From Streptomyces sp. Je 1-332 (lineage in GTDB: Bacteria; Actinomycetota; Actinomycetes; Streptomycetales; Streptomycetaceae), in NCBI RefSeq assembly GCF_040730185.1, contig NZ_CP160402.1:7564001-7628000 (forward strand): 64,000 nt of DNA, in the 5' to 3' direction. Under the pieces are notes generated by a model. That model was given only the letters and a program-made list of their open reading frames with translations, ran no database searches and was not told the origin of the DNA. The position numbers and the translations under genes are program-made. Shown here piece after piece: positions 1 to 64,000 of this stretch (the first letter of the stretch is position 1; each line of letters begins with the position of its first letter).

Positions 1-717
1 GTCCGGCGCTGTCCCGAGGCGGTCGAGCGGGGCCGCGGCGCCGGGCCGCGTGGACTCCTCGGCGATGAGGTGGTCCCGTACGGCGAGGTGGCGCAGCGGG
101 AAGACGGACGCCGTCTCGGGAGCGTACGCGGACCAGTCGGCGAGGTCGCCGCCGCGGGCCTTGGGGGTGGGATGGAAGCGGTGGCCGAACAGCAGCGACT
201 GCTCGGACGCGAGATAGTCCGCGAGCCACTTAGGGGCGGGATGTGCGGCGACGGCCGTCACCATGGCGGGCGCCGGACGGTCGGCGGCGAGCGCGGCGCT
301 GACGCCTTCGTGGCTGGAGGCGATCTGCTGCAGGAACTCCTCGTTGCTGACGCCCGTACGCAGGGAGAGTTCGGCGTGTGTGTACTCGGCGAGGCGCGGC
401 CAGTCCACCTCGACCCACGTGCCGTCCCGCTGCTCGGTCACCGGGCCGGTGAAACGGTGGGCGCCGAGGAGGGACGCGCGGCGCAGCGCGACACGCAGGA
501 GGACCCCGCGGCGCGGCAGCCGGAGCAGGAGGTCGCCGTCGACGACGGCGGTCTGGCGCTCGGGGCCCGAGACCTCGCGCAGCAGGCAGTTGAGGAGGGT
601 GTGCGTCACCGCTTGGTCGGCGCTGGGCAGACAGGTCGGGGCGGCCCCGGCGACGGGGACGGCGCCCTGGGCGGGCGCCCAGGGCGGTGCGGTGAAGGTG
701 CCGGTCGGCAAGGACAT
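1..717 (-). CDS. IucA/IucC-family siderophore synthetase (NIS), 3' end cut by window edge
   Basis: This is the N-terminal 239 codons of an NRPS-independent siderophore synthetase, an ATP-dependent enzyme that joins a carboxylate (often citrate) to an amine or alcohol. The reading frame stays open to base 1. The family's ATP-site segment is visible about 180 residues in as SEQSLLFGHRFHPTPKAR. The start is ATG at 717, with GGAG seven bases upstream; the same frame is also open back to the stop of the upstream synthetase at 853. It is the third gene of the minus-strand run ATP-grasp, synthetase, synthetase. By analogy with vibrioferrin genes it could play the pvsD role, but substrate choice cannot be read from the sequence. 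Confidence 0.88.
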   Translation of the reverse strand, partial: MSLPTGTFTAPPWAPAQGAVPVAGAAPTCLPSADQAVTHTLLNCLLREVSGPERQTAVVDGDLLLRLPRRGVLLRVALRRASLLGAHRFTGPVTEQRDGTWVEVDWPRLAEYTHAELSLRTGVSNEEFLQQIASSHEGVSAALAADRPAPAMVTAVAAHPAPKWLADYLASEQSLLFGHRFHPTPKARGGDLADWSAYAPETASVFPLRHLAVRDHLIAEESTRPGAAAPLDRLGTAPD

Positions 718-852
718 CAACGGCTCCAGCGGAAGCGGGGCGAGCGGCGGAACGGGGCGGGAAGAGTGACGGAGGCCGTGGCGAGCAAGGTGGTCGCGGT
801 ACCGGTCAGGGGGCGCGCGAGACGCCCGGTATTCGTTCCTCGACCAGTGTCA

Positions 853-2706
853 TCACGAAGTTCCCGTAGGCCGCGCGTAGTTCTGCCGCGGGTGGTCGAG
901 CCGCAGGTAGTTGGGTCCCGTCGTGTAGTGCTTGTTGATGTCGGCGGCTCCGGAGCGCTCCTTGGAGAGCAGGGTGCCCGCGGTGACCATCGCCTTGACG
1001 GGCAGCTCCGGCGCGTCAAGGACGTGCGCGCGCAGGAGCCCGCCCGGCTCACCGGGCGCCGAACCGAGCCGCTCGACGGCCTCGGCGAGCCGCTCGCGCA
1101 CGAGCCGGAGAAGTCGCTCCAGCGGGGCGCGGCCGTGTCGCGCGAGCCCGAAGGCGTAGGAACCCGCGCAGAGGTGGAGGGTGATGGTGGTGAACACATC
1201 GAGCACGGGCCTGTCCCCGTCGACGAAGATCCTCTGGTCATCGAACTCAGCGCGCCCGGGGGCCTGTTGGCCCATGGCGTCACGGAGTCGCGCGAGGTTC
1301 ACGCGGGGCCCGTCGTTGTCCTTGAACAGCAGTCGTAGCCGGGTGCGGCGGGGCCCGCCCCCGCTCCCACCCGCGGGGTGGTCCAGCACCAGAGAGATGT
1401 TCTGCTGATGCGACTCCAAGGCGATCCCGTGGGCGAAGAGCGTGGTCTGCCAGTCGAAGAGGAGGGCGAGCGTGGCGTCGAGGAGGGCCAGGGGGTCGCC
1501 GTCGTGGAACCGGTCGGCGAGGTGGTCGATCAGCAGCCGGTCGCCGCCGGGTGCCGGGCACATGAGGGCAGCCATCGGCACGACGACGGCGTCTTCGAGG
1601 CCGGCGGGGTAGCGGCGCAGGAGCACGGCGACGAGTTCATGCCCGGCGTGGGCGAAGAGGGTCTCGTCCGCGTGCAGGATGACCCCCTTGAACCGGGGTT
1701 CGCGGTCGATGACGGCTTCGACCAGGCGCTGGCCCGCGGCGCCGTCGGTGAGGGTGCCCGGCTTGATGGTGCGCCGGTTGCGCAGCCCCAGTGTGGCGGT
1801 GGCGAGCGGCAGTTTGAGGTGCCGCGTGGGGTCGGCTGCGAGCGCGACGGTACGCATCGACAGGGTCGGTACGACGTCGGGCCCGGGTCGGTCGACGAGC
1901 TGGGCCCGGCCTTCGAGCCCCGCCGTCCGCAGCGCGTCCCGCAGGGGGCCGTCCGCGGTCAGAGGGTGCACGGGGAGCACGAGGTGGCTCCCTTCGAGCT
2001 CGGGCGCTCCCACCGCACGGGGCGAGAGCCAGGAGTCGTTGCTCCCGCTGACGGTGACGGCCTCGCGGGGCAGGGCGAGCTGCCGCAGGGCGAAGGTGGG
2101 GTGGAATTCGGGCGCGTAGGAGCGAAGGTGAGCGCTGCCCAACCCGGCGCGGCCCCGCGAGGTCGGATACACGGGGTGATCGCCCCGAGCGGCGAGCGTG
2201 TCATAACCGAGCCCGCCCGCGAGCCCGGTCCAGGAACCGGCGTCCCCGCCGTACCGCTCGGAGAGCTGGCTCTCCACCTCGCACCTGGTCCGTGCGTGCA
2301 GCCGCTGGGCGTCGAGCGCCTGCCGGCACTCCATGGCGAACGCATCGAACCCACCCCGGTCGACGGGGTCGGCGAGGTCACGCAGGGCGGCGAGAACGCT
2401 GCCCGTGTCGATGAGTTCGGCCCCGTCGGGTTCCCGCCGGAGCAGGGGAAGCCGGGCGGCGTACGTGGATTGGTAGCCGTCATCGAGGACAGGCATCAGC
2501 AGGGCGGCCGCACGGCAGTGCTGCCGCGTTGCCACCGGCAGCCTCAGCCACAAGCCGTCCTCCTGCCGCACCGGCGTGCTACGGGTGCGCCATCCCGTCA
2601 CGTCCTCGCGCAGGAGCGCGCTCAGGACGCGTAACAGGAGCTCGCCCTCGGTGTCGGTGTCGGTGTCCGTGGTGGCAGAAGGCTTCCCGTCCGTCAGGCG
2701 CGTCAT
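853..2706 (-). CDS. IucA/IucC-family siderophore synthetase (NIS)
   Basis: A 617-residue synthetase of the aerobactin IucA/IucC superfamily, the usual length. It is expected to adenylate a carboxylate and transfer it to an amine during siderophore assembly in the cytoplasm. Recognisable features are the HP-containing motif near residue 285 (VLPVHPL), the KLPL/RNRRTIKPG core near residues 330-350, and the C-terminal ferric-iron-reductase-like FhuF/IucA domain with LFKDNDGPRVN. The chosen ATG overlaps the stop of the ATP-grasp gene by four bases (ATGA), a sign of translational coupling; the longer open frame upstream of it lies inside that gene. It should be under the same iron control as the promoter near 4000. 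Confidence 0.92.
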   Translation of the reverse strand: MTRLTDGKPSATTDTDTDTEGELLLRVLSALLREDVTGWRTRSTPVRQEDGLWLRLPVATRQHCRAAALLMPVLDDGYQSTYAARLPLLRREPDGAELIDTGSVLAALRDLADPVDRGGFDAFAMECRQALDAQRLHARTRCEVESQLSERYGGDAGSWTGLAGGLGYDTLAARGDHPVYPTSRGRAGLGSAHLRSYAPEFHPTFALRQLALPREAVTVSGSNDSWLSPRAVGAPELEGSHLVLPVHPLTADGPLRDALRTAGLEGRAQLVDRPGPDVVPTLSMRTVALAADPTRHLKLPLATATLGLRNRRTIKPGTLTDGAAGQRLVEAVIDREPRFKGVILHADETLFAHAGHELVAVLLRRYPAGLEDAVVVPMAALMCPAPGGDRLLIDHLADRFHDGDPLALLDATLALLFDWQTTLFAHGIALESHQQNISLVLDHPAGGSGGGPRRTRLRLLFKDNDGPRVNLARLRDAMGQQAPGRAEFDDQRIFVDGDRPVLDVFTTITLHLCAGSYAFGLARHGRAPLERLLRLVRERLAEAVERLGSAPGEPGGLLRAHVLDAPELPVKAMVTAGTLLSKERSGAADINKHYTTGPNYLRLDHPRQNYARPTGTS

Positions 2707-3971
2707 GGTGTGATCTCCCAGTGGTGCGCGGCGAGGAAGTCCGCCACGGCTCGGTCGACCGCGGACTGGTCCGTGCCCGTGGCGCGTACGACCCCGAGGA
2801 AGTCGCGGTTCGTGCCGTGGAGTTCGTGGTACTCGCCGACTTCGCGCAGTGGCCGGTACGTCAAGTGCACTCCGCCCGCCGTTGCTTCGGTCCGGCCCGG
2901 CGCGGCCGTCAGCGTTCCGGTACTCCGCGCGCACGGGTAGTCGAGCCGTGCCCGGCCGTCCGACCGTGCGCCCAGGTCCGACGGGAGCGGCTCGCCCAGA
3001 TGCGTACGGAGGATGTGCTCGAAGAGCGGTATGCCCAGGAGCTGGGCGAGGAGCAGATCACACTGGTCGCCGATGGCACGGTAGTTGACCTCGATGAGCC
3101 GGGCTCGCCCCGCCGCCACCACGAACTCCGTGTGGCAGGCCCCGAATCCCACGCCCAGCGCGTCCAGTTGGGCAAGGACCTGAGCCACCACCGCATCCGG
3201 GTGCGCGGGGACGAACGTCATCCGCTCTTCAATGAAGTACGGCGGCGGTGACACCTCCGTACGGAAGCCCCCGAGTACATGCCTGACGCGGCCGTCGCCG
3301 AGCGTCTCCAAGGTGCACAACTCCCCGGCGAGGTACTCCTCGATCACCAGCGCAGCCCCCGGCCGACGCGCCTGGATCTCCGCGCATCGCCGCACCAGCT
3401 GCTCCGGTCCTTCGACCAGCACCACGTCTTCGCTCGCCACACCCTCCCGCGGCTTGACCACGCAGGGGAACGGGACGTCGAGGGTCGTGAGTCCGGCCGG
3501 GTCCCGGCCCGCGGGGAGTTCGGCCGACCAGACCGCGTCGGCGCCCGCAGCCGCGAGATGGCGCCGCATCTGCGCCTTGTCCTTGGTGCGCAGCGCGGTC
3601 CGCCAGTCCTTCCCGGGCAGCCCGAAGTACTCGGCGGCGAGGGCCGCTTGAGTCTGCAGGTGGTCGCTGTTGGTGAAGATCGCACCGGGGGAGTGATGGG
3701 CGGCTATGCGGCTGATGACGGCTCGGAAATCGCGTACGTCGCACTCCAGGATCTCCAGGGATCCGAGGATCTCCCCGGGGAGGCCGCCCTGATGTGCCTC
3801 CGGGTGATCGGTGAGAAGCGTGACGTCGAGGCCCAGCTCGCGTGCGGCGGGCAGAAAGCCTTCGGTTACCGAGTCGGTGGGGTTGCGGGCTAGGACGTAC
3901 AGCCGCAGGTGCGGGGGGAATCGTCGCGCGGAGGGGCTGCCTGGCGGGACGGCCCGAACGATCTTGGACAC
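2703..3971 (-). CDS. ATP-grasp ligase of the siderophore locus (PvsA-like)
   Basis: A 422-residue ATP-grasp protein (carboxylate-amine ligase superfamily) that would form an amide bond through an acyl phosphate. It has an N-terminal Rossmann-like part (LYVLARNP), the central ATP-grasp lysine strand (PFPCVVKPREGVASEDV) and the metal-binding FVVAAGRARLIEVNYRAIGDQ segment. The frame is open to a TTG at 4010, but that TTG is the -35 hexamer TTGACA of the promoter, so it cannot be the start. I chose GTG at 3971, next to the predicted transcription start and without a Shine-Dalgarno, so the mRNA may be leaderless. It is the first gene of the siderophore operon. ATP-grasp plus two IucA/IucC enzymes is the vibrioferrin (pvsA, B, D) combination. 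Confidence 0.88.
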   Translation of the reverse strand: MSKIVRAVPPGSPSARRFPPHLRLYVLARNPTDSVTEGFLPAARELGLDVTLLTDHPEAHQGGLPGEILGSLEILECDVRDFRAVISRIAAHHSPGAIFTNSDHLQTQAALAAEYFGLPGKDWRTALRTKDKAQMRRHLAAAGADAVWSAELPAGRDPAGLTTLDVPFPCVVKPREGVASEDVVLVEGPEQLVRRCAEIQARRPGAALVIEEYLAGELCTLETLGDGRVRHVLGGFRTEVSPPPYFIEERMTFVPAHPDAVVAQVLAQLDALGVGFGACHTEFVVAAGRARLIEVNYRAIGDQCDLLLAQLLGIPLFEHILRTHLGEPLPSDLGARSDGRARLDYPCARSTGTLTAAPGRTEATAGGVHLTYRPLREVGEYHELHGTNRDFLGVVRATGTDQSAVDRAVADFLAAHHWEITP

Positions 3972-3979
3972 GGGGTGAG

Positions 3980-4010
3980 AGTTTAGGTTAGGTATGCCTA
4001 AGGATGTCAA
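3980..4010 (-). promoter_or_regulatory. Siderophore operon promoter
   Basis: On the minus strand TTGACA (4010-4005) is followed, after a 19-base spacer, by TAAACT (3985-3980). The spacer is almost filled by an iron box, so a bound repressor would block RNA polymerase. The expected start of transcription falls within a few bases of the GTG chosen for the ATP-grasp gene. Confidence 0.55.
3983..4001. promoter_or_regulatory. Iron box (DtxR/IdeR/DmdR1-type operator)
   Basis: TTAGGTTAGGTATGCCTAA closely matches the 19-bp actinobacterial iron-box consensus (TTAGGTTAGGCTAACCTAA type). It overlaps the promoter of the siderophore genes, so iron-loaded DmdR/IdeR repressor should shut the operon off. 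Confidence 0.88.
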
Positions 4011-4087
4011 CTCACCGTGAGGGGCAGATCACTCGCGACGGCGCGGTCCGCGACGCGCCGGGGACGATGCGGCAAGTTGAAGAGAAA

Positions 4088-4106
4088 TAAGGTAAGCCTT
4101 ACCTAG
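4088..4106. promoter_or_regulatory. Iron box upstream of the FhuF-like gene
   Basis: TAAGGTAAGCCTTACCTAG is a near-perfect palindrome matching the iron-box consensus at all but the second and last positions. It lies 60 bases upstream of the FhuF-like start, so both divergent units of the locus carry their own iron operator. Confidence 0.85.
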
Positions 4107-4165
4107 TCGGTGGCGGACGAGTCCGCCGCCGAACGACCGTCGGACCTGCCCTCCAAGGAGTACGA

Positions 4166-5062
4166 GTGCCGCTGCCCGTGGCCCCGGACCTGGCGCCGAA
4201 CGCCACCGCCCTGAGCCCCGCCGCCCTGCTCGCCGCGACCTATCGGCGGCTGGCCGCGCACTGCGAGACGCTCGCTGTCACGGTGGCGAAATCTGGCTCG
4301 CCCGCGGGTCAAGGGTGGGTCACCGGACGGGAACTGACGTCGAATCAGGAAACTCTGGCAGCCTTCGTCGCGGCTGAGGCCGCACGCATCCAGTCCGGCC
4401 ACGACCACACCCCGCGCCCCGACGTCGCCGCGTCCCGCGCCCTGCACGGCTACCTCTGGTCCGTCTGCCTGCTGATGAGCGGCGCCTGGTACCTGGAGCG
4501 GCGCGTGCCGCGGATCCACCCCGATGACGTACGTGTCCATCTGGAGTCCGGCGCCTTCGAGATCGCCCCCGGCCCGTTCGCCTGCTTCCCGGACGACCCG
4601 GCGGCCGGGCTCCCCGGAACGCGGGTCCTGGCCGACGAGGAGTCACTGCGCGCCGAGCTCCGCTCCGCGGTCGTCGCACACATGCGGCCGCTGCTCGCGG
4701 CCATGGGGCCACTACTGCGGCGCGGACAGCGGGCGCTCTGGGGCATGGCGGGCGACGATCTCATCTCCGGGATCTGGTACCTGGGGCGCATGCTCGGCCA
4801 GGAGGACGAGGCGCTGCGAGCGGTGGACGCCCTGCTCCCCGGACCCGTGGCACCCTTTCCCGGCGGCGCCGCCTTCCGCCATCTGACGACCCGTGACGGC
4901 GAGCGCCACCCGACCCGCACCCGTCTCGGCTGCTGCCTCTACTACACGATCCGTGCCGCCGATGCGTGCGGCACCTGCCCGCGCGTCTGCGACGCGGAAC
5001 GGCTGCGGAGGATCGAGGCCGACAACACCTCGGCCGACGTGCCCCCGGAAGCCGGGCGGTGA
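4166..5062 (+). CDS. FhuF-like ferric-siderophore reductase, [2Fe-2S]
   Basis: A 298-residue protein with the FhuF signature at its C terminus: Cys256-Cys257, ten residues, Cys268, two residues, Cys271, a motif that binds an unusual [2Fe-2S] cluster. FhuF proteins reduce iron(III) in imported siderophores so that it can be released in the cytoplasm. The start is GTG with AAGGAG five bases upstream. The gene is divergent from the siderophore synthesis operon and has its own iron box, which fits a role in using the siderophore made next door. No receptor lipoprotein or ABC importer is within the window on this side. Confidence 0.88.
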   Translation: MPLPVAPDLAPNATALSPAALLAATYRRLAAHCETLAVTVAKSGSPAGQGWVTGRELTSNQETLAAFVAAEAARIQSGHDHTPRPDVAASRALHGYLWSVCLLMSGAWYLERRVPRIHPDDVRVHLESGAFEIAPGPFACFPDDPAAGLPGTRVLADEESLRAELRSAVVAHMRPLLAAMGPLLRRGQRALWGMAGDDLISGIWYLGRMLGQEDEALRAVDALLPGPVAPFPGGAAFRHLTTRDGERHPTRTRLGCCLYYTIRAADACGTCPRVCDAERLRRIEADNTSADVPPEAGR

Positions 5063-5205
5063 AACCGCGTCAGCTCACGGGGCTCCGGCAGGACGAGGCG
5101 AACATCGCGGCCGTCCGGGAGGCGGCACGGGTGCGCGCGGCCGCGGGGCGGGCAACCGGGAAGCGCAGCCGCGCGGCCGGGTCCGACTCGGTCACTCCTG
5201 GTTGA
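5059..5205 (+). CDS. Possible 48-aa basic protein coupled to the FhuF-like gene
   Basis: A GTG start overlaps the stop codon of the FhuF-like gene as GTGA, the classic coupling arrangement. It opens a 48-codon frame that is rich in Arg and Ala and predicted mostly helical. It ends 14 bases inside the 3' end of the convergent Clp-N gene. No family is recognised. The arrangement is the only support; it could be a chance frame in GC-rich DNA. Confidence 0.25.
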   Translation: MKPRQLTGLRQDEANIAAVREAARVRAAAGRATGKRSRAAGSDSVTPG

Positions 5206-5938
5206 GGGAGGCGCGGCGGATCGCCTCCACGGCCTCGGTGAGGTTCGCCTCGGCGACGGCTTTGTCGACGCCGAGCCCGGTGAGCGCGCCCGTGCCGCCC
5301 TCCGCCTCCAGGAGCGAGAGCAGGATGTGCTCGGTGCCGATGTAGTTGTGCCCGAGTCGCAGTGCCTCGCGGTAGGTGAGCTCCAGGACCTTCTTCGCCC
5401 CGGCGTCGTACGGGATGAGGTCGGGCACCTCGCCGACCGCGGGCGGCAGCGCTTCGGTGACACTCTCGCGGATCGCGTCCGGCGAAGTCCCCTGTGCGAG
5501 CAGGGCTTTCACGGCGAGGGAGTCCGGGTCGGTCAGGAGGGCGAGCGTCAGATGACCGGGGCCGATCTCGTCGTTCCCTGCGGCGCGGGCCTCCTCCTGC
5601 GAGGCCATGACCACGTTCTTGGCGCGGGGGGTGAACCGGCTGAAGCCCTGCCGGGGATCGAGATCGGACATCTCCCCGGGGTCCTTGGCCACGAACCGCT
5701 TCTGGGCCGCCTGCCGGGTGACCCCCATGCTCTTGCCGATCTCCGTCCACGAGGCGCCCGAGCGGCGCGCCTGGTCCACGAAGTGGCCGATGAGGTGGTC
5801 GGCGATGTCACCGAGATGGTCGGCGGCGATCACGGCGTCGGAGAGCTGCTCCAGGGCCGCTTCCGGGTGGGCCTTCTTGATGGCCTGGATCAGGTCGTCC
5901 AGGCGGATCGACTGGGTGGGCTGCTTGGGTTGCGTCAT
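5192..5938 (-). CDS. Clp N-terminal-domain protein with HTH
   Basis: A 248-residue protein. Residues about 25-85 form a helix-turn-helix of sigma-70 region-4 type (WTEIGKSMGVTRQAAQKRF). The rest contains two Clp_N repeats (near FTPRAKNVVMASQEEARAAG and DAGAKKVLELTYREALRLG), the substrate and adaptor-binding module of ClpC/ClpA. There is no AAA+ ATPase domain, so it is not a chaperone by itself; it is more likely a DNA-binding regulator or adaptor linked to Clp proteolysis. Two identical operators lie directly in front of the start codon and suggest autoregulation. The gene is convergent with the FhuF-like gene. Confidence 0.85.
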   Translation of the reverse strand: MTQPKQPTQSIRLDDLIQAIKKAHPEAALEQLSDAVIAADHLGDIADHLIGHFVDQARRSGASWTEIGKSMGVTRQAAQKRFVAKDPGEMSDLDPRQGFSRFTPRAKNVVMASQEEARAAGNDEIGPGHLTLALLTDPDSLAVKALLAQGTSPDAIRESVTEALPPAVGEVPDLIPYDAGAKKVLELTYREALRLGHNYIGTEHILLSLLEAEGGTGALTGLGVDKAVAEANLTEAVEAIRRASLNQE

Positions 5939-5939
5939 G

Positions 5940-5958
5940 TGTCAACGGTAGGTTGACA
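5940..5958. promoter_or_regulatory. Operator 1: TGTCAAC-N5-GTTGACA
   Basis: A perfect 7-bp inverted repeat with a 5-bp spacer starts two bases upstream of the Clp-N/HTH gene's ATG. The same arms and spacing recur 29 bp further upstream. Confidence 0.7.
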
Positions 5959-5968
5959 GCAGAACGGG

Positions 5969-5987
5969 TGTCAACCATGAGTTGACA
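5969..5987. promoter_or_regulatory. Operator 2: TGTCAAC-N5-GTTGACA
   Basis: This is the second copy of the palindrome, with the same 7-bp arms but a different 5-bp centre. Each right arm contains TTGACA on the plus strand and each left arm contains it on the minus strand, so the sites overlap potential -35 elements. Confidence 0.7.
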
Positions 5988-6086
5988 CGAAGAGGTGTCC
6001 GACGGTGTCCTCGCAGCTCGGCGCCACCCCGGCCGCGTGCGCTGCGCGCTTCCGTACGACAAGGGCCGAGGCGCGTATGCCCGGAG

Positions 6087-7349
6087 TCACCTCATCGGCG
6101 TGAACTCGGGCAGAGTGAGGGCCGAGTGGGCCGGGCGCCCCTGCGCGGGGGGCGTGGCGGAGAGATTGCGCAGCATGTCGTTGCGCCGCTCCAGGGCCCG
6201 GGCCGTGATGGGGAAGAGCGTGGCGTCACCCTCGCCGATCTGGTCCTGATTCGCCGTCACGAACGCACGGGTGTCCTGCTCGTAGGCGGCGAAGCCCGCG
6301 GCGGCGTCCCGGCCGGCCAGCGAACCGGCGAGCATGTACGCACCCACGAGCGCGAGGCTCGAGCCCTGGCCGGTGAGGAACGACGGTGCATACGCGGCGT
6401 CGCCCACCAACGCGACCCTGCCGCTCGACCAGCGAGGCATCCGGATCTGGCTGACGACGTCGATGAACAGGTCATCCGCGTCGCGCAGGGCGGCCACCAT
6501 GCCCGGGACCTCCCACCCCGCGTCGGCGAAGACATCCGCGACCAGGTCCCGTTGGGCCTCCGGGTCGCGGAACGCGTCGACGGCGAAAGGCGGGTGTGGC
6601 CGGGCGAAGTTCAGGAAGGCGTGCACGTCGTCACCGTCCCCCACGGCGTAGAGAGCCGCGGCTCTGCCCGGGGTGTTCCACATCGTGACCTCGTGGGAGA
6701 GGCCGAGGGTGTTGGGCATGGTGAACACGGCGAAGCAGTAACCGAGATAGCGGTGGAACTGTTCTTCGGGACCGAACACCGACTCCCGGGTACGTGAGTG
6801 TAGTCCGTCCGCGCCGAACACCATGTCGAACGTACGCGTGCTGCCCCCGCCGAAGGTGACGTCGACCCCGTGACCGGTCTGGTCGAGGGTGTCGATGGAG
6901 TCGTCGAACAGGAACTCCACGTCGTCACGGACCGCCGCGTACAGGGTGTCGGTCAGATCCCCGCGCCGCACTTCCAGGTCCCGCCCCGCGACACTGCCGA
7001 CGACGTCATGCGGGTTGATGGAGGCCACCTCGGAGCCGTCCCCGTCGAGGAAGGTCATCCGCCGCGAGTCGATGTGCGCCTCCCGCAGCCGGGGCAGGAT
7101 CCCCATCCGCCGTACGACCTCAAGGGCGGTGCCGCGCACGTCGACGGGGTAGCCGCCGCTGCGCGGCGCGCCCGCCTTCTCCACCACCGTGACCGCGTAT
7201 CCGTGGCGGTTGAGCCAGAACGCGAGGGCGGGGCCCGCGATACTGGCCCCCGATATCAGGACCTTGCGTTGTGCCGCGGTGTGGCCGCGCGTCGACTTGC
7301 GGCTGTGCGTCGGCTGGTGACCGTGTGTCAACTGGTCGATGGGGCTCAT
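6087..7349 (-). CDS. FAD-dependent aromatic-ring monooxygenase (Tet(X)/Rox-like)
   Basis: A 420-residue group A flavoprotein monooxygenase. The dinucleotide-binding site (GASIAGPALAFWLNRHG, about residues 33-49), a middle GADG motif (VFGADGLHSRTRESVFG) and the C-terminal FAD motif GDAAYAPSFLTGQGSSLAL are all present. Such enzymes hydroxylate aromatic substrates with NADPH and O2; the Tet(X) and Rox branches inactivate tetracyclines or rifamycins. The ATG overlaps the stop of the MFS exporter gene by four bases. That context, export pump plus oxidative inactivation under a TetR repressor, suggests drug resistance or self-protection. The substrate is unknown. Confidence 0.88.
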   Translation of the reverse strand: MSPIDQLTHGHQPTHSRKSTRGHTAAQRKVLISGASIAGPALAFWLNRHGYAVTVVEKAGAPRSGGYPVDVRGTALEVVRRMGILPRLREAHIDSRRMTFLDGDGSEVASINPHDVVGSVAGRDLEVRRGDLTDTLYAAVRDDVEFLFDDSIDTLDQTGHGVDVTFGGGSTRTFDMVFGADGLHSRTRESVFGPEEQFHRYLGYCFAVFTMPNTLGLSHEVTMWNTPGRAAALYAVGDGDDVHAFLNFARPHPPFAVDAFRDPEAQRDLVADVFADAGWEVPGMVAALRDADDLFIDVVSQIRMPRWSSGRVALVGDAAYAPSFLTGQGSSLALVGAYMLAGSLAGRDAAAGFAAYEQDTRAFVTANQDQIGEGDATLFPITARALERRNDMLRNLSATPPAQGRPAHSALTLPEFTPMR

Positions 7350-8740
7350 GCCTTGACTCCTTTGCGCATCGTGCGGACGGCGAACAGGGACAGCGCCGTG
7401 ACGGCGCCCGCGATGAGGAAGCCGATGACGAAGGCCGACTCGGCAGGGACGTTCGTTCCGGGGCGGGTGCCCGCGGCCAGGAAGGCGCCGCTGACCTGTG
7501 CGCCCGCGGCGAAGCCGATCACGCGCGTCACGAGGACCAGGCCGGTGGCGGCGCCGGTGTTGCCGTGCTCGACGGACGTGGCGGTCTTGACGACCATCGC
7601 CGTGACACAGACGCCACTGGCCAGGGCGATCAGGGCCTTGCCGACGACGAGGTGCCAGACCTCGCTGTGCACGAACGCCATGGCCACCAGCGTGGCCGTC
7701 ATGATGCCGATTCCGGCGGTGACCACGGCACTTGAGCCGAAACGCCGCGCCGCGAGGCCGCCGAGCGGGCCGCTGACCGCCCCCGCGACGGCCCCGGGCA
7801 GGAGGTAGCGCCCGATGTCGGTGGGGTCGGCCCCGAAGCCGTACCCCTCGGCGGACAGATCGAACAGCTGCGGGACGAGAAACATCGACGCCGATGTGCC
7901 TACGCAGACGGCGAAGGTGATCGCGTAGGAGGTCCATACCGCGGGCCGCGCCACCATGCGCAGATCGACCATCGGCGACGGTGACCGGCGTTCGACGCGG
8001 AGCCATCCGGTCACGAGGAGGGCCAGGAGCACGACCAGGGCGCCGAGCACGAGCGGCTGACCGCCGAGTTCGGGCGCCATCGAGAGTCCGAGCATGAGCG
8101 TCAGCAGGATGCCGCTCAGGAGAACCAGACCGGGCCAGTCGATCCTGGCGTCCGTTCGGGCCGGTGGATCGTCCGGCATCAGCCGGTGGACCAGCAGGGT
8201 CGCGCCGACGATCGCGATCGTCGGTATCGCGAACATCCAGTGCCGGGAGAGGTTTTCCGCGATGGGCCCGGCCATCAGGGTGCCCAGCATGCCGCCGCCC
8301 ACGAACAACCCGCTGACCACCCCGATGGCCACCTGGGACTCTCCGCTGGCGAGGTGCTTGCGTACGAGGATGAACGAGAGTGGCATCGCGCCGACCATCG
8401 CGCCCTCAAGTACCTGCCCGAGCAGCAGTACCGGCAGGTTCGGCGCCAACGAGGACACCAGACCACCGGCCGAGACCACCGCCATCAGCCGGAGCATGAC
8501 CCGTTTCCCGCCGTAGCGGTCACCGAGGATGCCCGCGACGGGGGTGACGAGAGCGCCGGTGATGAGCAACGTGATGCTGAGTAACGCCCCTTGGGCGCGG
8601 CTCATCGAGAGTTCGCGTTGTAGGAGCGGGAGCGCCGGTGTCACCACCGACTCCAGGGACCCGGTGGCCGCCGCCAGCATGCCGAGAGCCGCGACGGCGG
8701 CCTTTCCGACGCGGACCGGGGGAGCCAGGGTTGTGGTCAT
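7346..8740 (-). CDS. MFS drug exporter, DHA2-type (14 TM)
   Basis: A 464-residue major facilitator with about 14 hydrophobic segments. The loop 2-3 motif is GDRYGGKRVMLR, and a motif-C-like region follows in transmembrane helix 5. DHA2 pumps expel drugs by proton antiport. The gene is divergent from a TetR regulator, with a palindromic operator in the promoter gap, and is translationally coupled to the downstream flavin monooxygenase. The start ATG at 8740 is preceded by a purine-rich GGAAAGGACGTTC. Confidence 0.92.
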   Translation of the reverse strand: MTTTLAPPVRVGKAAVAALGMLAAATGSLESVVTPALPLLQRELSMSRAQGALLSITLLITGALVTPVAGILGDRYGGKRVMLRLMAVVSAGGLVSSLAPNLPVLLLGQVLEGAMVGAMPLSFILVRKHLASGESQVAIGVVSGLFVGGGMLGTLMAGPIAENLSRHWMFAIPTIAIVGATLLVHRLMPDDPPARTDARIDWPGLVLLSGILLTLMLGLSMAPELGGQPLVLGALVVLLALLVTGWLRVERRSPSPMVDLRMVARPAVWTSYAITFAVCVGTSASMFLVPQLFDLSAEGYGFGADPTDIGRYLLPGAVAGAVSGPLGGLAARRFGSSAVVTAGIGIMTATLVAMAFVHSEVWHLVVGKALIALASGVCVTAMVVKTATSVEHGNTGAATGLVLVTRVIGFAAGAQVSGAFLAAGTRPGTNVPAESAFVIGFLIAGAVTALSLFAVRTMRKGVKA

Positions 8741-8803
8741 GAACGTCCTTTCCCTCGTTGCCTGGTCGAGCGAGGGATCGGCGGTTCACGCCCCCTCACC
8801 ATG

Positions 8804-8828
8804 ACTACACTACACCGTGCAGTGTAGT
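8804..8828. promoter_or_regulatory. TetR-type operator
   Basis: Perfect 8-bp arms ACTACACT and AGTGTAGT flank a 9-bp centre, between the divergent exporter and TetR genes. The site ends 17 bases before the regulator's ATG, a position that allows control of both promoters. Confidence 0.8.
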
Positions 8829-8845
8829 TACGTTAAGGTGAAGCC

Positions 8846-9478
8846 ATGCCGACCACGAAGACACTGCGCGAGGGGTCCACGCAGAAGCGGACCGCCATCC
8901 TCACCGCGGCCCGCGAGTTGTTCCTCACCGACGGTTTCGACCGGACCAGCGTCGACGCGGTCGCCGCAAGGGCCGGGGTGTCCAAGCGGACGGTCTACGA
9001 CTACTTCGGCGACAAGCAGACGCTGCTGCGCACGGTGGTCGACGTCGTCGGCCAGTCACTGATCACCACGGTCCGGCGCATCGTCGACGAGACCCTCACC
9101 GACGGCATCCGGGCCGCCGACCTCGAGGACGTCCTGGTCGCCTTCTCGATGCGCATCGCGACCGACATGCTCGACTCGGCGGAGTACGCGACGCTGCGAC
9201 GCCTGGTCCGTGCGCGATCCGGCCGCCCGCCGGGCCAGGGCGAGAACCCCATGGCCGACACCCCCGACGAGGCACTTGCCGAGCGGTTCGCCGCCCTCGC
9301 CGCGGACGGGCTGCTCGACGTGCCCGACGCCCGGCTCGCGGCCGACCAGTTCATCGCGCTGACCTTCGGAGTCGCGCTCGACAGGTTCGGCTCCGCGAAC
9401 CCGGCGGAGGACAGCCGGGTCCGGCCGCTCATCGTCGAGGGAGTGCGGACCTTTCTCCGGGCGTACCGGGCCAAGTAG
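8846..9478 (+). CDS. TetR/AcrR-family repressor of the adjacent efflux cassette
   Basis: A 210-residue TetR-family regulator. The N-terminal HTH spans residues about 15-60 (AILTAARELFLTDGF...VSKRTVYDYFGDKQTLL); the C-terminal part resembles AefR-like ligand domains. It should repress the divergent MFS/monooxygenase operon and itself through the palindrome at 8804-8828, and be released by the pump's substrate. The start is ATG with AAGGTGAA upstream. Confidence 0.9.
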   Translation: MPTTKTLREGSTQKRTAILTAARELFLTDGFDRTSVDAVAARAGVSKRTVYDYFGDKQTLLRTVVDVVGQSLITTVRRIVDETLTDGIRAADLEDVLVAFSMRIATDMLDSAEYATLRRLVRARSGRPPGQGENPMADTPDEALAERFAALAADGLLDVPDARLAADQFIALTFGVALDRFGSANPAEDSRVRPLIVEGVRTFLRAYRAK

Positions 9479-9511
9479 GTCTGGAACGGCGGGAGGTGGC
9501 GCGGCGCGTGG

Positions 9512-10267
9512 TCAGCCGCGCGCCCGCCGGGCGCCGGGTGTGTGGCCGAAGGCCCGGCGGAAGACGTCGATGAAGGCGCTGCTCGACGCCCAGCCGCAGC
9601 GGTGCGCGACCACGGTGACCGGAGTTCCGTCGGCCAGGAGGCACAGGGCGTGGTGCAGGCGCAGCTGGGTGCGCCACTGCGGAAAGCTCATGCCGAGTTC
9701 GGCCCGGCAGAGCCTGGTCAGTGTGCGCTCGCCGACGCCGGTCGCGGCGCCGAGCTGCGCCAGTGTCCGCGGATCGGCCGGGTCGTCGCGGAGGAGGGCG
9801 CACACCGCGGCGAGCCGGGGGTCGCGGGCGGCCGGTACGTGGACGGGCTGCTCGGTCGAGTGGCGGAGCTGGTCGAGGAGCACCGCCCGCAGGCGGCGGT
9901 GTTCGGCGGTGCGGCCGACGGGCGGCTCGGGCTGCCGGGTGTACGCGATGATCAACTCGCGCAGCAGTGGGGCGACTTCGAGGACGGCGGGCCGGTCGAG
10001 GCCAAGGGGATTGTCCGTCACCGGAAGACCCACCAGACAGAGATCCGTGTCGCCGTACGCGCGATGCTCGTGGACGGTTCCCGCCGGGATCCAGATGGCC
10101 CGAGTCGCGGGCGCGACCCAGCTGCCCGCGTCGGTGGTGACCGACAGGACGCCTCGGCCCGCGTACACGATCTGGTGCCCGTCGTGCCGATGCGCGTCGA
10201 CCTCCGCGCCCGCACGGAGGGGGAGAAGGCCGGTGGTCGCGTGCGGAGCGTGGCGGATTCTCGACAC
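9512..10267 (-). CDS. AraC-family regulator with N-terminal cupin
   Basis: A 251-residue AraC/XylS regulator. The N terminus has a cupin-like HRHDGHQ motif near residue 26, and the C-terminal 100 residues hold the double HTH (TLAQLGAATGVGERTLTRLCRAELGMSFPQWRTQLRLHHAL). It starts 11 bases after the MFS gene stop, so the two are probably one operon. Regulators of this type often control the exporter gene beside them; the inducer is unknown. Confidence 0.88.
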   Translation of the reverse strand: MSRIRHAPHATTGLLPLRAGAEVDAHRHDGHQIVYAGRGVLSVTTDAGSWVAPATRAIWIPAGTVHEHRAYGDTDLCLVGLPVTDNPLGLDRPAVLEVAPLLRELIIAYTRQPEPPVGRTAEHRRLRAVLLDQLRHSTEQPVHVPAARDPRLAAVCALLRDDPADPRTLAQLGAATGVGERTLTRLCRAELGMSFPQWRTQLRLHHALCLLADGTPVTVVAHRCGWASSSAFIDVFRRAFGHTPGARRARG

Positions 10268-10278
10268 AAGCGGATACT

Positions 10279-11547
10279 TTAGCGGGCTCCCGCACGCCGC
10301 CGCCCACTCACCTGTTCCAAGTGCTCAGCCCCTTCCTCGCCCGCTGCCCGAGCCCGTTCCGCCCGGCGCACCGCGGGCCCCATCGCGAGGCTCGCCCCGA
10401 GGAGGATCCCCCCGAGGAGGAGCCAGCCCGGTACACCCCACACCACGAGGAGCGAGGTGAGCAGGAGTGGGCCGAGCGTACGGGCGACAGGTACCCCGGA
10501 GCCGAAGAAGCCCTGGTACTGGCCCACTTGATGCGCCGGAGCCAGGTCGAAGCTGAGCTGCCAGGAGCCGGCGGACTGCTGCATCTCCGCGACGACCTGG
10601 AGCACCGCCCCCGCCACCAGGACCGCCACCGTCACCCACACGGGGAGCCCCGCGGCGGAGAAGGCGAAGACCGCACACGAAGCGAGCATGATCAGACCGG
10701 AGTGCCGCACCGTGCGCGTGGCCGAGCGGGGGCCGTCGACGCCACGGGCCATGCGGACCTGGAAGGCCGTCACCGCAAGGGCGTTGAGGACGAAGAGGGC
10801 CGAGACCACCCAGCTGGGCGCGTGCGTACGCTCCACCACCCACAGCGGAACGGCGAGGCTCAGCAGCGGCATCCGCAGCAGCAGGACCGCGTTGAGCGCG
10901 GTGATGACGGCGTACGGCCGGTCGCGGAGCACGGCCAGGCGCGGCTCACCCTTCCCGCGCCCCACGGACCGCGGCACTGTCGGCAACCGGAGCAGCACCA
11001 GGCCACAGAGCAGGAAGCTGACCGAGTCCAGCGCGAAGACCGCGAGGTACGCCCCCTGCGTGTCGTATTGCAGGGCGAGGCCGCCGAGGGCCGCACCGAC
11101 GGCGAGACCGGCGTTCAGCGTCGACTGGAGATGAGCCAGGACGCCCGTGCGCGCCGCGGGGGTCACGAGTCCCGCGAGCAGCGCCTGCCGGGCGGCGGCG
11201 AGTCCGCACTGGGCGACGGCGTACAGGCAGGCGGCGACGAGGAACGGAACGAAGGAGCGGATGAACAGGAACGAGGCGACCGACGCGCCGGTGGTCAGGG
11301 CGAGCAGCACCGCTGTGCCGCGTGGCCCTCTGCGGTCGGCGAGCGCCCCCAGCGGAACACCCGCCACGGAACCGATGGCCCACGCGACAGTGAGCGCGAG
11401 TCCGATCTGCGTGGGGGAGAGGCCGACGACGCGGCTGAAGTACAGGGCCGACGTCACGTAGTAGGCACCGTCGCCGAGCGAGTTGCTGAGCTGGGCGGCG
11501 GCGAGCACGCGTGGCGCTCCGGCAGGAGGCAGGATCTGAGGCGGCAC
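10279..11547 (-). CDS. MFS transporter (12 TM)
   Basis: A 422-residue major facilitator with about 12 hydrophobic helices and the loop 2-3 motif GALADRRGPRGTAVLL. The start is GTG with GGGAG six bases upstream. It heads a two-gene operon with the AraC regulator. A 23-bp palindrome lies 65 bp upstream of the start. The substrate cannot be told; a drug or metabolite exporter is most likely. Confidence 0.88.
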   Translation of the reverse strand: MPPQILPPAGAPRVLAAAQLSNSLGDGAYYVTSALYFSRVVGLSPTQIGLALTVAWAIGSVAGVPLGALADRRGPRGTAVLLALTTGASVASFLFIRSFVPFLVAACLYAVAQCGLAAARQALLAGLVTPAARTGVLAHLQSTLNAGLAVGAALGGLALQYDTQGAYLAVFALDSVSFLLCGLVLLRLPTVPRSVGRGKGEPRLAVLRDRPYAVITALNAVLLLRMPLLSLAVPLWVVERTHAPSWVVSALFVLNALAVTAFQVRMARGVDGPRSATRTVRHSGLIMLASCAVFAFSAAGLPVWVTVAVLVAGAVLQVVAEMQQSAGSWQLSFDLAPAHQVGQYQGFFGSGVPVARTLGPLLLTSLLVVWGVPGWLLLGGILLGASLAMGPAVRRAERARAAGEEGAEHLEQVSGRRRAGAR

Positions 11548-11611
11548 AACGCTCCCTGGGAAAGCGGCCGTTGGGCCGTCTCTTCGCTGGTGAGAAGAGG
11601 CTAGCCAGCCA

Positions 11612-11634
11612 AATGGTCGGGCCTGTGGACCATT
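11612..11634. promoter_or_regulatory. Palindrome in the MFS-AraC promoter region
   Basis: 7-bp arms AATGGTC and GACCATT are separated by 9 bp, in the gap between the MFS start and the GNAT gene. This looks like a dimer operator for the MFS-AraC operon. AraC proteins usually bind direct repeats, so another regulator may act here. Confidence 0.5.
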
Positions 11635-11682
11635 CGTGGTGCGTGAGCGTGGGCCAATTCGGTGCCTGGGGCGGTGGTCGGT

Positions 11683-12231
11683 TCAGGCCGGCCGCCGCAC
11701 CATGTAGACGTCGATCGGGTCCTCGTCCTCGACGCTGAAGCCGTGGCGCTCGTACAGGTGCTGCGCCGCGCTGCCCCGCAGGACGTTCAGGCGTACGGGA
11801 GTGTGGTCGGCGTCGGTTCGGGCGAGCAGTCTGCTCAGCACGGCCGACCCCAGGCCCCGGCCCTGGAGGGCGGGGTCGAGGTAGAAGTGTTCGAGCCACT
11901 GGCCGTCCTCGGCGGGCCGCAGGGTGACGCATCCCGCGAAGACGCCGTGGGCTCCCGGGAAGACGCCGTCGGCTCCCGCGAAGACGCCGTCGGCGACGAC
12001 GATGACCGAGGTGTGCGAGGGGGAGAAGGAGTCCCGCAGCCGCTGGCGCACCCGATGCTCGTCGAACCGGCCGAGCCGCTCCAGGTCCGGCCGCATCACC
12101 TGGGCGCGCAGCTCGGCTATCGGCTCGACGTCGTCGGGCTCGGCGGCCCGCAGTGTCCAGCCGGGGGCGGCCGCCCCCGGCTCCCGCCGCTGATCGGCAT
12201 GCGCAGTCATGGCCGAAGTATCGCTGGTCAC
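11683..12231 (-). CDS. GNAT-family N-acetyltransferase
   Basis: A 182-residue GNAT acyltransferase. The acetyl-CoA loop is LQGRGLGSAVLSRLL and the C-terminal YERHGF motif is present. Substrate unknown. Oddly, the strand 2-3 hairpin contains three consecutive versions of a seven-residue unit (ADGVFAG, ADGVFPG, AHGVFAG) encoded by a 21-bp DNA repeat. The start could be the GTG at 12231 or the ATG at 12210; neither has a clear Shine-Dalgarno. Confidence 0.82.
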   Translation of the reverse strand: MTSDTSAMTAHADQRREPGAAAPGWTLRAAEPDDVEPIAELRAQVMRPDLERLGRFDEHRVRQRLRDSFSPSHTSVIVVADGVFAGADGVFPGAHGVFAGCVTLRPAEDGQWLEHFYLDPALQGRGLGSAVLSRLLARTDADHTPVRLNVLRGSAAQHLYERHGFSVEDEDPIDVYMVRRPA

Positions 12232-12316
12232 CGTGTGACGGTACGCCGCGGGCCGTGCCGCCCGCGGCGAGCGCCTCTTTCGGTCAGCGCGCTGTCGGCG
12301 CGCTGTCAGCGGGCTG

Positions 12317-13699
12317 TCAGCGGGTGACCTGCCAGCTGAGCGAGCCGGTCATCAGCTTGCGCGGCTTCGGGGCGCGGACGGCATCGGTCGGGTCGGTGGC
12401 ACGCGCCGTGACGGTGTGCGCGCGGCCGTCGGCGGGTACCCCGAGCGCCTTGGCGGTCACGCTGTCCGCGCCCCGGGCCTCGCGCGCCTCGCGCCCGTCG
12501 ACGTACCAGCGCAGCCCGGCGTGGGAGGACGCGGCGACACGGATCCGCTCGGTGCCGCGCACCTCGCGGTCGGTGGTGGTGGCGGAGGTGAGGACGGGCG
12601 CGTGCCGGTGGAAGCCCGCGATCATCGCCTCGCGTCCCGGCAGGTTGAACTCGCGGCCCAGGGTGCGCATGATCGAGTCCTCGGTGGGGCGGTTGAGCCC
12701 GTGCCCGTGATAGCCGCCGCCCTCGTACGCGCCGACGGTGCCGCCGTCGGGCGATGCCTGGCCGAGCCAGCGGTGCCACTTCACCTTCTGCGCGGCCATG
12801 TCGGCGGCACTGAGCTTGGTGAGGTTCGCATCGCCGGGCTCGGGGCCGGTGTAGGTGCTCTCGTCGTACCAGTACTCGTCGGCGAGCTTGCCGAAGGAGT
12901 GGCCGGTCTCATGGACGGCGACCTGGTCCGAGTCGGGGTGGTCGGAGGAGGCGGTACCTATGCCGTCGTACCCGGACGGCGAGGTGATGGCGTTGTAGCC
13001 GGCGCCACCGTACTTGGTGGAGTTGCTGAGCACGATCACGAGATCGGGGTCGGCGGCCTTGCTCGCGTACGCCTCGACCTTGTTGGTGTCGACGCAGAGC
13101 AGTCGCTCGATCCCGTCGCAGAAGAACGCCGAGTTCAGGGCGGTGTTCTTGCGGACGTCGCTCGTCGGGTCGCCGGAGACGCCGGAGTCCTGCGAGTGCG
13201 CGTCGACGGCCCAGACGTTGAACAGGTCCTCGTACTCGGCGTACGGCTCGACGGCGGCCATCTGCTGCCACTTGCCGCGCACGTCGGCGTGGAAGTCCTC
13301 CTGCTGGGCGGCGGTGTAGCCGTCGCCGATGAAGACGACGTCGACCTTGGCGTCGCTGGCTCCGGCCTCCACGATCGGCAGGACGTCACCGTCGTCCTGG
13401 ACCGTGGCCCGCTCCTTCCTGGTGAGCGGAGCGGAGGCGGGGACCTCCGTGTGGCGGGGGTGGCCGTCCGGACCGGTGAAGTATTCGACCTCGACGTCGG
13501 CGGCGGCAGCGGCACGAGCGGTGGCGGCACGAGCGGCCGGGGCGCCGTCGTCAGGGCCCTGGTCCGCGGCGACCGGCGCGGTGACGGCGAGCGCCGCGGC
13601 CAGCGCGACACCGGTGGCCACGGCGAGACGCCTGCGGGGTATGTGGGGTATGTGGGGTATGCGGGATGTGCGGGATGTGCGGGATGAGTGTCTACGCAT
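12317..13699 (-). CDS. Secreted M64-family metallopeptidase
   Basis: A 460-residue exported peptidase. The zinc site is HETGHSFGKLADEY near residue 265, the M64 (IgA-peptidase/BF3526-like) HExGHxxGxLxDE pattern. The N terminus is a basic region followed by a hydrophobic signal segment and an AAA-type cleavage zone near residue 45. The basic region has short repeats (SRT SRT SRI PHI PHI P) that mirror a DNA repeat at 13640-13690. The start is ATG with GGGAG eight bases upstream. The gene is divergent from the XRE-TPR regulator. Confidence 0.9.
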   Translation of the reverse strand: MRRHSSRTSRTSRIPHIPHIPRRRLAVATGVALAAALAVTAPVAADQGPDDGAPAARAATARAAAAADVEVEYFTGPDGHPRHTEVPASAPLTRKERATVQDDGDVLPIVEAGASDAKVDVVFIGDGYTAAQQEDFHADVRGKWQQMAAVEPYAEYEDLFNVWAVDAHSQDSGVSGDPTSDVRKNTALNSAFFCDGIERLLCVDTNKVEAYASKAADPDLVIVLSNSTKYGGAGYNAITSPSGYDGIGTASSDHPDSDQVAVHETGHSFGKLADEYWYDESTYTGPEPGDANLTKLSAADMAAQKVKWHRWLGQASPDGGTVGAYEGGGYHGHGLNRPTEDSIMRTLGREFNLPGREAMIAGFHRHAPVLTSATTTDREVRGTERIRVAASSHAGLRWYVDGREAREARGADSVTAKALGVPADGRAHTVTARATDPTDAVRAPKPRKLMTGSLSWQVTR

Positions 13700-13918
13700 G
13701 GGGGGTCTCCCGGGTCTGCGCGGACCAGGGTCGGTCAAGTCCGCGATATAAGTGGGGGGTTAAGGGAGCTTAAGGCGCGGTTCAATGTAGGGGCTGTGGG
13801 GGAGCCAGGCAATGCCTGAGGCGCAAGGGGGTTGAAGGGGCGCGGAGTTGGCGTGTGGACGCCCAAGTACGCCTGCGTCAGGCCGAGATGATTGCAGAGC
13901 TGACCCGGAGAGGAAGAG

Positions 13919-15310
13919 ATGACGGAGAGCGGACCGGTGGGTGTACGGCTGGACGAACCCGTGGCGATCGGGCGCCGCGTCCTGCGGCTGCGTACGGAAC
14001 TCGGACTCACGCAAAGGCAGTTGGCCGAGCCCGCGTACACGCCTGCCTACGTCTCCACGCTGGAGTCCGGCAGGGTGAAGCCCTCCGAGGCCGCCCTCCG
14101 GCACCTGGCCCAGCGGCTCGGCGTCACTCCCGAGGAGCTCGCGACGGGGCGCCCGGCCCGCCTCGCCACGGAACTGCGCCTGCGTCTCACCGACGCACGG
14201 CGCGCCCTGGCCATCGGGTCCCCCGAGGACGCCGCCACCCTCTTCCGTGCGCTGTGCGCCGAAGCCGTAGCCCACGGCCTTCCGGGGGAGCAGGCCACCG
14301 CGCTCCTCGGTCTCGGCGACTGCCTCCTGGAATCCGGCGACCTCGACGACGCGCACGAGTGCTTCGCCGCGGTGGAGCGGCTGCTCGCCGACGAGCCGCT
14401 GCCGCACCGCGTCCCCGCCATCCGCGGGCGGGCCAACGCCCACCGTCTCACCGGTGAACTCCGCTACGCATGCCACCTGTTGGAGACGGCGCTCGACCAG
14501 CTCAACGCCGCGGGCCTGCACGACCCCGAAGCCCTGCTGCTCCTCTATTCGGCGTCCATCGCCCCGTACATGGACATGGGAGCCCACGAGCGCGCCGCAC
14601 ACGCCGCCGAACTGGCCCTCGCGCTCGCTCCGCGTGTGGACGACCCGGCCCTGCTCGCCGGGATGCACCGCGGGGTGGCCCGTACGCTCATCGCGCAGGG
14701 CCGGATCGCCGAGGCCGACACCTCGCTGGCCAAGGCCCAGGATCTCTACCAGCAGCTGCACATTCGCACCGAGCTGGCCCACTGCCACTGGATGCGCGGT
14801 TACGTGCACGCCCAGGACGGCGACCTGGAGCGGGCCGAGAAGGAACTGCGCACCGCGCACGACATGCTCAGCAGCAAGCGGGCCGCGCTCTACGCCGAAC
14901 AGGTCGAGGTGGAACTCGCGGACGTGCTGCGCCGGCGCGGCAGGATCCGGGAGGCCGAGGCGTTGCTGAAGCCGCTCCTGTCCGCCGGACCCCGGACCAC
15001 GGAGGCCCCGGCTCTGCGGGCCGGGCGCGGCGCGGTGCACCGGGGCGCCGCACACCGGCTGCTCGGCGTCATCGCGGAGGAGTGCGGTGACACGGACGCC
15101 GCCGAGGAGCACTACCGCGCGGCCCTGCCGCTGCTCGAACGCGCGGGCGCGGCAGGTGACGTGGCCGGCCTGTGCTGCCTCCTGGGCGACCTGCTCCGCC
15201 GCACGGGCCGGACGGAGGCCGCTATGGACGCCTACCGCACCGGCCTCGCCCACCGGGCCACGCCGGGCACGACGACGCTGGGCCCCGCGCCTGCGCCACC
15301 GCCGATGTAG
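13919..15310 (+). CDS. XRE-family HTH regulator with TPR domain
   Basis: A 463-residue regulator. The N-terminal HTH (residues about 17-75, LRTELGLTQRQLAEPAYTPAYVSTLESGRVKPS) is followed by TPR helical repeats over the rest, as in actinobacterial and Rgg/PlcR-like regulators that sense peptides or protein partners. The start is ATG with GAGAGGAAGAG directly upstream. It is divergent from the M64 peptidase and followed by unrelated small enzymes, so its target may be itself or the peptidase. Confidence 0.88.
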   Translation: MTESGPVGVRLDEPVAIGRRVLRLRTELGLTQRQLAEPAYTPAYVSTLESGRVKPSEAALRHLAQRLGVTPEELATGRPARLATELRLRLTDARRALAIGSPEDAATLFRALCAEAVAHGLPGEQATALLGLGDCLLESGDLDDAHECFAAVERLLADEPLPHRVPAIRGRANAHRLTGELRYACHLLETALDQLNAAGLHDPEALLLLYSASIAPYMDMGAHERAAHAAELALALAPRVDDPALLAGMHRGVARTLIAQGRIAEADTSLAKAQDLYQQLHIRTELAHCHWMRGYVHAQDGDLERAEKELRTAHDMLSSKRAALYAEQVEVELADVLRRRGRIREAEALLKPLLSAGPRTTEAPALRAGRGAVHRGAAHRLLGVIAEECGDTDAAEEHYRAALPLLERAGAAGDVAGLCCLLGDLLRRTGRTEAAMDAYRTGLAHRATPGTTTLGPAPAPPPM

Positions 15311-15348
15311 AGGCGGCGACGGCGCCCCGGCCTCGCTAACCTCGGGGG

Positions 15349-15714
15349 ATGGTGCGAAGCGAAGCGGAAGACGTGGCCGGGTATCTGGCCGAGGTGCCCG
15401 AGGAGCGCAGGGACGCCCTGAGCCGGCTGCGGGAACTGTGCCGCGCGGAACTGAAGGGCTTCGACGAGGTCATGGCGTACGGGATGCCTGCCTACGAACG
15501 GGAGGGCGCCGCCGAGATCGCCTTCGCGAGCCAGAAGCAGTACATCTCCTTCTACCTGATGCGCACCGACGTCCGGGAGGCCTTCGCGGACCGCCTGGCC
15601 CACCAGGACATGGGCAAGGGCTGCCTGCGTTTTCGCAAGCCGGAAGAGATCGACTTCGACCTGCTGCGCGACCTGCTCAGGGCCACCGCGACCCGGCCCG
15701 GCACGGTCTGCTGA
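15349..15714 (+). CDS. DUF1801 / YdhG-like small protein
   Basis: A 121-residue single-domain protein of the DUF1801 (YdhG/YjbR/frataxin-like fold) group, recognised by YLAEVPEERRDALSRLRELC and the VMAYGMPAYE segment. Some members are called iron chaperones, but the biochemical role is not established. It begins 38 bp after the XRE-TPR gene and may be co-transcribed. Confidence 0.8.
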   Translation: MVRSEAEDVAGYLAEVPEERRDALSRLRELCRAELKGFDEVMAYGMPAYEREGAAEIAFASQKQYISFYLMRTDVREAFADRLAHQDMGKGCLRFRKPEEIDFDLLRDLLRATATRPGTVC

Positions 15715-15818
15715 CACCGCGGAGCGCCGGGCCTCCTGTCGGCGCTGAACGGTTCACGAGTACCATCCGCACAGTCGATGGTATGAACGTGAGTCAACAA
15801 GAGGTCGGGAGCGGTCAA

Positions 15819-16205
15819 GTGGACGAGGCAGCGCGGGCGGGGCTCGGCGCCGGGAAGTACCTGCTCGTCACCAGTTACCGCAAGAACGGCACCCCGGTGC
15901 CGAGCCCCGTCTGGGTCGTCGAGGACGGTGCCGCGCTCGGTGTCTGGACGGTGGCCGACTCCTGGAAGGTCAAGCGGATCCGCAACCGCGCCGATGTCCT
16001 GATCGGCCCCTGCGACCTGCGTGGCCACCCCACCGGCAAGCAGCTCCCCGCCACCGCCGAGATCTGCGACCCGCAGGTCACGGCGCGCTACCGCACCCTC
16101 ATCGCGCGCAAGTACGGTCTCGTCGGCCGCCTCACCCTGCTCGGCAGCAGGCTCCGCCGCGGCACGAGCGGGACGGTGGGCATCCGCATCACCCCGACCC
16201 GGTGA
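15819..16205 (+). CDS. PPOX-class flavin/F420-dependent oxidoreductase
   Basis: A 128-residue split-barrel protein of the PPOX/F420-dependent reductase group, with the typical opening LGAGKYLLVTSYRKNGTPVPSPVWVV and a TVGIRITPTR end. It binds FMN, F420 or a related cofactor and reduces small substrates. GTG at 15819 has GGGAG seven bases upstream and gives the normal length. An in-frame ATG at 15783 lacks any Shine-Dalgarno. Confidence 0.8.
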   Translation: MDEAARAGLGAGKYLLVTSYRKNGTPVPSPVWVVEDGAALGVWTVADSWKVKRIRNRADVLIGPCDLRGHPTGKQLPATAEICDPQVTARYRTLIARKYGLVGRLTLLGSRLRRGTSGTVGIRITPTR

Positions 16206-16239
16206 CCCCCTGAAGCCCACACTTCCCACGACGTCCGCA

Positions 16240-16500
16240 CCCCAAGCCGCACCCGCGCCTCCCCGGCGCCCGCACCCCAAGCGGCACCCGCGCCTCTCCG
16301 GCGCCCGCACCCCAAGCGGCACCCGCGCCTCTCCGGCGCCCGCGCGTCACGCCGCGCCCGCGCCTCTCCGGCGCCCGCGCTTCATGCCGCGTCTGCGCCT
16401 CTCCGGCGCCCGCGCTTCATGCCGCGTCTGCGCCTCTCCGGCGCCCGCGCTTCAAGCGGCGTCTGCACCTCTCCGGCGTGCGCGCCCTAAGCCGCGTCCA
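16240..16500. repeat. 35-bp tandem repeat, about 7 copies
   Basis: The landmark GCGCCTCTCCGGCGCCCG recurs with starts at 16255, 16290, 16325, 16360, 16395, 16430 and (degenerate) 16465, an exact 35-bp period. Decayed copies run on to about 16700. A period that is not a multiple of three argues against coding. The repeat fills most of the 510-bp gap between the PPOX gene and the convergent TPR gene; nothing else was seen there. Confidence 0.9.
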
Positions 16501-16716
16501 GCCTCACGCAGACGCCCGCACCTGACCCCTCGCCCGCGCTTCACGCCGCGTCCGCGCCTCTCCCGCGTCGGCGCCTGACCCCGCGCCAGCGCGTCACACA
16601 GACGCCCACGCGTCACGCCGCGCCCGCGCCTCTCCGCCGCCCGTACCTCCCCCCGCGCCCGCGCCCCACCCCGCCCGCACTTCACCCCGCCCGCACCTCA
16701 TTCCGACGCCCGCGCC

Positions 16717-17745
16717 CTACGCCGCGCTCAGTTCCCCGGTCAGCTCGGCACGGAAGTCGGATGCCGCCTCCCGTGCCTGCCGCAGGCCTATGCGTGCGAA
16801 GTCGGCTTCGAGCTCGGTGAGTTCGGCCAGCGTCTGCGTGCGGTCGTGGCCGAGCCTGGCCCGCGACTTGACCAGGCCGAGCCGGGACAGTGCCATGCCG
16901 CGTGGCTCCCGCATGGCGTCGAACTCCGCCAGGGCGATGGCGTACATCTCGCGCGCCGCCTCGTAACTCCCGTGCCGGAAAAGGACGTTGCCGCGCATCT
17001 TGTGGTTGTAGGCGAGCGCGCTCGCCAGATCCATGGCGCGGCAGACGACCTCCGCCTCCGAGAGCAGCGCGAGCGCCTTCTCCGTGTCGCCCCGCAGCGA
17101 GAGGACGTCGGCGACCCCACGCAGGGACCAGGCGCGCCCCCGTGCGTCCTGGGCGTCCGTCGCGATCCGCACACACTCCTCGAACAGCTCCAGCGCCTCG
17201 GTGTAGTCACCGGTGTTCCGCCGCATCTGGGCGATGCCGGACATCGCCCACACCATGTGCCGCGCCTCGCCGTGCGCCCGGCCCTGTTCCAGGAGCTGCT
17301 CGTGCAGGGTGGCCACCGCGGCGTAGTCACCCTGGATGCGGCCCGTCTCGGCGAGTCCGGCGAGTGCGTAGCCATGCGCGAGCCGCTCGCCGCTGTCGGC
17401 GGCAAGCGCGACTCCCCAGGCCAACAGTCTGCGGGCGAGCCGTAGTTGGCCGCACTGGCGGGCGAGCGTGCCGCCGCTCCACAGCGCCCAGGCCATGGCG
17501 CCCGCGTCCCCCGCGACGCGTGCGCTGCGGTAGCTCTGCCGCCAGGCGCGACCCGCGTCGTCGACCTGGCCGAGCCGCCGGTTCGCCTCGGCGAGCGCGA
17601 GGGCGGCGCGCGCCCTCTCCAGTGCGGTGTCCGCCCGCGTGAGGGCGCGGTCCGCCTCTGTCAGCACCTCCTCGTAAGAGGAGTTCACCCCCAGTGCCGC
17701 GCCCAACTCGCCCTGGTACTCGGGCGCGAATGCCTTGCTGTGCAT
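16717..17745 (-). CDS. TPR-repeat protein
   Basis: A 342-residue all-helical protein of tandem TPR-like repeats, with clear units such as GDYTEALELFEECVRIATDAQD and GSYEAAREMYAIALAEFDAM. There is no DNA-binding, signal or membrane segment. It is probably a protein-interaction scaffold; the layout resembles the TPR half of SARP or XRE-TPR regulators but without the DNA-binding part. It runs towards the 35-bp repeat tract. Function unknown. Confidence 0.8.
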   Translation of the reverse strand: MHSKAFAPEYQGELGAALGVNSSYEEVLTEADRALTRADTALERARAALALAEANRRLGQVDDAGRAWRQSYRSARVAGDAGAMAWALWSGGTLARQCGQLRLARRLLAWGVALAADSGERLAHGYALAGLAETGRIQGDYAAVATLHEQLLEQGRAHGEARHMVWAMSGIAQMRRNTGDYTEALELFEECVRIATDAQDARGRAWSLRGVADVLSLRGDTEKALALLSEAEVVCRAMDLASALAYNHKMRGNVLFRHGSYEAAREMYAIALAEFDAMREPRGMALSRLGLVKSRARLGHDRTQTLAELTELEADFARIGLRQAREAASDFRAELTGELSAA

Positions 17746-17935
17746 AGATCCATGACCTCTCGATCAACTCCGTACGCCGGTCTCCGTACGTTGATCAAGA
17801 AGCTACGAGCGGGGCGGGGTGCCGCGAATCCCTCCGCGTATGGGTCATTCCGTACGACTCCAGGGCTACGGGCGAGGCCATGGTCATCATCGGGATGTAC
17901 GGGGAGGGAGGGGCCGCCGCGAAAAAGCCGGGCCG

Positions 17936-19042
17936 TCAGCTGCCGTCCGCCGCGGGCGCGGAGCCCTCAGGCGCGGAGCCCTCAGGCGCGGAGCCCCCGG
18001 GCGCCGAGCCCCCCGCGGGAGCAGTCGCCGCCTGCAGCGCCGTGATGCACGCGGCGATCGACTGCTGCAGCTCCTCCAGCCGCCGCAGCATGTCGTCCTC
18101 GTAGACGTCCTCGACCTCGGCGTCGTCGAAGGTCAGCTCCTCGAAGACCTTCGTCGCCTTCTGCAGGCTGCTGTAGAACTTCGCCCGCCGTTCCTGCACC
18201 CGCAGTTGCGGGTCGCTCTGGACGGTCTGGGCGACCAGGTCCTTCACGGTGTCGTACGCCTCGCGGGCCCACTCGCCGGAGTCCTCGCCGTCGTCGAGCT
18301 CGTCGATGAGGGACAGATGCCGCTCGGCCTCCTCCTTCAGCTCGGCGGGCGCGTCGATCAGCTGGCCCGCCGGCGTCTTGACCTGCCCCTTGTCGACGAT
18401 CTGGCGTACGTAGTCGACGCGGTCACCCGCCTTCGACTCGGCGGCGACCGCCTTCTTGAGGTCGTCGGCCTGCACGATGTCGCGGACGAGCTCGGTGCGC
18501 AGCGCCGGGTCCTCGTCGAGCCGGTCCATCAGCGCGCGCCGCGCCGCTTCGGCGGTCCCGGGGTCGGCGAGGATCGCGGCCCGCAGCGCGGTGGGGTTCT
18601 CCGCGACCTCCAGGGCCTTGGTGGGGCGGATCCCCTCGGCCTCGGCGGCCTCCGTGATCGCGGTGCCGCGCTGGGACAGGGCGCTGGAGCGCGCCGAGTA
18701 GTACGTCAACCAGACGTCGGAGTCGGGAAGTTCGATGTCCTCGCCGGGCGTGAGTGCTTCGAAGTGGGGTACGAGGCCGTCGTCAGCGGCCTTGTCCCAG
18801 GCCTTGTAGTAGCGCATGACGCGCTCGGCCGAGCAGCCGGCGAGATCGCTGAACTCCTTCGCCGAGATCTTGGGCGTCTCGTCGGCGCCCTGTCCGCCGG
18901 GGCGCACACTGCGCGCCACCTTCAGGGCGAAGGCCCAGCCGCCCGTCCGCGCATAGGCACCGAACTCGCGGGCGTCCCGGGCCACCGGCTCGGGCACCTC
19001 CGGCGACGGGGCGGCTTCAGACGGCGCGGTGGCGAGAGTCAC
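17936..19042 (-). CDS. Conserved hypothetical protein with HTH-like N-terminal region
   Basis: A 368-residue soluble, acidic protein I cannot place. Residues about 45-80 (ISAKEFSDLAGCSAERVMRYYKAWDKAADDG) look like a small HTH or ParB/KorB-like DNA-recognition helix pair. The middle is helical with likely coiled coil. The C terminus is a low-complexity tail of GSAPEGSAP repeats encoded by a 15-bp DNA repeat (17950-18015). GTG at 19042 has AGGAG seven bases upstream; the in-frame TTG at 19069 has none. It stands alone and is divergent from the MMPL gene. Confidence 0.7.
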   Translation of the reverse strand: MTLATAPSEAAPSPEVPEPVARDAREFGAYARTGGWAFALKVARSVRPGGQGADETPKISAKEFSDLAGCSAERVMRYYKAWDKAADDGLVPHFEALTPGEDIELPDSDVWLTYYSARSSALSQRGTAITEAAEAEGIRPTKALEVAENPTALRAAILADPGTAEAARRALMDRLDEDPALRTELVRDIVQADDLKKAVAAESKAGDRVDYVRQIVDKGQVKTPAGQLIDAPAELKEEAERHLSLIDELDDGEDSGEWAREAYDTVKDLVAQTVQSDPQLRVQERRAKFYSSLQKATKVFEELTFDDAEVEDVYEDDMLRRLEELQQSIAACITALQAATAPAGGSAPGGSAPEGSAPEGSAPAADGS

Positions 19043-19410
19043 GAAGGTTCTCCTGGATGGTGATGACAAGTATCTGAGAGCTGACTCGACACCTTATCTC
19101 TCCTATTGGGGTGTTATAAGGGCGAGTTGTTCCGCGGTGAGCGGATGCCCCACGGTACGGAAGCGAAGCCTCCGGCGATCCGGCGCTCGGTGTGGGTCCT
19201 ACACATCCTGATCACATCTCCTCCCCGAGGATGACTGAGCGTGTGCGGCACTACAGCGTCCGTGGGCGCAGAGTCCGGCTCTCAGTCTGACTTTTGGGCC
19301 GACGCGTGCCGGGACTATGGAAAGGAACCTGCAGACCGCCCTGACGTGCGCTGATCGTGCTCCCGGGGGGTCCTACTCCGCCTGCCGAAACCGACGGGAG
19401 CCCCTTCGCC
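19043..19410. other. Intergenic region between unknown gene and MMPL gene
   Basis: This is a 368-bp divergent promoter region. A 6-bp inverted repeat CCTTAT (19092-19097) / ATAAGG (19116-19121) lies in an AT-richer stretch about 50 bp upstream of the minus-strand gene. A 19-codon Arg-rich frame at 19231-19290 follows a CGAGG, but nothing else supports it as a gene. No RNA gene was recognised. Confidence 0.5.
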
Positions 19411-21639
19411 GTGGCTACGTTCCTGTACAAACTGGGCCGCCTCGCCTTCAGGCGACGCCGCTATGTAGCACTGATGTGGGTGGTGCTGCTCGCCGGTGTC
19501 GGCTTCTCCGCCTCCGCCGCGCCCGCTCCGCCCGAGGACTCCTTCTCCATGCCGGGGACGGAGTCGCAGAAGGCCTTCGACCTCCTCGACGAGAAGTTCC
19601 CCGCGGCCAGCGCCGAGGGCGCCACCGCGCGTGTCGTCATCCGCGCCCCCGAGGGCGAGAAGCTGACCCAGTCCGGCCCCAAGAACGACGTCGAGAAACT
19701 CGTCAAGACCCTGGGCGAGGGCCCGCAGGTCGCCGAGGTCGCCGACCCGTTCAAGGCGAAGGCCGTCAGCAAGGACGCCACCACCGCGTACGCGTCCGTC
19801 ACGTACAAGGTCGCCGCCCCCGAGCTGACCGACAAGTCGCGTGACGCGCTCACCAAGGCCACCGACGACTCCCGCAAGACGGGCCTCACCGTCGAGACGG
19901 GCGGTGACGCCGTCATGGCCGAGCAGGAGATGGGCGGCACCGCCGAACTCATCGGCATCGCGGTCTCCGCGGTCGTCCTGCTCATCACCTTCGGCTCGAT
20001 GATCGCCGCGGGCATGCCGCTCCTCACCGCCATCATCGGCGTGGGCATCGGCGTCTCGGGCATCGCGGCCCTCGGCAGCGTCTTCGACCTCTCCGCCATG
20101 ACCGGGACGCTCGCGATGATGATCGGCCTCGCCGTCGGCATCGACTACGCGCTCTTCATCGTCTCCCGCTACCGGGCGGAGATCGCCGAGGGCCGCGAGC
20201 CGGAGGAGGCCGCGGGCCGTGCCACCGGGACCGCCGGTTCCGCCGTGGTGTTCGCCGGACTCACCGTCATCGTCGCGCTCTCGGGCCTCGCCATCGTCAA
20301 CATCCCGATCCTCACGAAGATGGGCCTGACCGCGGCCGGCACGGTCGCGATAGCCGTCCTCATCGCACTCACCATGATCCCCGCGCTGCTCGGCTTCGCG
20401 GGCAAGAAGGTGCTGCGCCGCAAGGACCGCAAGAAGCCCGTGAGCGAACTGCAGGACCCGAACGCCAAGCCGAAGCTCGGCACGCGCTGGGCCCGCTTCG
20501 TGCTGCGCCGCCCGATCCCGGTGCTCCTGCTCGCCGTGGTGGGCCTCGGTGTGGTCGCCGTACCGGCCACCAGCCTGGAGCTCGGCCTCCCCGACGAGGG
20601 CACGTCGGCACCGGACACCACACAGCGCAAGGCCTACGACATGCTGTCAGAGTCCTTCGGCGCCGGCTTCAACGGCCCGCTGATGGTCACCGTCGACACC
20701 GACAAGGACAAGGGCGCGGCCGCAGCGGCCGGCACCGTCGGCAAGGAGATCGCCAAGATCGACGGCGTCGCCGCCGTCACGCCGGCGAACGGCAACAAGT
20801 CCGACGACACCGCGATCTTCAACGTCGTACCGAAGACCGGCCCGAGCGACCACAAGACCGAGGGCGTCGTCAAGGAGATCCGCTCCACGGTCGACGGGCT
20901 CGGGGACAAGACGAACTCCGAGGTCCTGGTCACCGGCGCGACCGCCATGACCATCGACTTCTCGCAGACCCTGGACGACGCGCTCCTTCCCTACCTGGGA
21001 CTCGTCGTCGGCCTGGCCTTCCTGCTCCTGATGCTGGTCTTCCGCTCGGTCCTCGTACCGCTCAAGGCGGCGCTCGGCTTCCTCCTGTCGGTGGCCGCCG
21101 CGCTCGGCGCCGTCGTCGCGGTCTTCCAGTGGGGCTGGCTCGCGGACATCGTCGGAGTGGACCAGCCTGGCCCGATCATGAGCATGATGCCGATCTTCAT
21201 GATCGGCGTGGTCTTCGGTCTCGCGATGGACTACGAGGTCTTCCTCGTGACCCGCATGCGTGAGGCGTACGTCCACGGAGCGCGCCCCGGTGAGGCCGTC
21301 GTCACCGGCTTCACGCACGGCGGGCGGGTCGTCGCCGCCGCGGCGGTCATCATGATCAGCGTCTTCTCCGGCTTCATCATGGAGAACGACGACATGATCA
21401 AGATGATGGGCTTCGGCCTGGCCGTCGCTGTCCTCTTCGACGCCTTCGTCGTCCGCATGGCGATCGTCCCGGCCGTCCTCGCCCTCCTGGGCAACAAGGC
21501 CTGGTGGCTGCCGAAGTGGCTCGACCGCGCGCTGCCGAACGTCGACGTGGAGGGCGAGAAGCTGCACAAGCAGCTCGGCGACTTCCCCACGGCGCGCCAG
21601 GACGACCAGGACCGGGAGCTCGAGTCCGTACGCGGCTGA
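19411..21639 (+). CDS. MMPL-family RND transporter
   Basis: A 742-residue MMPL protein with two halves, each of one helix, a large extracytoplasmic domain and five helices. Signature regions include GLAVGIDYALFIVSRYR in the first half and FGLAMDYEVFLVTRMRE in the second, whose Asp-Tyr pairs belong to the proton relay. MMPL proteins export lipids, drugs or secondary metabolites. I chose GTG at 19411 (GGGAG ten bases upstream), which gives the usual ATFLYKLGRLAFRRRR start; an in-frame GTG at 19357 would add 18 residues. A strong terminator follows. Confidence 0.92.
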   Translation: MATFLYKLGRLAFRRRRYVALMWVVLLAGVGFSASAAPAPPEDSFSMPGTESQKAFDLLDEKFPAASAEGATARVVIRAPEGEKLTQSGPKNDVEKLVKTLGEGPQVAEVADPFKAKAVSKDATTAYASVTYKVAAPELTDKSRDALTKATDDSRKTGLTVETGGDAVMAEQEMGGTAELIGIAVSAVVLLITFGSMIAAGMPLLTAIIGVGIGVSGIAALGSVFDLSAMTGTLAMMIGLAVGIDYALFIVSRYRAEIAEGREPEEAAGRATGTAGSAVVFAGLTVIVALSGLAIVNIPILTKMGLTAAGTVAIAVLIALTMIPALLGFAGKKVLRRKDRKKPVSELQDPNAKPKLGTRWARFVLRRPIPVLLLAVVGLGVVAVPATSLELGLPDEGTSAPDTTQRKAYDMLSESFGAGFNGPLMVTVDTDKDKGAAAAAGTVGKEIAKIDGVAAVTPANGNKSDDTAIFNVVPKTGPSDHKTEGVVKEIRSTVDGLGDKTNSEVLVTGATAMTIDFSQTLDDALLPYLGLVVGLAFLLLMLVFRSVLVPLKAALGFLLSVAAALGAVVAVFQWGWLADIVGVDQPGPIMSMMPIFMIGVVFGLAMDYEVFLVTRMREAYVHGARPGEAVVTGFTHGGRVVAAAAVIMISVFSGFIMENDDMIKMMGFGLAVAVLFDAFVVRMAIVPAVLALLGNKAWWLPKWLDRALPNVDVEGEKLHKQLGDFPTARQDDQDRELESVRG

Positions 21640-21675
21640 GCAGCTGAGTAACTGACGCTCCGCGAGGAGCACGCA

Positions 21676-21711
21676 GTCAGCCCGGTGACCGATCACGGTC
21701 ACCGGGCTGAC
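21676..21711. terminator. Bidirectional terminator hairpin
   Basis: A perfect 16-bp stem (left arm starting GTCAGCCCGG, right arm ending CCGGGCTGAC) with an ATCA loop lies between the converging MMPL and DUF3048 genes. There is no U-tract, as is common in Streptomyces. Confidence 0.85.
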
Positions 21712-21744
21712 GCCTGTCCGAAGCGGCCGGTCGGGCCGGCCTGG

Positions 21745-22725
21745 TCAGCGGTCCGCGTAGACCATCCAGACCTGCCCGGGAGCGAACGGCATCCGCTGTC
21801 CGTTGGAGAGCGTGAAGGACGTGCCGCTCTCGGGGCTCGCCCGCTTCCAGCGGGTCTCGTAGGCCTTGCCGCCCCGCAGGACGGTCGCCCTGCCGCTGCC
21901 CACCGTCTTGATGTAGGGGGTCGCGGCGCCGTTGACGTCCTTGAAGCGCGACGGGGGCATGTCCACGTGCTGGATGACGATCGTCTTCGCGCCCAGCCGC
22001 GCCCCCGACGTGCTGCGGGCCGGCGCCCCGTCGAACGACGCGAGCCAGCGGCCCTCCCGCGCCGACCAGTTGAAGGTGTGGCTCGCCGAGGAGTAGCGGA
22101 CCGTCCGCGCCGATGTGGGGGCGCCGCCGGCCGGAGCAGGGCCGAAGCGGAAGCCGATGTCGGTGGGGCGGTCGGCCTTCGGGGCCGAGCGCAGCAGGGA
22201 CTCGGGGCGCACGAACAGGTTGTGCGGGGCGGTGCGGCCGGCGTCGCGGAAGTAGGCACCGGGCACGCTGCCGAACGGGCGGGCGTACAGCGGAGAATCC
22301 CTGAGCGTCTTGTTGAGCGCGCTGCGCACCCCCGAATAGGCGAGGGCCGGGCGGCCGAACTGCCGCAGCAGCTCGATGTCGGACTCCCTGGCGCTGCGCA
22401 CCGGGCCGACGGCCTGCGGCAGACGGCTCGAGTACACACCCATCAGGCGGCTCATGCCGCCCTCGACCTTCTCCACGTAGACGATGTCCGCCTGGGCGAG
22501 ACCGGTGTGCGGCCGGGCCGCGCGCGCGTTGTCGAACTTCACCGCGAGGACCGGTCCCTGAGCCGCCGTCTGCCCGGTGAAGGGCGACCGTTCGGGCGGC
22601 GGGGCCCCGGTGTCCCCCCGCGTGCTCTCGTACGCGGCGCCCATGGTGAGCGCGCCCACGGCGAGCGTGGCGAGGAGTCTGGTGCCGATGCGGGCGCGGC
22701 GGCGGGCCCCGGCCGTTGCAGTCAT
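21745..22725 (-). CDS. DUF3048-domain exported protein (YerB-like)
   Basis: A 326-residue protein with a basic N terminus, one hydrophobic signal or anchor segment (residues about 15-33) and a DUF3048 domain, recognised by VLAVKFDNARAARPHTGLAQADIVYVEKVEGGMSRLMGVY and VGPVRSARESDI. The family is found in Gram-positive bacteria as cell-surface proteins of unknown biochemical role. The ATG has GGAG eight bases upstream; the open frame before it is not used. Here there is no lipobox Cys. Confidence 0.85.
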   Translation of the reverse strand: MTATAGARRRARIGTRLLATLAVGALTMGAAYESTRGDTGAPPPERSPFTGQTAAQGPVLAVKFDNARAARPHTGLAQADIVYVEKVEGGMSRLMGVYSSRLPQAVGPVRSARESDIELLRQFGRPALAYSGVRSALNKTLRDSPLYARPFGSVPGAYFRDAGRTAPHNLFVRPESLLRSAPKADRPTDIGFRFGPAPAGGAPTSARTVRYSSASHTFNWSAREGRWLASFDGAPARSTSGARLGAKTIVIQHVDMPPSRFKDVNGAATPYIKTVGSGRATVLRGGKAYETRWKRASPESGTSFTLSNGQRMPFAPGQVWMVYADR

Positions 22726-22906
22726 CGCGGTTCTCCGTTCGCCCCCGGACGCGCGGTTCCGGGAGCAGTTCGTTCCTGGCAGTGGCAGCCGCAGTCCTTC
22801 CTCCGGGGCGGGGGCGGTGAACCCCGTTAGGGCCATCCAGCCGCCAGGACTCACCGCAGCGGCGTACGCGCCGGGCCCTCCCGCGGGCCCGGCGCGGTCC
22901 GCGCCG

Positions 22907-24052
22907 TCAGGCGGTGTGCAGGGTCAGGCCGTAGCGCCCGAGGATCTCGTTGATGGGCTGGTGCCAGGTCTCGCCGCCGCCGCTGCAGTTGCCCCAGCCG
23001 CCGGATGTGACGCCCTGCGCCTGGTCGCCGCTGATGAACGAGCCGCCGGAGTCGCCCGGTTCGGCGCAGACGCTCGTCTTGGTCATCTGGTGGACGGCGC
23101 CCTGGCTGTAGTTGACGGTCTCGTTCTTGGCGAGGACGGTCCCGCAGTGCCAGTGCGTGGTGGAGCCGGAGCGGCAGATCGACGCTCCCACGGGCGCCTC
23201 CGCCGAGCCGCGGACGAGCTGGTCGGAGACGGTGCCCCAGCCGAGCACCACCGGCACGGTCCACCAGCCGTTGCCGACGCTGACGTACGCGTAGTCGTCG
23301 CCGGGGAACGAAGAGCCCTGGAAGTTGCCGATGGTCGAGTTGTCCCAGCCGCGCACCGCGGCTCCCGTCTGCCCGCAGTGGCCCGCGGTGACGAACCCTC
23401 CGTGCACCGAGAAGCCGATGGAGCAGCGGACGTTGCCGGTGTAGTAGGGATCGCCGCCTACGGTGCCGGCGGCGAAGGTGCTCGGCGCCTTGGCGACGGT
23501 CTCGACCTGGACGGGGCCGGCCTTCCGGGCGCGGTCGACGAACCGTCGGACATCGTTGTCGTCCTTCTGAGCAGCGACGACGTTCACCACGATGTTGTTG
23601 CTGCGCGGCGCCACGTGCCAGCTGCTCACGCCCTTGGGCGCGGTCAGGGAGTCGATGCGTGCCTTGGCGGCGTCGAGTTCCTTCACGCTGTGGCTGACGA
23701 CGCGGACGGTGGCGCCGGTCTCGCGCAGGGCGTCGGCCTTGCGCGCACTGGTGGTGGCGACGGTCAGCTTCTCGGTTCCCGCGTCGTACCAGGAGCCGGC
23801 GTACGTGGCTCCGGCCGCCTTCCGCGCCGCGCGGTCGACGCGGGTCGCGGTCTTCTCGGCGGCGAGGCGTTCGCGGGCCTGGCCGGCGGTGAGCCCGAGG
23901 TCGTCCTGGAGGGCGGTGAGCATGCCCGCGGACGCCGGGGGAGCGGCGGGCGCGGGGGCGGCCCCGGCGGTGGAGGTGAGCGATGCGCTCGCCCACGTGC
24001 CCACCAGGAGCAAGGAGGAGAAGGCGATGCGGACTCCGGTTCTGCGTCTCAC
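22907..24052 (-). CDS. Secreted S1 serine protease (streptogrisin/alpha-lytic type) with pro-region
   Basis: A 381-residue preproprotease. A signal peptide (residues 1 to about 32, ending AGAAPA) is followed by an alpha-lytic-type pro-domain of about 160 residues (KEKTATRVDR and VNNIVVNVVA-like segments) that aids folding. The mature chymotrypsin-like domain has His in TAGHC, Asp in GDDYAYV and Ser in GDSGGS. Cysteine spacing fits the disulfides of streptogrisins. It is secreted for extracellular protein degradation. A 14-bp perfect palindrome about 50 bp upstream suggests LacI-type control. Confidence 0.93.
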   Translation of the reverse strand: MRRRTGVRIAFSSLLLVGTWASASLTSTAGAAPAPAAPPASAGMLTALQDDLGLTAGQARERLAAEKTATRVDRAARKAAGATYAGSWYDAGTEKLTVATTSARKADALRETGATVRVVSHSVKELDAAKARIDSLTAPKGVSSWHVAPRSNNIVVNVVAAQKDDNDVRRFVDRARKAGPVQVETVAKAPSTFAAGTVGGDPYYTGNVRCSIGFSVHGGFVTAGHCGQTGAAVRGWDNSTIGNFQGSSFPGDDYAYVSVGNGWWTVPVVLGWGTVSDQLVRGSAEAPVGASICRSGSTTHWHCGTVLAKNETVNYSQGAVHQMTKTSVCAEPGDSGGSFISGDQAQGVTSGGWGNCSGGGETWHQPINEILGRYGLTLHTA

Positions 24053-24101
24053 GGCAGTGCCCTTTCTGTCGTTCCATCGGGGTGGGGAGGAACAGGGGTG
24101 A

Positions 24102-24115
24102 TGAGAGCGCTCTCA
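24102..24115. promoter_or_regulatory. LacI-type operator upstream of the secreted protease
   Basis: TGAGAGCGCTCTCA is a perfect 14-bp palindrome with the central CG step typical of LacI/GalR-family operators in actinomycetes (CebR-type TGGGAGCGCTCCCA). It lies 50-63 bp upstream of the protease ATG. Confidence 0.7.
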
Positions 24116-24318
24116 CGATGAGTTCAGGCGGAGCATAGGAGCGGCCTGAGGTCATGTCCATACCAACTGGGCGTCCTGGGGCGGCAATTGCCCACCGACC
24201 TGCCGACCGCGGTGGGACGGTGACGGCGCGGCATCTGCGGGAGTGCGCCGGCGGCCGAGGCCGGCCGGGCCGTACAAGCCGATCGTGCTCGGGCGGCGTG
24301 TCCGCGTAGGGTGCCTGA

Positions 24319-26280
24319 ATGAGCATGCTGGATGACGCCCGCGCGGGCATGAACCCCGAGATCCGGCCGCAGGACGACCTGTTCGGCCACGTCAACGGTC
24401 ACTGGCTGGAGAACGAGCCGATCCCCGAGGATCGCTCCAGCTGGGGCCCCTTTGTGCAGCTGGTCGACACGGCCGAGGAACAAGTCAAGGTGATCATCCA
24501 GGACCTGGCGTCGGCCTCGACGACCGGCGCCGCCCCGGATGACGCGCGCAAGATCGCCACGCTGTACGCCTCCTTCATGGACGAGGAGACGATCGACGCC
24601 CGCGGGCTCGCCCCGGCGCAGCCCCTGATCGACGAGGTCGCGGGCCTGCGGGACACCCGGGAGCTCGCGGCGTTCCTCGGCCGCTTCGAGCGGACCGGCG
24701 GCTCCGGCCTCTTCGGCTCGTACATCGACACGGACGACCGCGACTCCGACCGCTACCTCTTCAACCTCCTCCAGGGCGGCCTCGGCCTGCCCGACGAGTC
24801 GTACTACCGCGAAGAGAAGTTCGCCGAGATCCGCGAGAAGTACGTCGCCCACCTCACCGAACTGCTCACGCTGGGACAGCACGCGTCGCCCGCCGAGGCC
24901 GCGCAGTCGGTCCTCGCCCTGGAGACCCGGCTCGCCGCGGGACACTGGGAGCGGGCCGAGACGCGTGACGTGCAAAAGACGTACAACCTCCTCACCCTGC
25001 ACGAACTGATCACCCTGGCACCGCACTTCGACTGGCGCGCCTTCGTCGAAGGGCTCGGCGGCTCGGACGCCACCATCGCCGAGACGTGCGTCCGCCAGCC
25101 GTCCTACTTCCGTCACCTGTCCGCCGTCCTGGACGAGGTGCCGATCGAGCAGTGGCGCGACTGGACGCTGGTCCGGGTCCTGCGCTCCTGCGCGCCGTAC
25201 CTCACGGACGCGTTCGTCCGGAACAACTTCGAGTTCTACGGCCGCACCCTGAACGGCACGCCGGAGCTGCGCGCCCGGTGGAAGCGGGCGGTCGCCTTCG
25301 TCGAGGGCTCCATCGGCGAGGCCGTCGGCAAGGAGTACGTGGCGCGGCACTTCCCGCCGAGCTCCAAGGCGCTGATGGACGACCTCGTCGCCAACCTTCT
25401 GGAGGCCTACCGCCAGTCGATCGCCCGTCTGGACTGGATGACGGACGAGACGAAGGAGCGCGCGTACGAGAAGCTCGCCACCTTCCGTCCCAAGATCGGC
25501 TACCCCGACACCTTCCGCGACTACTCGGCCCTCGAGGTCTCCGCCGACGACCTGCTCGGCAACGCGCACGCGGCGGCTGCCTTCGAGTCCGACCGGCAGC
25601 TCGCCAAGATCGGCGCGCCGGTCGACCGCGACGAGTGGTTCATGCTGCCGCAGACGGTCAACGCCTACTACAACCCGGGCACCAATGAGATCTGCTTCCC
25701 CGCGGGCATCCTGCAGAAGCCGTTCTTCTCGCCCGACGCGGACTCCGCCGAGAACTACGGCGGCATCGGCTCGGTCATCGGTCACGAGATCGGCCACGGC
25801 TTCGACGACCAGGGCGCGCAGTACGACGGCGCGGGCAACCTCAACGACTGGTGGACGGCGGCCGACAAGACCGCCTTCGAGGCGAAGTCGAAGGCGCTGG
25901 TCAAGCAGTACGCCGCCTTCTCGCCCCGCAATCTCCCCGGCGAGTTCGTCAACGGCTCGCTGACGGTGGGCGAGAACATCGGCGACCTGGGCGGCCTGAC
26001 CATCGGGCACACGGCGTACAAGATCGCGCTCGACGGCGACCCGATGCCCACGAGCGACGGCCTGACCGGCTCCCAGCGGCTCTTCATGAACTGGGCCTAC
26101 TGCTGGCGCACCAAGCGCCGCAAGGAGCAGGAGCAGCAGTACCTCACCATCGACCCGCACTCGCCGCCGGAGTTCCGGGCCAACATCGTCCGCAACCTCG
26201 ACGAGTTCCACGAGGCGTTCGGCACGAAGGCCGGCGACGGCCTCTGGCTGGACCGGGCGGAGCGGGTCAGGATCTGGTGA
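24319..26280 (+). CDS. M13-family metallopeptidase (neprilysin/PepO-like)
   Basis: A 653-residue zinc peptidase. The HEIGH zinc motif sits near residue 490 (VIGHEIGHGFDDQGAQYDG), and the third ligand Glu with the ExxxD motif is in VGENIGDLGG near 551. The C-terminal substrate-binding EFRANIVRNLDEFHEAF is present. There is no signal peptide, so it is likely a cytoplasmic oligopeptidase. Length is normal for the family. It is a single-gene unit with a strong terminator behind it. Confidence 0.93.
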   Translation: MSMLDDARAGMNPEIRPQDDLFGHVNGHWLENEPIPEDRSSWGPFVQLVDTAEEQVKVIIQDLASASTTGAAPDDARKIATLYASFMDEETIDARGLAPAQPLIDEVAGLRDTRELAAFLGRFERTGGSGLFGSYIDTDDRDSDRYLFNLLQGGLGLPDESYYREEKFAEIREKYVAHLTELLTLGQHASPAEAAQSVLALETRLAAGHWERAETRDVQKTYNLLTLHELITLAPHFDWRAFVEGLGGSDATIAETCVRQPSYFRHLSAVLDEVPIEQWRDWTLVRVLRSCAPYLTDAFVRNNFEFYGRTLNGTPELRARWKRAVAFVEGSIGEAVGKEYVARHFPPSSKALMDDLVANLLEAYRQSIARLDWMTDETKERAYEKLATFRPKIGYPDTFRDYSALEVSADDLLGNAHAAAAFESDRQLAKIGAPVDRDEWFMLPQTVNAYYNPGTNEICFPAGILQKPFFSPDADSAENYGGIGSVIGHEIGHGFDDQGAQYDGAGNLNDWWTAADKTAFEAKSKALVKQYAAFSPRNLPGEFVNGSLTVGENIGDLGGLTIGHTAYKIALDGDPMPTSDGLTGSQRLFMNWAYCWRTKRRKEQEQQYLTIDPHSPPEFRANIVRNLDEFHEAFGTKAGDGLWLDRAERVRIW

Positions 26281-26289
26281 TCTGACCCC

Positions 26290-26324
26290 GGGGGGCCACG
26301 GCGTCGCGGCCGTGGCCCCCCTTT
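26290..26324 (+). terminator. Rho-independent terminator after M13 gene
   Basis: GGGGGGCCACGGC pairs with GCCGTGGCCCCCC around a short loop, followed by TTT, ten bases after the stop codon. Confidence 0.85.
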
Positions 26325-26490
26325 CCCTCCGTCGCAGGGTGCTGGTCCCCTCGAAAAAGGCGCGTACGGCCATGGACGGGGCTTGTCACGGTGGCAAGGA
26401 TCGTCAGGCGGGCAGTGCTTTCTCTCGCACAGCCCCACGGCGACATCACAGCCCCACGCAGTCTCAAGGCCACCGGACGGGACCCACCAC

Positions 26491-27663
26491 ATGACGACGC
26501 CGAACTGGGCGGACTTCCAGTACGAGATCTACCTCAACGGCATGACCGGCGCCGTGCCGCGCCTGCCCACCGACCTGACCCGCCTGGAAGAGCTGACCGA
26601 GCAGCGGCTCGGCCCCGGCCCGGTCGGCTATGTCGCGGGAAGCGCCGGCAACGGCAGCACCGCCCGCGCCAACCGCGAGGCCCTCGAACGGCGTCGCATC
26701 GTGCCCCGCATGCTGCGTGACGTACACGACCGTGACCTGTCCGTGGAGGTGCTCGGCCAGCGGCTGCCCGCGCCGCTCGCCCTCGCACCGATCGGCGTCC
26801 TGTCGATCATGCACCCGGAGGGTGAGTCGGCCGCCGCCCGCGCGGCAGCGGCCCGTGGCGTTCCGTACATCCTGTCCTCGGCCTCCAGCACTCCCATGGA
26901 GCAGGTCGCCGAGGAGATGGGGGACGCGCAGCGGTGGTTCCAGCTGTACTGGGCCAAGGACCGTGACGTGACCAGGAGTTTCCTGGACCGGGCGAAGGCA
27001 TCGGGTTTCACGGCGCTCGTCGTCACGCTCGACACCCCGCTCCTCGCCTGGCGTCCGCGCGACCTCGACCAGGCGTATCTGCCCTTCCTGCACGGCGTGG
27101 GCACCGCCAACTACTTCAGTGACCCCGCGTTCCGGGCCGGCCTCGCCAAGCCGGTGCACGAGGACCCGAACGCCGCCGTGATGCACTTCGTCGGCATGTT
27201 CGCCGACCCCGCGAAAACCTGGCCGGACCTGGCCTTCCTGCGTGAGAACTGGGAAGGACCGATCGTGCTCAAGGGAGTCCTGCACCCGGACGACGCACGA
27301 CGCGCCGCCGACGCGGGCATGGACGGGGTGGTGGTCTCCAACCACGGTGGCCGCCAGGTCGCGGGCTCCGTCGCGGCGGCCGACGCGTTGCCCCGGGTCG
27401 TGGCGGCGGCCGGTGACCGGCTCTCCGTCCTGTTCGACAGCGGGATCCGCACCGGCGACGACATCTTCAAGGCGCTCGCGCTCGGCGCCGAGGCCGTCCT
27501 GGTGGGGCGGCCGTACGCCTATGGGCTCGGCCTGGACGGCCAGGCGGGCGTCGATCACGTGATCCGGTGCCTGCTCGCCGAACTCGACCTGACCCTCGCC
27601 CTTTCCGGCCACGCCGGGCCCGCCTCCCTCACCCCCGACGACCTGATCGAGGAGACCGCATGA
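26491..27663 (+). CDS. FMN-dependent alpha-hydroxy-acid oxidase, lactate 2-monooxygenase-like
   Basis: A 390-residue TIM-barrel flavoenzyme. From its N terminus (WADFQYEIYLNGMTGAVPRLP) and overall pattern it resembles mycobacterial lactate 2-monooxygenase. Active-site segments present are QLYWAKDRD, SNHGGRQ (catalytic His) and FDSGIRTGDD (FMN phosphate). It should oxidise a 2-hydroxy acid, with or without decarboxylation. The ATG gives the family length. Its stop overlaps the next gene's start (ATGA), so both enzymes are made together. Confidence 0.88.
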   Translation: MTTPNWADFQYEIYLNGMTGAVPRLPTDLTRLEELTEQRLGPGPVGYVAGSAGNGSTARANREALERRRIVPRMLRDVHDRDLSVEVLGQRLPAPLALAPIGVLSIMHPEGESAAARAAAARGVPYILSSASSTPMEQVAEEMGDAQRWFQLYWAKDRDVTRSFLDRAKASGFTALVVTLDTPLLAWRPRDLDQAYLPFLHGVGTANYFSDPAFRAGLAKPVHEDPNAAVMHFVGMFADPAKTWPDLAFLRENWEGPIVLKGVLHPDDARRAADAGMDGVVVSNHGGRQVAGSVAAADALPRVVAAAGDRLSVLFDSGIRTGDDIFKALALGAEAVLVGRPYAYGLGLDGQAGVDHVIRCLLAELDLTLALSGHAGPASLTPDDLIEETA

Positions 27664-28637
27664 CCGCCGTGAAGAACGTCCTCGCCATCGTCTCGCCCCA
27701 CGTGGGCGGCCGTGCCGCGGGAGGCGCACTCGCCGGGCTGCTCCCTGGGACGGCGCATGTGACGGTCGTCGAGTCGGCCGACGAGAATCCCGCCGCCCTG
27801 CGCGACGCACACGTCATCGTCACCGGCCTCGCCCCCATCACCGCCGAACACATGGCGGCGGCACCGGAGTTGGAGGTCGTCCAGTGCGCGAGCCACGGCT
27901 TCGACTACGTCGACGTGGCCGCCGCCCGCGCACGCGGAATCCTCGTCTGCTCGATCGGCTCCAGCGGGGCCGAGAAGCAGAACGTGGCCGAGCAGACCTT
28001 CGCCCTGATGCTCGCCCTCGCCAAGCAGCTGATCCCGGCGCACACCGCTCTCACCGAGGCCGACTGGGCGCTGCCGCGCCTCCAGCAGTCGATCACGGAG
28101 CTCTCGGGAAAGACGCTCGGCATCGTGGGACTCGGCCACATCGGCGAGGAAGTCGCCCGCCGTGCGGTCGTGTTCGACATGAGCGTCGTCTACGCGGGGC
28201 CGAGGCCGGTGACAGCGGAGAAGGAGGCTGCCCTCGGCGGCGCGCGCCACGTCGAACTCGACGAACTGCTCCGCACGTCCGACTACGTCACCCTGCACGC
28301 ACCGCTCACGGAGGACACCCGCCACCTCCTGGACGCCGGGCGCCTCGCCCTCCTGAAGCCGACGGCTTTCGTCATCAACACCTCGCGAGGCGCGCTCATC
28401 GACCAGGACGCCCTCGCCGACGCCCTGACGGCCGGCACGCTGGCCGGGGCGGGCATCGACGTCTTCGACCCCGAACCGCCCACGGCCGCGCTGCGCCTCC
28501 TGAAGGCCCCGAACGTGGTGCTGTCCCCGCATGTCGCGGGCGTCACCCGCGAGACGCTCGTCCGCATCGGCCTCGCCGCGATCCAGAACGTCGTCGGCCA
28601 TCTGGAGGGCAAGCCGCTGGGCGACGTGGTTTCCTGA
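27660..28637 (+). CDS. D-2-hydroxyacid dehydrogenase (NAD-dependent)
   Basis: A 325-residue member of the D-isomer-specific 2-hydroxyacid dehydrogenase family. The NAD site is GLGHIGEEVARRA near residue 157. The catalytic Arg is in NTSRGALID, and the His is in SPHVAGVT. It interconverts 2-keto and D-2-hydroxy acids. It is coupled to the lactate-monooxygenase-like gene through an ATGA overlap, which suggests a short route from a D-2-hydroxy or 2-keto acid through the flavoenzyme. Substrates are unknown. Confidence 0.9.
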   Translation: MTAVKNVLAIVSPHVGGRAAGGALAGLLPGTAHVTVVESADENPAALRDAHVIVTGLAPITAEHMAAAPELEVVQCASHGFDYVDVAAARARGILVCSIGSSGAEKQNVAEQTFALMLALAKQLIPAHTALTEADWALPRLQQSITELSGKTLGIVGLGHIGEEVARRAVVFDMSVVYAGPRPVTAEKEAALGGARHVELDELLRTSDYVTLHAPLTEDTRHLLDAGRLALLKPTAFVINTSRGALIDQDALADALTAGTLAGAGIDVFDPEPPTAALRLLKAPNVVLSPHVAGVTRETLVRIGLAAIQNVVGHLEGKPLGDVVS

Positions 28638-28650
28638 CGGTCTGTCAGGT

Positions 28651-28710
28651 GCCGGTGGTGGTGCGTGCGGCACTTCGTAGGCCGTTGCCGCCAACGCAGC
28701 CACCACCGGC
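28651..28710. terminator. Bidirectional terminator between convergent genes
   Basis: 11-bp arms GCCGGTGGTGG (28651-28661) and CCACCACCGGC (28700-28710) enclose a smaller GTTG/CAAC hairpin. It lies between the dehydrogenase and the endonuclease gene. Confidence 0.65.
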
Positions 28711-28719
28711 GACCGTGAT

Positions 28720-29541
28720 CTACCAGATCGCCCCGACCCACTCGGGGTGGTCGACGAACGGATTGCGGTTGTGCTGGAACTGGTCGTAGATGGCCTGGTT
28801 GCGGTTCTTCTCGAACGTGTCCGGCGGGTCCTCGTCGCTCCACTGCTTCAGCACGGAAAGACGCCCGATGGCGGGGGCGCTGCCGTTGTCGACCTTGTCG
28901 TTGGGCTCCAGGTCGGCGAAGCCGTCCTCGCCGTCGTAGCGCACGGCCATGTAGAGGATCATGCGGGCCACGTCGCCCTTGACGGCGTCGCGCGGCTCGA
29001 AGGAGTCGGAGTCGGTGTAGTTGCCCGGTGCTTCGCCGACCTCGCTGCCGCCGTTGTCGAAGTCCTTGTTGCCGCGGGTGCTGTTGACCGAGACGTCCGT
29101 CGGCCGCAGGTGGTGGATGTCGGTGCCCGGGCCGGTCGCGGTGCCGAAGTCGCCGTGGGACTTGGCCCACACGTGCTCGCGGTTCCACTGGTCGGGGTCG
29201 CCGCCGTTGCTGTCCTTGCTCTGCGAGCGGCCGGTGTAGAGCAGGATCACGTTGCCGCTGTCGGCCGGGTCCTGGTCGGTGGCCTTCAACGCGTCCCAGA
29301 CCTGGTCGTACGAGAGCTTGGTCTGGTCGCTGATGATGGTGTGCAGGGCGCTCTTGAGCTCCGGACCGGTCTTGCCGACCGCGTCCTTGTAGTACGTGTC
29401 GTCATAGGCGCCGGCGGCCGCCGCGGGCGGAGTGGGGTCCGTGGTCGCGGCGTCGGCGGCGGCCGGGACGGTGATCCCGACGAGGACCGCGGCGGCCGTC
29501 ATGGCCAGCGGTTTCCAGCGACGTATGTGAGGGACGGGCAT
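28720..29541 (-). CDS. Secreted endonuclease I family nuclease
   Basis: A 273-residue exported nuclease. The signal peptide covers residues 1 to about 32 (AMTAAAVLVGITVPAAADA). The beta-beta-alpha-metal nuclease core of NucM/endonuclease I is seen as DPDQWNREHVWAKSHG, with the following DIHHLRP and NSTRGNKDF motifs. It degrades extracellular DNA. The ATG at 29541 gives a normal signal peptide; a longer in-frame start at 29592 adds nothing typical. It is convergent with the 2-hydroxyacid dehydrogenase gene. Confidence 0.9.
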   Translation of the reverse strand: MPVPHIRRWKPLAMTAAAVLVGITVPAAADAATTDPTPPAAAAGAYDDTYYKDAVGKTGPELKSALHTIISDQTKLSYDQVWDALKATDQDPADSGNVILLYTGRSQSKDSNGGDPDQWNREHVWAKSHGDFGTATGPGTDIHHLRPTDVSVNSTRGNKDFDNGGSEVGEAPGNYTDSDSFEPRDAVKGDVARMILYMAVRYDGEDGFADLEPNDKVDNGSAPAIGRLSVLKQWSDEDPPDTFEKNRNQAIYDQFQHNRNPFVDHPEWVGAIW

Positions 29542-29714
29542 GTGGGGGGTGTCCTCTCCCGGAAGACCCGCGCGCACCGCGCAGCCCCTCAACAGGGCGT
29601 GCGGTCTACGCGAGTTGACAAGTGGGCCAACGGGAGAGTGGCACGGGTGGGCGCATCACTGTATGAACGTTGTGGGTTGAACTTGTGACGATGTCATGGA
29701 CGCAACACGCGTCG

Positions 29715-30497
29715 TCACAGCGGACGAACCGTGAGGATCTGCTGCGCGTGTCCGACGGGGCCGCGGACGTCGTGCAGGACGGTGCTCGTGACGCCCTGGC
29801 CGGTCGGGCCGAAGGTCACCGTGGTGTCGAGTCCCGTCCAGCCGCCTTCCGGCCGGCGGTGGAGGTGGACGGTGAGGTCGACGTTGGGGAACATCCAGGC
29901 CGTGGGCGGCTGCCGTACGGCGATGCCGTTGGCCGTGTCCACGAGCGCGATGTAGGACGCGAGGGGGCTCGCGGTCTGCCCGGCGACCAGGTCGAGGGCG
30001 GTGGAGATCCACGCGGTCGTACGGCCCGGCTGCGGGGGTGACACGGGGCGGACGTCCAAGGAGGCGATGTACCCGCCCGGCCACACGGACGCCATAGGCC
30101 AAGTCGCCAGCTCTTCGGGAGGGGTGAGCTTGTCGGCGCCCCCACCTGCCACGGCACTGGTGTCGCCGGAAGCGAGGAGCCAGGCCCGGGCCCGTACCAC
30201 CGGCCGGTCGGCCATGAGCACCACGGCTTCGACCAGTTCGATGGTGCGGCCGGGCCTGAGGGTCTCCACGCGGATCTCGCACTCGTCGAGAGCGAGGCGC
30301 CCGAGGATGTCGAAGCTGATCCGGGACAGGACGAGGCCGTTGTCGGGCCGGGCGGCCAGCTGCCGGTCGATGGCGTGGACGATGAGCCCGCCGAGCGGGC
30401 TGAAGTGCTGCTCGTCGGTGTCCCAGGCGCCACCGGCGTGGGCGGTGGGCTTGTAACGGTGCTCGTCGATGGGCTCGTAATAACTGCCGGTGTTCAA
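29715..30497 (-). CDS. TesB-like acyl-CoA thioesterase family protein
   Basis: A 260-residue double-hotdog thioesterase-family protein (FSPLGGLIVHAIDRQL, ISFDILGRL and ASYIALVDTANGIA segments), which would hydrolyse an acyl-CoA. The start is a TTG at 30497 preceded by GAGGGAAG; no better ATG/GTG gives a full hotdog domain. It lies 77 bp downstream of an acyl-CoA-dehydrogenase-like flavoenzyme on the same strand and probably shares its promoter. Confidence 0.78.
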   Translation of the reverse strand: MNTGSYYEPIDEHRYKPTAHAGGAWDTDEQHFSPLGGLIVHAIDRQLAARPDNGLVLSRISFDILGRLALDECEIRVETLRPGRTIELVEAVVLMADRPVVRARAWLLASGDTSAVAGGGADKLTPPEELATWPMASVWPGGYIASLDVRPVSPPQPGRTTAWISTALDLVAGQTASPLASYIALVDTANGIAVRQPPTAWMFPNVDLTVHLHRRPEGGWTGLDTTVTFGPTGQGVTSTVLHDVRGPVGHAQQILTVRPL

Positions 30498-30574
30498 CGG
30501 GTGCTTCCCTCTCGGCCTTGCGGGTGCGGGACGTCGTGCTCGGTCGAGGTCTACCCGAAGGCCGAGGCGGACGT

Positions 30575-31807
30575 CTACCGGAACCCGTTGAGGTAGTGCT
30601 CCCCGATGTCGCGCAGGCGGTGGGCCGTGGAGCTGTGGGCGGTCAGGGCGCGGGCGTTGCGCCAGAACCTGTCCAGCCCGGGGTCGGCCGAGGGGGAGGG
30701 AGCGTCGGCGGTGAGTTCGAGGACACGGGTGGTGATGTGCAGGGCGGACCGGGTGGTGACCGCTTCGGCCGCGCCCACGAGGAACGCGATGTCGGCACGC
30801 TCGTCCGCGCCGAGCGCGGGCCCCGTCTCCAGGCCCTGGGCCAACGCCTCCGTCGCACGCTCCACCACCGCGGTCGCGCTGTGCGCAGCCGTCGCCAACT
30901 CCCCGTAGGCGAGCAGTAGGTAGGGGTCCATGGGGGGCGGTCCGCAGTCCCCGCGGGTGTCGAGAGCCCCCGTCGAGGCGGGGCGCGGCAGGGCGCGGCT
31001 GATGTCCCGCGCTTCGGCGAGTGCGCCCTGCGCGTTGCCGAGGCCGACCTGGACGAGCAGGAGTCGGCGGGCCAGCGGGGCGAGCGCGGCGAACGGTGAG
31101 ATCTCGTGTTCGTCCACGGACACCGTGCCGAGCACCTGGTGCGTGGCCACCGGCACATCGTCGTACGTGACGGCGCCCGCACCGTTCAGCCGCTGCCCGA
31201 GCAGATCGTGCGCCGGCTCGGCGGAGACGCCGGGGTGGGCCGGGTCCACGTGGACGACCACCCACTCGCCGCTGTCCGTGCGCCGCGCCGTGTGGACGAG
31301 CCGGTCGGCCACGGCTGCCCCGGCGGTCAAGGGGCGTCTGCCGTGCAGGACGTACCCGTCGGCGGCCGGGGTGAGGGCGAGTCCTGCGCTCGTCCGCGCG
31401 TCCGGCAGTTCGATGTCACCGCCCCAGAGCCACTGCTCGTGTACGGCGCGCAGTTCGAGCGCCGCGGCCTCCTCGGGCGCGCCGAAGAGGCGCGGGCTCC
31501 ACGACAGGGCGTGGTGGTGCGCGAGGAGTTCGGCGATGGAACTGTCCGCCGCCGCGATCTCCCTGACCGCTGTACAGGCCGTGCGCCAGTCGCTGCCCCG
31601 CTCGTGCCGGCCGTCCTGGCCGGGCGTCCCGTCCTGGCTCTCCTGGCGCGGTGGCGTCAGGAGTGCGGGCAGCCCCGCCTCGCGCAGCCGCGCCACCTCG
31701 TCGAGTGGAGGCTTGCCCGCACGGTCGCGCAGGTCCGCGTCGACGGCGAGGTCGTCGGCGAGTTCCCGGACGACGCGCGGCGAGGCGGCGGGGATCAGCG
31801 TTGTCAC
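30575..31807 (-). CDS. Acyl-CoA-dehydrogenase-fold flavoenzyme (SfnB/DszC-like)
   Basis: A 410-residue protein of the acyl-CoA dehydrogenase superfamily, in the branch containing two-component flavin monooxygenases such as DszC and the sulfur-assimilation protein SfnB. The N-terminal helical domain (EIAAADSSIAELLAHHHA), middle beta domain (GRRPLTAGAAVADRLV) and C-terminal helices are all present. A role in desulfurising organosulfur compounds is an inference from family and from the regulator next door. The start is GTG with GAGGCG upstream. A palindromic operator lies 26-46 bp upstream. Confidence 0.78.
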   Translation of the reverse strand: MTTLIPAASPRVVRELADDLAVDADLRDRAGKPPLDEVARLREAGLPALLTPPRQESQDGTPGQDGRHERGSDWRTACTAVREIAAADSSIAELLAHHHALSWSPRLFGAPEEAAALELRAVHEQWLWGGDIELPDARTSAGLALTPAADGYVLHGRRPLTAGAAVADRLVHTARRTDSGEWVVVHVDPAHPGVSAEPAHDLLGQRLNGAGAVTYDDVPVATHQVLGTVSVDEHEISPFAALAPLARRLLLVQVGLGNAQGALAEARDISRALPRPASTGALDTRGDCGPPPMDPYLLLAYGELATAAHSATAVVERATEALAQGLETGPALGADERADIAFLVGAAEAVTTRSALHITTRVLELTADAPSPSADPGLDRFWRNARALTAHSSTAHRLRDIGEHYLNGFR

Positions 31808-31832
31808 GGAGACGCCTCACAGATTCCTAGTT

Positions 31833-31853
31833 TTCCTACCTGATTGATAGGAA
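31833..31853. promoter_or_regulatory. Palindromic operator TTCCTA-N9-TAGGAA
   Basis: 6-bp arms with a 9-bp spacer lie in an AT-richer pocket just upstream of the flavoenzyme gene. Part of the motif (TTCCTA) is repeated nearby at 31825-31830. Shape and place fit control by an Rrf2-type (CymR/IscR-like) sulfur or iron-sulfur regulator, and one is encoded 0.5 kb away. Confidence 0.55.
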
Positions 31854-32046
31854 TAGTGGGTGTGAACTCCCGCTGCGACAAGGGGGTGTTCAAGGGGCGG
31901 ACCACTCCGTCTCGCGAGCTGGAACCGGAGTACGGACCCTGACGTCGACCTCTGCGGCCGACCGAAGCCGATCGGAGCCGATCACCCCAAGGCGCCCACC
32001 CGAAATTCGGTTACGGAACGACCGCCGTCACGCCTAGCATCCGACC

Positions 32047-32283
32047 ATGCCAAGACCTTCCGGCTTCACCTATGAGCAGCACTCCGACGCCAGCGTGACG
32101 ATCACTCACCACGGACGCGCGGCGGGCACGCTGCGCGGTGCGCGCGCCGAGAAGTTCCTCGCCGAGGTCGAGTCGGGCGATGCCCAACTGGTGATGGCGC
32201 GCTGGACCGGCGCGTACAAGCACGGCAACGAGCGCACGGCTCGCAACCACCCGCGCAACCGGCGCCAGGCGCCCCGCGTCTAA
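32047..32283 (+). CDS. Small conserved hypothetical protein
   Basis: A 78-residue soluble protein with a basic C-terminal tail. The first 55 residues look like a compact alpha/beta domain (SVTITHHGRAAGTLRGARAEKFLAEVESGD). No recognised domain. The gene is convergent with the Rrf2 gene and their stop codons overlap by four bases. Third-position GC is high, in favour of a real gene. Confidence 0.65.
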   Translation: MPRPSGFTYEQHSDASVTITHHGRAAGTLRGARAEKFLAEVESGDAQLVMARWTGAYKHGNERTARNHPRNRRQAPRV

Positions 32284-32738
32284 GGATTCGTCCAGGCCGC
32301 GGGATCCTCGGCCAGCACCGTGACCGGCGTGGGAAGTCGGGCGCCCGCGACATCGGCGAGGGACACGCCCTCCAGGATCTGGCGGACGTTCGCCCGCAGC
32401 GCGATCCACAGCGGCAGCAGTGATTCCGCGGGCCCGCTGTAGGCGAGCTCCGGAGGGCGTACTCCGCGTACCGACACCAAGGGGCCCTCCACGACGCGGA
32501 TGACGTCCGCGATGCTGATGTCGCCCGAGGGCCGGGCCAGGCGGTAGCCGCCGTTGCCGCCGCGCTGACTGAGGACGAGACCGCCGCGCCGCATGTCGTT
32601 GAGGATGCCCTCGAGGAACTTGTGCGGGATCTCCTGTGCGTCGGCGATGGCCTCGGCCTTCAGTGGCCCGTCGTCCTGGCACGCGGCGAGTTGCAGCGCG
32701 GCACGTACCGCGTAGTCCGCCCTGGCTGAGATCCGCAT
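32280..32738 (-). CDS. Rrf2-family transcriptional regulator
   Basis: A 152-residue Rrf2 regulator. The winged HTH is at residues 1-75 (ISARADYAVRAALQLAA... IPHKFLEGILNDMRRGGLVLSQRGGNGGYRLARP). The region where IscR/NsrR carry three cluster-binding cysteines has none here, so it is more like CymR-type sulfur regulators than Fe-S sensors. ATG at 32738 is the typical family start (MRISARADYAVRA). It may act at the palindrome near 31840. Confidence 0.87.
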   Translation of the reverse strand: MRISARADYAVRAALQLAACQDDGPLKAEAIADAQEIPHKFLEGILNDMRRGGLVLSQRGGNGGYRLARPSGDISIADVIRVVEGPLVSVRGVRPPELAYSGPAESLLPLWIALRANVRQILEGVSLADVAGARLPTPVTVLAEDPAAWTNP

Positions 32739-33200
32739 GGCCGCAATTATGACGCCCCGTGCGGTCCCGGCGGCTACCGGGCGGCCGACGCCCGCGTCCC
32801 GGCCCCGGTGTCCCCTTCGGCCATGATTCGGCACGCCTTCAATAAATCTGCACATCGAATGCGCAGCCCAGTCACGCCATTCGGCGAATACTCCACGCGA
32901 AGCGCTTGTGTATTGACCACAGAACTTTCGCTTTGGTGCGAGAGTGTCCGCTTTGGTGGAGGGAGTCCTTCCGCGTACGGGATTTCCGTCTGTGAAGCTT
33001 GTGAAGGAGCTGCTCCTGCGCGGTGAACATGCCTGCACGCAGCGGTGATTCGATGCCGCGAGCACCGTCGGACGTCACGTCGTCGATTGGATGTACGAGC
33101 TGCGAACGTGCTTTGATCCTGGCCACCGCGGAATTCGCACAGCAGGTTCCGCAGTGTTGGAAACACCTTTGCGACATTCATGAGAAGGGCAGCTCACACC
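32739..33200. other. Long intergenic leader region of the peptide-export locus
   Basis: 462 bp separate the Rrf2 start from the peptide gene, unusually long here and visibly less GC-rich than its flanks. It holds a 10-bp direct repeat (32929-32958) and a TTGACC (32913-32918). It also holds a GTGTT-gga-AACAC dyad 35 bp before the peptide ATG. Open frames in it have poor codon bias and were not accepted as genes. It probably carries the promoter and activator sites of the downstream operon. Confidence 0.6.
32929..32958 (+). promoter_or_regulatory. Direct repeat CGCTTTGGTG x2, 20-bp period
   Basis: Two identical 10-mers start at 32929 and 32949, about two DNA turns apart, as expected for a regulator binding one face of the helix. 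This is the most operator-like feature upstream of the peptide/ABC genes. Confidence 0.45.
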
Positions 33201-33428
33201 ATGAACTACACCCCCCAGGTCGAGACCCTCGAGATTTCCGACGCCGACCTCGACAACGTCTCCGGTGGCCTCGTCGCCGGTGTCGCGGGCAACGTCACCA
33301 GCACCGTTGACTCCATCGCCCCCGTCTCGGGCGTCGTCGGCGGCGTCGTCGGCACCGTCGAGGGCGTGACCGGTCTCAACACCGGCGCCGTCACGGGCCT
33401 GGCCTCCGGCCTGACCGCTGGTCTCTGA
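33201..33428 (+). CDS. Double-glycine leader peptide precursor (bacteriocin-like, Gly/Val-rich core)
   Basis: A 75-residue precursor. Residues 1-23 form a double-glycine leader (LEISDADLDNVSGG), with hydrophobic residues at -4, -7 and -12 and Gly-Gly at -2/-1, the C39-peptidase cleavage signature. The predicted 52-residue core (LVAGVAGNV... to LTAGL) is about half Gly, Val and Ala. It has no Cys, Lys, Arg or aromatic residue, two acidic residues, and small residues every three to four positions. ATG at 33201 has a weak GAAGGG 11 bases upstream; an in-frame ATG at 33180 would add seven residues. It is followed by HlyD and two NHLM-type ABC genes, so it is the probable cargo. Confidence 0.85.
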   Translation: MNYTPQVETLEISDADLDNVSGGLVAGVAGNVTSTVDSIAPVSGVVGGVVGTVEGVTGLNTGAVTGLASGLTAGL

Positions 33429-33456
33429 GCTGAAGCTCACTGAGACGCCATGATTC

Positions 33457-33489
33457 GTGAGCCCCGGAACCATCGGTTCCGGGGCTCAC
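33457..33489 (+). terminator. Strong intercistronic hairpin after the precursor gene
   Basis: A perfect 15-bp stem (left GTGAGCCCCGGAACC, right its complement) with a 3-base loop lies 28 bp after the precursor stop and 32 bp before the HlyD start. There is no U-tract. It may act as a partial terminator or 3' stabiliser, giving more peptide mRNA than transporter mRNA. Confidence 0.8.
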
Positions 33490-33521
33490 GGACGCCCCAG
33501 GCAAAGTAAGGGAAACGTTCC

Positions 33522-34324
33522 GTGCAGTTCCGCCAACAGGCCCTGTCCAAGCTGCAGTCGCCCGAGGAACTCGACCTGCCGGTGCGTTACGCCCGACCCC
33601 AGGGCCTGCTCGTGCTCGCCGTCACCGTCGTCGTCATGGCCGCCGCGAGCGTCTGGGCCGTGACCGGCTCGGTCTCCTCCACGCTCCGCGCACCCGGCAT
33701 CCTCACCCACGGCCAGGGCAGTTACGTCCTGCAGAGCCCCGTCACCGGGCAGGTGACGCGTGTCCTCGCCGAAGAGGGAAAGCGGGTCGCCGCCGGCGCC
33801 CCCGTGCTCAAGGTCCGTACGGACCAGGGCGACAAGGTCGTGCGCTCCATCGCCGCCGGCCGCGTCAGCACACTGGTCGCCCGGATCGGCACCGTCGTCA
33901 CCACCGGCGCGGACGTCGCGACCGTCGAGCGCGTGTCGGGCAGCGACGACCCCCTCCTCGCGATGCTCTACGTCCCGGCCGACAGCGCGGCCACCGTCCC
34001 CGTCGGCGCCTCGGTGGACCTCACGGTCCAGTCCGTGCCCACGCAGGAGTACGGCATGCTGCGCGGCCGTGTGAAGGCGATCGGCCGCACCGCGCAGAGC
34101 GAACAGAAGATCAGCGGCTTCCTCGGCGACAAGGAACTGGCCGGGCAGTTCACCAAGGACGGGCCACCGGTCGGCGTCCTCGTCTCGCTCGAACGCTCGT
34201 CGGCCACCAAGTCCGGCTACGCCTGGTCGAACGCGGGCGGCCCGCCCTTCGCGCTCGACTCCATGACCCTGGCCACCGGCGCCTTCCACCTCGCCGAGCA
34301 GCGCCCGATCGATTGGCTGCTTCC

Positions 34325-34328
<4 letters not shown>
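33522..34328 (+). CDS. HlyD-like adaptor of NHLM-type bacteriocin export
   Basis: A 268-residue membrane-fusion-like protein. After a short cytoplasmic part there is one transmembrane helix (residues about 28-50), then a barrel-sandwich (lipoyl-like) hairpin (SPVTGQVTRVLAEEGKRVAAGAPVLKVRT) and a beta-barrel domain. It lacks the long coiled-coil hairpin of Gram-negative HlyD proteins, as expected where there is no outer membrane. The start is GTG with AAGGGAAAC upstream; the stop overlaps the ABC1 start as GTGA. It should bridge the ABC exporters and the cell wall. Confidence 0.88.
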
Positions 34329-36610
<2,282 letters not shown>

Positions 36611-36611
36611 G

Positions 36612-39470
36612 GTGACCTCGGTTCCAGAGCAGTACTCCTCCTATACGGGTGACTCGGTCGCCGCCGCCTTCGGCGCGCTCGGCACCCCGGCCGACTGCAC
36701 GGGTCTGCGCAGCGTGCACCTCGAAGGCCCGCAGGTCCTCTGGCTCGTCGTGGCCGGGGCCCTCGACCTCTTCGCGGTCGACGCCGTGCAGCAGGGCCAC
36801 TGGCACTTCCTCGGCCGCCTGGAACCGGGCACCCTGCTCCTCGGCCCCGTCGAAGGCCCCCAGCACACCCTCGTCGGACGCCCGCTCCAGGGCTGCGAGC
36901 TGCGCCGCATACCGCTGCGTGAGCTGTACCGCCCCGACTACGGCGACACCTGGGCCTACGAACAGCAGTACCCCAGTCAGTACGACACGCAGGACCAGGC
37001 CCTGAGCCTCCTGGAGCACGCCTTCGCGCTCGGCATCGGACGCAGCCACCGGGTCCTGTTCGAGGCGCCGCTCGACGGCCGCACCATGGCCGACGACGTG
37101 GTGACGGACGACGACATCCTCTGGATGCCGGTGGCGCCGGGCAGCGTGCAGTACGGCTCCGCCTACAGCTCGGAGGCCACCGGCGATCTGCTCGTCGACG
37201 CCGCCATGTGGCAGCGCATGGTCAACCAGCAGTACCGGCTGCTCTCCACGCTCGACCGCTGGATCGAACGCCTGGAGCGGGCCCACGAGGACCGCACCGC
37301 CGCCGGCATCAAGGCGGGCGAGACGGTCCGCGAGCAGGCCGACAGGACCCTCATCGCCTCCATCGGCCGCTCCGGCAGGGGCGGCGCGCGCCGCACCGAG
37401 TCGCGCGGCGGTGACGACGCGACGTACGCGGCCTGCCGTCTGGTCGCCGACGCGGCGGGCATCACACTGTCCGGCCTTGCGGACGGCGGCGCCGTCAGCG
37501 ACCGGATCGACCCGGTGGAACAGATCGCGGTGGCCTCGCGCGTCCGCACCCGCGCCGTGCGGCTCGACGGGCGCTGGTGGCGCGAGAACACCGGCCCCCT
37601 CGTGGGACACCGCGCGGCGAGCGGGGCGCCGGTCGCGCTGCTGTGGCGGCGCGGCGGCTACGAGTCCGTGCACCCCACCTCCGGGCGGCGCACGCGCGTC
37701 GACAAGACCAACGCGGAGGAGTTCGAACCACAGGCGGTCATGTTCTACCGCCCGCTGCCGGAGCGGTCGTTGACGCCGTGGCGGCTGTTCCGCTTCAGCC
37801 TGCGGGGCACCGGCGGTGACGTACGCAATCTGGCGATCGCCGGTCTGGTGACGGTCGCGATCGGGGCGCTGGTGCCGATCGCGACGGGGCAGGTGCTCGG
37901 CGTGTTCGTCCCGAACGGCGAGAAGAGCCTCATCGTCCAGGTGTCCCTGGCGGTGATGATCACGAGCATCGTCTCCGCGGCCTTCATGCTCCTCCAGAAC
38001 CTCACCATCCTCCGGATGGAGGGCCGTATGGAGAGCACCCTCCAACCAGCGGTCTGGGACCGCCTGTTGAACCTCCCCACCCGCTTCTTCGCCTCGCGCT
38101 CGACGGGTGAGCTGGCGAGCGCCGCGATGGGTGTCAGCGCGATCCGCCGCGTGCTTTCGGGCATCGGCCCGGTCGCGCTGCAGGCGGGCACGATCGGCGC
38201 GATGAACCTGGTCCTGCTGCTGCTCTACAGCGTCCCGCTGGCGCTTGCCGCCCTGGGGATGCTGGTGGTGATCGCGGCGGTGTTCCTGACCCTGGGCCTG
38301 TGGGAACTGCGCTGGCAGCGCCGCCTGGTCGAGCTCTCCAACAAGCTCAACAACCAGGCGTTCCAGACGCTGCGCGGCCTGCCCAAACTCCGCGTCGCCG
38401 GGGCGGAGAGCTTCGCGTACGCGGCGTGGGCGGGGGAGTTCGCACGCAGCCGGGAGCTGCAACAACGCGCGGGCCGCATCAAGAACGTCACGACGGTCCT
38501 CAACTCGGTCTACCTCCCCCTCTGCACGCTCATCATGTTCATCCTCCTCGCGGGCCCGGCCCGCGGCAGCCTCACGGCGGGGGAGTTCCTCACCTTCAGC
38601 ACGGCGGTGACGATGCTCCTGACGTCCGTCACGCAGCTGACCGGCGCGCTGATCTCGGCGGCCGCCGTCCTTCCGATGTTCGAGCAGATCAAGCCGGTGC
38701 TCGACGCAGCCCCGGAGGTAAAGGGAGCGAGCACGCAGCCGGGCGAGCTGCAGGGCGAGATCGAGGCCCGCGGGGTGTCCTTCCGCTACACGGACGACGG
38801 TCCGCTGGTCCTGGACGACGTGACCCTGTCCATCCACCCCGGCGAGTTCGTCGCGGTCGTCGGCCCCAGCGGCTGCGGCAAGTCGACGCTGCTCCGCCTC
38901 CTCATCGGCTTCGACAAGCCCGTCGCGGGCAGCGTCCTCTACGACGGCCAGGACCTCTCCGCCCTCGACCAGGCGGCCGTCCGCCGTCAGTGCGGCGTCG
39001 TCCTGCAGAACGCGCAGCCGCTCACGGGATCGATCCTGGACTGCATCTGCGGCGCCGAGACGTTCACGCAGGAGGAGGCCTGGGAGGCCGCGGAGATGGC
39101 TGGCCTCGCCGAGGACATCAAGCGCATGCCGATGGGCCTGCACACGATGATCTCCGGCGGCGGAGCGGTCTCCGGAGGCCAGCGCCAGCGCCTGATGATC
39201 GCCCAGGCCCTGATCCGCCGCCCCCGCGTCCTGTTCTTCGACGAGGCGACCAGCGCCCTGGACAACGAGACGCAACGCACGGTCATCGACAGCACCCGGG
39301 CCCTGAACGCCACCCGCGTCGTCATCGCCCACCGCCTCTCGACGGTCATGGACGCGGACCGCGTCATCGTCATGTCGGACGGACGAATCGTCCAACAGGG
39401 GCCGCCCGCACACTTGTTGGCGGACACTGGCGGGCGGCTGCATGAGTTGGTGCGGCGGCAGATGCAGTGA
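36612..39470 (+). CDS. Second ABC exporter with large N-terminal domain (NHLM ABC2 type)
   Basis: A 952-residue ABC protein of the NHLM ABC2 pattern. The first 400 or so residues are soluble and start with a cyclic-nucleotide-binding-like fold (GLRSVHLEGPQVLWLVVAGALDLFAV). About six transmembrane helices (410-700) follow. The ATPase has GPSGCGKST, VSGGQRQRLMIAQAL, VLFFDEATSALD and an AHRLST loop. There is no C39 domain. The family always accompanies the peptidase-bearing ABC1 protein and may form a heterodimer with it. One base separates it from ABC1. Confidence 0.93.
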   Translation: MTSVPEQYSSYTGDSVAAAFGALGTPADCTGLRSVHLEGPQVLWLVVAGALDLFAVDAVQQGHWHFLGRLEPGTLLLGPVEGPQHTLVGRPLQGCELRRIPLRELYRPDYGDTWAYEQQYPSQYDTQDQALSLLEHAFALGIGRSHRVLFEAPLDGRTMADDVVTDDDILWMPVAPGSVQYGSAYSSEATGDLLVDAAMWQRMVNQQYRLLSTLDRWIERLERAHEDRTAAGIKAGETVREQADRTLIASIGRSGRGGARRTESRGGDDATYAACRLVADAAGITLSGLADGGAVSDRIDPVEQIAVASRVRTRAVRLDGRWWRENTGPLVGHRAASGAPVALLWRRGGYESVHPTSGRRTRVDKTNAEEFEPQAVMFYRPLPERSLTPWRLFRFSLRGTGGDVRNLAIAGLVTVAIGALVPIATGQVLGVFVPNGEKSLIVQVSLAVMITSIVSAAFMLLQNLTILRMEGRMESTLQPAVWDRLLNLPTRFFASRSTGELASAAMGVSAIRRVLSGIGPVALQAGTIGAMNLVLLLLYSVPLALAALGMLVVIAAVFLTLGLWELRWQRRLVELSNKLNNQAFQTLRGLPKLRVAGAESFAYAAWAGEFARSRELQQRAGRIKNVTTVLNSVYLPLCTLIMFILLAGPARGSLTAGEFLTFSTAVTMLLTSVTQLTGALISAAAVLPMFEQIKPVLDAAPEVKGASTQPGELQGEIEARGVSFRYTDDGPLVLDDVTLSIHPGEFVAVVGPSGCGKSTLLRLLIGFDKPVAGSVLYDGQDLSALDQAAVRRQCGVVLQNAQPLTGSILDCICGAETFTQEEAWEAAEMAGLAEDIKRMPMGLHTMISGGGAVSGGQRQRLMIAQALIRRPRVLFFDEATSALDNETQRTVIDSTRALNATRVVIAHRLSTVMDADRVIVMSDGRIVQQGPPAHLLADTGGRLHELVRRQMQ

Positions 39471-39493
39471 GACGCGCGGGACGCGCGCCGTCC

Positions 39494-40675
39494 TCAGTCG
39501 CCGGGGCCCGCCGCGTACCGCCAGAAGTCCCGCATCAGTTCGGGGAAGCTGGGCCCGCCCATCTGCAACTGGCTGAACATGATCGTGACCGCGCCGGTGG
39601 ACGGTGTGATGTGCGCCGTCGTGCCCGTGCCGCCCACCCAGCCGTAGCGTCCCGGCACGGTCCAGGGCTCGACGGCCTCGACGTCCACCGAGCCGCCGAA
39701 GCCCCAGCCCATGCCTTCGAGGAACAGACCGGCGGACTTCCGCTCGGGTTCGGTGAGTTGATTGGTCGTCATCCGCCGCACGGAGTCCGGTGTGAGAAGC
39801 CGGCGTCCACCCGCCGCGCCCTCGGCGAGCAGCATCCGTCCGAAGGCCAGCCAGTCGTCGACCGTCGACACGAGACCGCCGGCGCCGGAGGGGAACGGAG
39901 GCAGCGTGCTCCACTGACCGTCGGGTGTGTCGAGCAGTTCGAGGCCGCTGCCGGGATCGCGCTCGGGTCCGGCCTCCGGACCGGCCGCGTAGTAGCTGGT
40001 GAACCGGTCGAGTTTGCCCGGCGGCACCGAGAACGCGGTGTCGGTCATCCCCAGCGGCTCGAACAGCCGCTCAGCGAGGAACTCGGGCAGCGGCGCCCCC
40101 GTGACCCGGGAGATCAGTACGCCCTGGAGGTCGGAACTGAGGTTGTACAGCCAGCCGTCGCCGGGCTGGTGCAGGAGCGGGATCCGGGACAGCGCCGCCA
40201 TCCACGCGTCCGGCGCGGGAACGGCCTGCGGCTGCGGCGGCCCCTGCTTCAGCTCGCTGAAGAGCGGTGCGAGCGCGGGCAGTGAGAAGTCGGACGGGAA
40301 GCCGTATCCGGTACGGGATGCGAGCAGATGGAAGACGGTGATGGGCCGGACCGCCGGGACGACGTCGTCCACCGGCGAGGTCGGTGTGCGGACGACGCTC
40401 GGCGAGGCCAGCTCCGGGAGCCACTCGCCGACCGGGTCGTCCAGCGCGATGCGGCCCTCCTCGACCAGCATCATGACGGCCGCGGCGACGATGGGTTTGG
40501 TCAGCGACGCGATACGGAAGATCGAGTCCCTAGCCATCGGGGCGGTGCCCTCGACGTCGACGGACCCGACGGCCGCGACCTCCTCGGTCCCGTCACCGCG
40601 GGCCACCAGGCCCACCGCTCCCGCCACGGAGCTGTTGCTGATGTGCGTCTCCAGAGTTTTTCGCAGATCGGCCAT
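39494..40675 (-). CDS. Beta-lactamase-family serine hydrolase (class C/EstB-like)
   Basis: A 393-residue serine hydrolase of the beta-lactamase/penicillin-binding fold. The nucleophile motif is SLTK near residue 57 and the YxN motif is YNLS near 177. The third motif is probably the GGTG near the C terminus. No signal peptide, so an intracellular esterase or peptidase is likelier than a true beta-lactamase. It is convergent with the ABC2 gene (24 bp) and not obviously part of the peptide system. Confidence 0.88.
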   Translation of the reverse strand: MADLRKTLETHISNSSVAGAVGLVARGDGTEEVAAVGSVDVEGTAPMARDSIFRIASLTKPIVAAAVMMLVEEGRIALDDPVGEWLPELASPSVVRTPTSPVDDVVPAVRPITVFHLLASRTGYGFPSDFSLPALAPLFSELKQGPPQPQAVPAPDAWMAALSRIPLLHQPGDGWLYNLSSDLQGVLISRVTGAPLPEFLAERLFEPLGMTDTAFSVPPGKLDRFTSYYAAGPEAGPERDPGSGLELLDTPDGQWSTLPPFPSGAGGLVSTVDDWLAFGRMLLAEGAAGGRRLLTPDSVRRMTTNQLTEPERKSAGLFLEGMGWGFGGSVDVEAVEPWTVPGRYGWVGGTGTTAHITPSTGAVTIMFSQLQMGGPSFPELMRDFWRYAAGPGD

Positions 40676-40710
40676 GTGTCCACCATCTCAGGCCGGACCC
40701 GATCCGCGGA

Positions 40711-40767
40711 GTCCATCACGCGGGAGGCGCCTGCGGAGGCGTCCATCACGCGGGAGGCGCCTGCGGA
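40711..40767. repeat. Tandem duplication, 30-bp period
   Basis: A 27-bp sequence beginning GTCCATCACGCGGGAGGCGC occurs at 40711-40737 and again, unchanged, at 40741-40767, upstream of the serine hydrolase gene. It looks like a recent duplication. Confidence 0.85.
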
Positions 40768-40782
40768 AGGCGCGTAACGAAA

Positions 40783-40835
40783 ACCCGGTCTGCCGGGCCT
40801 TCGGCGTGATGAGGCCGCGGCCCGGCAGACCGGGT
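40783..40835. terminator. Terminator hairpin downstream of the AA10 gene
   Basis: 17-bp perfectly complementary arms, ACCCGGTCTGCCGGGCC (40783-40799) and its complement (40819-40835), with a 19-base loop. Located 36 bp past the stop of the minus-strand AA10 gene. Confidence 0.85.
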
Positions 40836-40870
40836 GGGGTGGTGTGGGGGAACCACCCGCCAGGGGGGTC

Positions 40871-41386
40871 TCAGCCCCCGATGTTCACATCGATACAGGC
40901 GTAGAAGGCGTTGGCGGTGTCGGCGATGTTCCACACCGCGAGCACCTTCTGCTTGCCGCTCAGCCCGCCGAAGTCGACGTTGTGCGTGACGGTCTCGCCC
41001 GGCTGGGCGCCTCCGTCGTCGACCTCGGCGATCTTGTTGCCACCGACGAAGTACTGCCAGGTGCTGGTGCTGTGACGTGCCGTCAGCTTCCAGCTGAACT
41101 CGTGAGACGAGCCGACGTCGGTGACCTTCCAGCCCTTGCTGTCGTCGTCGAGATCGGCGAACCGTGCGTTGCCGCCGCTGCACGTCGTCTGCCCCTTGGG
41201 GCCTTCGACGCTCTGCGGTTCATTGGTGATCTCTCCGCAGGACACGGTGCCGGCCGCGCACTGTGCCTGACGGCTCGGGGGCGAGTTGACGTAGCCGTGC
41301 GCGCTGGCCGGGGTGACGGAGGCCAGGACGAGCACGGGCGCGAATGCCGCGCCCAGAGCGGCTGCCAGCTTCTGCTTCTTGTTCAT
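40871..41386 (-). CDS. Secreted AA10 lytic polysaccharide monooxygenase
   Basis: A 171-residue copper enzyme. The signal peptide (residues 1-29) ends ASA, so the mature protein starts with the copper-binding His in HGYVNSPPSR. The second His is in GSSHEFSW(K). The single-domain AA10 fold ends FYACIDVNIGG. Such proteins oxidatively cut crystalline chitin or cellulose. A DasR-like site about 65 bp upstream points to chitin use. The ATG has AGAGGGAA upstream; an earlier in-frame start is unlikely. Confidence 0.94.
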   Translation of the reverse strand: MNKKQKLAAALGAAFAPVLVLASVTPASAHGYVNSPPSRQAQCAAGTVSCGEITNEPQSVEGPKGQTTCSGGNARFADLDDDSKGWKVTDVGSSHEFSWKLTARHSTSTWQYFVGGNKIAEVDDGGAQPGETVTHNVDFGGLSGKQKVLAVWNIADTANAFYACIDVNIGG

Positions 41387-41449
41387 CTCTGTTCCCTCTG
41401 AGTGGGGGGAGGAGGGGCGAGAGACAACCGGGCGCCTCGGTCGACTCAT

Positions 41450-41461
41450 TGGCCTAGACCA
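41450..41461. promoter_or_regulatory. DasR-responsive element (dre) candidate
   Basis: TGGCCTAGACCA differs at one position from the palindromic core TGGTCTAGACCA bound by DasR, the GlcNAc-responsive regulator of chitin genes in Streptomyces. It lies upstream of the AA10 gene. Confidence 0.7.
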
Positions 41462-41526
41462 TACTGGTTGTCAGGGCTCAGTCAACCCTTCAAGTACTTC
41501 CAGTGGTACGGAAGTTGTGACGGAGG

Positions 41527-41874
41527 CTATGCGGCGAAGCCCAGAGCCAGGGCGCCGACCACCGGAGCCGCGTACATCAGGGGGAAGGGGATGTGCGCGT
41601 ACCAGCGGGCCCGGACCACGGTGACGACGGCGCCGGCGAAGTACAGCGCCAGGCCGACTCCGGCCGCGACGCCGACGGGCGGCACGAGCAGCCCGACCAG
41701 CAGGCCCGCGGCCCCCGCGGCCTTGGCCGCGCCGAGCCAGGGCAGCCACGTGAAGGGGACGCCGTAGTCGGCCATGGGCTCCACGACCCACTTGGCGCGG
41801 AGGAAGACCGAGACGGCCGAGAAACCCACCATGACGGCGGCAAGGACGGTGACGACAACGAAGGCGGTGGACAT
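41527..41874 (-). CDS. DoxX-family membrane protein
   Basis: A 115-residue protein of four transmembrane helices in the DoxX/DoxX-like family (FVVVTVLAAVMVGFSAVSVFL at the N terminus, then WLGAAKAAGAAGLLVGLL). Family members are linked to redox or thiol stress, but the reaction is not settled. ATG at 41874 has GGGAG eight bases upstream. It is divergent, across a 275-bp gap, from a quinone-oxidoreductase-like gene. Confidence 0.85.
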   Translation of the reverse strand: MSTAFVVVTVLAAVMVGFSAVSVFLRAKWVVEPMADYGVPFTWLPWLGAAKAAGAAGLLVGLLVPPVGVAAGVGLALYFAGAVVTVVRARWYAHIPFPLMYAAPVVGALALGFAA

Positions 41875-42149
41875 CAGAAGTGCTCCCATCGGGCGGGTGG
41901 CCAACCGGACTTGCTCCGGCGGGTCGGGCGTCTTGAGTGCTTCACTGCTCTGACGGGCCGCGAGGCGGGAATGTGACCGATGGGCGCCGCGTCTTGTGTG
42001 ACCTGGGGCACATATGACTGAGGGCGTCGTCCGGCAAGACGTTGGGACATGTAGGCGAGACAGAAGGCCATTCTGCGGCTCATTCGATCTCCCTAGGGTT
42101 GAGACATCAACCGGACGAACCACGGCCGGACGAACCCAGGAGAGTCACC

Positions 42150-43073
42150 GTGCGCGCAGTGATCCAGAAGTCCTTCGGCGGTCCCGAGGTCCTCGAGGTC
42201 GTGGAGGCCGAACGCCCCAAGCCGCTGGCCGGCGAGGTCCTCGTCAAGGTCCACGCCAGCGCCGTCAACCCGGCCGACGCAGCCGTCAGGTCCGGCGCCT
42301 TCCCGCTGCTCGGCGAACCGCCGTTCGGAGTCGGCTGGGACATCTCCGGCGTCGTCGAAGAAGCGGGCCTCGGCGCCACCTTCGCGGTGGGCGACGAGGT
42401 CTACGGAATGCCGCTCTTCCCCCGGGCCGCCACCGGATACGCCGAGTACGTCACCGCCCCGTCCCGCCAGCTGGCCCGCAAGCCCGCCTCGCTCGACCAC
42501 GTGCAGGCCGCGGCCGTCCCGCTCGCGGCGCTCACCGCCTGGCAGGGCCTGGTGCGGGCGGCGGACATCCAGGAGGGCGACCGGGTACTGATCCAGCGGG
42601 CGGCCGGTGGCGTCGGCCACTTCGCCGTGCAGATCGCCAAGACGCGGGGCGCCCACGTGATCGCCATAGCGAGCGCGGGCCGACACGAGTTCGTACGCGG
42701 CCTCGGCGCCGACGAGATCATCGACTACCGGACCACCGACTTCACCGAGGCCGTCAAGGACGTGGACGTGTTCCTCGACTCCACGGCCCAGGGTGATCTG
42801 TCGCTCGGCGTGGTGCGCCCCGGCGGCGTACTCGTCAGCATCCTGGAACACGGCGACCGGGAGCTCGCCACACGGGTCGAGGCTGCCGGACGGCGCTTCG
42901 CCGGTGTCCTGGTCGAACCGGACTCCGAGGGGCTCGAAGCGCTCGCCGAGCTGGTCGACGCGGGCCGGATCCGTCCCCACGTCGAGGCGACGTTCCCGCT
43001 GGCGGAGGCAGGCAAGGCACACGAGCTGATCGCCGCGGGACACGTACAGGGCAAGATTGTCCTGACGGTCTGA
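42150..43073 (+). CDS. Zinc-free MDR-family NADPH:quinone oxidoreductase
   Basis: A 307-residue medium-chain dehydrogenase/reductase. The GroES-like domain starts RAVIQKSFGGPEVLEVVE, and the NADPH site is RAAGGVGHFAVQIAK near residue 150. The zinc ligands of alcohol dehydrogenases are absent, as in quinone/enone reductases. The GTG start has AGGAGAG five bases upstream. It is followed 51 bp later by an AraC regulator on the same strand. Confidence 0.9.
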   Translation: MRAVIQKSFGGPEVLEVVEAERPKPLAGEVLVKVHASAVNPADAAVRSGAFPLLGEPPFGVGWDISGVVEEAGLGATFAVGDEVYGMPLFPRAATGYAEYVTAPSRQLARKPASLDHVQAAAVPLAALTAWQGLVRAADIQEGDRVLIQRAAGGVGHFAVQIAKTRGAHVIAIASAGRHEFVRGLGADEIIDYRTTDFTEAVKDVDVFLDSTAQGDLSLGVVRPGGVLVSILEHGDRELATRVEAAGRRFAGVLVEPDSEGLEALAELVDAGRIRPHVEATFPLAEAGKAHELIAAGHVQGKIVLTV

Positions 43074-43124
43074 ACAGGCCGCCCGCACGACGGGCGGCAG
43101 GCGGCACCAGGAAGGCGGGTCCGG

Positions 43125-44066
43125 ATGGACATCCTCACCGAGGCGCTCGCCTCGATGCGCACCGGGCACCCGGCGTCCGTTCGCACCAACGGCCGCGCCC
43201 CGTGGGGCCTGCGGCTGCCGCCCGTCGAGGGCGCGGGATTCCATGTGGTGCTGCACGGGACCTGCTGGCTGGTCCCCCTGCCCGGCGTGCCGCCGCACCT
43301 GGAGCCGATTCCACTGAACCCCGGTGACGTGATCTTCCTGCACGGCGGGCGGAGCCACATCCTCGCCGACCATCCCTCCACCCCTGCCGAGGACTGCAGT
43401 ACCGAGCAGTTCCAGGGGAGTTCACCGATCGGCTCGATCACCCTCGGCGGCGAGGGCGCCGAGACCAGCCTGCTGTGCGGCAGCTACCACCTGGACCAGG
43501 GGAGACCGCACCCCTTGATGCGCCAGCTCCCCGAGGTGATCCATCTGCCGACGCGGCACGGCCGCCACCCGGAGCTGAGCGCCGCCGTCCAACTCCTCGG
43601 CTCCGAGCTGGAGAACCCGCGGATCGGCTCCGACGGCATCGTGCCCACCCTGATCGATTCGCTGCTCCTCTACATTCTGAGGGCCTGGCTCGACGATCAG
43701 CCCCCGGGCGCCGCGCACGGCTGGGCCGCGGCCCTGGGCGACGCGGCGGTCGCGCCCGCCCTGACGGCCATGCACGACGATCCCGCGGCCTCGTGGACGG
43801 TCGAGTCCCTCGCGGCACGCGCAGGTCTGTCCCGTGCCGCCTTCGCCCGGCGGTTCGCCGCGCTGGTCGGCGAGCCGCCGATGGCCTATCTGACCCGCTG
43901 GCGCATGACGACCGCGGCCCGCATGCTGCGGGAGTCCGACGCGCCCCTGACGACGGTCGCCGCCCACACCGGATACGGCTCGGAGTTCGCCTTCGCCAAG
44001 GCCTTCAAACGTGAGTACGGCCTGGCGCCGGGGGCCTACCGGCGCCAGAGCAGGGCGGCGGCCTAG
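43125..44066 (+). CDS. AraC-family regulator (cupin_6 type)
   Basis: A 313-residue AraC regulator. An N-terminal AraC-binding cupin (GFHVVLHGTCWLVP... LNPGDVIFLHGG) is followed by the two C-terminal HTH motifs (WTVESLAARAGLSRAAFARRFAALVGEPPMAYLTRWRM). Proteins of this class usually control nearby redox or efflux genes. It is probably co-transcribed with the quinone oxidoreductase and may also control the convergent AhpD-like gene, whose stop codon shares the same CTAG. Confidence 0.9.
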   Translation: MDILTEALASMRTGHPASVRTNGRAPWGLRLPPVEGAGFHVVLHGTCWLVPLPGVPPHLEPIPLNPGDVIFLHGGRSHILADHPSTPAEDCSTEQFQGSSPIGSITLGGEGAETSLLCGSYHLDQGRPHPLMRQLPEVIHLPTRHGRHPELSAAVQLLGSELENPRIGSDGIVPTLIDSLLLYILRAWLDDQPPGAAHGWAAALGDAAVAPALTAMHDDPAASWTVESLAARAGLSRAAFARRFAALVGEPPMAYLTRWRMTTAARMLRESDAPLTTVAAHTGYGSEFAFAKAFKREYGLAPGAYRRQSRAAA

Positions 44067-44533
44067 GCGGTCGGCTGGTAGTCACCCGCCGGCTGCCGGG
44101 TGATGACGCTGAGGCGGTTGGCCGCGTTGATCAGGGCGATCAGCGACACCAGGGCGGCGAGCTGCTCGTCGTCGTAGTGCTTGGCGGCGGCCGCCCAGAC
44201 GTCGTCAGGGACCCCGCCCGCCGCGTCGGCGATACGGGTGCCCTGCTCCGCCAGCGCCAGAGCAGCACGCTCGGCCTCGGTGAAGACCTTGGCCTCGCGC
44301 CAGGCGGCGACGAGATTCAGGCGCACCGGACTCTCCCCGGCACGGGCGGCGTCCTTGGTGTGCATGTCGGTGCAGAAACCGCAGCCGTTGATCTGGCTCG
44401 CCCGCAGCATCACCAACTCCTGGGTCGTGGACGGCAACGCCGACTCCGAGAAGATCGCCTTGCTCGCCGACGCGAGGTGCTTCAGGGCCTTGGCCGCGAT
44501 CGGGCTGCCGAAGAGGTTCAAGCGGGCTTCCAT
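44063..44533 (-). CDS. Carboxymuconolactone decarboxylase/AhpD-family protein
   Basis: A 156-residue AhpD-like alkylhydroperoxidase-family protein. The CxxC active-site motif and His are in INGCGFCTDMHTKDAARAGE near residue 50. It would take part in peroxide or organic-hydroperoxide detoxification. It converges on the AraC gene with a four-base stop overlap. Confidence 0.9.
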   Translation of the reverse strand: MEARLNLFGSPIAAKALKHLASASKAIFSESALPSTTQELVMLRASQINGCGFCTDMHTKDAARAGESPVRLNLVAAWREAKVFTEAERAALALAEQGTRIADAAGGVPDDVWAAAAKHYDDEQLAALVSLIALINAANRLSVITRQPAGDYQPTA

Positions 44534-44666
44534 CGTGAACTCCTTGCTGTTCGTGGGCGGTTACACCTCCTACACGCGGCAGCCCGGCGCGATTCGACAG
44601 GGAAGAATGTGACACGCGTCTCCTTGCCGTACGGAGGCGCCTGCGCGGATGCCGCGAGGCCCGCGC

Positions 44667-45419
44667 TCACACCGCCACAGCAACGGCCGCCGTCACGCCG
44701 ACGACGACAATGACCCCGCGCAGCACGGCAGGTGAGAGGCGGCGGCCCACCCGCGCGCCGACGAGACCGCCCACGGTCGCGCCGAGGGCGATCACGCCGG
44801 CCACCGTCCAGTCGACGCTCGTGACGGCGATGAAGATGACCGCGGCGACGCCGTTCACGAGGGACGCGAGGACGTTCTTCACGGCGTTCAGGCGCTGCAG
44901 GTCATCACGGAGGAACGACCCGAACAGGCCCATCAGCAGCACCCCTTGGGCCGCTCCGAAGTAGCCGCCGTAGACCCCGGTGACCATGACGCCGGCCCAC
45001 AGTGGAACACCGCCGTCCGCACGGCCGCTTCCGTCGCGCCCCGCGAGCCACTTCTGGAGGCGTGGCTGGAGCAGCACCAGCGCACAGGCCAGCAGGATCA
45101 ACACCGGCACCGCGGCGCGGAAGGTGTCGGCGGACAGCTTCAGGAGAAGGACAGCTCCCACCACACCGCCCAGGAGCGCGGCGAGCCCGAGCCTGACCAG
45201 GCGGCGCCGCTGGCCCTTGAGCTCGGCGCGATATCCGTACGCCGCGCTGAGCACCCCGGGGACGAGGCCGACGGTGTTGGAGACGTTGGCGAGGACGGGC
45301 GGGTATCCGAAGGCGAGCAGCGTGGGGAAGGTGATCAGAGTGCCTGAGCCGACCACGGCGTTGATGCCGCCCGCCGCGACGGCCGCCGCCGCTATGGCCA
45401 CTGCCTCGAGTGCTTGCAT
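44667..45419 (-). CDS. TauE/SafE-family sulfite/organosulfonate exporter
   Basis: A 250-residue membrane protein with about eight helices. Family landmarks are AAGGINAVVGSGTLITFPTLLAFG at the N terminus and the repeat in the second half (GVYGGYFGAAQGVLLMGL). Family members export sulfite, sulfoacetate or related anions. The ATG has GGAAGGG upstream. It is divergent from a LysR gene that probably controls it. Confidence 0.88.
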   Translation of the reverse strand: MQALEAVAIAAAAVAAGGINAVVGSGTLITFPTLLAFGYPPVLANVSNTVGLVPGVLSAAYGYRAELKGQRRRLVRLGLAALLGGVVGAVLLLKLSADTFRAAVPVLILLACALVLLQPRLQKWLAGRDGSGRADGGVPLWAGVMVTGVYGGYFGAAQGVLLMGLFGSFLRDDLQRLNAVKNVLASLVNGVAAVIFIAVTSVDWTVAGVIALGATVGGLVGARVGRRLSPAVLRGVIVVVGVTAAVAVAV

Positions 45420-45630
45420 GGATCGCCCTTCCCGGGACGGTCGGCGTACCCGGAGTGCGGGCAGCCCGGGACGGAGAATTCTGGTGCGGAGCCGGCGGGT
45501 CGGCACCCGGACCGGTCCGCACGTCCTCCGGATGACGCACGGGCCGGGCCAGGTTGCCGCCCTGGGCCCGGAAAGATCGTCCCGCTCGCCCAACACCCAA
45601 GTCAATCCTCGGATTTCCTTGCAGACCCCC

Positions 45631-45642
45631 AAGCTGTAGCTT
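45631..45642. promoter_or_regulatory. LysR-type dyad AAGCT-GT-AGCTT
   Basis: A perfect 5-bp dyad lies eight bases upstream of the LysR ATG in the gap to the divergent exporter. LysR proteins bind short dyads of this kind and repress themselves; this one may also activate the exporter. Confidence 0.4.
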
Positions 45643-45650
45643 CACTCTCC

Positions 45651-46622
45651 ATGACTCTCGACGACCTGCGCGTCTTCGTCGCCGTATGCCGGACGGGCAG
45701 CCTCAGCGCCGTCGCCCGCGACCTCGCCTGTACGCAGCCCGCGGTCAGCCAGCACATCAGACGCCTGGAACGGGAGCTGGGGCTCAGCCTGCTCGAACGC
45801 CATCCGCGCGGCGTCGTCCCCACACCGGCCGGCCGGCTCCTGCACCACGCGGCGGCAGGTGGTCTGGGCGACATCGACCACGCCCTGCGCCGGCTGAGCG
45901 ACCTGGTGCACGGCGAGGGCGGCTCCGTGCGGATCACCACCGGGGCCACCTCGGTGCGCCACTTCATGTCCGACGCGATCGTGGCCTTCCGTCGGCGCCA
46001 TCCGCAGGTGAGCCTCGAATTCGAGACCGCGCACTCCAGCCGCAGCTGTTTCGAGGCCCTCATCGCGGGCGGCCTCGACCTGGCCTGGATCACCCTCGGC
46101 ACTCCGGTGAAGGGCATCGAGCAGCGTCCCGTCGTGGAACTTCCCTGGGTGCTCGCCGTTCACCGCGACGATCCCCTCGCCGCCAAGTCGCTGATCACCA
46201 CCGCCGACCTGGCCGGCATCCAGCTCATCGGCCTCCCGGAGAGCACGACTTCCCGCGCGCGCCTGGACGCCTGGTTCACCGAGCGTGGCATCAGCCCGGC
46301 CTCCGACACCAGCGTCGCCGACTGGGACACCGCCCTGCTGCTCGCCGAACTCGGCCTCGGCCACGCGATCGTCCCGGACCTGCCGGGCTGGCGCGGTCCC
46401 GGCCACCCCGACCTGCGCCTGATCCCCGTCCCGGACCTGCCCACGCTGTGGACCGGCTGGGCGGTACGCCGCTGGGACGCGCTCTCCCCCTTGGCCAAGG
46501 CCTTCGCCTATACGGTCGGCGACAACTGCCCGGGTGCGTGCATTCCCCGGCAGATGTCGGGGGAGTCGGAGGAGTCGAGGGAGTCGGAGAAGCCGGACGG
46601 GATTGTCAGTGGTCGTGAGTAG
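45651..46622 (+). CDS. LysR-family regulator
   Basis: A 323-residue LysR regulator. The winged HTH covers residues 1-60 (DDLRVFVAVCRTGSLSAVARDLACTQPAVSQHIRRLE), and a periplasmic-binding-like effector domain follows. The last 25 residues form an acidic/Ser tail (SGESEESRESEKPDG) beyond the normal family end. It is divergent from the TauE/SafE exporter. The effector may be a sulfur-containing or other organic anion; this is inference from the neighbour. Confidence 0.9.
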   Translation: MTLDDLRVFVAVCRTGSLSAVARDLACTQPAVSQHIRRLERELGLSLLERHPRGVVPTPAGRLLHHAAAGGLGDIDHALRRLSDLVHGEGGSVRITTGATSVRHFMSDAIVAFRRRHPQVSLEFETAHSSRSCFEALIAGGLDLAWITLGTPVKGIEQRPVVELPWVLAVHRDDPLAAKSLITTADLAGIQLIGLPESTTSRARLDAWFTERGISPASDTSVADWDTALLLAELGLGHAIVPDLPGWRGPGHPDLRLIPVPDLPTLWTGWAVRRWDALSPLAKAFAYTVGDNCPGACIPRQMSGESEESRESEKPDGIVSGRE

Positions 46623-46685
46623 CGTTCAGTAAGTGACCGATGACGACACGATCAGATGCTGCGGTCACCACGAGGGGGGAGTGTC

Positions 46686-47648
46686 ATGTCTGTTGTCGCG
46701 GGCGACGGCTGGGCGGGTCTGGGCTGGGACGGCTGGCGGGACCACGCGCTGGTTCGTGAACGGCTGGAGTGCGGAGCCGACCCGAATGTGTGGGGCGGGG
46801 GACGGCCTCTGCACCGGGCGGCCGTGTCCGGCTCACCCGAGGTGGTCGCCGAGCTGGCCCGCCGTGTCGATGACGTCGACGCGGAGGAAGCGGGCGGCAC
46901 CGCTCTGTGGGCCGCGGTCCTTTCCGACCGCGCGGACAACGCCCGGGTGCTGGCCGCGGCCGGGGCCGACCCGTGGCGGACCGCGCTGGCCGGCTGGTCC
47001 CCCGGCCGGCTCAGCCTGGCGGGGCCGACCCCCGACCTCTTCATGGTTCCGTCCGGCGAGCGCGGCCTGACCCCGGCGGAGTCCGCCGCCGCGACGGAGG
47101 CCAGACGGCTGACCGCGGCCCTGGGCGACCTCGACCATGACGGCACCGGCCTGGCGTGCGTGGCCGGGATCGACGCGGCCGAAGCCGCACGCCGACTGGG
47201 GGCCGGGCCGTACGAGGATCCGGAGCTCGACCTGCTCCTTGAGGACCCCGTGTCGTACGACGCGGACGATTCCCTGCAGATCATCGGCGCCACCGACGTA
47301 CCGGGCGGCTGTGTCATCACCCAGCCCTGGGGCTACGCACCGCAGATGCCCGGGGTGCTGACCCTGCTCTCCGCGGGCACCGTCTGCTACGGCCTCTATG
47401 CCAACCCCAAGAGCGGCAACCAAGGCAGCATCGCCCGCGACGGCGTCATGGAAGGCACGGACCTGCACCCGGGAGGCGGCCCCGACGAGGGCGACTCACC
47501 GCAGGGGGTCCTCGCCGCCTACCTCTACCACCACAACGCCGTCGCCTACTCCTGTGCCTACGTCGGCCTGCGACCGACCGACGCCCGCGCCGTCACGGGC
47601 CCGCCCGACCTCTGGCTCAAGCTGCCCCGGCGCGGCTACTGGCACTGA
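46686..47648 (+). CDS. Ankyrin-repeat protein
   Basis: A 320-residue protein. The first 110 residues contain about three ankyrin repeats (GRPLHRAAVSGSPEVVAELARRVDDVD, GTALWAAVLSDRADNARVLAAAGADP). The C-terminal 200 residues form an unrecognised domain that includes the segment SLQIIGATDVPGGCVITQPWGYAPQMPGVLTLLSAGTVCYGLYANPKSGNQG in broken form; it resembles domains of unknown function often paired with ankyrins in actinomycetes. The ATG has GGGGGGAG upstream. No export signal. Confidence 0.8.
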   Translation: MSVVAGDGWAGLGWDGWRDHALVRERLECGADPNVWGGGRPLHRAAVSGSPEVVAELARRVDDVDAEEAGGTALWAAVLSDRADNARVLAAAGADPWRTALAGWSPGRLSLAGPTPDLFMVPSGERGLTPAESAAATEARRLTAALGDLDHDGTGLACVAGIDAAEAARRLGAGPYEDPELDLLLEDPVSYDADDSLQIIGATDVPGGCVITQPWGYAPQMPGVLTLLSAGTVCYGLYANPKSGNQGSIARDGVMEGTDLHPGGGPDEGDSPQGVLAAYLYHHNAVAYSCAYVGLRPTDARAVTGPPDLWLKLPRRGYWH

Positions 47649-47680
47649 GCGGCCGACCGGCCGACCGGTCGCACATCGGG

Positions 47681-48802
47681 CTAGCTCTTGAGGCCGACCG
47701 TCGCGCACGCCGCCTTGAACTCGGCCGTGCAGATCTCCTTGGTCTTGTAGATGCCGTCCTCGATGACCGTGGACTTGATGGTGTCCCGCGTCAGGGGGCG
47801 GACCGAGACCAGAAGGGTGGGGATGTTCTTCGTGGTGGCGTTCTCCGACCGGTCCCCGGCCAGGGCGTCGTACTCGACCATGCGGCCCTGGGCGATCCGG
47901 ACCGCCATCTGCGCGGCACCGACGGCCTCTTCGGGGTATGGCTTGTAGACGCTCATGTACTGCTCGCCCGTGACGATGCGCTGCACGGCCGACAGCTCCG
48001 CGTCCTGGCCGGTGACCGGCGGCAGGTCGGTCATGCCCGCGGCCTTGAGGGCCTTGATGGCACCGCCCGCCATGCCGTCGTTGGCGGAGTAGACAGCGGC
48101 GATGTCGTCCTTGCCGATGGCGGTGATCGCCTCGGTCATATGGGCGCCGGCCACCTGCGGTTTCCAGCCATCGGTGTCGTACGACTTGGCGATGTCCACC
48201 TGGTTCTGGAGCTGCGAGAGCGCGCCTTCCTTGAAGACGGCGGCGTTCGGGTCGGTGGGCGCGCCGTTGATCATGACGATCTTGCTGTTCTGGCGGTCGC
48301 CACTGCCGAGCGCCTTCAGGATCGCCTGACCCTGGACCTGGCCGACCAGCTCGTTGTCGAAGGCCACGTAGCCGGATACGGGTCCCTCGGCGAGACGGTC
48401 GTAGGCGATGACGGGAATGTCGGCTTCCTTCGCCTTCTTGACCGCCGGGGCGAGCTTCTTCGCGTCCACCGCGCTCACCAGGATCGTGTCGACCTTGTCG
48501 GCGACCATCTGGCCGAGCTGGGCGTTCTGCTTGGCGGCGTCTCCCTTGGCGTTGGCGTAGACGAGCTTGCCCTTGCCGTTGGTGAGCTTCTCGACCTGCT
48601 TCTTGATGATGGGGTGGTCGAACTTCTCGTAGCGGGCCGTCTCCGCCTCGGGCAGGAGCAGGCCGACGGTGACCGCGTCACCCTTCCTCTCGGTCTGCGC
48701 CTTGTCGTCGTCCGATCCCAGCAGACTGCCGCATGCGGCGAGCGAGAGTGCCAGGGCGCTCACAGAGACGGCGACGGTGGCTTCACGCATACGGGTTCTC
48801 AT
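47681..48802 (-). CDS. Sugar ABC-transporter substrate-binding lipoprotein (XylF-like), orphan
   Basis: A 373-residue type I periplasmic-binding protein. The lipoprotein signal ends LSLAAC at about residue 24. The mature protein has the XylF-like pattern (VGLLLPEAETARYEKFDHPIIKKQVE, ILVSAVDAKKLAPAVKKAKEADIPVIAYDRL, YVAFDNELVGQVQG). It would bind xylose or another sugar at the membrane surface. No permease or ATPase gene is next to it, so it depends on a transporter elsewhere or has a sensing role. The ATG has GAGGAAG upstream. Confidence 0.88.
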   Translation of the reverse strand: MRTRMREATVAVSVSALALSLAACGSLLGSDDDKAQTERKGDAVTVGLLLPEAETARYEKFDHPIIKKQVEKLTNGKGKLVYANAKGDAAKQNAQLGQMVADKVDTILVSAVDAKKLAPAVKKAKEADIPVIAYDRLAEGPVSGYVAFDNELVGQVQGQAILKALGSGDRQNSKIVMINGAPTDPNAAVFKEGALSQLQNQVDIAKSYDTDGWKPQVAGAHMTEAITAIGKDDIAAVYSANDGMAGGAIKALKAAGMTDLPPVTGQDAELSAVQRIVTGEQYMSVYKPYPEEAVGAAQMAVRIAQGRMVEYDALAGDRSENATTKNIPTLLVSVRPLTRDTIKSTVIEDGIYKTKEICTAEFKAACATVGLKS

Positions 48803-49021
48803 TCGCCCACTTCCTCGATCGGACCGCTTCGTTGTGATCCGAGTGGCTGAAAGCCAACCTTGGAGCGTTCCCGGCGTCAAGGAGTCAATGCATAACGAGA
48901 TTGCAATGGAATGTGTGTTTCAGTTTTGAACTGTCCCGTATTTACACGTGACAACGGAGGAGCCCGATATCTACGGTGAGGGACGCCGCGCAGGGCGTAC
49001 GCGCCACGGAGGGGCTGACGC

Positions 49022-50269
49022 ATGACCGAACCGACGCTGATCCGCACCGGACCGATCCGCTACGCCACCGCGCAGCGCTTCGCCCGCCCGAGCCCCGCGC
49101 CGGACCCGGACCCGGATCAGACCCCGGACCGGACCCGCTCCCAGACCCCGGGCCGCCGCACGTCCAGCGGTGAGATCTGCCCGCAACTGCCCTCCAGGCT
49201 GGACGCGGTGATGGGCCCGCCCCTCGACCGCCACCCGCACGGCGAGGACTGCCTGAACCTGTCGATCACGACACCTGCACGCGACGCCGGGGCCCGCCCG
49301 GTGCTCGTTTGGCTGCACGGCGGCGGGTTCAGCAGCGGGGCCGGGCTGCTGGACTGGTACGACGGCGGCGCTCTCGCCGCCCAGGGCGATGTAGTGGTCG
49401 TCGGCGTCAACTACCGCCTCGGCGCGCTCGGATACCTCTGCCTCGACGGGATCAGCGAAGGCAACCTCGGCCTGTACGACCAGCTGGCGGCCCTGCGCTG
49501 GGTCGCCGCGCACATCGCCGCGTACGGGGGAGACCCCGGCAACGTCACGGTGGCGGGCCAGTCGGCCGGCGCACTGTCCATCCGCCTCCTCCTCGACATG
49601 CCGGAGGCCACGGGACTCTTCCGCCGCGCGATCCTGCAGAGCGCCCCGCTCGCGCTCGCGGCACGCCCTCGTGAAGACGCCCAGGCGCTGGGCCGTATGT
49701 TCGCGGAGTTCCTCGCCACGGACCCGCGCACCGCTGACGTATCCGCGATCCTGGCGGCCCAGCGCGAGACCGCCCTGGCCAACCTGAGCCGCTCCGGCAG
49801 CACGATGGAACCCGCGTTCACCCCGGTCGAGTTCCTCGGCTCCGACCCGTCTTCCGGGTCCTTCGAGGAGAACGTACGGGGGCTCGACATCCTGTACGGC
49901 TGGAATCTGGACGACATGTCCGCGTTCCCCGGCGAGGGCGACGAAACGGCGGCCCTGACCCGCCGCGTCTACGAGGAACCCCTGGGCCGCTTCGGGTTGC
50001 GCGCGGCACGGGCGGGCGCTCGGGTTCACACGTACCGCCTGGACTGGCGTCCCGCCGGATCGGCGTTCGGCGCGACCCACTGCCTCGAACTCCCACTCCT
50101 CTTCGGGTCGCGCGAGGCATGGCGGGCGTCACCGATGCTCGGGGCGGTGCCCTGGGAGGACGTGGACTCGCTCGGCTCGAAGCTGCGGGCCGCCTGGATC
50201 ACGTTCGCCCGCACCGGAACGCCGGGTCCGATGTCCGCCCCGCTGCACCAGGGGAAGGTGCCCGGATAG
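49022..50269 (+). CDS. Type-B carboxylesterase/lipase
   Basis: A 415-residue alpha/beta hydrolase of the carboxylesterase type-B family. The oxyanion hole HGGGF, nucleophile GQSAGA near residue 183 and a His within the FGATHCLELPLLFG segment are visible. No signal peptide. It is shorter than the usual 480-500 residues; the region between the N terminus and the oxyanion hole is compressed and carries a DPDPDQTPDRT low-complexity stretch. The ATG has GGAGGGG upstream. Confidence 0.88.
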   Translation: MTEPTLIRTGPIRYATAQRFARPSPAPDPDPDQTPDRTRSQTPGRRTSSGEICPQLPSRLDAVMGPPLDRHPHGEDCLNLSITTPARDAGARPVLVWLHGGGFSSGAGLLDWYDGGALAAQGDVVVVGVNYRLGALGYLCLDGISEGNLGLYDQLAALRWVAAHIAAYGGDPGNVTVAGQSAGALSIRLLLDMPEATGLFRRAILQSAPLALAARPREDAQALGRMFAEFLATDPRTADVSAILAAQRETALANLSRSGSTMEPAFTPVEFLGSDPSSGSFEENVRGLDILYGWNLDDMSAFPGEGDETAALTRRVYEEPLGRFGLRAARAGARVHTYRLDWRPAGSAFGATHCLELPLLFGSREAWRASPMLGAVPWEDVDSLGSKLRAAWITFARTGTPGPMSAPLHQGKVPG

Positions 50270-50285
50270 CCGAGGGCCGCACGTA

Positions 50286-50329
50286 AAAGGAGACCAGGAC
50301 CCCAGAGGCAAAGGAGACCAGGACCCCAG
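50286..50329. repeat. 20-bp direct repeat, 24-bp period
   Basis: AAAGGAGACCAGGACCCCAG occurs at 50286-50305 and 50310-50329, in the gap after the carboxylesterase gene. The gap is 330 bp; its other content is the cold-shock gene leader. Confidence 0.8.
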
Positions 50330-50420
50330 GGGACCGAAAATCTCCGCATTGTGGGGTGGGCTGAGGGCCGGTCGGGCGAAATAAGTAGTGCTTGCCCGTG
50401 CCGCGGGGCCCGTCCCGTGC

Positions 50421-50599
50421 TACTGTGATCGTAGTTGCAGTTGTGGTTCCCATAAGACTTCAAGTGCCTTTGGTGGATCTATTCCGCCGGGCACTTTTGT
50501 ATTTCCGGGAGAAGTTTTCCCGGACGGGGCAATCAACGTGGCGACGCCGGGGTTCGCACAGTGCGGGTCCCGGAGCTTGCCCCGAAGGAGATATTTAGT
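50421..50599 (+). promoter_or_regulatory. Cold-shock gene promoter and structured 5' leader
   Basis: TACTGT at 50421-50426 can serve as a -10 element, giving a leader of about 165 bases. Two hairpins follow. The first is AAGTGCC/GGCACTT with an inner GGTGG/CCGCC (50462-50496). The second is CCGGGA/TCCCGG (50505-50523). Long structured leaders are a known feature of cspA-type genes, where they control mRNA stability and translation at low temperature. Confidence 0.5.
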
Positions 50600-50803
50600 A
50601 TGGCTACTGGCACCGTGAAGTGGTTCAACTCGGAAAAGGGCTTCGGCTTCATCGAGCAGGAGGGTGGCGGCCCGGACGTCTTCGCCCACTACTCGAACAT
50701 CGCCACCCAGGGCTTCCGTGAGCTTCAGGAAGGCCAGAAGGTGAGCTTCGATGTCACTCAGGGCCAGAAGGGCCCGCAGGCGGAGAACATCGTTCCCGCC
50801 TGA
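50600..50803 (+). CDS. Cold-shock protein (CspA family)
   Basis: A 67-residue cold-shock domain protein with intact RNP1 (KGFGFIEQ) and RNP2 (DVFAHYS) RNA-binding motifs. It binds single-stranded RNA/DNA and acts as an RNA chaperone. The ATG has AAGGAG nine bases upstream. It is followed by a strong terminator and then a DEAD-box helicase gene with its own structured leader, so the two form a cold-shock pair under separate control. Confidence 0.96.
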
Positions 50804-50822
50804 CGCTGAAGCGTAAGACGAC

Positions 50823-50856
50823 GCTGGTGCCCGCGCCTCAAGGCGCGGGCACCAGC
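50823..50856 (+). terminator. Terminator after the cold-shock gene
   Basis: A perfect 15-bp stem (GCTGGTGCCCGCGCC and complement) with a TCAA loop, 20 bases past the stop codon. Confidence 0.9.
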
Positions 50857-50942
50857 TCGTTGCTGTTTACAGAAGTTTGTCTTGAAGTTTGTCTTTTATT
50901 CGGCTCGTGCTTGCAATTCGTTCGGTTGAAATCCGCCGAGAA

Positions 50943-50969
50943 TTCCTCGATGCGTGCCATATCGAGGAA
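50943..50969 (+). promoter_or_regulatory. Shine-Dalgarno-sequestering hairpin of the DEAD-box gene
   Basis: TTCCTCGAT (50943-50951) pairs perfectly with ATCGAGGAA (50961-50969) around a 9-base loop. The right arm contains most of the GAGGAAGG ribosome site (50964-50971) of the helicase gene, whose ATG is at 50978. A 12-bp tandem repeat GAAGTTTGTCTT lies just upstream (50872-50895). Confidence 0.6.
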
Positions 50970-50977
50970 GGTTCTCC

Positions 50978-52507
50978 ATGAACCGTTCAGCTCGCACGAA
51001 CGACCGCTATTCCAGTCCCCGCAACAGCGGCGGCTCCCGCGGCGCCAACCCCCGCAAGGGCGGTGGCGCCCGCCCCGGCAACCGCCCCGGCGGCCAGGGA
51101 CGCCGACCCGCGGCGCCCCAGGGAGAGTTCGCCCTGCCGGTCACCATCACCCCGGGCCTGCCCGCGGCGGAGACCTTCGCCGAACTCGACATGCCGGCCC
51201 CGCTGTTGAAGACGCTCACCGGCCTCGACGTGACCGAGCCGTTCCCGATCCAGGCGGCCACGCTGCCGAACGCCCTCGCGGGACGTGACGTACTGGGCCG
51301 TGGCCGTACCGGTTCCGGCAAGACCCTCGCCTTCGGGCTCCCGCTCCTCGTGCGCACCGCCGGTCAGCGCGCCGAGTCGAAGCGGCCCCTGGCCCTGGTC
51401 CTCGTTCCCACCCGGGAACTCGCCCAGCAGGTCACCGAGGCACTCACTCCGTACGCCCGGTCGCTGAAGCTGCGTATCGCCACGGTGGTCGGTGGCATGT
51501 CGATCGGCAGGCAGGCCGGTGCGCTGCGCACCGGTGCCGAGGTCGTCGTCGCCACCCCGGGGCGCCTCAAGGACCTCATCGAGCGCAAGGACTGCCGCCT
51601 GGACCGGGTGAGCATCACCGTCCTCGACGAGGCCGACCAGATGGCCGACATGGGCTTCATGCCGCAGGTCACCGAACTGCTCGACCAGGTGCGCCCCGAC
51701 GGCCAGCGGATGCTGTTCTCGGCCACCCTCGACCGCAATGTCGACCTTCTGGTGCGCAGCTACCTCCATGACCCGGTCGTCCACTCGGTCGACCCCTCCA
51801 AGGGCGCGGTCACGACGATGGAGCACCACGAGCTGCACGTGCACGGCGCCGACAAGATGGCGACCGCCACCGAGATCGCGGCCCGTGACGGCCGGGTGAT
51901 CATGTTCCTGGACACCAAGCACGCCGTCGACCAGTTCACCAAGCACCTGATGGGCAGCGGCGTACGAGCCGCCGCGCTGCACGGCGGCAAGTCGCAGCCC
52001 CAGCGCACCCGCACCCTCGCCCAGTTCAAGACCGGCGCGGTGACGGTCCTGGTGGCCACCAACGTCGCGGCCCGCGGCATCCATGTCGACAACCTCGACC
52101 TGGTGGTCAACGTCGACCCTCCCATCGACCACAAGGACTACCTCCACCGCGGCGGCCGCACGGCACGCGCCGGTGAGTCCGGCAGTGTCGTCACCCTGGT
52201 GACGCCGAACCAGCGCCGCGACATGAGCCGCCTGATGTCCGCCGCCGGGATCAGGCCCAAGGTCACCCAAGTGCGGTCCGGGGAAGCCGAGTTGAGCCGC
52301 ATCACCGGTGCGCAGAAGCCCTCCGGTGTGCCGATCGCCGGCAGCGCGCCCAGCACTGAGCGCCCCAAGCGCGGTGGCGCCCCCTTCCGCGGGATGGGCA
52401 CGCGGCCGGGCCAGCCCGGCCGTTCCGGGGGAGGCTCCCGACGGACCGCCGAATCCCGCGAGATGGCTGAGGCCCGCAAGGCCGCCCGCGTGCGTCGCGC
52501 TGCCTGA
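50978..52507 (+). CDS. DEAD-box ATP-dependent RNA helicase
   Basis: A 509-residue DEAD-box helicase. The Q-motif zone ends PFPIQAATLP. Motif I is GRTGSGKT, Ia PTRELAQQ, Ib TPGRL, II DEAD and III SAT. Motif V is ARGIHV and motif VI HRGGRTARAG. Arg/Gly-rich low-complexity tails lie at both ends, as in RhlE/CsdA-type cold-shock helicases. It should unwind structured RNA. It follows the cold-shock protein gene and has a possible RNA switch over its ribosome site. Confidence 0.94.
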   Translation: MNRSARTNDRYSSPRNSGGSRGANPRKGGGARPGNRPGGQGRRPAAPQGEFALPVTITPGLPAAETFAELDMPAPLLKTLTGLDVTEPFPIQAATLPNALAGRDVLGRGRTGSGKTLAFGLPLLVRTAGQRAESKRPLALVLVPTRELAQQVTEALTPYARSLKLRIATVVGGMSIGRQAGALRTGAEVVVATPGRLKDLIERKDCRLDRVSITVLDEADQMADMGFMPQVTELLDQVRPDGQRMLFSATLDRNVDLLVRSYLHDPVVHSVDPSKGAVTTMEHHELHVHGADKMATATEIAARDGRVIMFLDTKHAVDQFTKHLMGSGVRAAALHGGKSQPQRTRTLAQFKTGAVTVLVATNVAARGIHVDNLDLVVNVDPPIDHKDYLHRGGRTARAGESGSVVTLVTPNQRRDMSRLMSAAGIRPKVTQVRSGEAELSRITGAQKPSGVPIAGSAPSTERPKRGGAPFRGMGTRPGQPGRSGGGSRRTAESREMAEARKAARVRRAA

Positions 52508-52512
52508 GCGGA

Positions 52513-52536
52513 GTTCTTGACCTCCGGGTCAAGAAC
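52513..52536. promoter_or_regulatory. TetR-type operator (or hairpin) before the TetR gene
   Basis: 10-bp arms GTTCTTGACC and GGTCAAGAAC with a 4-bp centre lie 18 bp upstream of the TetR ATG. The left arm contains a TTGACC -35-like hexamer, which favours an autoregulatory operator; as RNA it could also fold as a terminator for the helicase gene. Confidence 0.6.
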
Positions 52537-52553
52537 GGCCTAGGCTCCTGTTC

Positions 52554-53132
52554 ATGGGGAGGCCGAAGCAGTTCGATCCAGATGCCGCCGTCGAGCGGGC
52601 CATGGACGTGTTCTGGCGCAAGGGGTATGCCGCCACCACGCCTCAGGATCTCGTGGACGCGCTCGGCATCGGCAAAGGTAGTCTCTACAACACCTTCGGC
52701 AGCAAACACGCCCTGTTCGAGCGGGCGTTGCGTCGCTACCGCGACAGTCAGGCCGCTGCTCTGGTCGAGATGCTCGAGGGGTCGGGGCCCGTGAAGGAGC
52801 GGGTGCGCGAGGCTCTGTTGCTGCTCGTCGAGATGGACCTCGCCGACCCGGACCGGCGCGGCTGCATGGCGGTGAACACCGCCGCGGAGCTGGCCGGGAC
52901 GGACGAGGTGGCGGCCGACCTTGTCCGGCGCATGCTGGACCGCACCGAGGAGGCTTTCTCCGCGCTGCTGGAGAAGGGGCAGCGGGCGGGGGAGATCTCC
53001 TCCACCCGTGACGCACGCGCTATCGGGAGTCAGCTGCTCGCCACGGTCGTCGGCCTACGGCTGATGGCGCGGGTCGCGGAAGGGCCGGAGCGTCTCGGCC
53101 GGGTGATCGACGCGACGGTCGACTCCCTCTGA
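52554..53132 (+). CDS. TetR/AcrR-family regulator
   Basis: A 192-residue regulator. The HTH is in residues about 10-55 (AAVERAMDVFWRKGYAATTPQDLVDALGIGKGSLYNTFGSKHALF), the pattern of the AcuR/NemR-like group that controls reductase genes. The C-terminal domain has Cys and acidic residues (DRRGCMAVNTAAELAG) typical of that group. It precedes an SDR gene on the same strand by 120 bp. GGTCAA half-sites in that gap match the arms of its own operator. Confidence 0.9.
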   Translation: MGRPKQFDPDAAVERAMDVFWRKGYAATTPQDLVDALGIGKGSLYNTFGSKHALFERALRRYRDSQAAALVEMLEGSGPVKERVREALLLLVEMDLADPDRRGCMAVNTAAELAGTDEVAADLVRRMLDRTEEAFSALLEKGQRAGEISSTRDARAIGSQLLATVVGLRLMARVAEGPERLGRVIDATVDSL

Positions 53133-53185
53133 TCTTTTCCCTCTAGGCGGTACTGGTCCCCGGCGTGTACCCATGTTTTGTACCT

Positions 53186-53225
53186 GTAGGTCAATAAGAG
53201 GCCAGTCAACAGGCGTAGGTCAACA
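53186..53225. promoter_or_regulatory. Repeated GTAGGTCAA elements in the SDR promoter
   Basis: GTAGGTCAA occurs at 53186-53194 and 53215-53223, with a third GTCAACA at 53205-53211. They contain the GGTCAA half of the palindrome at 52513-52536, so the TetR protein may bind both promoters. Confidence 0.45.
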
Positions 53226-53251
53226 ACTGTGTGTGAAGGAGCTGGAAAAGC

Positions 53252-54034
53252 ATGAAGCTCGACCTCAACGGCAAGACCGCCGTCGTCACCGGTGCCAGCC
53301 GCGGGATCGGCCTGGCCACTGTCCGGGTGCTGATCGACGAGGGGGTGCGCGTGGTGGGCGCGGCCCGCACCATCACCCCCGAGCTCAAGGAGTCGGGAGC
53401 CTTTGCCGTGTCGGCGGACCTCAGCAGCCCGGAGGGGGTGGCCGAGCTCATGGACGGTGCCTTCGGCGAACTGGGCGGCGTCGACCTGCTGGTGAACAAC
53501 GTCGGCGCGGGTGACGCCGTGGAGCCGGTCGGCTTTCTCGACACCGATGACGCGCAGTGGCAGGGCGTCTTCGACCTCAACCTGCTCAGCGCCGTCCGCG
53601 TCAGTCGCGCCGCGCTGCCGAGCCTGATCGAGCGCCGCGGCGCGATCGTCAACGTATCCTCCATCAACTCCCGCCTCCCCGCGGCCGGTCCCGTCGCCTA
53701 CAGTGCGGCCAAGGCTGCGCTCACCTCGCTGGGCAAGTCGCTGGCCGAGGAGTTCGGGCCGCGGGGTGTCCGCGTCAACACCGTCTCGCCCGGCGTGGTG
53801 CGCACCGCCATCTGGGAGGACCCGGACGGTTTCGGCGGCAAGGTCGCGGCCGGAGCCGGGGCCGAGCACGGGGAGTTCCTCGCGCAGATCCCGACGGCGT
53901 TCAACATCACCAGTGGACGGATCACCGAGCCCGGGGAAGTGGCATCGCTGATCACGTTCCTGCTCTCGGACGTGGCGGGCAACATCACCGGTGCGGATCA
54001 CGTGATCGACGGGGGCACGGTCAAGACGGTCTGA
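53252..54034 (+). CDS. Short-chain dehydrogenase/reductase (SDR)
   Basis: A 260-residue classical SDR. The cofactor motif is TGASRGIG, the NNVG strand is present, and the catalytic Ser (VNVSSINSR) and YxxxK (YSAAK) are intact. It is an NAD(P)-dependent oxidoreductase of unknown substrate. The TetR gene upstream probably controls it. The ATG has AAGGAGCTGG upstream. Confidence 0.92.
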   Translation: MKLDLNGKTAVVTGASRGIGLATVRVLIDEGVRVVGAARTITPELKESGAFAVSADLSSPEGVAELMDGAFGELGGVDLLVNNVGAGDAVEPVGFLDTDDAQWQGVFDLNLLSAVRVSRAALPSLIERRGAIVNVSSINSRLPAAGPVAYSAAKAALTSLGKSLAEEFGPRGVRVNTVSPGVVRTAIWEDPDGFGGKVAAGAGAEHGEFLAQIPTAFNITSGRITEPGEVASLITFLLSDVAGNITGADHVIDGGTVKTV

Positions 54035-54123
54035 CTGGTGTCCGCTGCTTCCGTGTTCGCCGCCTGAGTCCGCCTGCCCCGCGTCCGCCTGCCTGCGTCC
54101 ACTACCTATATGGCCAGCTGGTT

Positions 54124-54142
54124 TGCCTAAAGGTATTAGGCA
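54124..54142. promoter_or_regulatory. Operator TGCCTAA-N5-TTAGGCA
   Basis: A perfect 7-bp inverted repeat with a 5-bp centre lies 37 bp upstream of the second TetR ATG. Probable autoregulatory site. Confidence 0.7.
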
Positions 54143-54178
54143 GTTGCATAATCGGTTAGGCCGAGGGAGAGGAAGGGC

Positions 54179-54748
54179 ATGGTTCGTGCAGGACTGACCG
54201 TGGAGCGCCTGGCCAGGGCCGGGGCGGAGCTGGCCGACGAGGTCGGCTTCGAGCAGGTGACCGTCTCGGCGCTCGCCAGGCGCTTCGACGTCAAGGCCGC
54301 GAGTCTGTACTCGCACCTGAAGAACTCACAGGACCTCAAGACGCGCATCGCTCTCCTCTCCCTGGAGGAACTCGCCGACCGGGGCGCGGCCGCCCTCGCG
54401 GGACGGGCCGGGAAGGACGCGCTGACCGCGCTCGCGGACGTCTACCGCGACTACGCCAGGGAGCACCCCGGGCGCTATGCCGCGGCCCAGCTGCGGCTCG
54501 ACCCGGAGACGGCGGCCGCCAGCGCGGGTGTCAGGCACGCGCAGATGACGCGGGCGATCCTGCGCGGCTACGACCTGACGGAGCCGGACCAGACCCACGC
54601 GGTCCGGATGCTGGGCAGCGTCTTCCACGGCTACGTCAGCCTGGAGATGACGGGGGGCTTCAGCCACAGCGCCCCCGACTCGCAGGAGACATGGGAACGC
54701 ATCCTGGACGCACTCGACGCCCTGCTGCGGAACTGGCCCGCGTCCTGA
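54179..54748 (+). CDS. TetR-family regulator with WHG-type C-terminal domain
   Basis: A 189-residue regulator. The HTH lies at residues about 8-50 (RLARAGAELADEVGFEQVTVSALARRFDVKAASLYSHLKN), and the C-terminal half resembles the WHG domain (DVYRDYAREHPGRYAAAQL and LGSVFHGYVSLEMTGGF). The start is ATG with GAGGAAGG upstream. An SGNH hydrolase gene follows 105 bp later on the same strand and is the likely target. Confidence 0.9.
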   Translation: MVRAGLTVERLARAGAELADEVGFEQVTVSALARRFDVKAASLYSHLKNSQDLKTRIALLSLEELADRGAAALAGRAGKDALTALADVYRDYAREHPGRYAAAQLRLDPETAAASAGVRHAQMTRAILRGYDLTEPDQTHAVRMLGSVFHGYVSLEMTGGFSHSAPDSQETWERILDALDALLRNWPAS

Positions 54749-54853
54749 CCTTTGCCCATACGGCGGATGCCCCTGGCCCCCGCGGTAGCGGCGGCGTTTC
54801 GACATGTCGGCGGCCCTCGACAACTCAGACACCCTGATCGGCAGGCGGAGACC

Positions 54854-56050
54854 ATGCACACCGAGCACGACTGGATCATCACACCCATCACCGCGGACAT
54901 CCTGCGCGGCGCCCTCGACCTGGAGCACACCGCGCACGGCGTCCTGCCGCACCGGCTGCCCGCCCGGGCCCGTGCCCAGTGCGCCGACGGACAGCTGGCC
55001 ATGGCGGAGTCCCAGCCCTCCGGCGTACGACTCGTCTTCCGCTCCCGGGCCACCGCCATCGAGCTGGACGCGCTGCCCACCAAGCGCGACTACGTGGGCG
55101 CCCCGCCCCGCCCGGAGGGCCTGTACGACCTGCTCGTCGACGGCCGCCTGGCCGGTCAGGCCTCCGTGAGCGGCGGCAACACCCTGACCATCGACCTGAC
55201 CACCGGGTCGACCGAGAGCCGGACGGGACCGGTCGGCACCCTCCGTTTCACCGAACTGCCCGACGGCGTCAAGGACATCGAGATCTGGCTGCCGCACAAC
55301 GAGACCACCGAACTCGTCGAGCTGCGCACCGACGCGCCCATCGAGCCCGCGCCGGACCGGGACCGCAAGGTGTGGCTGCACCACGGCAGTTCGATCAGTC
55401 ATGGCTCCGACGCGGCGAGTCCCACCAGTATTTGGCCCGCGCTCGCCGCGTCCCTCGGCGGGGTGGAGCTGATCAACCTGGGCCTGGGCGGCAGCGCGCT
55501 GCTCGACCCCTTCACCGCCCGCACCCTGCGGGACACCCCCGCCGACCTGATCAGCATCAAGATCGGCATCAATCTGGTCAACGCCGACCTGATGCGGTTG
55601 CGCGCCTTCGGTCCCGCCGTCCACGGCTTCCTCGACACGATCCGTGAAGGCCACCCGAGGGTGCCGCTGCTGGTCCTCTCGCCCATCCTGTGCCCCATGC
55701 ACGAGGACACGCCCGGCCCCAGCGCGCCGGACTTCGGCGACCTCGGCTCCGGGCGGCTGCTGTTCCGCGCCATGGGGGATCCGGCGGAGCGCGCGAGCGG
55801 GAAGCTGACGCTGAGTGTCATCCGCGAGGAGCTGGCCCGGATCGTGGAGCAGCGGGCGGCCGAGGACCCCCACCTGCACTACCTCGACGGCCGTGAGCTG
55901 TACGGGGATGCGGACACCGCCGAGCTTCCGCTGCCGGACCAGATCCACCCGGACGCAGCCACCCACCGTCGTATGGGCGAACGCTTCGCCAAGCTGGCCT
56001 TTGCCGCCGACGGGGCGTTCGGCGCGACTGCGGGCGGCCGAGGGGCGTGA
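54854..56050 (+). CDS. SGNH/GDSL-family hydrolase with N-terminal beta domain
   Basis: A 398-residue intracellular esterase or acyltransferase. The N-terminal 170 residues look like a beta-sandwich. The SGNH core has Ser in GSSISHG, Gly in LGGSALLD, Asn in IGINLVN and the Asp-His pair in DQIHPD. The two-domain layout resembles SsfX3-type GDSL enzymes, which act on polyketides, but the substrate cannot be inferred. The ATG has GGAG four bases upstream. It probably shares control with the TetR gene in front. Confidence 0.87.
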   Translation: MHTEHDWIITPITADILRGALDLEHTAHGVLPHRLPARARAQCADGQLAMAESQPSGVRLVFRSRATAIELDALPTKRDYVGAPPRPEGLYDLLVDGRLAGQASVSGGNTLTIDLTTGSTESRTGPVGTLRFTELPDGVKDIEIWLPHNETTELVELRTDAPIEPAPDRDRKVWLHHGSSISHGSDAASPTSIWPALAASLGGVELINLGLGGSALLDPFTARTLRDTPADLISIKIGINLVNADLMRLRAFGPAVHGFLDTIREGHPRVPLLVLSPILCPMHEDTPGPSAPDFGDLGSGRLLFRAMGDPAERASGKLTLSVIREELARIVEQRAAEDPHLHYLDGRELYGDADTAELPLPDQIHPDAATHRRMGERFAKLAFAADGAFGATAGGRGA

Positions 56051-56096
56051 AGCCGCCGATCGCGGTGAGGCCGGTCCCGCGCCGCAGCGCAGGGGC

Positions 56097-56831
56097 TCAC
56101 CCCAAGTCGGCGCGCCCCTTGGCCCCTTGGGTCATCAACCACTGGACGACGTCGTCGGCGCCTTGCGTGCGGGCGATGTCGAGGGCTGTCATGTCGTCGT
56201 AGCCGATCCAGTTCACCTCGGCGCCCTGCTGCAACAGAAGCCTGGCGGTGGGAAGTTGGCCGCCGTGGCAAGCGCCCCAGAAGGCGCTGGTGATCGCGGA
56301 ACCGGTGGGGGACTCCGGCGCGGCGAGGAAGGCCTCCACCTGGACGAGCAGGCCAAGGGTCGCGGCATCCTGCAGGTCCGCTCGGGCACCGTGCTCCAGA
56401 AGGCGCCGCGCCGCCCGCCACTGGCCGAAGCCCCGCGCGTCCGCGAGCGGGGTGCCGCCGCCGATGACGGCTCCGTGCGCCTCGATGTCGGCGCCCGCGG
56501 CGATGAGCGCGTCCAGCGCGGTGACGTCGTCGCTGCTGGCGGCCCAGTGCAGCGGAGTCTCGTCGTGGGCGCCGACGAAACGGGCGTTGGGGTCGGCGCC
56601 CGCGGCGACGAGGGTGGCGATGACCTCGTCGGCGCGTGGGTGGTGGCCGGGCCAGTCGGTGGCAATGTGAAGGAGGCTGCGCCGGCCGGCGGCGGGACCG
56701 TCCTGGCTGATCAGGCTGGTGGCCAGCGCGGGCTGGTCGGCCAGGAGTTGACGCAGCGCACGGACGTCGCCCTTCCGGATCACCTCGGTCACCGAAACTG
56801 CCAGGGGATCCAGGGAGTTGAGAATGTCCAC
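56097..56831 (-). CDS. Ankyrin-repeat protein
   Basis: A 244-residue cytoplasmic protein made of about five to six ankyrin repeats (RRSLLHIATDWPGHHPRADEVIATLVAAGADPN, ETPLHWAASSDDVTALDALIAAGADIE, MTALDIARTQGADDVVQWLM). No other domain. It is a protein-binding scaffold, partner unknown. It is convergent with the SGNH gene. Confidence 0.9.
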   Translation of the reverse strand: MDILNSLDPLAVSVTEVIRKGDVRALRQLLADQPALATSLISQDGPAAGRRSLLHIATDWPGHHPRADEVIATLVAAGADPNARFVGAHDETPLHWAASSDDVTALDALIAAGADIEAHGAVIGGGTPLADARGFGQWRAARRLLEHGARADLQDAATLGLLVQVEAFLAAPESPTGSAITSAFWGACHGGQLPTARLLLQQGAEVNWIGYDDMTALDIARTQGADDVVQWLMTQGAKGRADLG

Positions 56832-56962
56832 GAGGGGGCGGCCTCCTGCTCGTTCGGTTTGGTCCGGACCTGTTGACGGCAGGTCTGGATCACTTTACGG
56901 GCACCCCGCACCGTGCACGTCTTTCCGGAGGCATCCGGTGGCATCGTGCGATCCGGTGGCTG

Positions 56963-57142
56963 TCAGGTGGGCTTGGGTGAGCCGAGGATCGACGTGTCCA
57001 GTGGTCCCAGGGTGACGACCGACTCTGAGATGCCGGAGGTCCAGACGGTGTCACATATGGTGCAGGTGAAGCGGTTGGAGAGGCCGTCCGTGTGGCGGCC
57101 GCAGCTCGGGCACTGCTCCGTGGTGAAATACGCGTCTGCCAT
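56963..57142 (-). CDS. 59-aa zinc-ribbon protein
   Basis: A short frame of 59 codons encodes MADAYFTTEQCPSCGRHTDG at its N terminus and a second CTIC pair 12 residues after the first CPSC. Two CxxC knuckles make a rubredoxin-like zinc ribbon, probably binding one Zn2+. The ATG is preceded by AGGTG nine bases away. It lies alone between an ankyrin gene on the same strand and a divergent nuclease/phosphatase gene. Function unknown, possibly nucleic-acid or protein binding. Confidence 0.72.
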   Translation of the reverse strand: MADAYFTTEQCPSCGRHTDGLSNRFTCTICDTVWTSGISESVVTLGPLDTSILGSPKPT

Positions 57143-57228
57143 GGCTGGGCACCTGTCACTAGGCTTTCCAGGGCGAGTTCGCCGGATGCCCGAAATGAAA
57201 CCTGCCGGCCGATGCCGGTGCCGTGTGT

Positions 57229-57259
57229 GGAGACGTCTAACCTCTCTGGGGAGACGTCA
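57229..57259. promoter_or_regulatory. Direct repeat GGAGACGTC x2, 21-bp period
   Basis: GGAGACGTC occurs at 57229-57237 and 57250-57258, two DNA turns apart, 31-61 bp upstream of the secreted EEP-family gene. Each contains the palindrome GACGTC. This is a candidate regulator site. Confidence 0.45.
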
Positions 57260-57289
57260 GATGCCCTGTGCATCCACACTGAGGAGGCG

Positions 57290-58129
57290 ATGGTGCTCGG
57301 AAGGAGCACGCGGTTGCTCGCGGGCGCCATGACCGTGGCCTGCATGGTGTTCGTCGGCCCCAGCGCGCCGAGCGACGCCCTCTTCGACAGGTCGCAGCCC
57401 GTCGATGCCGTCAAGGACGTCGTACCGAACCGGGTCCTGACGTGGAACATCTGCAACCCCTGCGAAGAGAGCGACGTCGACCGGGCCGCGGAGATCGCCA
57501 GGTACGCGCCCCAGGTCATCGGCCTGCAAGAAGCGTGTGTGGGGGACGTCGAGAGGATCCGGGAGTACCTGGAGTACCTGCACGGGCTTGTCTACCACGT
57601 CGAGTACGGCTCGGTGCTGACCAGTTGGGGCCGTTGCGGGGGAGTGCCCTGGAGCCCTGGCGGCTTCGGGCAGGCGATCCTGTCGGCGGCGCCGATGACA
57701 GACCGCGTGAACGTGGAGTATCCCGACGGCGGATCCGAGGACCGTGGGTACATGGCGGTCACCACGAAGGTGGGCGGCCGGTCCGTCCGGGTCTTCAACA
57801 CGCACCTCGCCCAGCGACAGCAAGAAGCGGTTCGAGCGAAACAGGCCCGTGTACTCGCCACGGCGGTCGCCCGGCACGACCGCGCGATCGTCCTCGGCGA
57901 CTTCAACGCCGTGCCCGAGGCTCCCGAACTCACCCCGGTATGGGAACTGGCCACGGACACGGACCCGCAGTGCCGGCCCTCGCTCGCAGGCACCTGCGAG
58001 ACGACCACCGACTGGCACGCCAAGTTCGACTACGTCTTCCTGCGAGGCATCGCCGCGCGCGGACACCGCGTGGAACCCACCTCGTACTCGGACCACGACC
58101 TGCTGTACACCGACCTCGACCTGTCTTGA
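57290..58129 (+). CDS. Exported endonuclease/exonuclease/phosphatase (EEP) family protein
   Basis: A 279-residue EEP-fold enzyme (DNase I/sphingomyelinase superfamily). It has an N-terminal signal-like helix (residues about 8-28), then VLTWNICN, GLQEAC (metal-binding Glu), NTHLAQ, GDFNAVP and the C-terminal SDHDLLYTD. All catalytic Asn, Asp and His positions are intact, so it should be an active phosphodiesterase or nuclease outside the membrane. The ATG follows GAGGAGG very closely; the next codon, GTG, could also start. Confidence 0.88.
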   Translation: MVLGRSTRLLAGAMTVACMVFVGPSAPSDALFDRSQPVDAVKDVVPNRVLTWNICNPCEESDVDRAAEIARYAPQVIGLQEACVGDVERIREYLEYLHGLVYHVEYGSVLTSWGRCGGVPWSPGGFGQAILSAAPMTDRVNVEYPDGGSEDRGYMAVTTKVGGRSVRVFNTHLAQRQQEAVRAKQARVLATAVARHDRAIVLGDFNAVPEAPELTPVWELATDTDPQCRPSLAGTCETTTDWHAKFDYVFLRGIAARGHRVEPTSYSDHDLLYTDLDLS

Positions 58130-58154
58130 TCGCTCTTGGTCCTTGGTCGGTTCG

Positions 58155-59162
58155 TCAACGCGGGTGGGTCGAACCGCGCTTGGCCGTCCGAGTCTCGGTG
58201 GGCATCGTGCTGCTGGAAGCCACGACCCGGCCCGTCCGGGTACCCGAGAGCGCCGCGAGCGCCACTGCCGCCAGGGCGAGAGCGGCGCCCGCGACGGTGG
58301 CCGTCGTCACCTGCGTATCACCGTGCGGGAGCAGGAGGTCGAGGGTGAGCGAGCCGACCAACTGGCCGGTGATCGTGCACAGTCCGAGCAGCAGGACGCC
58401 GAGCTTCTGCACCGCGGCGACCGCGATGGTGATGAAGGAGATGCCGACCAGGCCGCCGAGATAGAGGTACGGCTCGGTCGGCAGACCCGCGGGAACGCCG
58501 ACGGCCACGGCATGCACCAGGAAGATCACGCTCAACGCGCCCGTACCGGCGACGAAGTTGAAGAACGTCCCCGTGTACGCCGATCCGGCGGCGTTCTTCA
58601 CGTGCCCGTTCACCGCTTGCTGCCAACTCACGCACACGCCCGCGACCAGCGGCAGCAACAGCATCAAGTACGGGAACCCGCCGCCCAGTTTGTCCGCCAT
58701 CGACAGGCCTACGGCGGCGAGCACGAGCACCGCGCCGACGACCCTGCGCCGGGTGGGCCGCTGCGGTCCGGCAGGGCCGAGTCCCATCCGGTCGAAGAGC
58801 ATGCCCCCGGTGACCTGGCCCGCGACGATCGCGACCGTGAACAGCGCGACTCCGAGCGCTCCGACGGTCAGCCCCTGCGCGAGCAGGAAGGCCGCTCCTC
58901 CGAAGCCGCCGAGGACCTGCCACCACTTGAGCCGCTTGTTGCGTACGTCCGCCAGCACCAGGCCGACTCCGCGGCGCGGCGCGCGGAGCACGAGGAGCCC
59001 GAGGCTCAGCACCACGAACCCCGAGCCGAACGAGATCACCGCGGCTGCGAACCCGTCGCCCGCGAGCCCGGCGGCGAGCTCGCCGGTGATACGGGCCTGG
59101 AGGGATATCAGGGTGCCGGAGAAGACGGCGAGGAGCAGCCAAGGGGCTGCGGCGGCGGGCAT
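58155..59162 (-). CDS. DMT-superfamily transporter (DUF606/YdcZ-like duplicated)
   Basis: A 335-residue membrane protein of ten hydrophobic helices in two similar halves, of the DUF606 branch of the drug/metabolite transporters (SGTLISLQARITGELAAGL and its counterpart VSWQQAVNGHVKNAAGS). Substrate unknown. The start ATG has CGAGG ten bases upstream. It has a GGGCGT repeat and a 27-bp palindrome in its upstream region. It is convergent with the EEP gene. Confidence 0.87.
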   Translation of the reverse strand: MPAAAAPWLLLAVFSGTLISLQARITGELAAGLAGDGFAAAVISFGSGFVVLSLGLLVLRAPRRGVGLVLADVRNKRLKWWQVLGGFGGAAFLLAQGLTVGALGVALFTVAIVAGQVTGGMLFDRMGLGPAGPQRPTRRRVVGAVLVLAAVGLSMADKLGGGFPYLMLLLPLVAGVCVSWQQAVNGHVKNAAGSAYTGTFFNFVAGTGALSVIFLVHAVAVGVPAGLPTEPYLYLGGLVGISFITIAVAAVQKLGVLLLGLCTITGQLVGSLTLDLLLPHGDTQVTTATVAGAALALAAVALAALSGTRTGRVVASSSTMPTETRTAKRGSTHPR

Positions 59163-59176
59163 GTGCGTACTACCTC

Positions 59177-59213
59177 GGGGCGTGGGCGTGGGCGTGGGCG
59201 TGGGCCTGGGCGG
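59177..59213. repeat. GGGCGT hexanucleotide repeat
   Basis: About six copies of GGGCGT (last ones degenerate) lie 15-50 bp upstream of the transporter start codon, inside its likely 5' untranslated region. Confidence 0.8.
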
Positions 59214-59276
59214 GAGCGGGGGAGAGAGTGCCCCGGAGGCGCCTGGTAAATCGCGGCCGGGCCCGTACCTCTCCAG

Positions 59277-59303
59277 CTGATCAGTTCCTTTCTAACTGAT
59301 CAG
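59277..59303. promoter_or_regulatory. 27-bp palindromic operator
   Basis: Perfect 10-bp arms CTGATCAGTT and AACTGATCAG around a 7-bp centre lie between the DMT transporter gene (115 bp downstream on the minus strand) and the hemerythrin gene. Size and symmetry fit a MarR- or TetR-type operator. No such regulator is encoded beside it. Confidence 0.7.
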
Positions 59304-59368
59304 CCCGTCGTCGGACAGGTCGGGCCGGATGGCGAGACAGCCCGGGAGCGGGTGCCCGTCCGATCAGA

Positions 59369-59869
59369 TCAGGACTTCACGATGCGGCGGACGTTCTCGA
59401 TGCTTCCGCAGTCCGCCTTGAGGTGCTTGTCGCGCTCCCTCGTGAAAGCGGTGCCCAGTTCCTCGCGGCGGTCCATGGCCACGTTCTCGCGTGCGCCGTT
59501 CAAGATCGTCCGCTCCTCCTCGTCGGTGTGGTGGGTCACCGCCTCGACGAGTTTCTCCAGCTTCTCGTCCCAGTCGTCGGAGCCGACGTCCTCCACTTCG
59601 AGGAGGGCGAGCAGCGCCTCGTTGCCTTCCTCATGTTCCTCGACGCCGTGTTCGACCTCTTCGTTGTCGATGTCCCGGTAGCGCCTGAGGGCGGGGTAGA
59701 CCTCGGCCTCTTCCGCGAGTGCGTGCGCGATGAGCAGGTCGGCGAACTTTTTCAGGGCATCGGCGCGTTCGGCCTCCACGCTGCGCATGTCGCGGAACAG
59801 GTCCTCCATCCGCCGGTGATCATCGAGGATCAGCTCGACGACGTCCGTTGCGGTTGCCTTGTCCGGCAT
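59369..59869 (-). CDS. Hemerythrin HHE-domain protein
   Basis: A 166-residue four-helix protein with the hemerythrin cation-binding His/Glu pattern: LILDDHRRMEDLF, LLIAHALAEEAEVYP, EEHEEGNEAL and VTHHTDEEERTI. It would bind a di-iron centre and sense or bind O2, NO or peroxide. ATG at 59869 has AAGGAG seven bases upstream. Confidence 0.92.
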   Translation of the reverse strand: MPDKATATDVVELILDDHRRMEDLFRDMRSVEAERADALKKFADLLIAHALAEEAEVYPALRRYRDIDNEEVEHGVEEHEEGNEALLALLEVEDVGSDDWDEKLEKLVEAVTHHTDEEERTILNGARENVAMDRREELGTAFTRERDKHLKADCGSIENVRRIVKS

Positions 59870-60044
59870 GTCGGGGCTCCTTCTCAGCAGGGGCAGAGGG
59901 GTCACCGCATGTGAGCGGCTTCATGGCGAGCGACTTCGTACTGATACCTAGCGCGCTCACTCGCTCACGAGGTGCCTCGTGTACCCGGCCGCCGCGTGTG
60001 TCACTCCTGCGGCGCAGTGGGGCGTACGGGGGGCTGAGGAAAGA

Positions 60045-60533
60045 TCACCGAGAGCTGCGGGGGGAGCCGGCTCCCTGGACGCCGGAGGCCGGTTCGCCGG
60101 CCAGGGCGATGTGGGCCGTGACGCGTTTACCTGCCGGTTCGAGGTGGACGTGGAAGTTCTGGGCGACGGCCTTGACGATCTCCAGACCGTGCCCACCGAT
60201 CCTGTGCGGGTCCTCGGGGCGGGCGACGGGGCTGGCGCGGGCGCTGTCGTGGACGGTCACCGCCACCGTCGAGTCCACGATGCGGAGCTCCATCAGCATC
60301 GGGCCGGGAGCGTACTTGCGGGCGTTCGTGACCAGCTCGCTGACCACCAGCTGCGTCAGGTCCATCGCACGGGCGGAGACGGGGACGTCCTGGTCCGCCT
60401 GGGCGCGGGTGAGGAAGTCGAGGGCGAGGTGACGTGCTTCCGCGATGGAGGAATCCCCGTCGTTCAAGGGGACGGCGACAGCCATGGGATGAGCTGCCGA
60501 CGACCCCTCGCTGCCCCTACCGGCTGACTCCAT
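60045..60533 (-). CDS. RsbW-like ATP-binding protein (anti-sigma/HATPase_c)
   Basis: A 162-residue single-domain GHKL ATPase of the serine-kinase anti-sigma type. The N box is LTQLVVSELVTNARKYA and the G boxes are HDSARASPV and GGHGLEIVKAVA. Proteins of this class bind a SigB/SigF-type sigma factor or phosphorylate an anti-anti-sigma protein. A SigB/F-type sigma gene lies 1.7 kb away on the same strand, though not in the same operon. Confidence 0.9.
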   Translation of the reverse strand: MESAGRGSEGSSAAHPMAVAVPLNDGDSSIAEARHLALDFLTRAQADQDVPVSARAMDLTQLVVSELVTNARKYAPGPMLMELRIVDSTVAVTVHDSARASPVARPEDPHRIGGHGLEIVKAVAQNFHVHLEPAGKRVTAHIALAGEPASGVQGAGSPRSSR

Positions 60534-60902
60534 TCCCTCTCCACCTTCGTCCCCGCGTCCCCGTTTCTGCCCACCTACCCTGCTGGACGCGACACATTCT
60601 GCTCCGGCCCGGATCGATAATCCGTTCGAGCGTGGCGGTCTGTCCGAGGCGTCGGGCAGACCGTCGGCGCATGCTCGGGGCCCGCGCCGCACCAGCGAGT
60701 GCAGTCGAGAACATGGTGACAGACGCGCGGCAAGGAAACCTGGCTCTTGAAACCGAACCCGTCGCAAGGGACACGTGACCGCTGGTACGGCGGCCTGCCT
60801 GGCGTGGTCGGGCGACCTGGCCCCAGAGGGCCGGGCGCCCCTGCCCCGGTGGACCAGATCTTCCCCCCCACCCCACGGCTCAGGGTCGAAAGAACTCCGT
60901 CA
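60534..60902. other. Gap between peroxiredoxin and RsbW-like genes
   Basis: 369 bp with no convincing gene; open frames here lack codon bias. The only structure is a hairpin-like CGGTCTG (60636-60642) / CAGACCG (60657-60663). It presumably holds the promoter of the RsbW-like gene and the end of the peroxiredoxin transcript. Confidence 0.5.
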
Positions 60903-61412
60903 TCACGCCGGCCCGCCGACAGTGGGATCGTCCTGCCCGGTGCTCCGGCCGGCGCCGGCGGATCGCAGCGCCGCCAGCGCCCTGTCCGCGTGCGTGCTCA
61001 TCCGGAATTCGCTGCGGACCACTTCGAGCACGCGCCGGTCCGGTCCGATGACGAAGGTGGCCCGCTTGGTCGGCAGGGGGCCGAAGCCGCGTGCCACGCC
61101 GAACCGGCCGCGCACCACGCCCTCCGGGTCGGACAGCAGCGGGAACCCGAACGTGTGCAGCCCCGCGAACTCACGCTGGCGCTCGACGGCGTCCGAGCTG
61201 ATCCCCACCGGCCTTGCGCCCACCGCGGCGAACTCGGCTGCCAGGTCCCGGAAGTGGCACGCCTGGGCGGTGCAGCCGGGGGTCATCGCCGCCGGGTAGA
61301 AGAAGACCACCACCGGGCCTTCGGACAGGAGCGCCGAGAGGGTCGTGGGCGTGCCCGTCTCGTCGGGCAGGGTGAAGTCATCGACGAGGGAGCCGACTTG
61401 CACGCGGGTCAT
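60903..61412 (-). CDS. Peroxiredoxin (AhpC/TSA, Bcp/AhpE-like)
   Basis: A 169-residue thioredoxin-fold peroxidase. The peroxidatic Cys is in PAAMTPGCTAQACHFRD, where the usual Thr-x-x-Cys holds, and a second Cys five residues later could form the intramolecular disulfide as in Bcp. It reduces peroxides in the cytoplasm. Pro is the usual residue before the Gly-Cys. Confidence 0.92.
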   Translation of the reverse strand: MTRVQVGSLVDDFTLPDETGTPTTLSALLSEGPVVVFFYPAAMTPGCTAQACHFRDLAAEFAAVGARPVGISSDAVERQREFAGLHTFGFPLLSDPEGVVRGRFGVARGFGPLPTKRATFVIGPDRRVLEVVRSEFRMSTHADRALAALRSAGAGRSTGQDDPTVGGPA

Positions 61413-61647
61413 CGCTGAGCTCCTTGGCCGGGGTGGAGGCGGGCGGGCGAGAACATGAGGCTCCTGACGGCTCGGGATCGCGTGGCAGCGTGGGACGCGA
61501 TACTACTCGGCGGTAAGAAGCCGGGGGTTCGGCTTGGTTCGCCCCCGGGGGCGCGGACGCGGGCTAGGGCGAGGGCGGGGGGCTCGCGGCGGTTGGCGGG
61601 TAGCGGCTGACCGGCTGACGGCTGACGGCTGCCTGGCCGATGGCCGC

Positions 61648-62058
61648 TAGATCGCCGTCTGGCGGTCTGGCGGTTTCGCGGTCTCGCCGTCTGGCGCCCT
61701 CGCGGTCTGGCCGTCTGGCGGTCTCGCGGTTTGGCCGTCTCGCCGTCGGGCGGGCTTGCCCTGGCGCCCTCGCTCTCTGACGCCCTCGCCGCCTGGCGCC
61801 CTCGCGCCCTCGCGGTCTCGCCGTCTCGCCGTCTCGCGGTCTCGCGGTCTCGCGGTCTCGCCGTCTCGCCGTCTCGCGGTCTCGCGGTCTCGCGGTCTCG
61901 CGGTCTCGCCGTCTCGCGGTCTCGCGGTCTCGCGGTCTCGCGGTCTCGCGGTCTCGCGGTCTCGCGGTCTCGCGGTCTCGCCGTCTCGCCGTCTCGCGGT
62001 CTCGCGGTCTCGCCGTCTCGCCGTCTCGCGGTCTCGCGGCTTCGCGGTCTCGCCGCCG
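61648..62058. repeat. 8-bp tandem repeat tract (CGGTCTCG family)
   Basis: About 50 copies of an 8-mer, mostly CGGTCTCG or CCGTCTCG, run head to tail; the stretch 61813-62035 is nearly perfect and the flanks are decayed. Because 8 is not divisible by 3 and no frame of the unit has a stop, long open frames (RDRETARP-like or VSRSRGLA-like) appear on both strands and are artefacts. It fills the 810-bp gap between the peroxiredoxin and sigma-factor genes; the rest of that gap shows only a hairpin at 62157. Confidence 0.92.
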
Positions 62059-62156
62059 AGCTTCACCGCCCCCGTCGGCGGTCTCCAGTGCGCAACCCCT
62101 GGAGCCGCGGGCCCCCGTAGCGCCCGCGCGGACTCCGCACTCCTCGTCGTCTGAGC

Positions 62157-62183
62157 CCCTGGGGCGGCCCTGGCGCCCCAGGG
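62157..62183 (-). terminator. Hairpin downstream of the sigma-factor gene
   Basis: CCCTGGGGC (62157-62165) pairs with GCCCCAGGG (62175-62183) across a 9-base loop, 39 bp past the sigma gene stop. Probable terminator. Confidence 0.6.
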
Positions 62184-62221
62184 ACTCGGCGCGGGCAGCG
62201 CACTTCACGTGCGGCCCGCGG

Positions 62222-63064
62222 TCATGCCGCCTGCGCGTGCCCGACGCCGTCCTCTCCGCGGACGGCCTCCGCGCGCACGCGGGCGCAGCTGGTGGTGATG
62301 AGGCGGGAGACGTGCATCTGTGAGATGCCGAGCTCCTCGGCGATCCTGCTCTGCGTCATGTCCTCGAAGAAGCGCAGGTACAGGATGGTGCGCTCACGCT
62401 CAGGCAGCCGCCGCAGGCCGGTCTTGGCGGCCTCGCGGTCGGTGATGCAGTCGTAGGCGGGGTCGGTCGCTCCGAGGGTGTCGGCCAGGCTGAACCCATC
62501 GGGGTCGGCGGAGATCTCGGCGTCCAGCGAAAGGGCGCTGTAGCTCGTCATGGCCTCCATCCCCTCGCGGACCTCGTCCTCGGTCAGTCCCGCGTGCTCT
62601 GCGATCTCCGCGATACCGGGTTCGGCGTCGCTGCCCGGCCGGTCCATGAGTTCGCGCCGTACGACCCGGACCTTGTTGCGCAGCTCCTGGACACGACGGG
62701 GAACCCGGACGTCCCACATGCGGTCGCGGAAGTGCCGACGCAGTTCTCCGGTGATGGTGGGGACGGCATAGCTCTCGAAGGCCCCGCGCTCGGGCTCGTA
62801 CCGGTTGACCGCCTTGATCAGACCCATCGCGGCAACCTGCCGCAGGTCTTCGAGGTTCTCGCCCTTGTTGCGGAAACGGCTCGCCAGACGGTGTGCCATG
62901 GGCAGCCAGGCCGTCACGATCTCTTCGCAGAGCAGGTCGTACTCGGGTCCGCCCTCGAGCGTCGCCAGGCGCGCGAACGCCGCCTCGGTGTCGGGAGCGT
63001 CGTCGTGGAGGTGCCGGGTTCCCGTGCGACGGCGGGTGGAGGGGGCGGCGAGATCGGTAAGCAT
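62222..63064 (-). CDS. RNA polymerase sigma factor, SigB/SigF/SigG family
   Basis: A 280-residue group 3 sigma factor. Region 2 includes YDLLCEEIVTAWLPMAHRLASRF...DLRQVAAMGLIKAVNRYEPERGAFESYAVPTI. Region 3 is RRVQELRNKVRVVRREL, and region 4 HTH is RERTILYLRFFEDMTQSRIAEELGISQMHVSRLI. It directs general-stress, osmotic or developmental promoters in Streptomyces. ATG at 63064 has AGGAG eight bases upstream; the open frame before it is not coding. The RsbW-like gene at 60045 is a candidate antagonist. Confidence 0.94.
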   Translation of the reverse strand: MLTDLAAPSTRRRTGTRHLHDDAPDTEAAFARLATLEGGPEYDLLCEEIVTAWLPMAHRLASRFRNKGENLEDLRQVAAMGLIKAVNRYEPERGAFESYAVPTITGELRRHFRDRMWDVRVPRRVQELRNKVRVVRRELMDRPGSDAEPGIAEIAEHAGLTEDEVREGMEAMTSYSALSLDAEISADPDGFSLADTLGATDPAYDCITDREAAKTGLRRLPERERTILYLRFFEDMTQSRIAEELGISQMHVSRLITTSCARVRAEAVRGEDGVGHAQAA

Positions 63065-63382
63065 AAGGAATCGCTCCTCAGCGGTGGGCGAACAGGTGAC
63101 CGCGGAGAAACGGGAGGGCCCGGAGCCGGACGTCCGACGGGAGTGGGCATACCGCTCCCCGCGAATGCGCCTCCGGTCCGAAGCACGAACTCCGCCTGCC
63201 CCCGGACTCGGAGGGGAAACAACCACCAGCTGGACGCGTTGCGTTCGGAGCCACGCGGCATCGGACTCCGAACCGCGTCGAGCGGCCGCACGGGGGTGCG
63301 GCCGCTCGATGGCTCCCCGGGCGGGGCCCGGTGTCATGGCGTCAGGGCGAGGGAGCACCGCCCGCGGTGTGCCGGCGGTGCG
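63065..63382. other. Gap upstream of the sigma-factor gene
   Basis: 318 bp without a convincing gene. It holds the terminator of the DUF5133 gene (63279-63308) and presumably the sigma gene promoter. A GTTTCC on the minus strand around 63220 is a possible SigB-type -35, but I could not find a convincing partner. Confidence 0.45.
63279..63308. terminator. Terminator after the DUF5133 gene
   Basis: A perfect 13-bp stem (CGAGCGGCCGCAC and complement) with a GGGG loop, about 75 bp past the stop of the minus-strand DUF5133 gene. Confidence 0.85.
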
Positions 63383-63628
63383 TCAGCAGGGTGCTTCTAC
63401 GGACAGCAAGGAGTCGTCCGCGGGCCGGGCGCCGGGCAACTGGTGGCTCGCGGCCACCAGGGCGGCGTCGATGTCGCTGGTGCCGGTGGCCAAGCACAGG
63501 CTGTAGGCGACGTCTTCGTACTCCTGGCGGCTCTCGGCGCTTCCCTGGTCGGCCCGCAGCACGGCCAGGGCCTTGTAACGTTCCACCAGGTCTTCCAGGA
63601 CCACGGGGTGTGCCAGCAGCATGAGCAT
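63383..63628 (-). CDS. DUF5133-type small protein
   Basis: An 81-residue protein with the opening MLMLLAHPVVLEDLVERYKALAVLRAD and the SRQEYEDVAYSLCLATGTSDIDAALVAA segment typical of DUF5133 proteins of streptomycetes, whose function is unknown. GAGAGAGG precedes the first ATG closely; a second in-frame ATG two codons on has better spacing. Confidence 0.75.
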   Translation of the reverse strand: MLMLLAHPVVLEDLVERYKALAVLRADQGSAESRQEYEDVAYSLCLATGTSDIDAALVAASHQLPGARPADDSLLSVEAPC

Positions 63629-63715
63629 CCTCTCTCGGGGGTTTGCGGTGCGACCGTCGCTTCGCCCGTCTGCCCGTGGCGGAACTGACCAATCCGCGGT
63701 GCGGTGAGGCGAGGG

Positions 63716-64000
63716 TCACTTCGGACGGGACCCCGCTGACGCCCCTGAGCGAGCCGACGCCGCGTCGCGCAGGGCGTGCAGCCCGGCGGCCACCAGAGGA
63801 TGTGCCGCGCTGCCGCGCCGCACGGCGGTCAGGAAGCGTCGCGTGGGAACGGGCGTGCCGAGCAGCGGTACCCGTACGACCGCGTGTTGGGGGAGTGGCA
63901 CGATCCCCGGCATGAGACAGATGCCGAACCCCGCGGCCACGAACGAGGAGACCGCGTACCACTCCTTGACCTGATGGGTGACGCGGGGAGTGAAGCCGGC
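63716..64000 (-). CDS. LysR-family regulator, C-terminal part (start beyond window)
   Basis: The last 94 codons of a LysR substrate-binding domain. The frame is open to base 64000 and contains the typical subdomain II pattern VSSFVAAGFGICLMPG...HPLVAAGLHALRDAA. The N-terminal HTH is outside the window. It ends 87 bp before the DUF5133 start on the same strand. Confidence 0.82.
   Translation of the reverse strand, partial: AGFTPRVTHQVKEWYAVSSFVAAGFGICLMPGIVPLPQHAVVRVPLLGTPVPTRRFLTAVRRGSAAHPLVAAGLHALRDAASARSGASAGSRPK

Follow-up and report, generated by a model that had tools for sequence, protein, structure and literature searches.

A predicted NHLM-type exporter and a partly dispersed family of probably unmodified secreted peptides in Streptomycetaceae

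We consider it likely that the NHLM exporter encoded in the window analysed here, a stretch of 64,000 nucleotides from Streptomyces sp. Je 1-332, is of a kind that handles peptides which are secreted unmodified and which form a co-regulated, partly dispersed family. This reading builds on the observed gene order, the ABC family membership, the conservation of the leader and of an upstream element, and the co-occurrence of leader and exporter. A four-gene cassette found in many Streptomyces seems to produce, and to export, a peptide that is short, plain and very hydrophobic. Relatives of this peptide with the same export tag and upstream element occur singly across genomes that have the exporter, which indicates that these secreted peptides belong to a family that has been little studied and would be missed by routine protein surveys. 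Streptomyces have been mined mainly for natural products made by enzymes, and the search for RiPPs relies largely on modification enzymes; if our reading is true, an exporter this common, with substrates that are scattered and have no enzymes of their own, would represent a peptide class that such mining sees only partly and standard proteomics overlooks, and would suggest a way for a RiPP exporter to be reused for plain peptides. We also lean, if only slightly, towards the broader proposal of a peptide-secretion regulon in Streptomycetaceae, in which a RiPP-enzyme-free, NHLM-derived exporter and dispersed, fast-diversifying unmodified peptides with their own promoter copies would be gained and lost together.

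The original prediction, made from the letters of the window, placed a precursor gene, a gene for an HlyD-like adaptor and genes for a C39-peptidase ABC protein (ABC1) and a second ABC protein (ABC2) in a row, with the last three coupled. The coordinates confirm this (Table 1): the GTG start of ABC1 lies within the stop of the HlyD-like gene (GTGA), and one base separates the ABC1 stop from the ABC2 start. A comparison of gene order, which had been proposed as a check, gave the identical four-gene order in 20 of the 20 relatives fetched (the L033 precursor being placed by a separate precursor search and not by the locus listing), and the arrangement is therefore not due to chance. Moreover, 95 of 110 ABC2 genes are preceded, at a distance of 3.9-5.0 kb, by a precursor gene of the same orientation. 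In the comparison outside the cassette, the most frequent flanking gene family was present in at most 6 of the 21 linked loci. The stem-loop between the precursor and HlyD-like genes is without a T run and is predicted to be attenuator- or terminator-like; relative to mononucleotide shuffles, each of the 16 precursor/HlyD intergenic stretches analysed has a more stable fold, with z between -2.2 and -7.1. Scans of the window for tRNAs and Rfam families returned no matches.

Table 1. Features of the exporter locus, in window coordinates
Feature	Position	Strand	Evidence or detail
Upstream box GTGTCCGCTTTGG	32944-32956	+	GTG.C....T conserved in an alignment of 21 linked upstream regions
Upstream box TGTGAAGGAG	33000-33009	+	GTGAAG conserved in an alignment of 21 linked loci
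Promoter-like element TGG-N18-TGCTTTGATCC	33088-33119	+	GTGCTTTGATCC at 33108-33119
Ribosome-binding-like GAGAAGGG	33182-33189	+	Before the precursor ATG
Precursor peptide gene	33201-33428	+	75 aa; leader 1-23 (...EISDADLDNVSGG), core 24-75
GC-rich 15-bp stem-loop, precursor/HlyD intergenic	33457-33489	+	Fold z -3.8
HlyD-like membrane-fusion adaptor gene	33522-34328	+	268 aa; TIGR03794 score, AF2, Foldseek
ABC1 gene (C39 peptidase, permease, ATPase)	34325-36610	+	TIGR03796, Peptidase_C39, motifs
ABC2 gene (long N-terminal region, permease, ATPase)	36612-39470	+	TIGR03797, Pfam, ABC motifs

ABC1 scored 1013.9 bits against TIGR03796 (cut-off 853.3) and 123.8 bits against the Pfam family Peptidase_C39 (PF03412), and ABC2 scored 904.5 bits against TIGR03797 (cut-off 709.4) with no peptidase match in Pfam. 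ABC1 contains the C39 Gln/Cys/His/Asp residues, which we take to be those that matter, and both ABC proteins contain the ABC motif sets. On these scores, ABC1 and ABC2 are assigned to the NHLM/NHLP export families, as had been predicted for the pair, and the HMM search matched NHLM/NHLP models rather than those of an unrelated exporter family. The claim that the adaptor completes the NHLM set was borne out in part: it is HlyD-like and encoded in the same operon, but it is short and its score against TIGR03794 (144.1 bits) is under the cut-off of 156.2. The adaptor has one TM helix, its AF2 model (pLDDT 84.5) is of a short form without the alpha hairpin, and the best Foldseek matches of this model are to BesA with a TM-score of about 0.5; as modelled, the adaptor would have a membrane-fusion fold from which the hairpin is absent.

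The precursor has GG at residues 22-23 followed by a core of 52 aa, for which a neutral monoisotopic mass of 4620.49 Da is predicted in unmodified form. At E 0.001 the precursor had no match in NCBIfam or Pfam, and neither an NHLP nor a Nif11 leader was found; with the same threshold, a match to the precursor itself was obtained in 101 of 150 congeners. Hydrophobic residues at -12, -7 and -4 together with GG at -2/-1 define the double-glycine leader motif. Among 18 leaders, position -12 is I/V/L/M, Leu at -7 is invariant, position -4 is V/I and the GG is invariant. By this pattern, the 23-aa leader adjoining the C39 exporter is classified as a short class II double-glycine leader, in agreement with the original prediction. 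The glycine-zipper character ascribed to the core was likewise recovered, with seven GxxxG motifs in the window core compared to 2.37 in shuffles of that core (P 0.0007), and a mean of 3.25 compared to 1.25 expected from shuffles over 75 relatives, the window core excluded. The window core is hydrophobic (GRAVY 1.08) and rich in Val/Gly/Thr/Leu/Ala. None of the 76 linked cores contains Cys, Lys, Arg, His, Phe, Trp or Tyr, and all 76 carry only acidic charges with a net charge of -1 to -4 (three of the 79 linked sequences were omitted, their match not beginning at the start codon). Linked cores would escape trypsin-based proteomics and 280-nm detection because they are without Lys, Arg and aromatic residues. 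The dN/dS values were 0.28 for the leader, 0.83 for the core, 0.15 for ABC1 and 0.38 for the HlyD-like gene; being Nei-Gojobori estimates from few sequences of a GC-rich genome, they are probably inflated and only the contrast between leader and core is used. This contrast suggests a constrained leader and a fast-evolving core. A slow-evolving core was rejected, as the core changes faster than both leader and exporter.

In line with the claim that no modification enzyme adjoins the locus, no Pfam match to LanM, YcaO or radical-SAM enzymes was found among the 38 proteins scanned, which cover about 7.3-56 kb of the window and compare with 52 heuristic genes in the whole of it. Similarly, the comparison of flanking families revealed no conserved modification enzymes at the 21 linked loci. 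Because all 76 linked cores are without Cys, lanthionine is excluded, and with no LanB/LanM-type enzyme among the scanned proteins, the lanthipeptide class is excluded for linked cores on the predicted sequences. In total, the core is most likely unmodified and hydrophobic, as originally proposed.

In the ABC1 tree, on which supports were read unrooted, the clade of the window's exporter falls together with NHLM exporters of actinobacteria whose genes lie beside those for thiazole/oxazole enzymes. Four such loci (L364, L365, L366 and L373) encode HlyD-like proteins 34-37% and ABC1 proteins 48-54% identical to those of the window, and ABC2 matches of 41-44% are among those listed for L364 and L365. 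They differ in their enzymes: YcaO/SagD is present in L364 and L365 and SagB in L364, L366 and L373, whereas loci of the window's type are without such enzymes and without NHLP leaders. Two of the four small ORFs scanned at these sister loci (in L365 and L373) match the NHLP leader below the cut-off; among the ORFs listed for the four loci there was no leader of the window's kind, and L366 has a single 42-aa ORF whose leader is of GG type but different.

At E 0.01, the leader profile matched in 108 of 110 exporter-bearing and in 0 of 40 exporter-less congeners (hypergeometric P 8.5e-9, a value that ignores phylogeny). The two genomes with an exporter and no leader match were rejected as counter-examples: in G120 the contig begins inside ABC1, and in G038 the exporter is divergent and lies beside a SagB gene. 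An rpoB tree was built for 100 genomes out of the 150; none of its 17 exporter-less clades had a leader match, and for five of them the nearest exporter-positive relative has at least two. Leader matches totalled 165, 57 above one per genome, the surplus being spread across 48 genomes. Unlinked matches numbered 43, and the 20 orphan loci fetched were all open frames with leader and GG; no homologous exporter was present in their flanks of about 5.3-6.7 kb per side (2.5 kb on one side for L073). In congeners, orphan precursors thus have the same leader and other cores, and lie alone away from the exporter. Some orphan cores contain Cys, Lys, His or aromatic residues, and the statements on composition refer to linked cores only. 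In orphan group B, the core has a dN/dS of 1.78, with pN above pS, and the leader one of 0.49. In the window's own genome, only the linked precursor and no clear orphan was found. The description of the locus as self-contained therefore holds for the cassette but not for the system, since many relatives, though not this genome, have further precursors elsewhere. Confinement of the family to one genus was rejected, as the family-level sample had the leader in 9 of its 17 genera, and one Actinacidiphila has it as well; in the class sample, it was found in 19 of 22 genomes of the genus and in 0 of 224 others.

Orphan and linked precursors have the upstream element in common. TGCTTTGATCC occurs once in the entire 8.27 Mb genome and once in the window, and across loci the element has the form TGG-N17/18-GTGCTTTGATCC or close to it. 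The 150 congeners contain 105 GTGCTTTGATCC sites, compared to three for the reversed control pattern, and 83 of the 105 lie 40-140 bp before a leader match. The 22 sites not before a leader gene comprise six before a 2OG-oxygenase-type frame, one before an MFS gene, five in one other common sequence context, three in exporter-less genomes, five single cases and two without fetched context. Among the 20 orphans, 16 have TGCTTTGATCC within one mismatch and 19 have TGG at the same spacing, the latter by a loosened pattern chosen post hoc after viewing them; four group E orphans have the element with 2-3 mismatches. Moreover, of 20 sequences upstream of orphans, 14 contain the TGTCC of the GTGTCCGCTTTGG box and 13 the GTGAAG of the TGTGAAGGAG box. 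At the ribosome-binding-like position, GAAGG is present in 21 of 21 linked loci, and 19 of 20 orphans have GAAGGG no more than 30 bp from the start. The common element suggests that orphan and linked precursors are co-regulated; common ancestry could account for it without present co-regulation. Together, leader and element offer a simple means to list substrates in any genome. A divergent Rrf2 gene was rejected as the regulator: among the matches listed for 20 loci, which leave out some overlapping ones, only L033 had a long Rrf2 match, at about 1.8 kb from its precursor, and one further locus had a match of 24 residues.

In the mechanism that we propose, the precursor would be recognised by its class II GG leader and cut after the GG by the C39 domain of ABC1, and ABC1, ABC2 and the hairpin-less HlyD-like adaptor would export the 52-residue unmodified, anionic, Val/Gly/Thr-rich core from the monoderm cell. 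From the sequences we infer this cleavage and export, as well as the use of the exporter by orphans and their co-regulation. Across Streptomycetaceae, the exporter would most likely be a hub for lone, distant precursors that share the leader and would be switched on from a common promoter-like element; one substrate was found in this genome with no clear orphan, and the hub role is thus seen only in relatives.

Two alternatives concern the mechanism itself. That the peptide is a RiPP modified by the product of a distant gene appears improbable to us: sister exporters adjoin YcaO/SagD or SagB enzymes, the core is rich in Thr/Ser and the 2OG-oxygenase-type frame has the promoter-like element in six genomes, but these are only six of 150, no flanking enzyme is conserved, and the lack of Cys in 76 linked cores rules out lanthionine and thiazole, albeit not oxazole or hydroxylation. 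Even less credence is given to the scattered precursors being decaying copies that are neither expressed nor exported. No homologous exporter is nearby, paralogues of the linked gene can persist as relics, and pN exceeds pS in group B cores; against this, all 20 fetched frames are open with leader and GG, group B leaders are constrained, the upstream element is kept, and no exporter-less genome among 40 has a leader match.

For the role, the original prediction named a bacteriocin, a surface-active or a signalling peptide. Our guess, at slightly better than even, is a surface-acting or signalling role that is not mainly killing, and killing is an unlikely guess. A classical unmodified class II bacteriocin, the core of which permeabilises membranes of rival actinomycetes, would fit the GG leader with its C39 exporter, the glycine zipper and the fast evolution of the core, including that of orphan group B, although the dN/dS support is probably inflated for the reasons given above. 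This reading is weakened by the anionic linked cores, which have no Lys/Arg in 76 of 76 where a cationic core was expected, by the presence of the linked gene in most congeners sampled, and by the absence of a conserved immunity-like gene, both among frames of at least 90 aa around the 21 linked precursors and among those of at least 60 aa at nine group B orphan loci, shorter frames being missed in both cases; we therefore think it rather unlikely. A structural or surface-active peptide assembling at the hyphal surface, likened to chaplins, rodlins or SapB, is tentatively possible: the core is very hydrophobic with acidic charges only, there is no conserved enzyme or immunity gene, and the leader is found in over half of the genera in the family sample, whereas the AF2 model of the precursor is helical at low confidence (pLDDT 64), the core changes quickly and the rpoB tree has 17 clades without exporter. 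Finally, a secreted signal or kin-recognition peptide, with several cores per genome sensed by a putative receptor, is doubtful; for a pheromone, a core of about 45-55 residues is long and hydrophobic, and the neighbourhoods of the loci have no conserved receptor or two-component pair, while the conserved leader, the fast-changing cores, the dispersed precursors with a common upstream element and an analogy to pneumococcal GG peptides sharing ComAB/BlpAB, as described in the accessible part of PMC7595303, speak for it.

With the NHLM/NHLP set, the locus shares an ABC1 with C39 and an ABC2 without peptidase that both pass curated cut-offs, and an HlyD-like protein in the operon; it differs in the 23-aa leader without NCBIfam match, the HlyD score below cut-off, the scattered precursors with a common upstream element, and no modification enzyme seen. 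The pneumococcal ComAB/BlpAB exporter is not known to include a further ABC protein resembling ABC2. As in the window's family, one C39 exporter there handles several GG peptides, some from other loci, and in contrast the confirmed bacteriocins are co-transcribed with immunity genes (PMC7595303, accessible part). According to the available text of Haft et al. 2010 (PMC2887384), NHLP and N11P precursors may lie far from their exporter, as here. The titles and abstract openings listed contained no description of the window's peptide family, subscription papers being mostly outside this coverage. A Streptomyces 'type A2 lantipeptide' gene is RiPP-like with a Peptidase_C39 gene in its region, and, judged by their description in the available part of PMC13047742, such genes possibly belong to the window's family; the label, however, implies lanthionines, which are impossible for Cys-less cores. 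Cyanobacterial bacteriocin clusters resemble the locus in having HlyD with a C39 ABC protein, a second ABC protein in some groups and diverse precursors, and differ in their NHLP/N11P or other leaders and, in some groups, LanM or other enzymes (PMC3140520, accessible part). That study sought precursors around clusters and, as far as its available text goes, the cyanobacterial NHLP/N11P precursors are mostly negatively charged.

The original prediction described a four-gene row in which the last three genes are coupled, and this arrangement was borne out. ABC1, which carries the C39 peptidase, and ABC2 scored above the curated thresholds of TIGR03796 and TIGR03797, respectively, and the C39 residues and ABC motifs are present. 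By contrast, the HlyD-like adaptor scored 144.1 bits against TIGR03794, below the cut-off of 156.2; thus, the proposed NHLM-type set stands for both ABC proteins while the adaptor falls short of its model. AF2 (pLDDT 84.5) models the adaptor with a single membrane helix, beta domains and no long hairpin; the best PDB match of this model, with a TM-score of about 0.5, is BesA, a fusion protein without hairpin. Pfam searches of 38 window proteins detected no LanM, YcaO or radical-SAM enzyme, in agreement with the claim that no modification enzyme lies beside the cassette.

Cassette genes, intergenic stem-loop and neighbouring genes in the window
Feature	Position	Remarks
Precursor gene	33201 (ATG)	leader of 23 residues ending in SGG, core of 52 residues
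Stem-loop	33457-33489	perfect 15-bp GC stem, 3-base loop; separates precursor from exporter genes
HlyD-like adaptor gene	33522 (start)	
ABC1 gene	34325 (start taken as GTG)	overlaps HlyD stop
ABC2 gene		starts one base past ABC1 stop
Rrf2-family regulator	32280-32738 (-)	divergent from precursor
Beta-lactamase-fold hydrolase	39494-40675 (-)	directly downstream of cassette, opposite strand
LPMO_10 domain protein	40871-41449 (-)	directly downstream of cassette, opposite strand

Gene order was compared in relatives, as had been proposed, and the four genes occur in order at 20 of 20 fetched loci (the precursor at L033 was located by precursor search). In a named collection, relatives belong to Streptomyces at 79 of 80 loci and to Actinacidiphila at one. 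Among 150 sampled congeners, 101 have a precursor match (E 0.001) and 110 match TIGR03797 (E 1e-150; 106 above cut-off); TIGR03797 has no match in 14 control genomes. In 95 of these 110, the precursor precedes the ABC2 match by 3.9-5.0 kb on the same strand; the remaining 15 comprise six genomes with a precursor match on a different contig (G081, G008, G002, G102, G112, G119), seven in which a leader match was found by profile alone, one cut by a contig start (G120) and one with a divergent exporter (G038). Outside the cassette, no frame family (frames of at least 90 aa, 2.9-9.9 kb a side) occurs in more than 6 of 21 loci. The LPMO_10 protein and the hydrolase are ordinary neighbours that were not seen travelling with the cassette, and a long match to the Rrf2-family regulator was listed in one of 20 relatives only (L033). 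Between precursor and exporter genes, the intergenic stretch is more stably folded than mononucleotide shuffles at 16 of 16 loci (the window and 15 others). The stem-loop would suit an excess of precursor mRNA over exporter mRNA, and exporter expression may be held down relative to the precursor.

Precursors also occur away from the exporter: of 138 matches, 43 in 36 genomes have no ABC2 gene downstream of them, and contig breaks account for up to six of the 43. Each of the 20 orphans fetched from this set has an open frame whose leader is M(N/S/A)xxPxxxxxEISDAxLDxVSGG or close to it; several quite different core types follow the leader, and several cores contain His, Lys, Tyr, Phe or one Cys and are less bare than those linked to an exporter. 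No homologous exporter was detected in the flanks of the 20 orphans (about 5.3-6.7 kb a side; L073, 2.5 kb on one side), and weak ABC-ATPase matches (26-35% identity) lie in the flanks of two. At the nine loci of orphan group B, with cores resembling LSPHA..GPTAVS..DVLAQV, no frame is common to all nine besides frames of the precursor DNA itself. A profile of the leader (A1; E 0.01) gave 165 matches in 108 of 150 genomes; 48 of these genomes have more than one match, which adds 57 in total. In one multi-leader genome, G145, the pair lies at the exporter itself (L368, about 3621-4500): two different leader peptides stand in tandem upstream of it, an arrangement from which scattered copies may have arisen. 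In the genome holding the window (8.27 Mb, single contig), the profile found the linked gene only, the next matches having E values of 0.045 and 0.56.

The leader was detected in 108 of 110 exporter-positive genomes, the exceptions being G120 and G038, and in none of the 40 exporter-less genomes. An rpoB tree (single gene, midpoint rooting) was built from 100 genomes, i.e. all 40 exporter-less and 60 of the 110 exporter-positive genomes, chosen to include many with orphans. On this tree, exporter-less genomes form 17 clades with 16 state changes (Fitch parsimony). For five of these clades, at least two leader genes are present in the closest exporter-positive genome; thus, exporter and scattered precursors appear to go hand in hand repeatedly. 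In a class-wide sample, the leader was present in 19 of 22 genomes of the genus, the same 19 that have the exporter, and in none of 224 genomes outside it; one more exporter above cut-off was found in another family (G232). By leader count alone, 128 of 249 genomes in a family sample, from 9 of 17 genera, were positive.

Alignment of 21 linked upstream regions revealed GTG.C boxes, GTGAAG and, nearest the gene, TGG-N17/18-TGCTTTGATCC. Nine of the 20 orphans have an exact TGCTTTGATCC upstream, and 16 have it with at most one mismatch; in the four orphans of group E, the sequence is TGCTTACATCC or close. GTGAAG is present upstream of 13, and TGG-N17/18-TGnTT(T/A)(G/C)ATC, a pattern loosened after viewing the orphans, upstream of 19. 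The window's genome contains a single copy of TGCTTTGATCC, located before the precursor. Among the 150 congeners, GTGCTTTGATCC has 105 sites in 76 genomes (reversed control, 3), of which 83 lie 40-140 bp before a same-strand leader match; 12 of these precede exporter-unlinked precursors (hand count excluding contig breaks). The remaining 22 sites, all but two of which were fetched, include six preceding a 2OG-Fe(II)-oxygenase-type frame (L167, L171, L176, L178, L179, L183; two frames look degraded), one preceding an MFS gene (L172), five with one other common context, three in exporter-less genomes and five single cases. Pfam searches on one of each type confirmed the oxygenase at L176 and covered the MFS gene at L172. 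TGG-N17 is kept at six of these seven oxygenase and MFS sites and absent at L171. Judged by their upstream sequences, these genes may be other members of the same regulon, and the element may be the promoter of an alternative sigma factor.

The three-gene export set, with its NHLP and Nif11 leaders, was defined by Haft et al. (PMC2887384), who already remarked on precursors far from exporters; therefore, the idea of one exporter with scattered substrates is not new in kind. Similarly, pneumococcal ComAB and BlpAB are C39 exporters for several GG peptides (PMC7595303), and there are cyanobacterial clusters with related exporters (PMC3140520). Roseocin-type loci, unlike the cassette, pair NHLP leaders with LanM (PMC10027976). 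A Streptomyces gene named type A2 lantipeptide, with a Peptidase_C39 gene nearby (PMC13047742), may belong to the precursor family; if so, the lantipeptide label misleads. A literature search of titles, abstract starts and selected passages found no description of this family. As far as the searches show, the pairing of a short class II leader with the NHLM exporter set, the enzyme-free state of the cassette, the upstream element common to linked and scattered precursors, and the absence of leaders where the exporter is missing are new.

From established knowledge of these families, the leader would dock to the C39 domain, cleavage would occur after GG, and the core would be exported by ABC1/ABC2 and the adaptor. 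Core composition was determined for 76 linked sequences (79 taken, three dropped). Cys, Lys, Arg, His, Phe, Trp and Tyr are absent from all 76 cores, the net charge is -1 to -4, and 77% of the residues are Val, Gly, Thr, Leu or Ala. GxxxG occurs 7 times in the window core versus 2.37 in shuffles, and on average 3.25 versus 1.25 times in 75 relatives; AF2 predicts helices in the precursor with low confidence. Because trypsin cuts at Lys/Arg and absorbance at 280 nm needs aromatics, the linked core cannot be cut by trypsin and does not absorb at 280 nm. That the peptide is a simple killing agent seems unlikely, given that the distribution is wide, that no immunity gene is conserved beside the cassette and that the core has no positive charge. 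A signal, a strain mark or surface material would fit cores that change fast behind conserved leaders; over 16 loci, dN/dS was 0.83 for the core, 0.28 for the leader, 0.38 for HlyD and 0.15 for ABC1.

Divergent actinobacterial exporters, with ABC1 48-54% identical, are present in G232, G239, G038 and G284 (L364, L365, L366 and L373, respectively). YcaO/SagD adjoins the exporters at L364 and L365, SagB adjoins those at L364, L366 and L373, and two of four small ORFs scanned at these loci gave NHLP-leader matches below cut-off. The cassette type forms a clade in the ABC1 tree (support 1.0) and is joined next by L364 (0.977). Given this position and the enzyme-associated relatives, the cassette appears to be an NHLM exporter of the thiazole/oxazole type that was put to new use for plain peptides, a direction of change that depends on how the tree is rooted. 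L366 also contains a 42-aa ORF, on the other strand, with a different GG-type leader.
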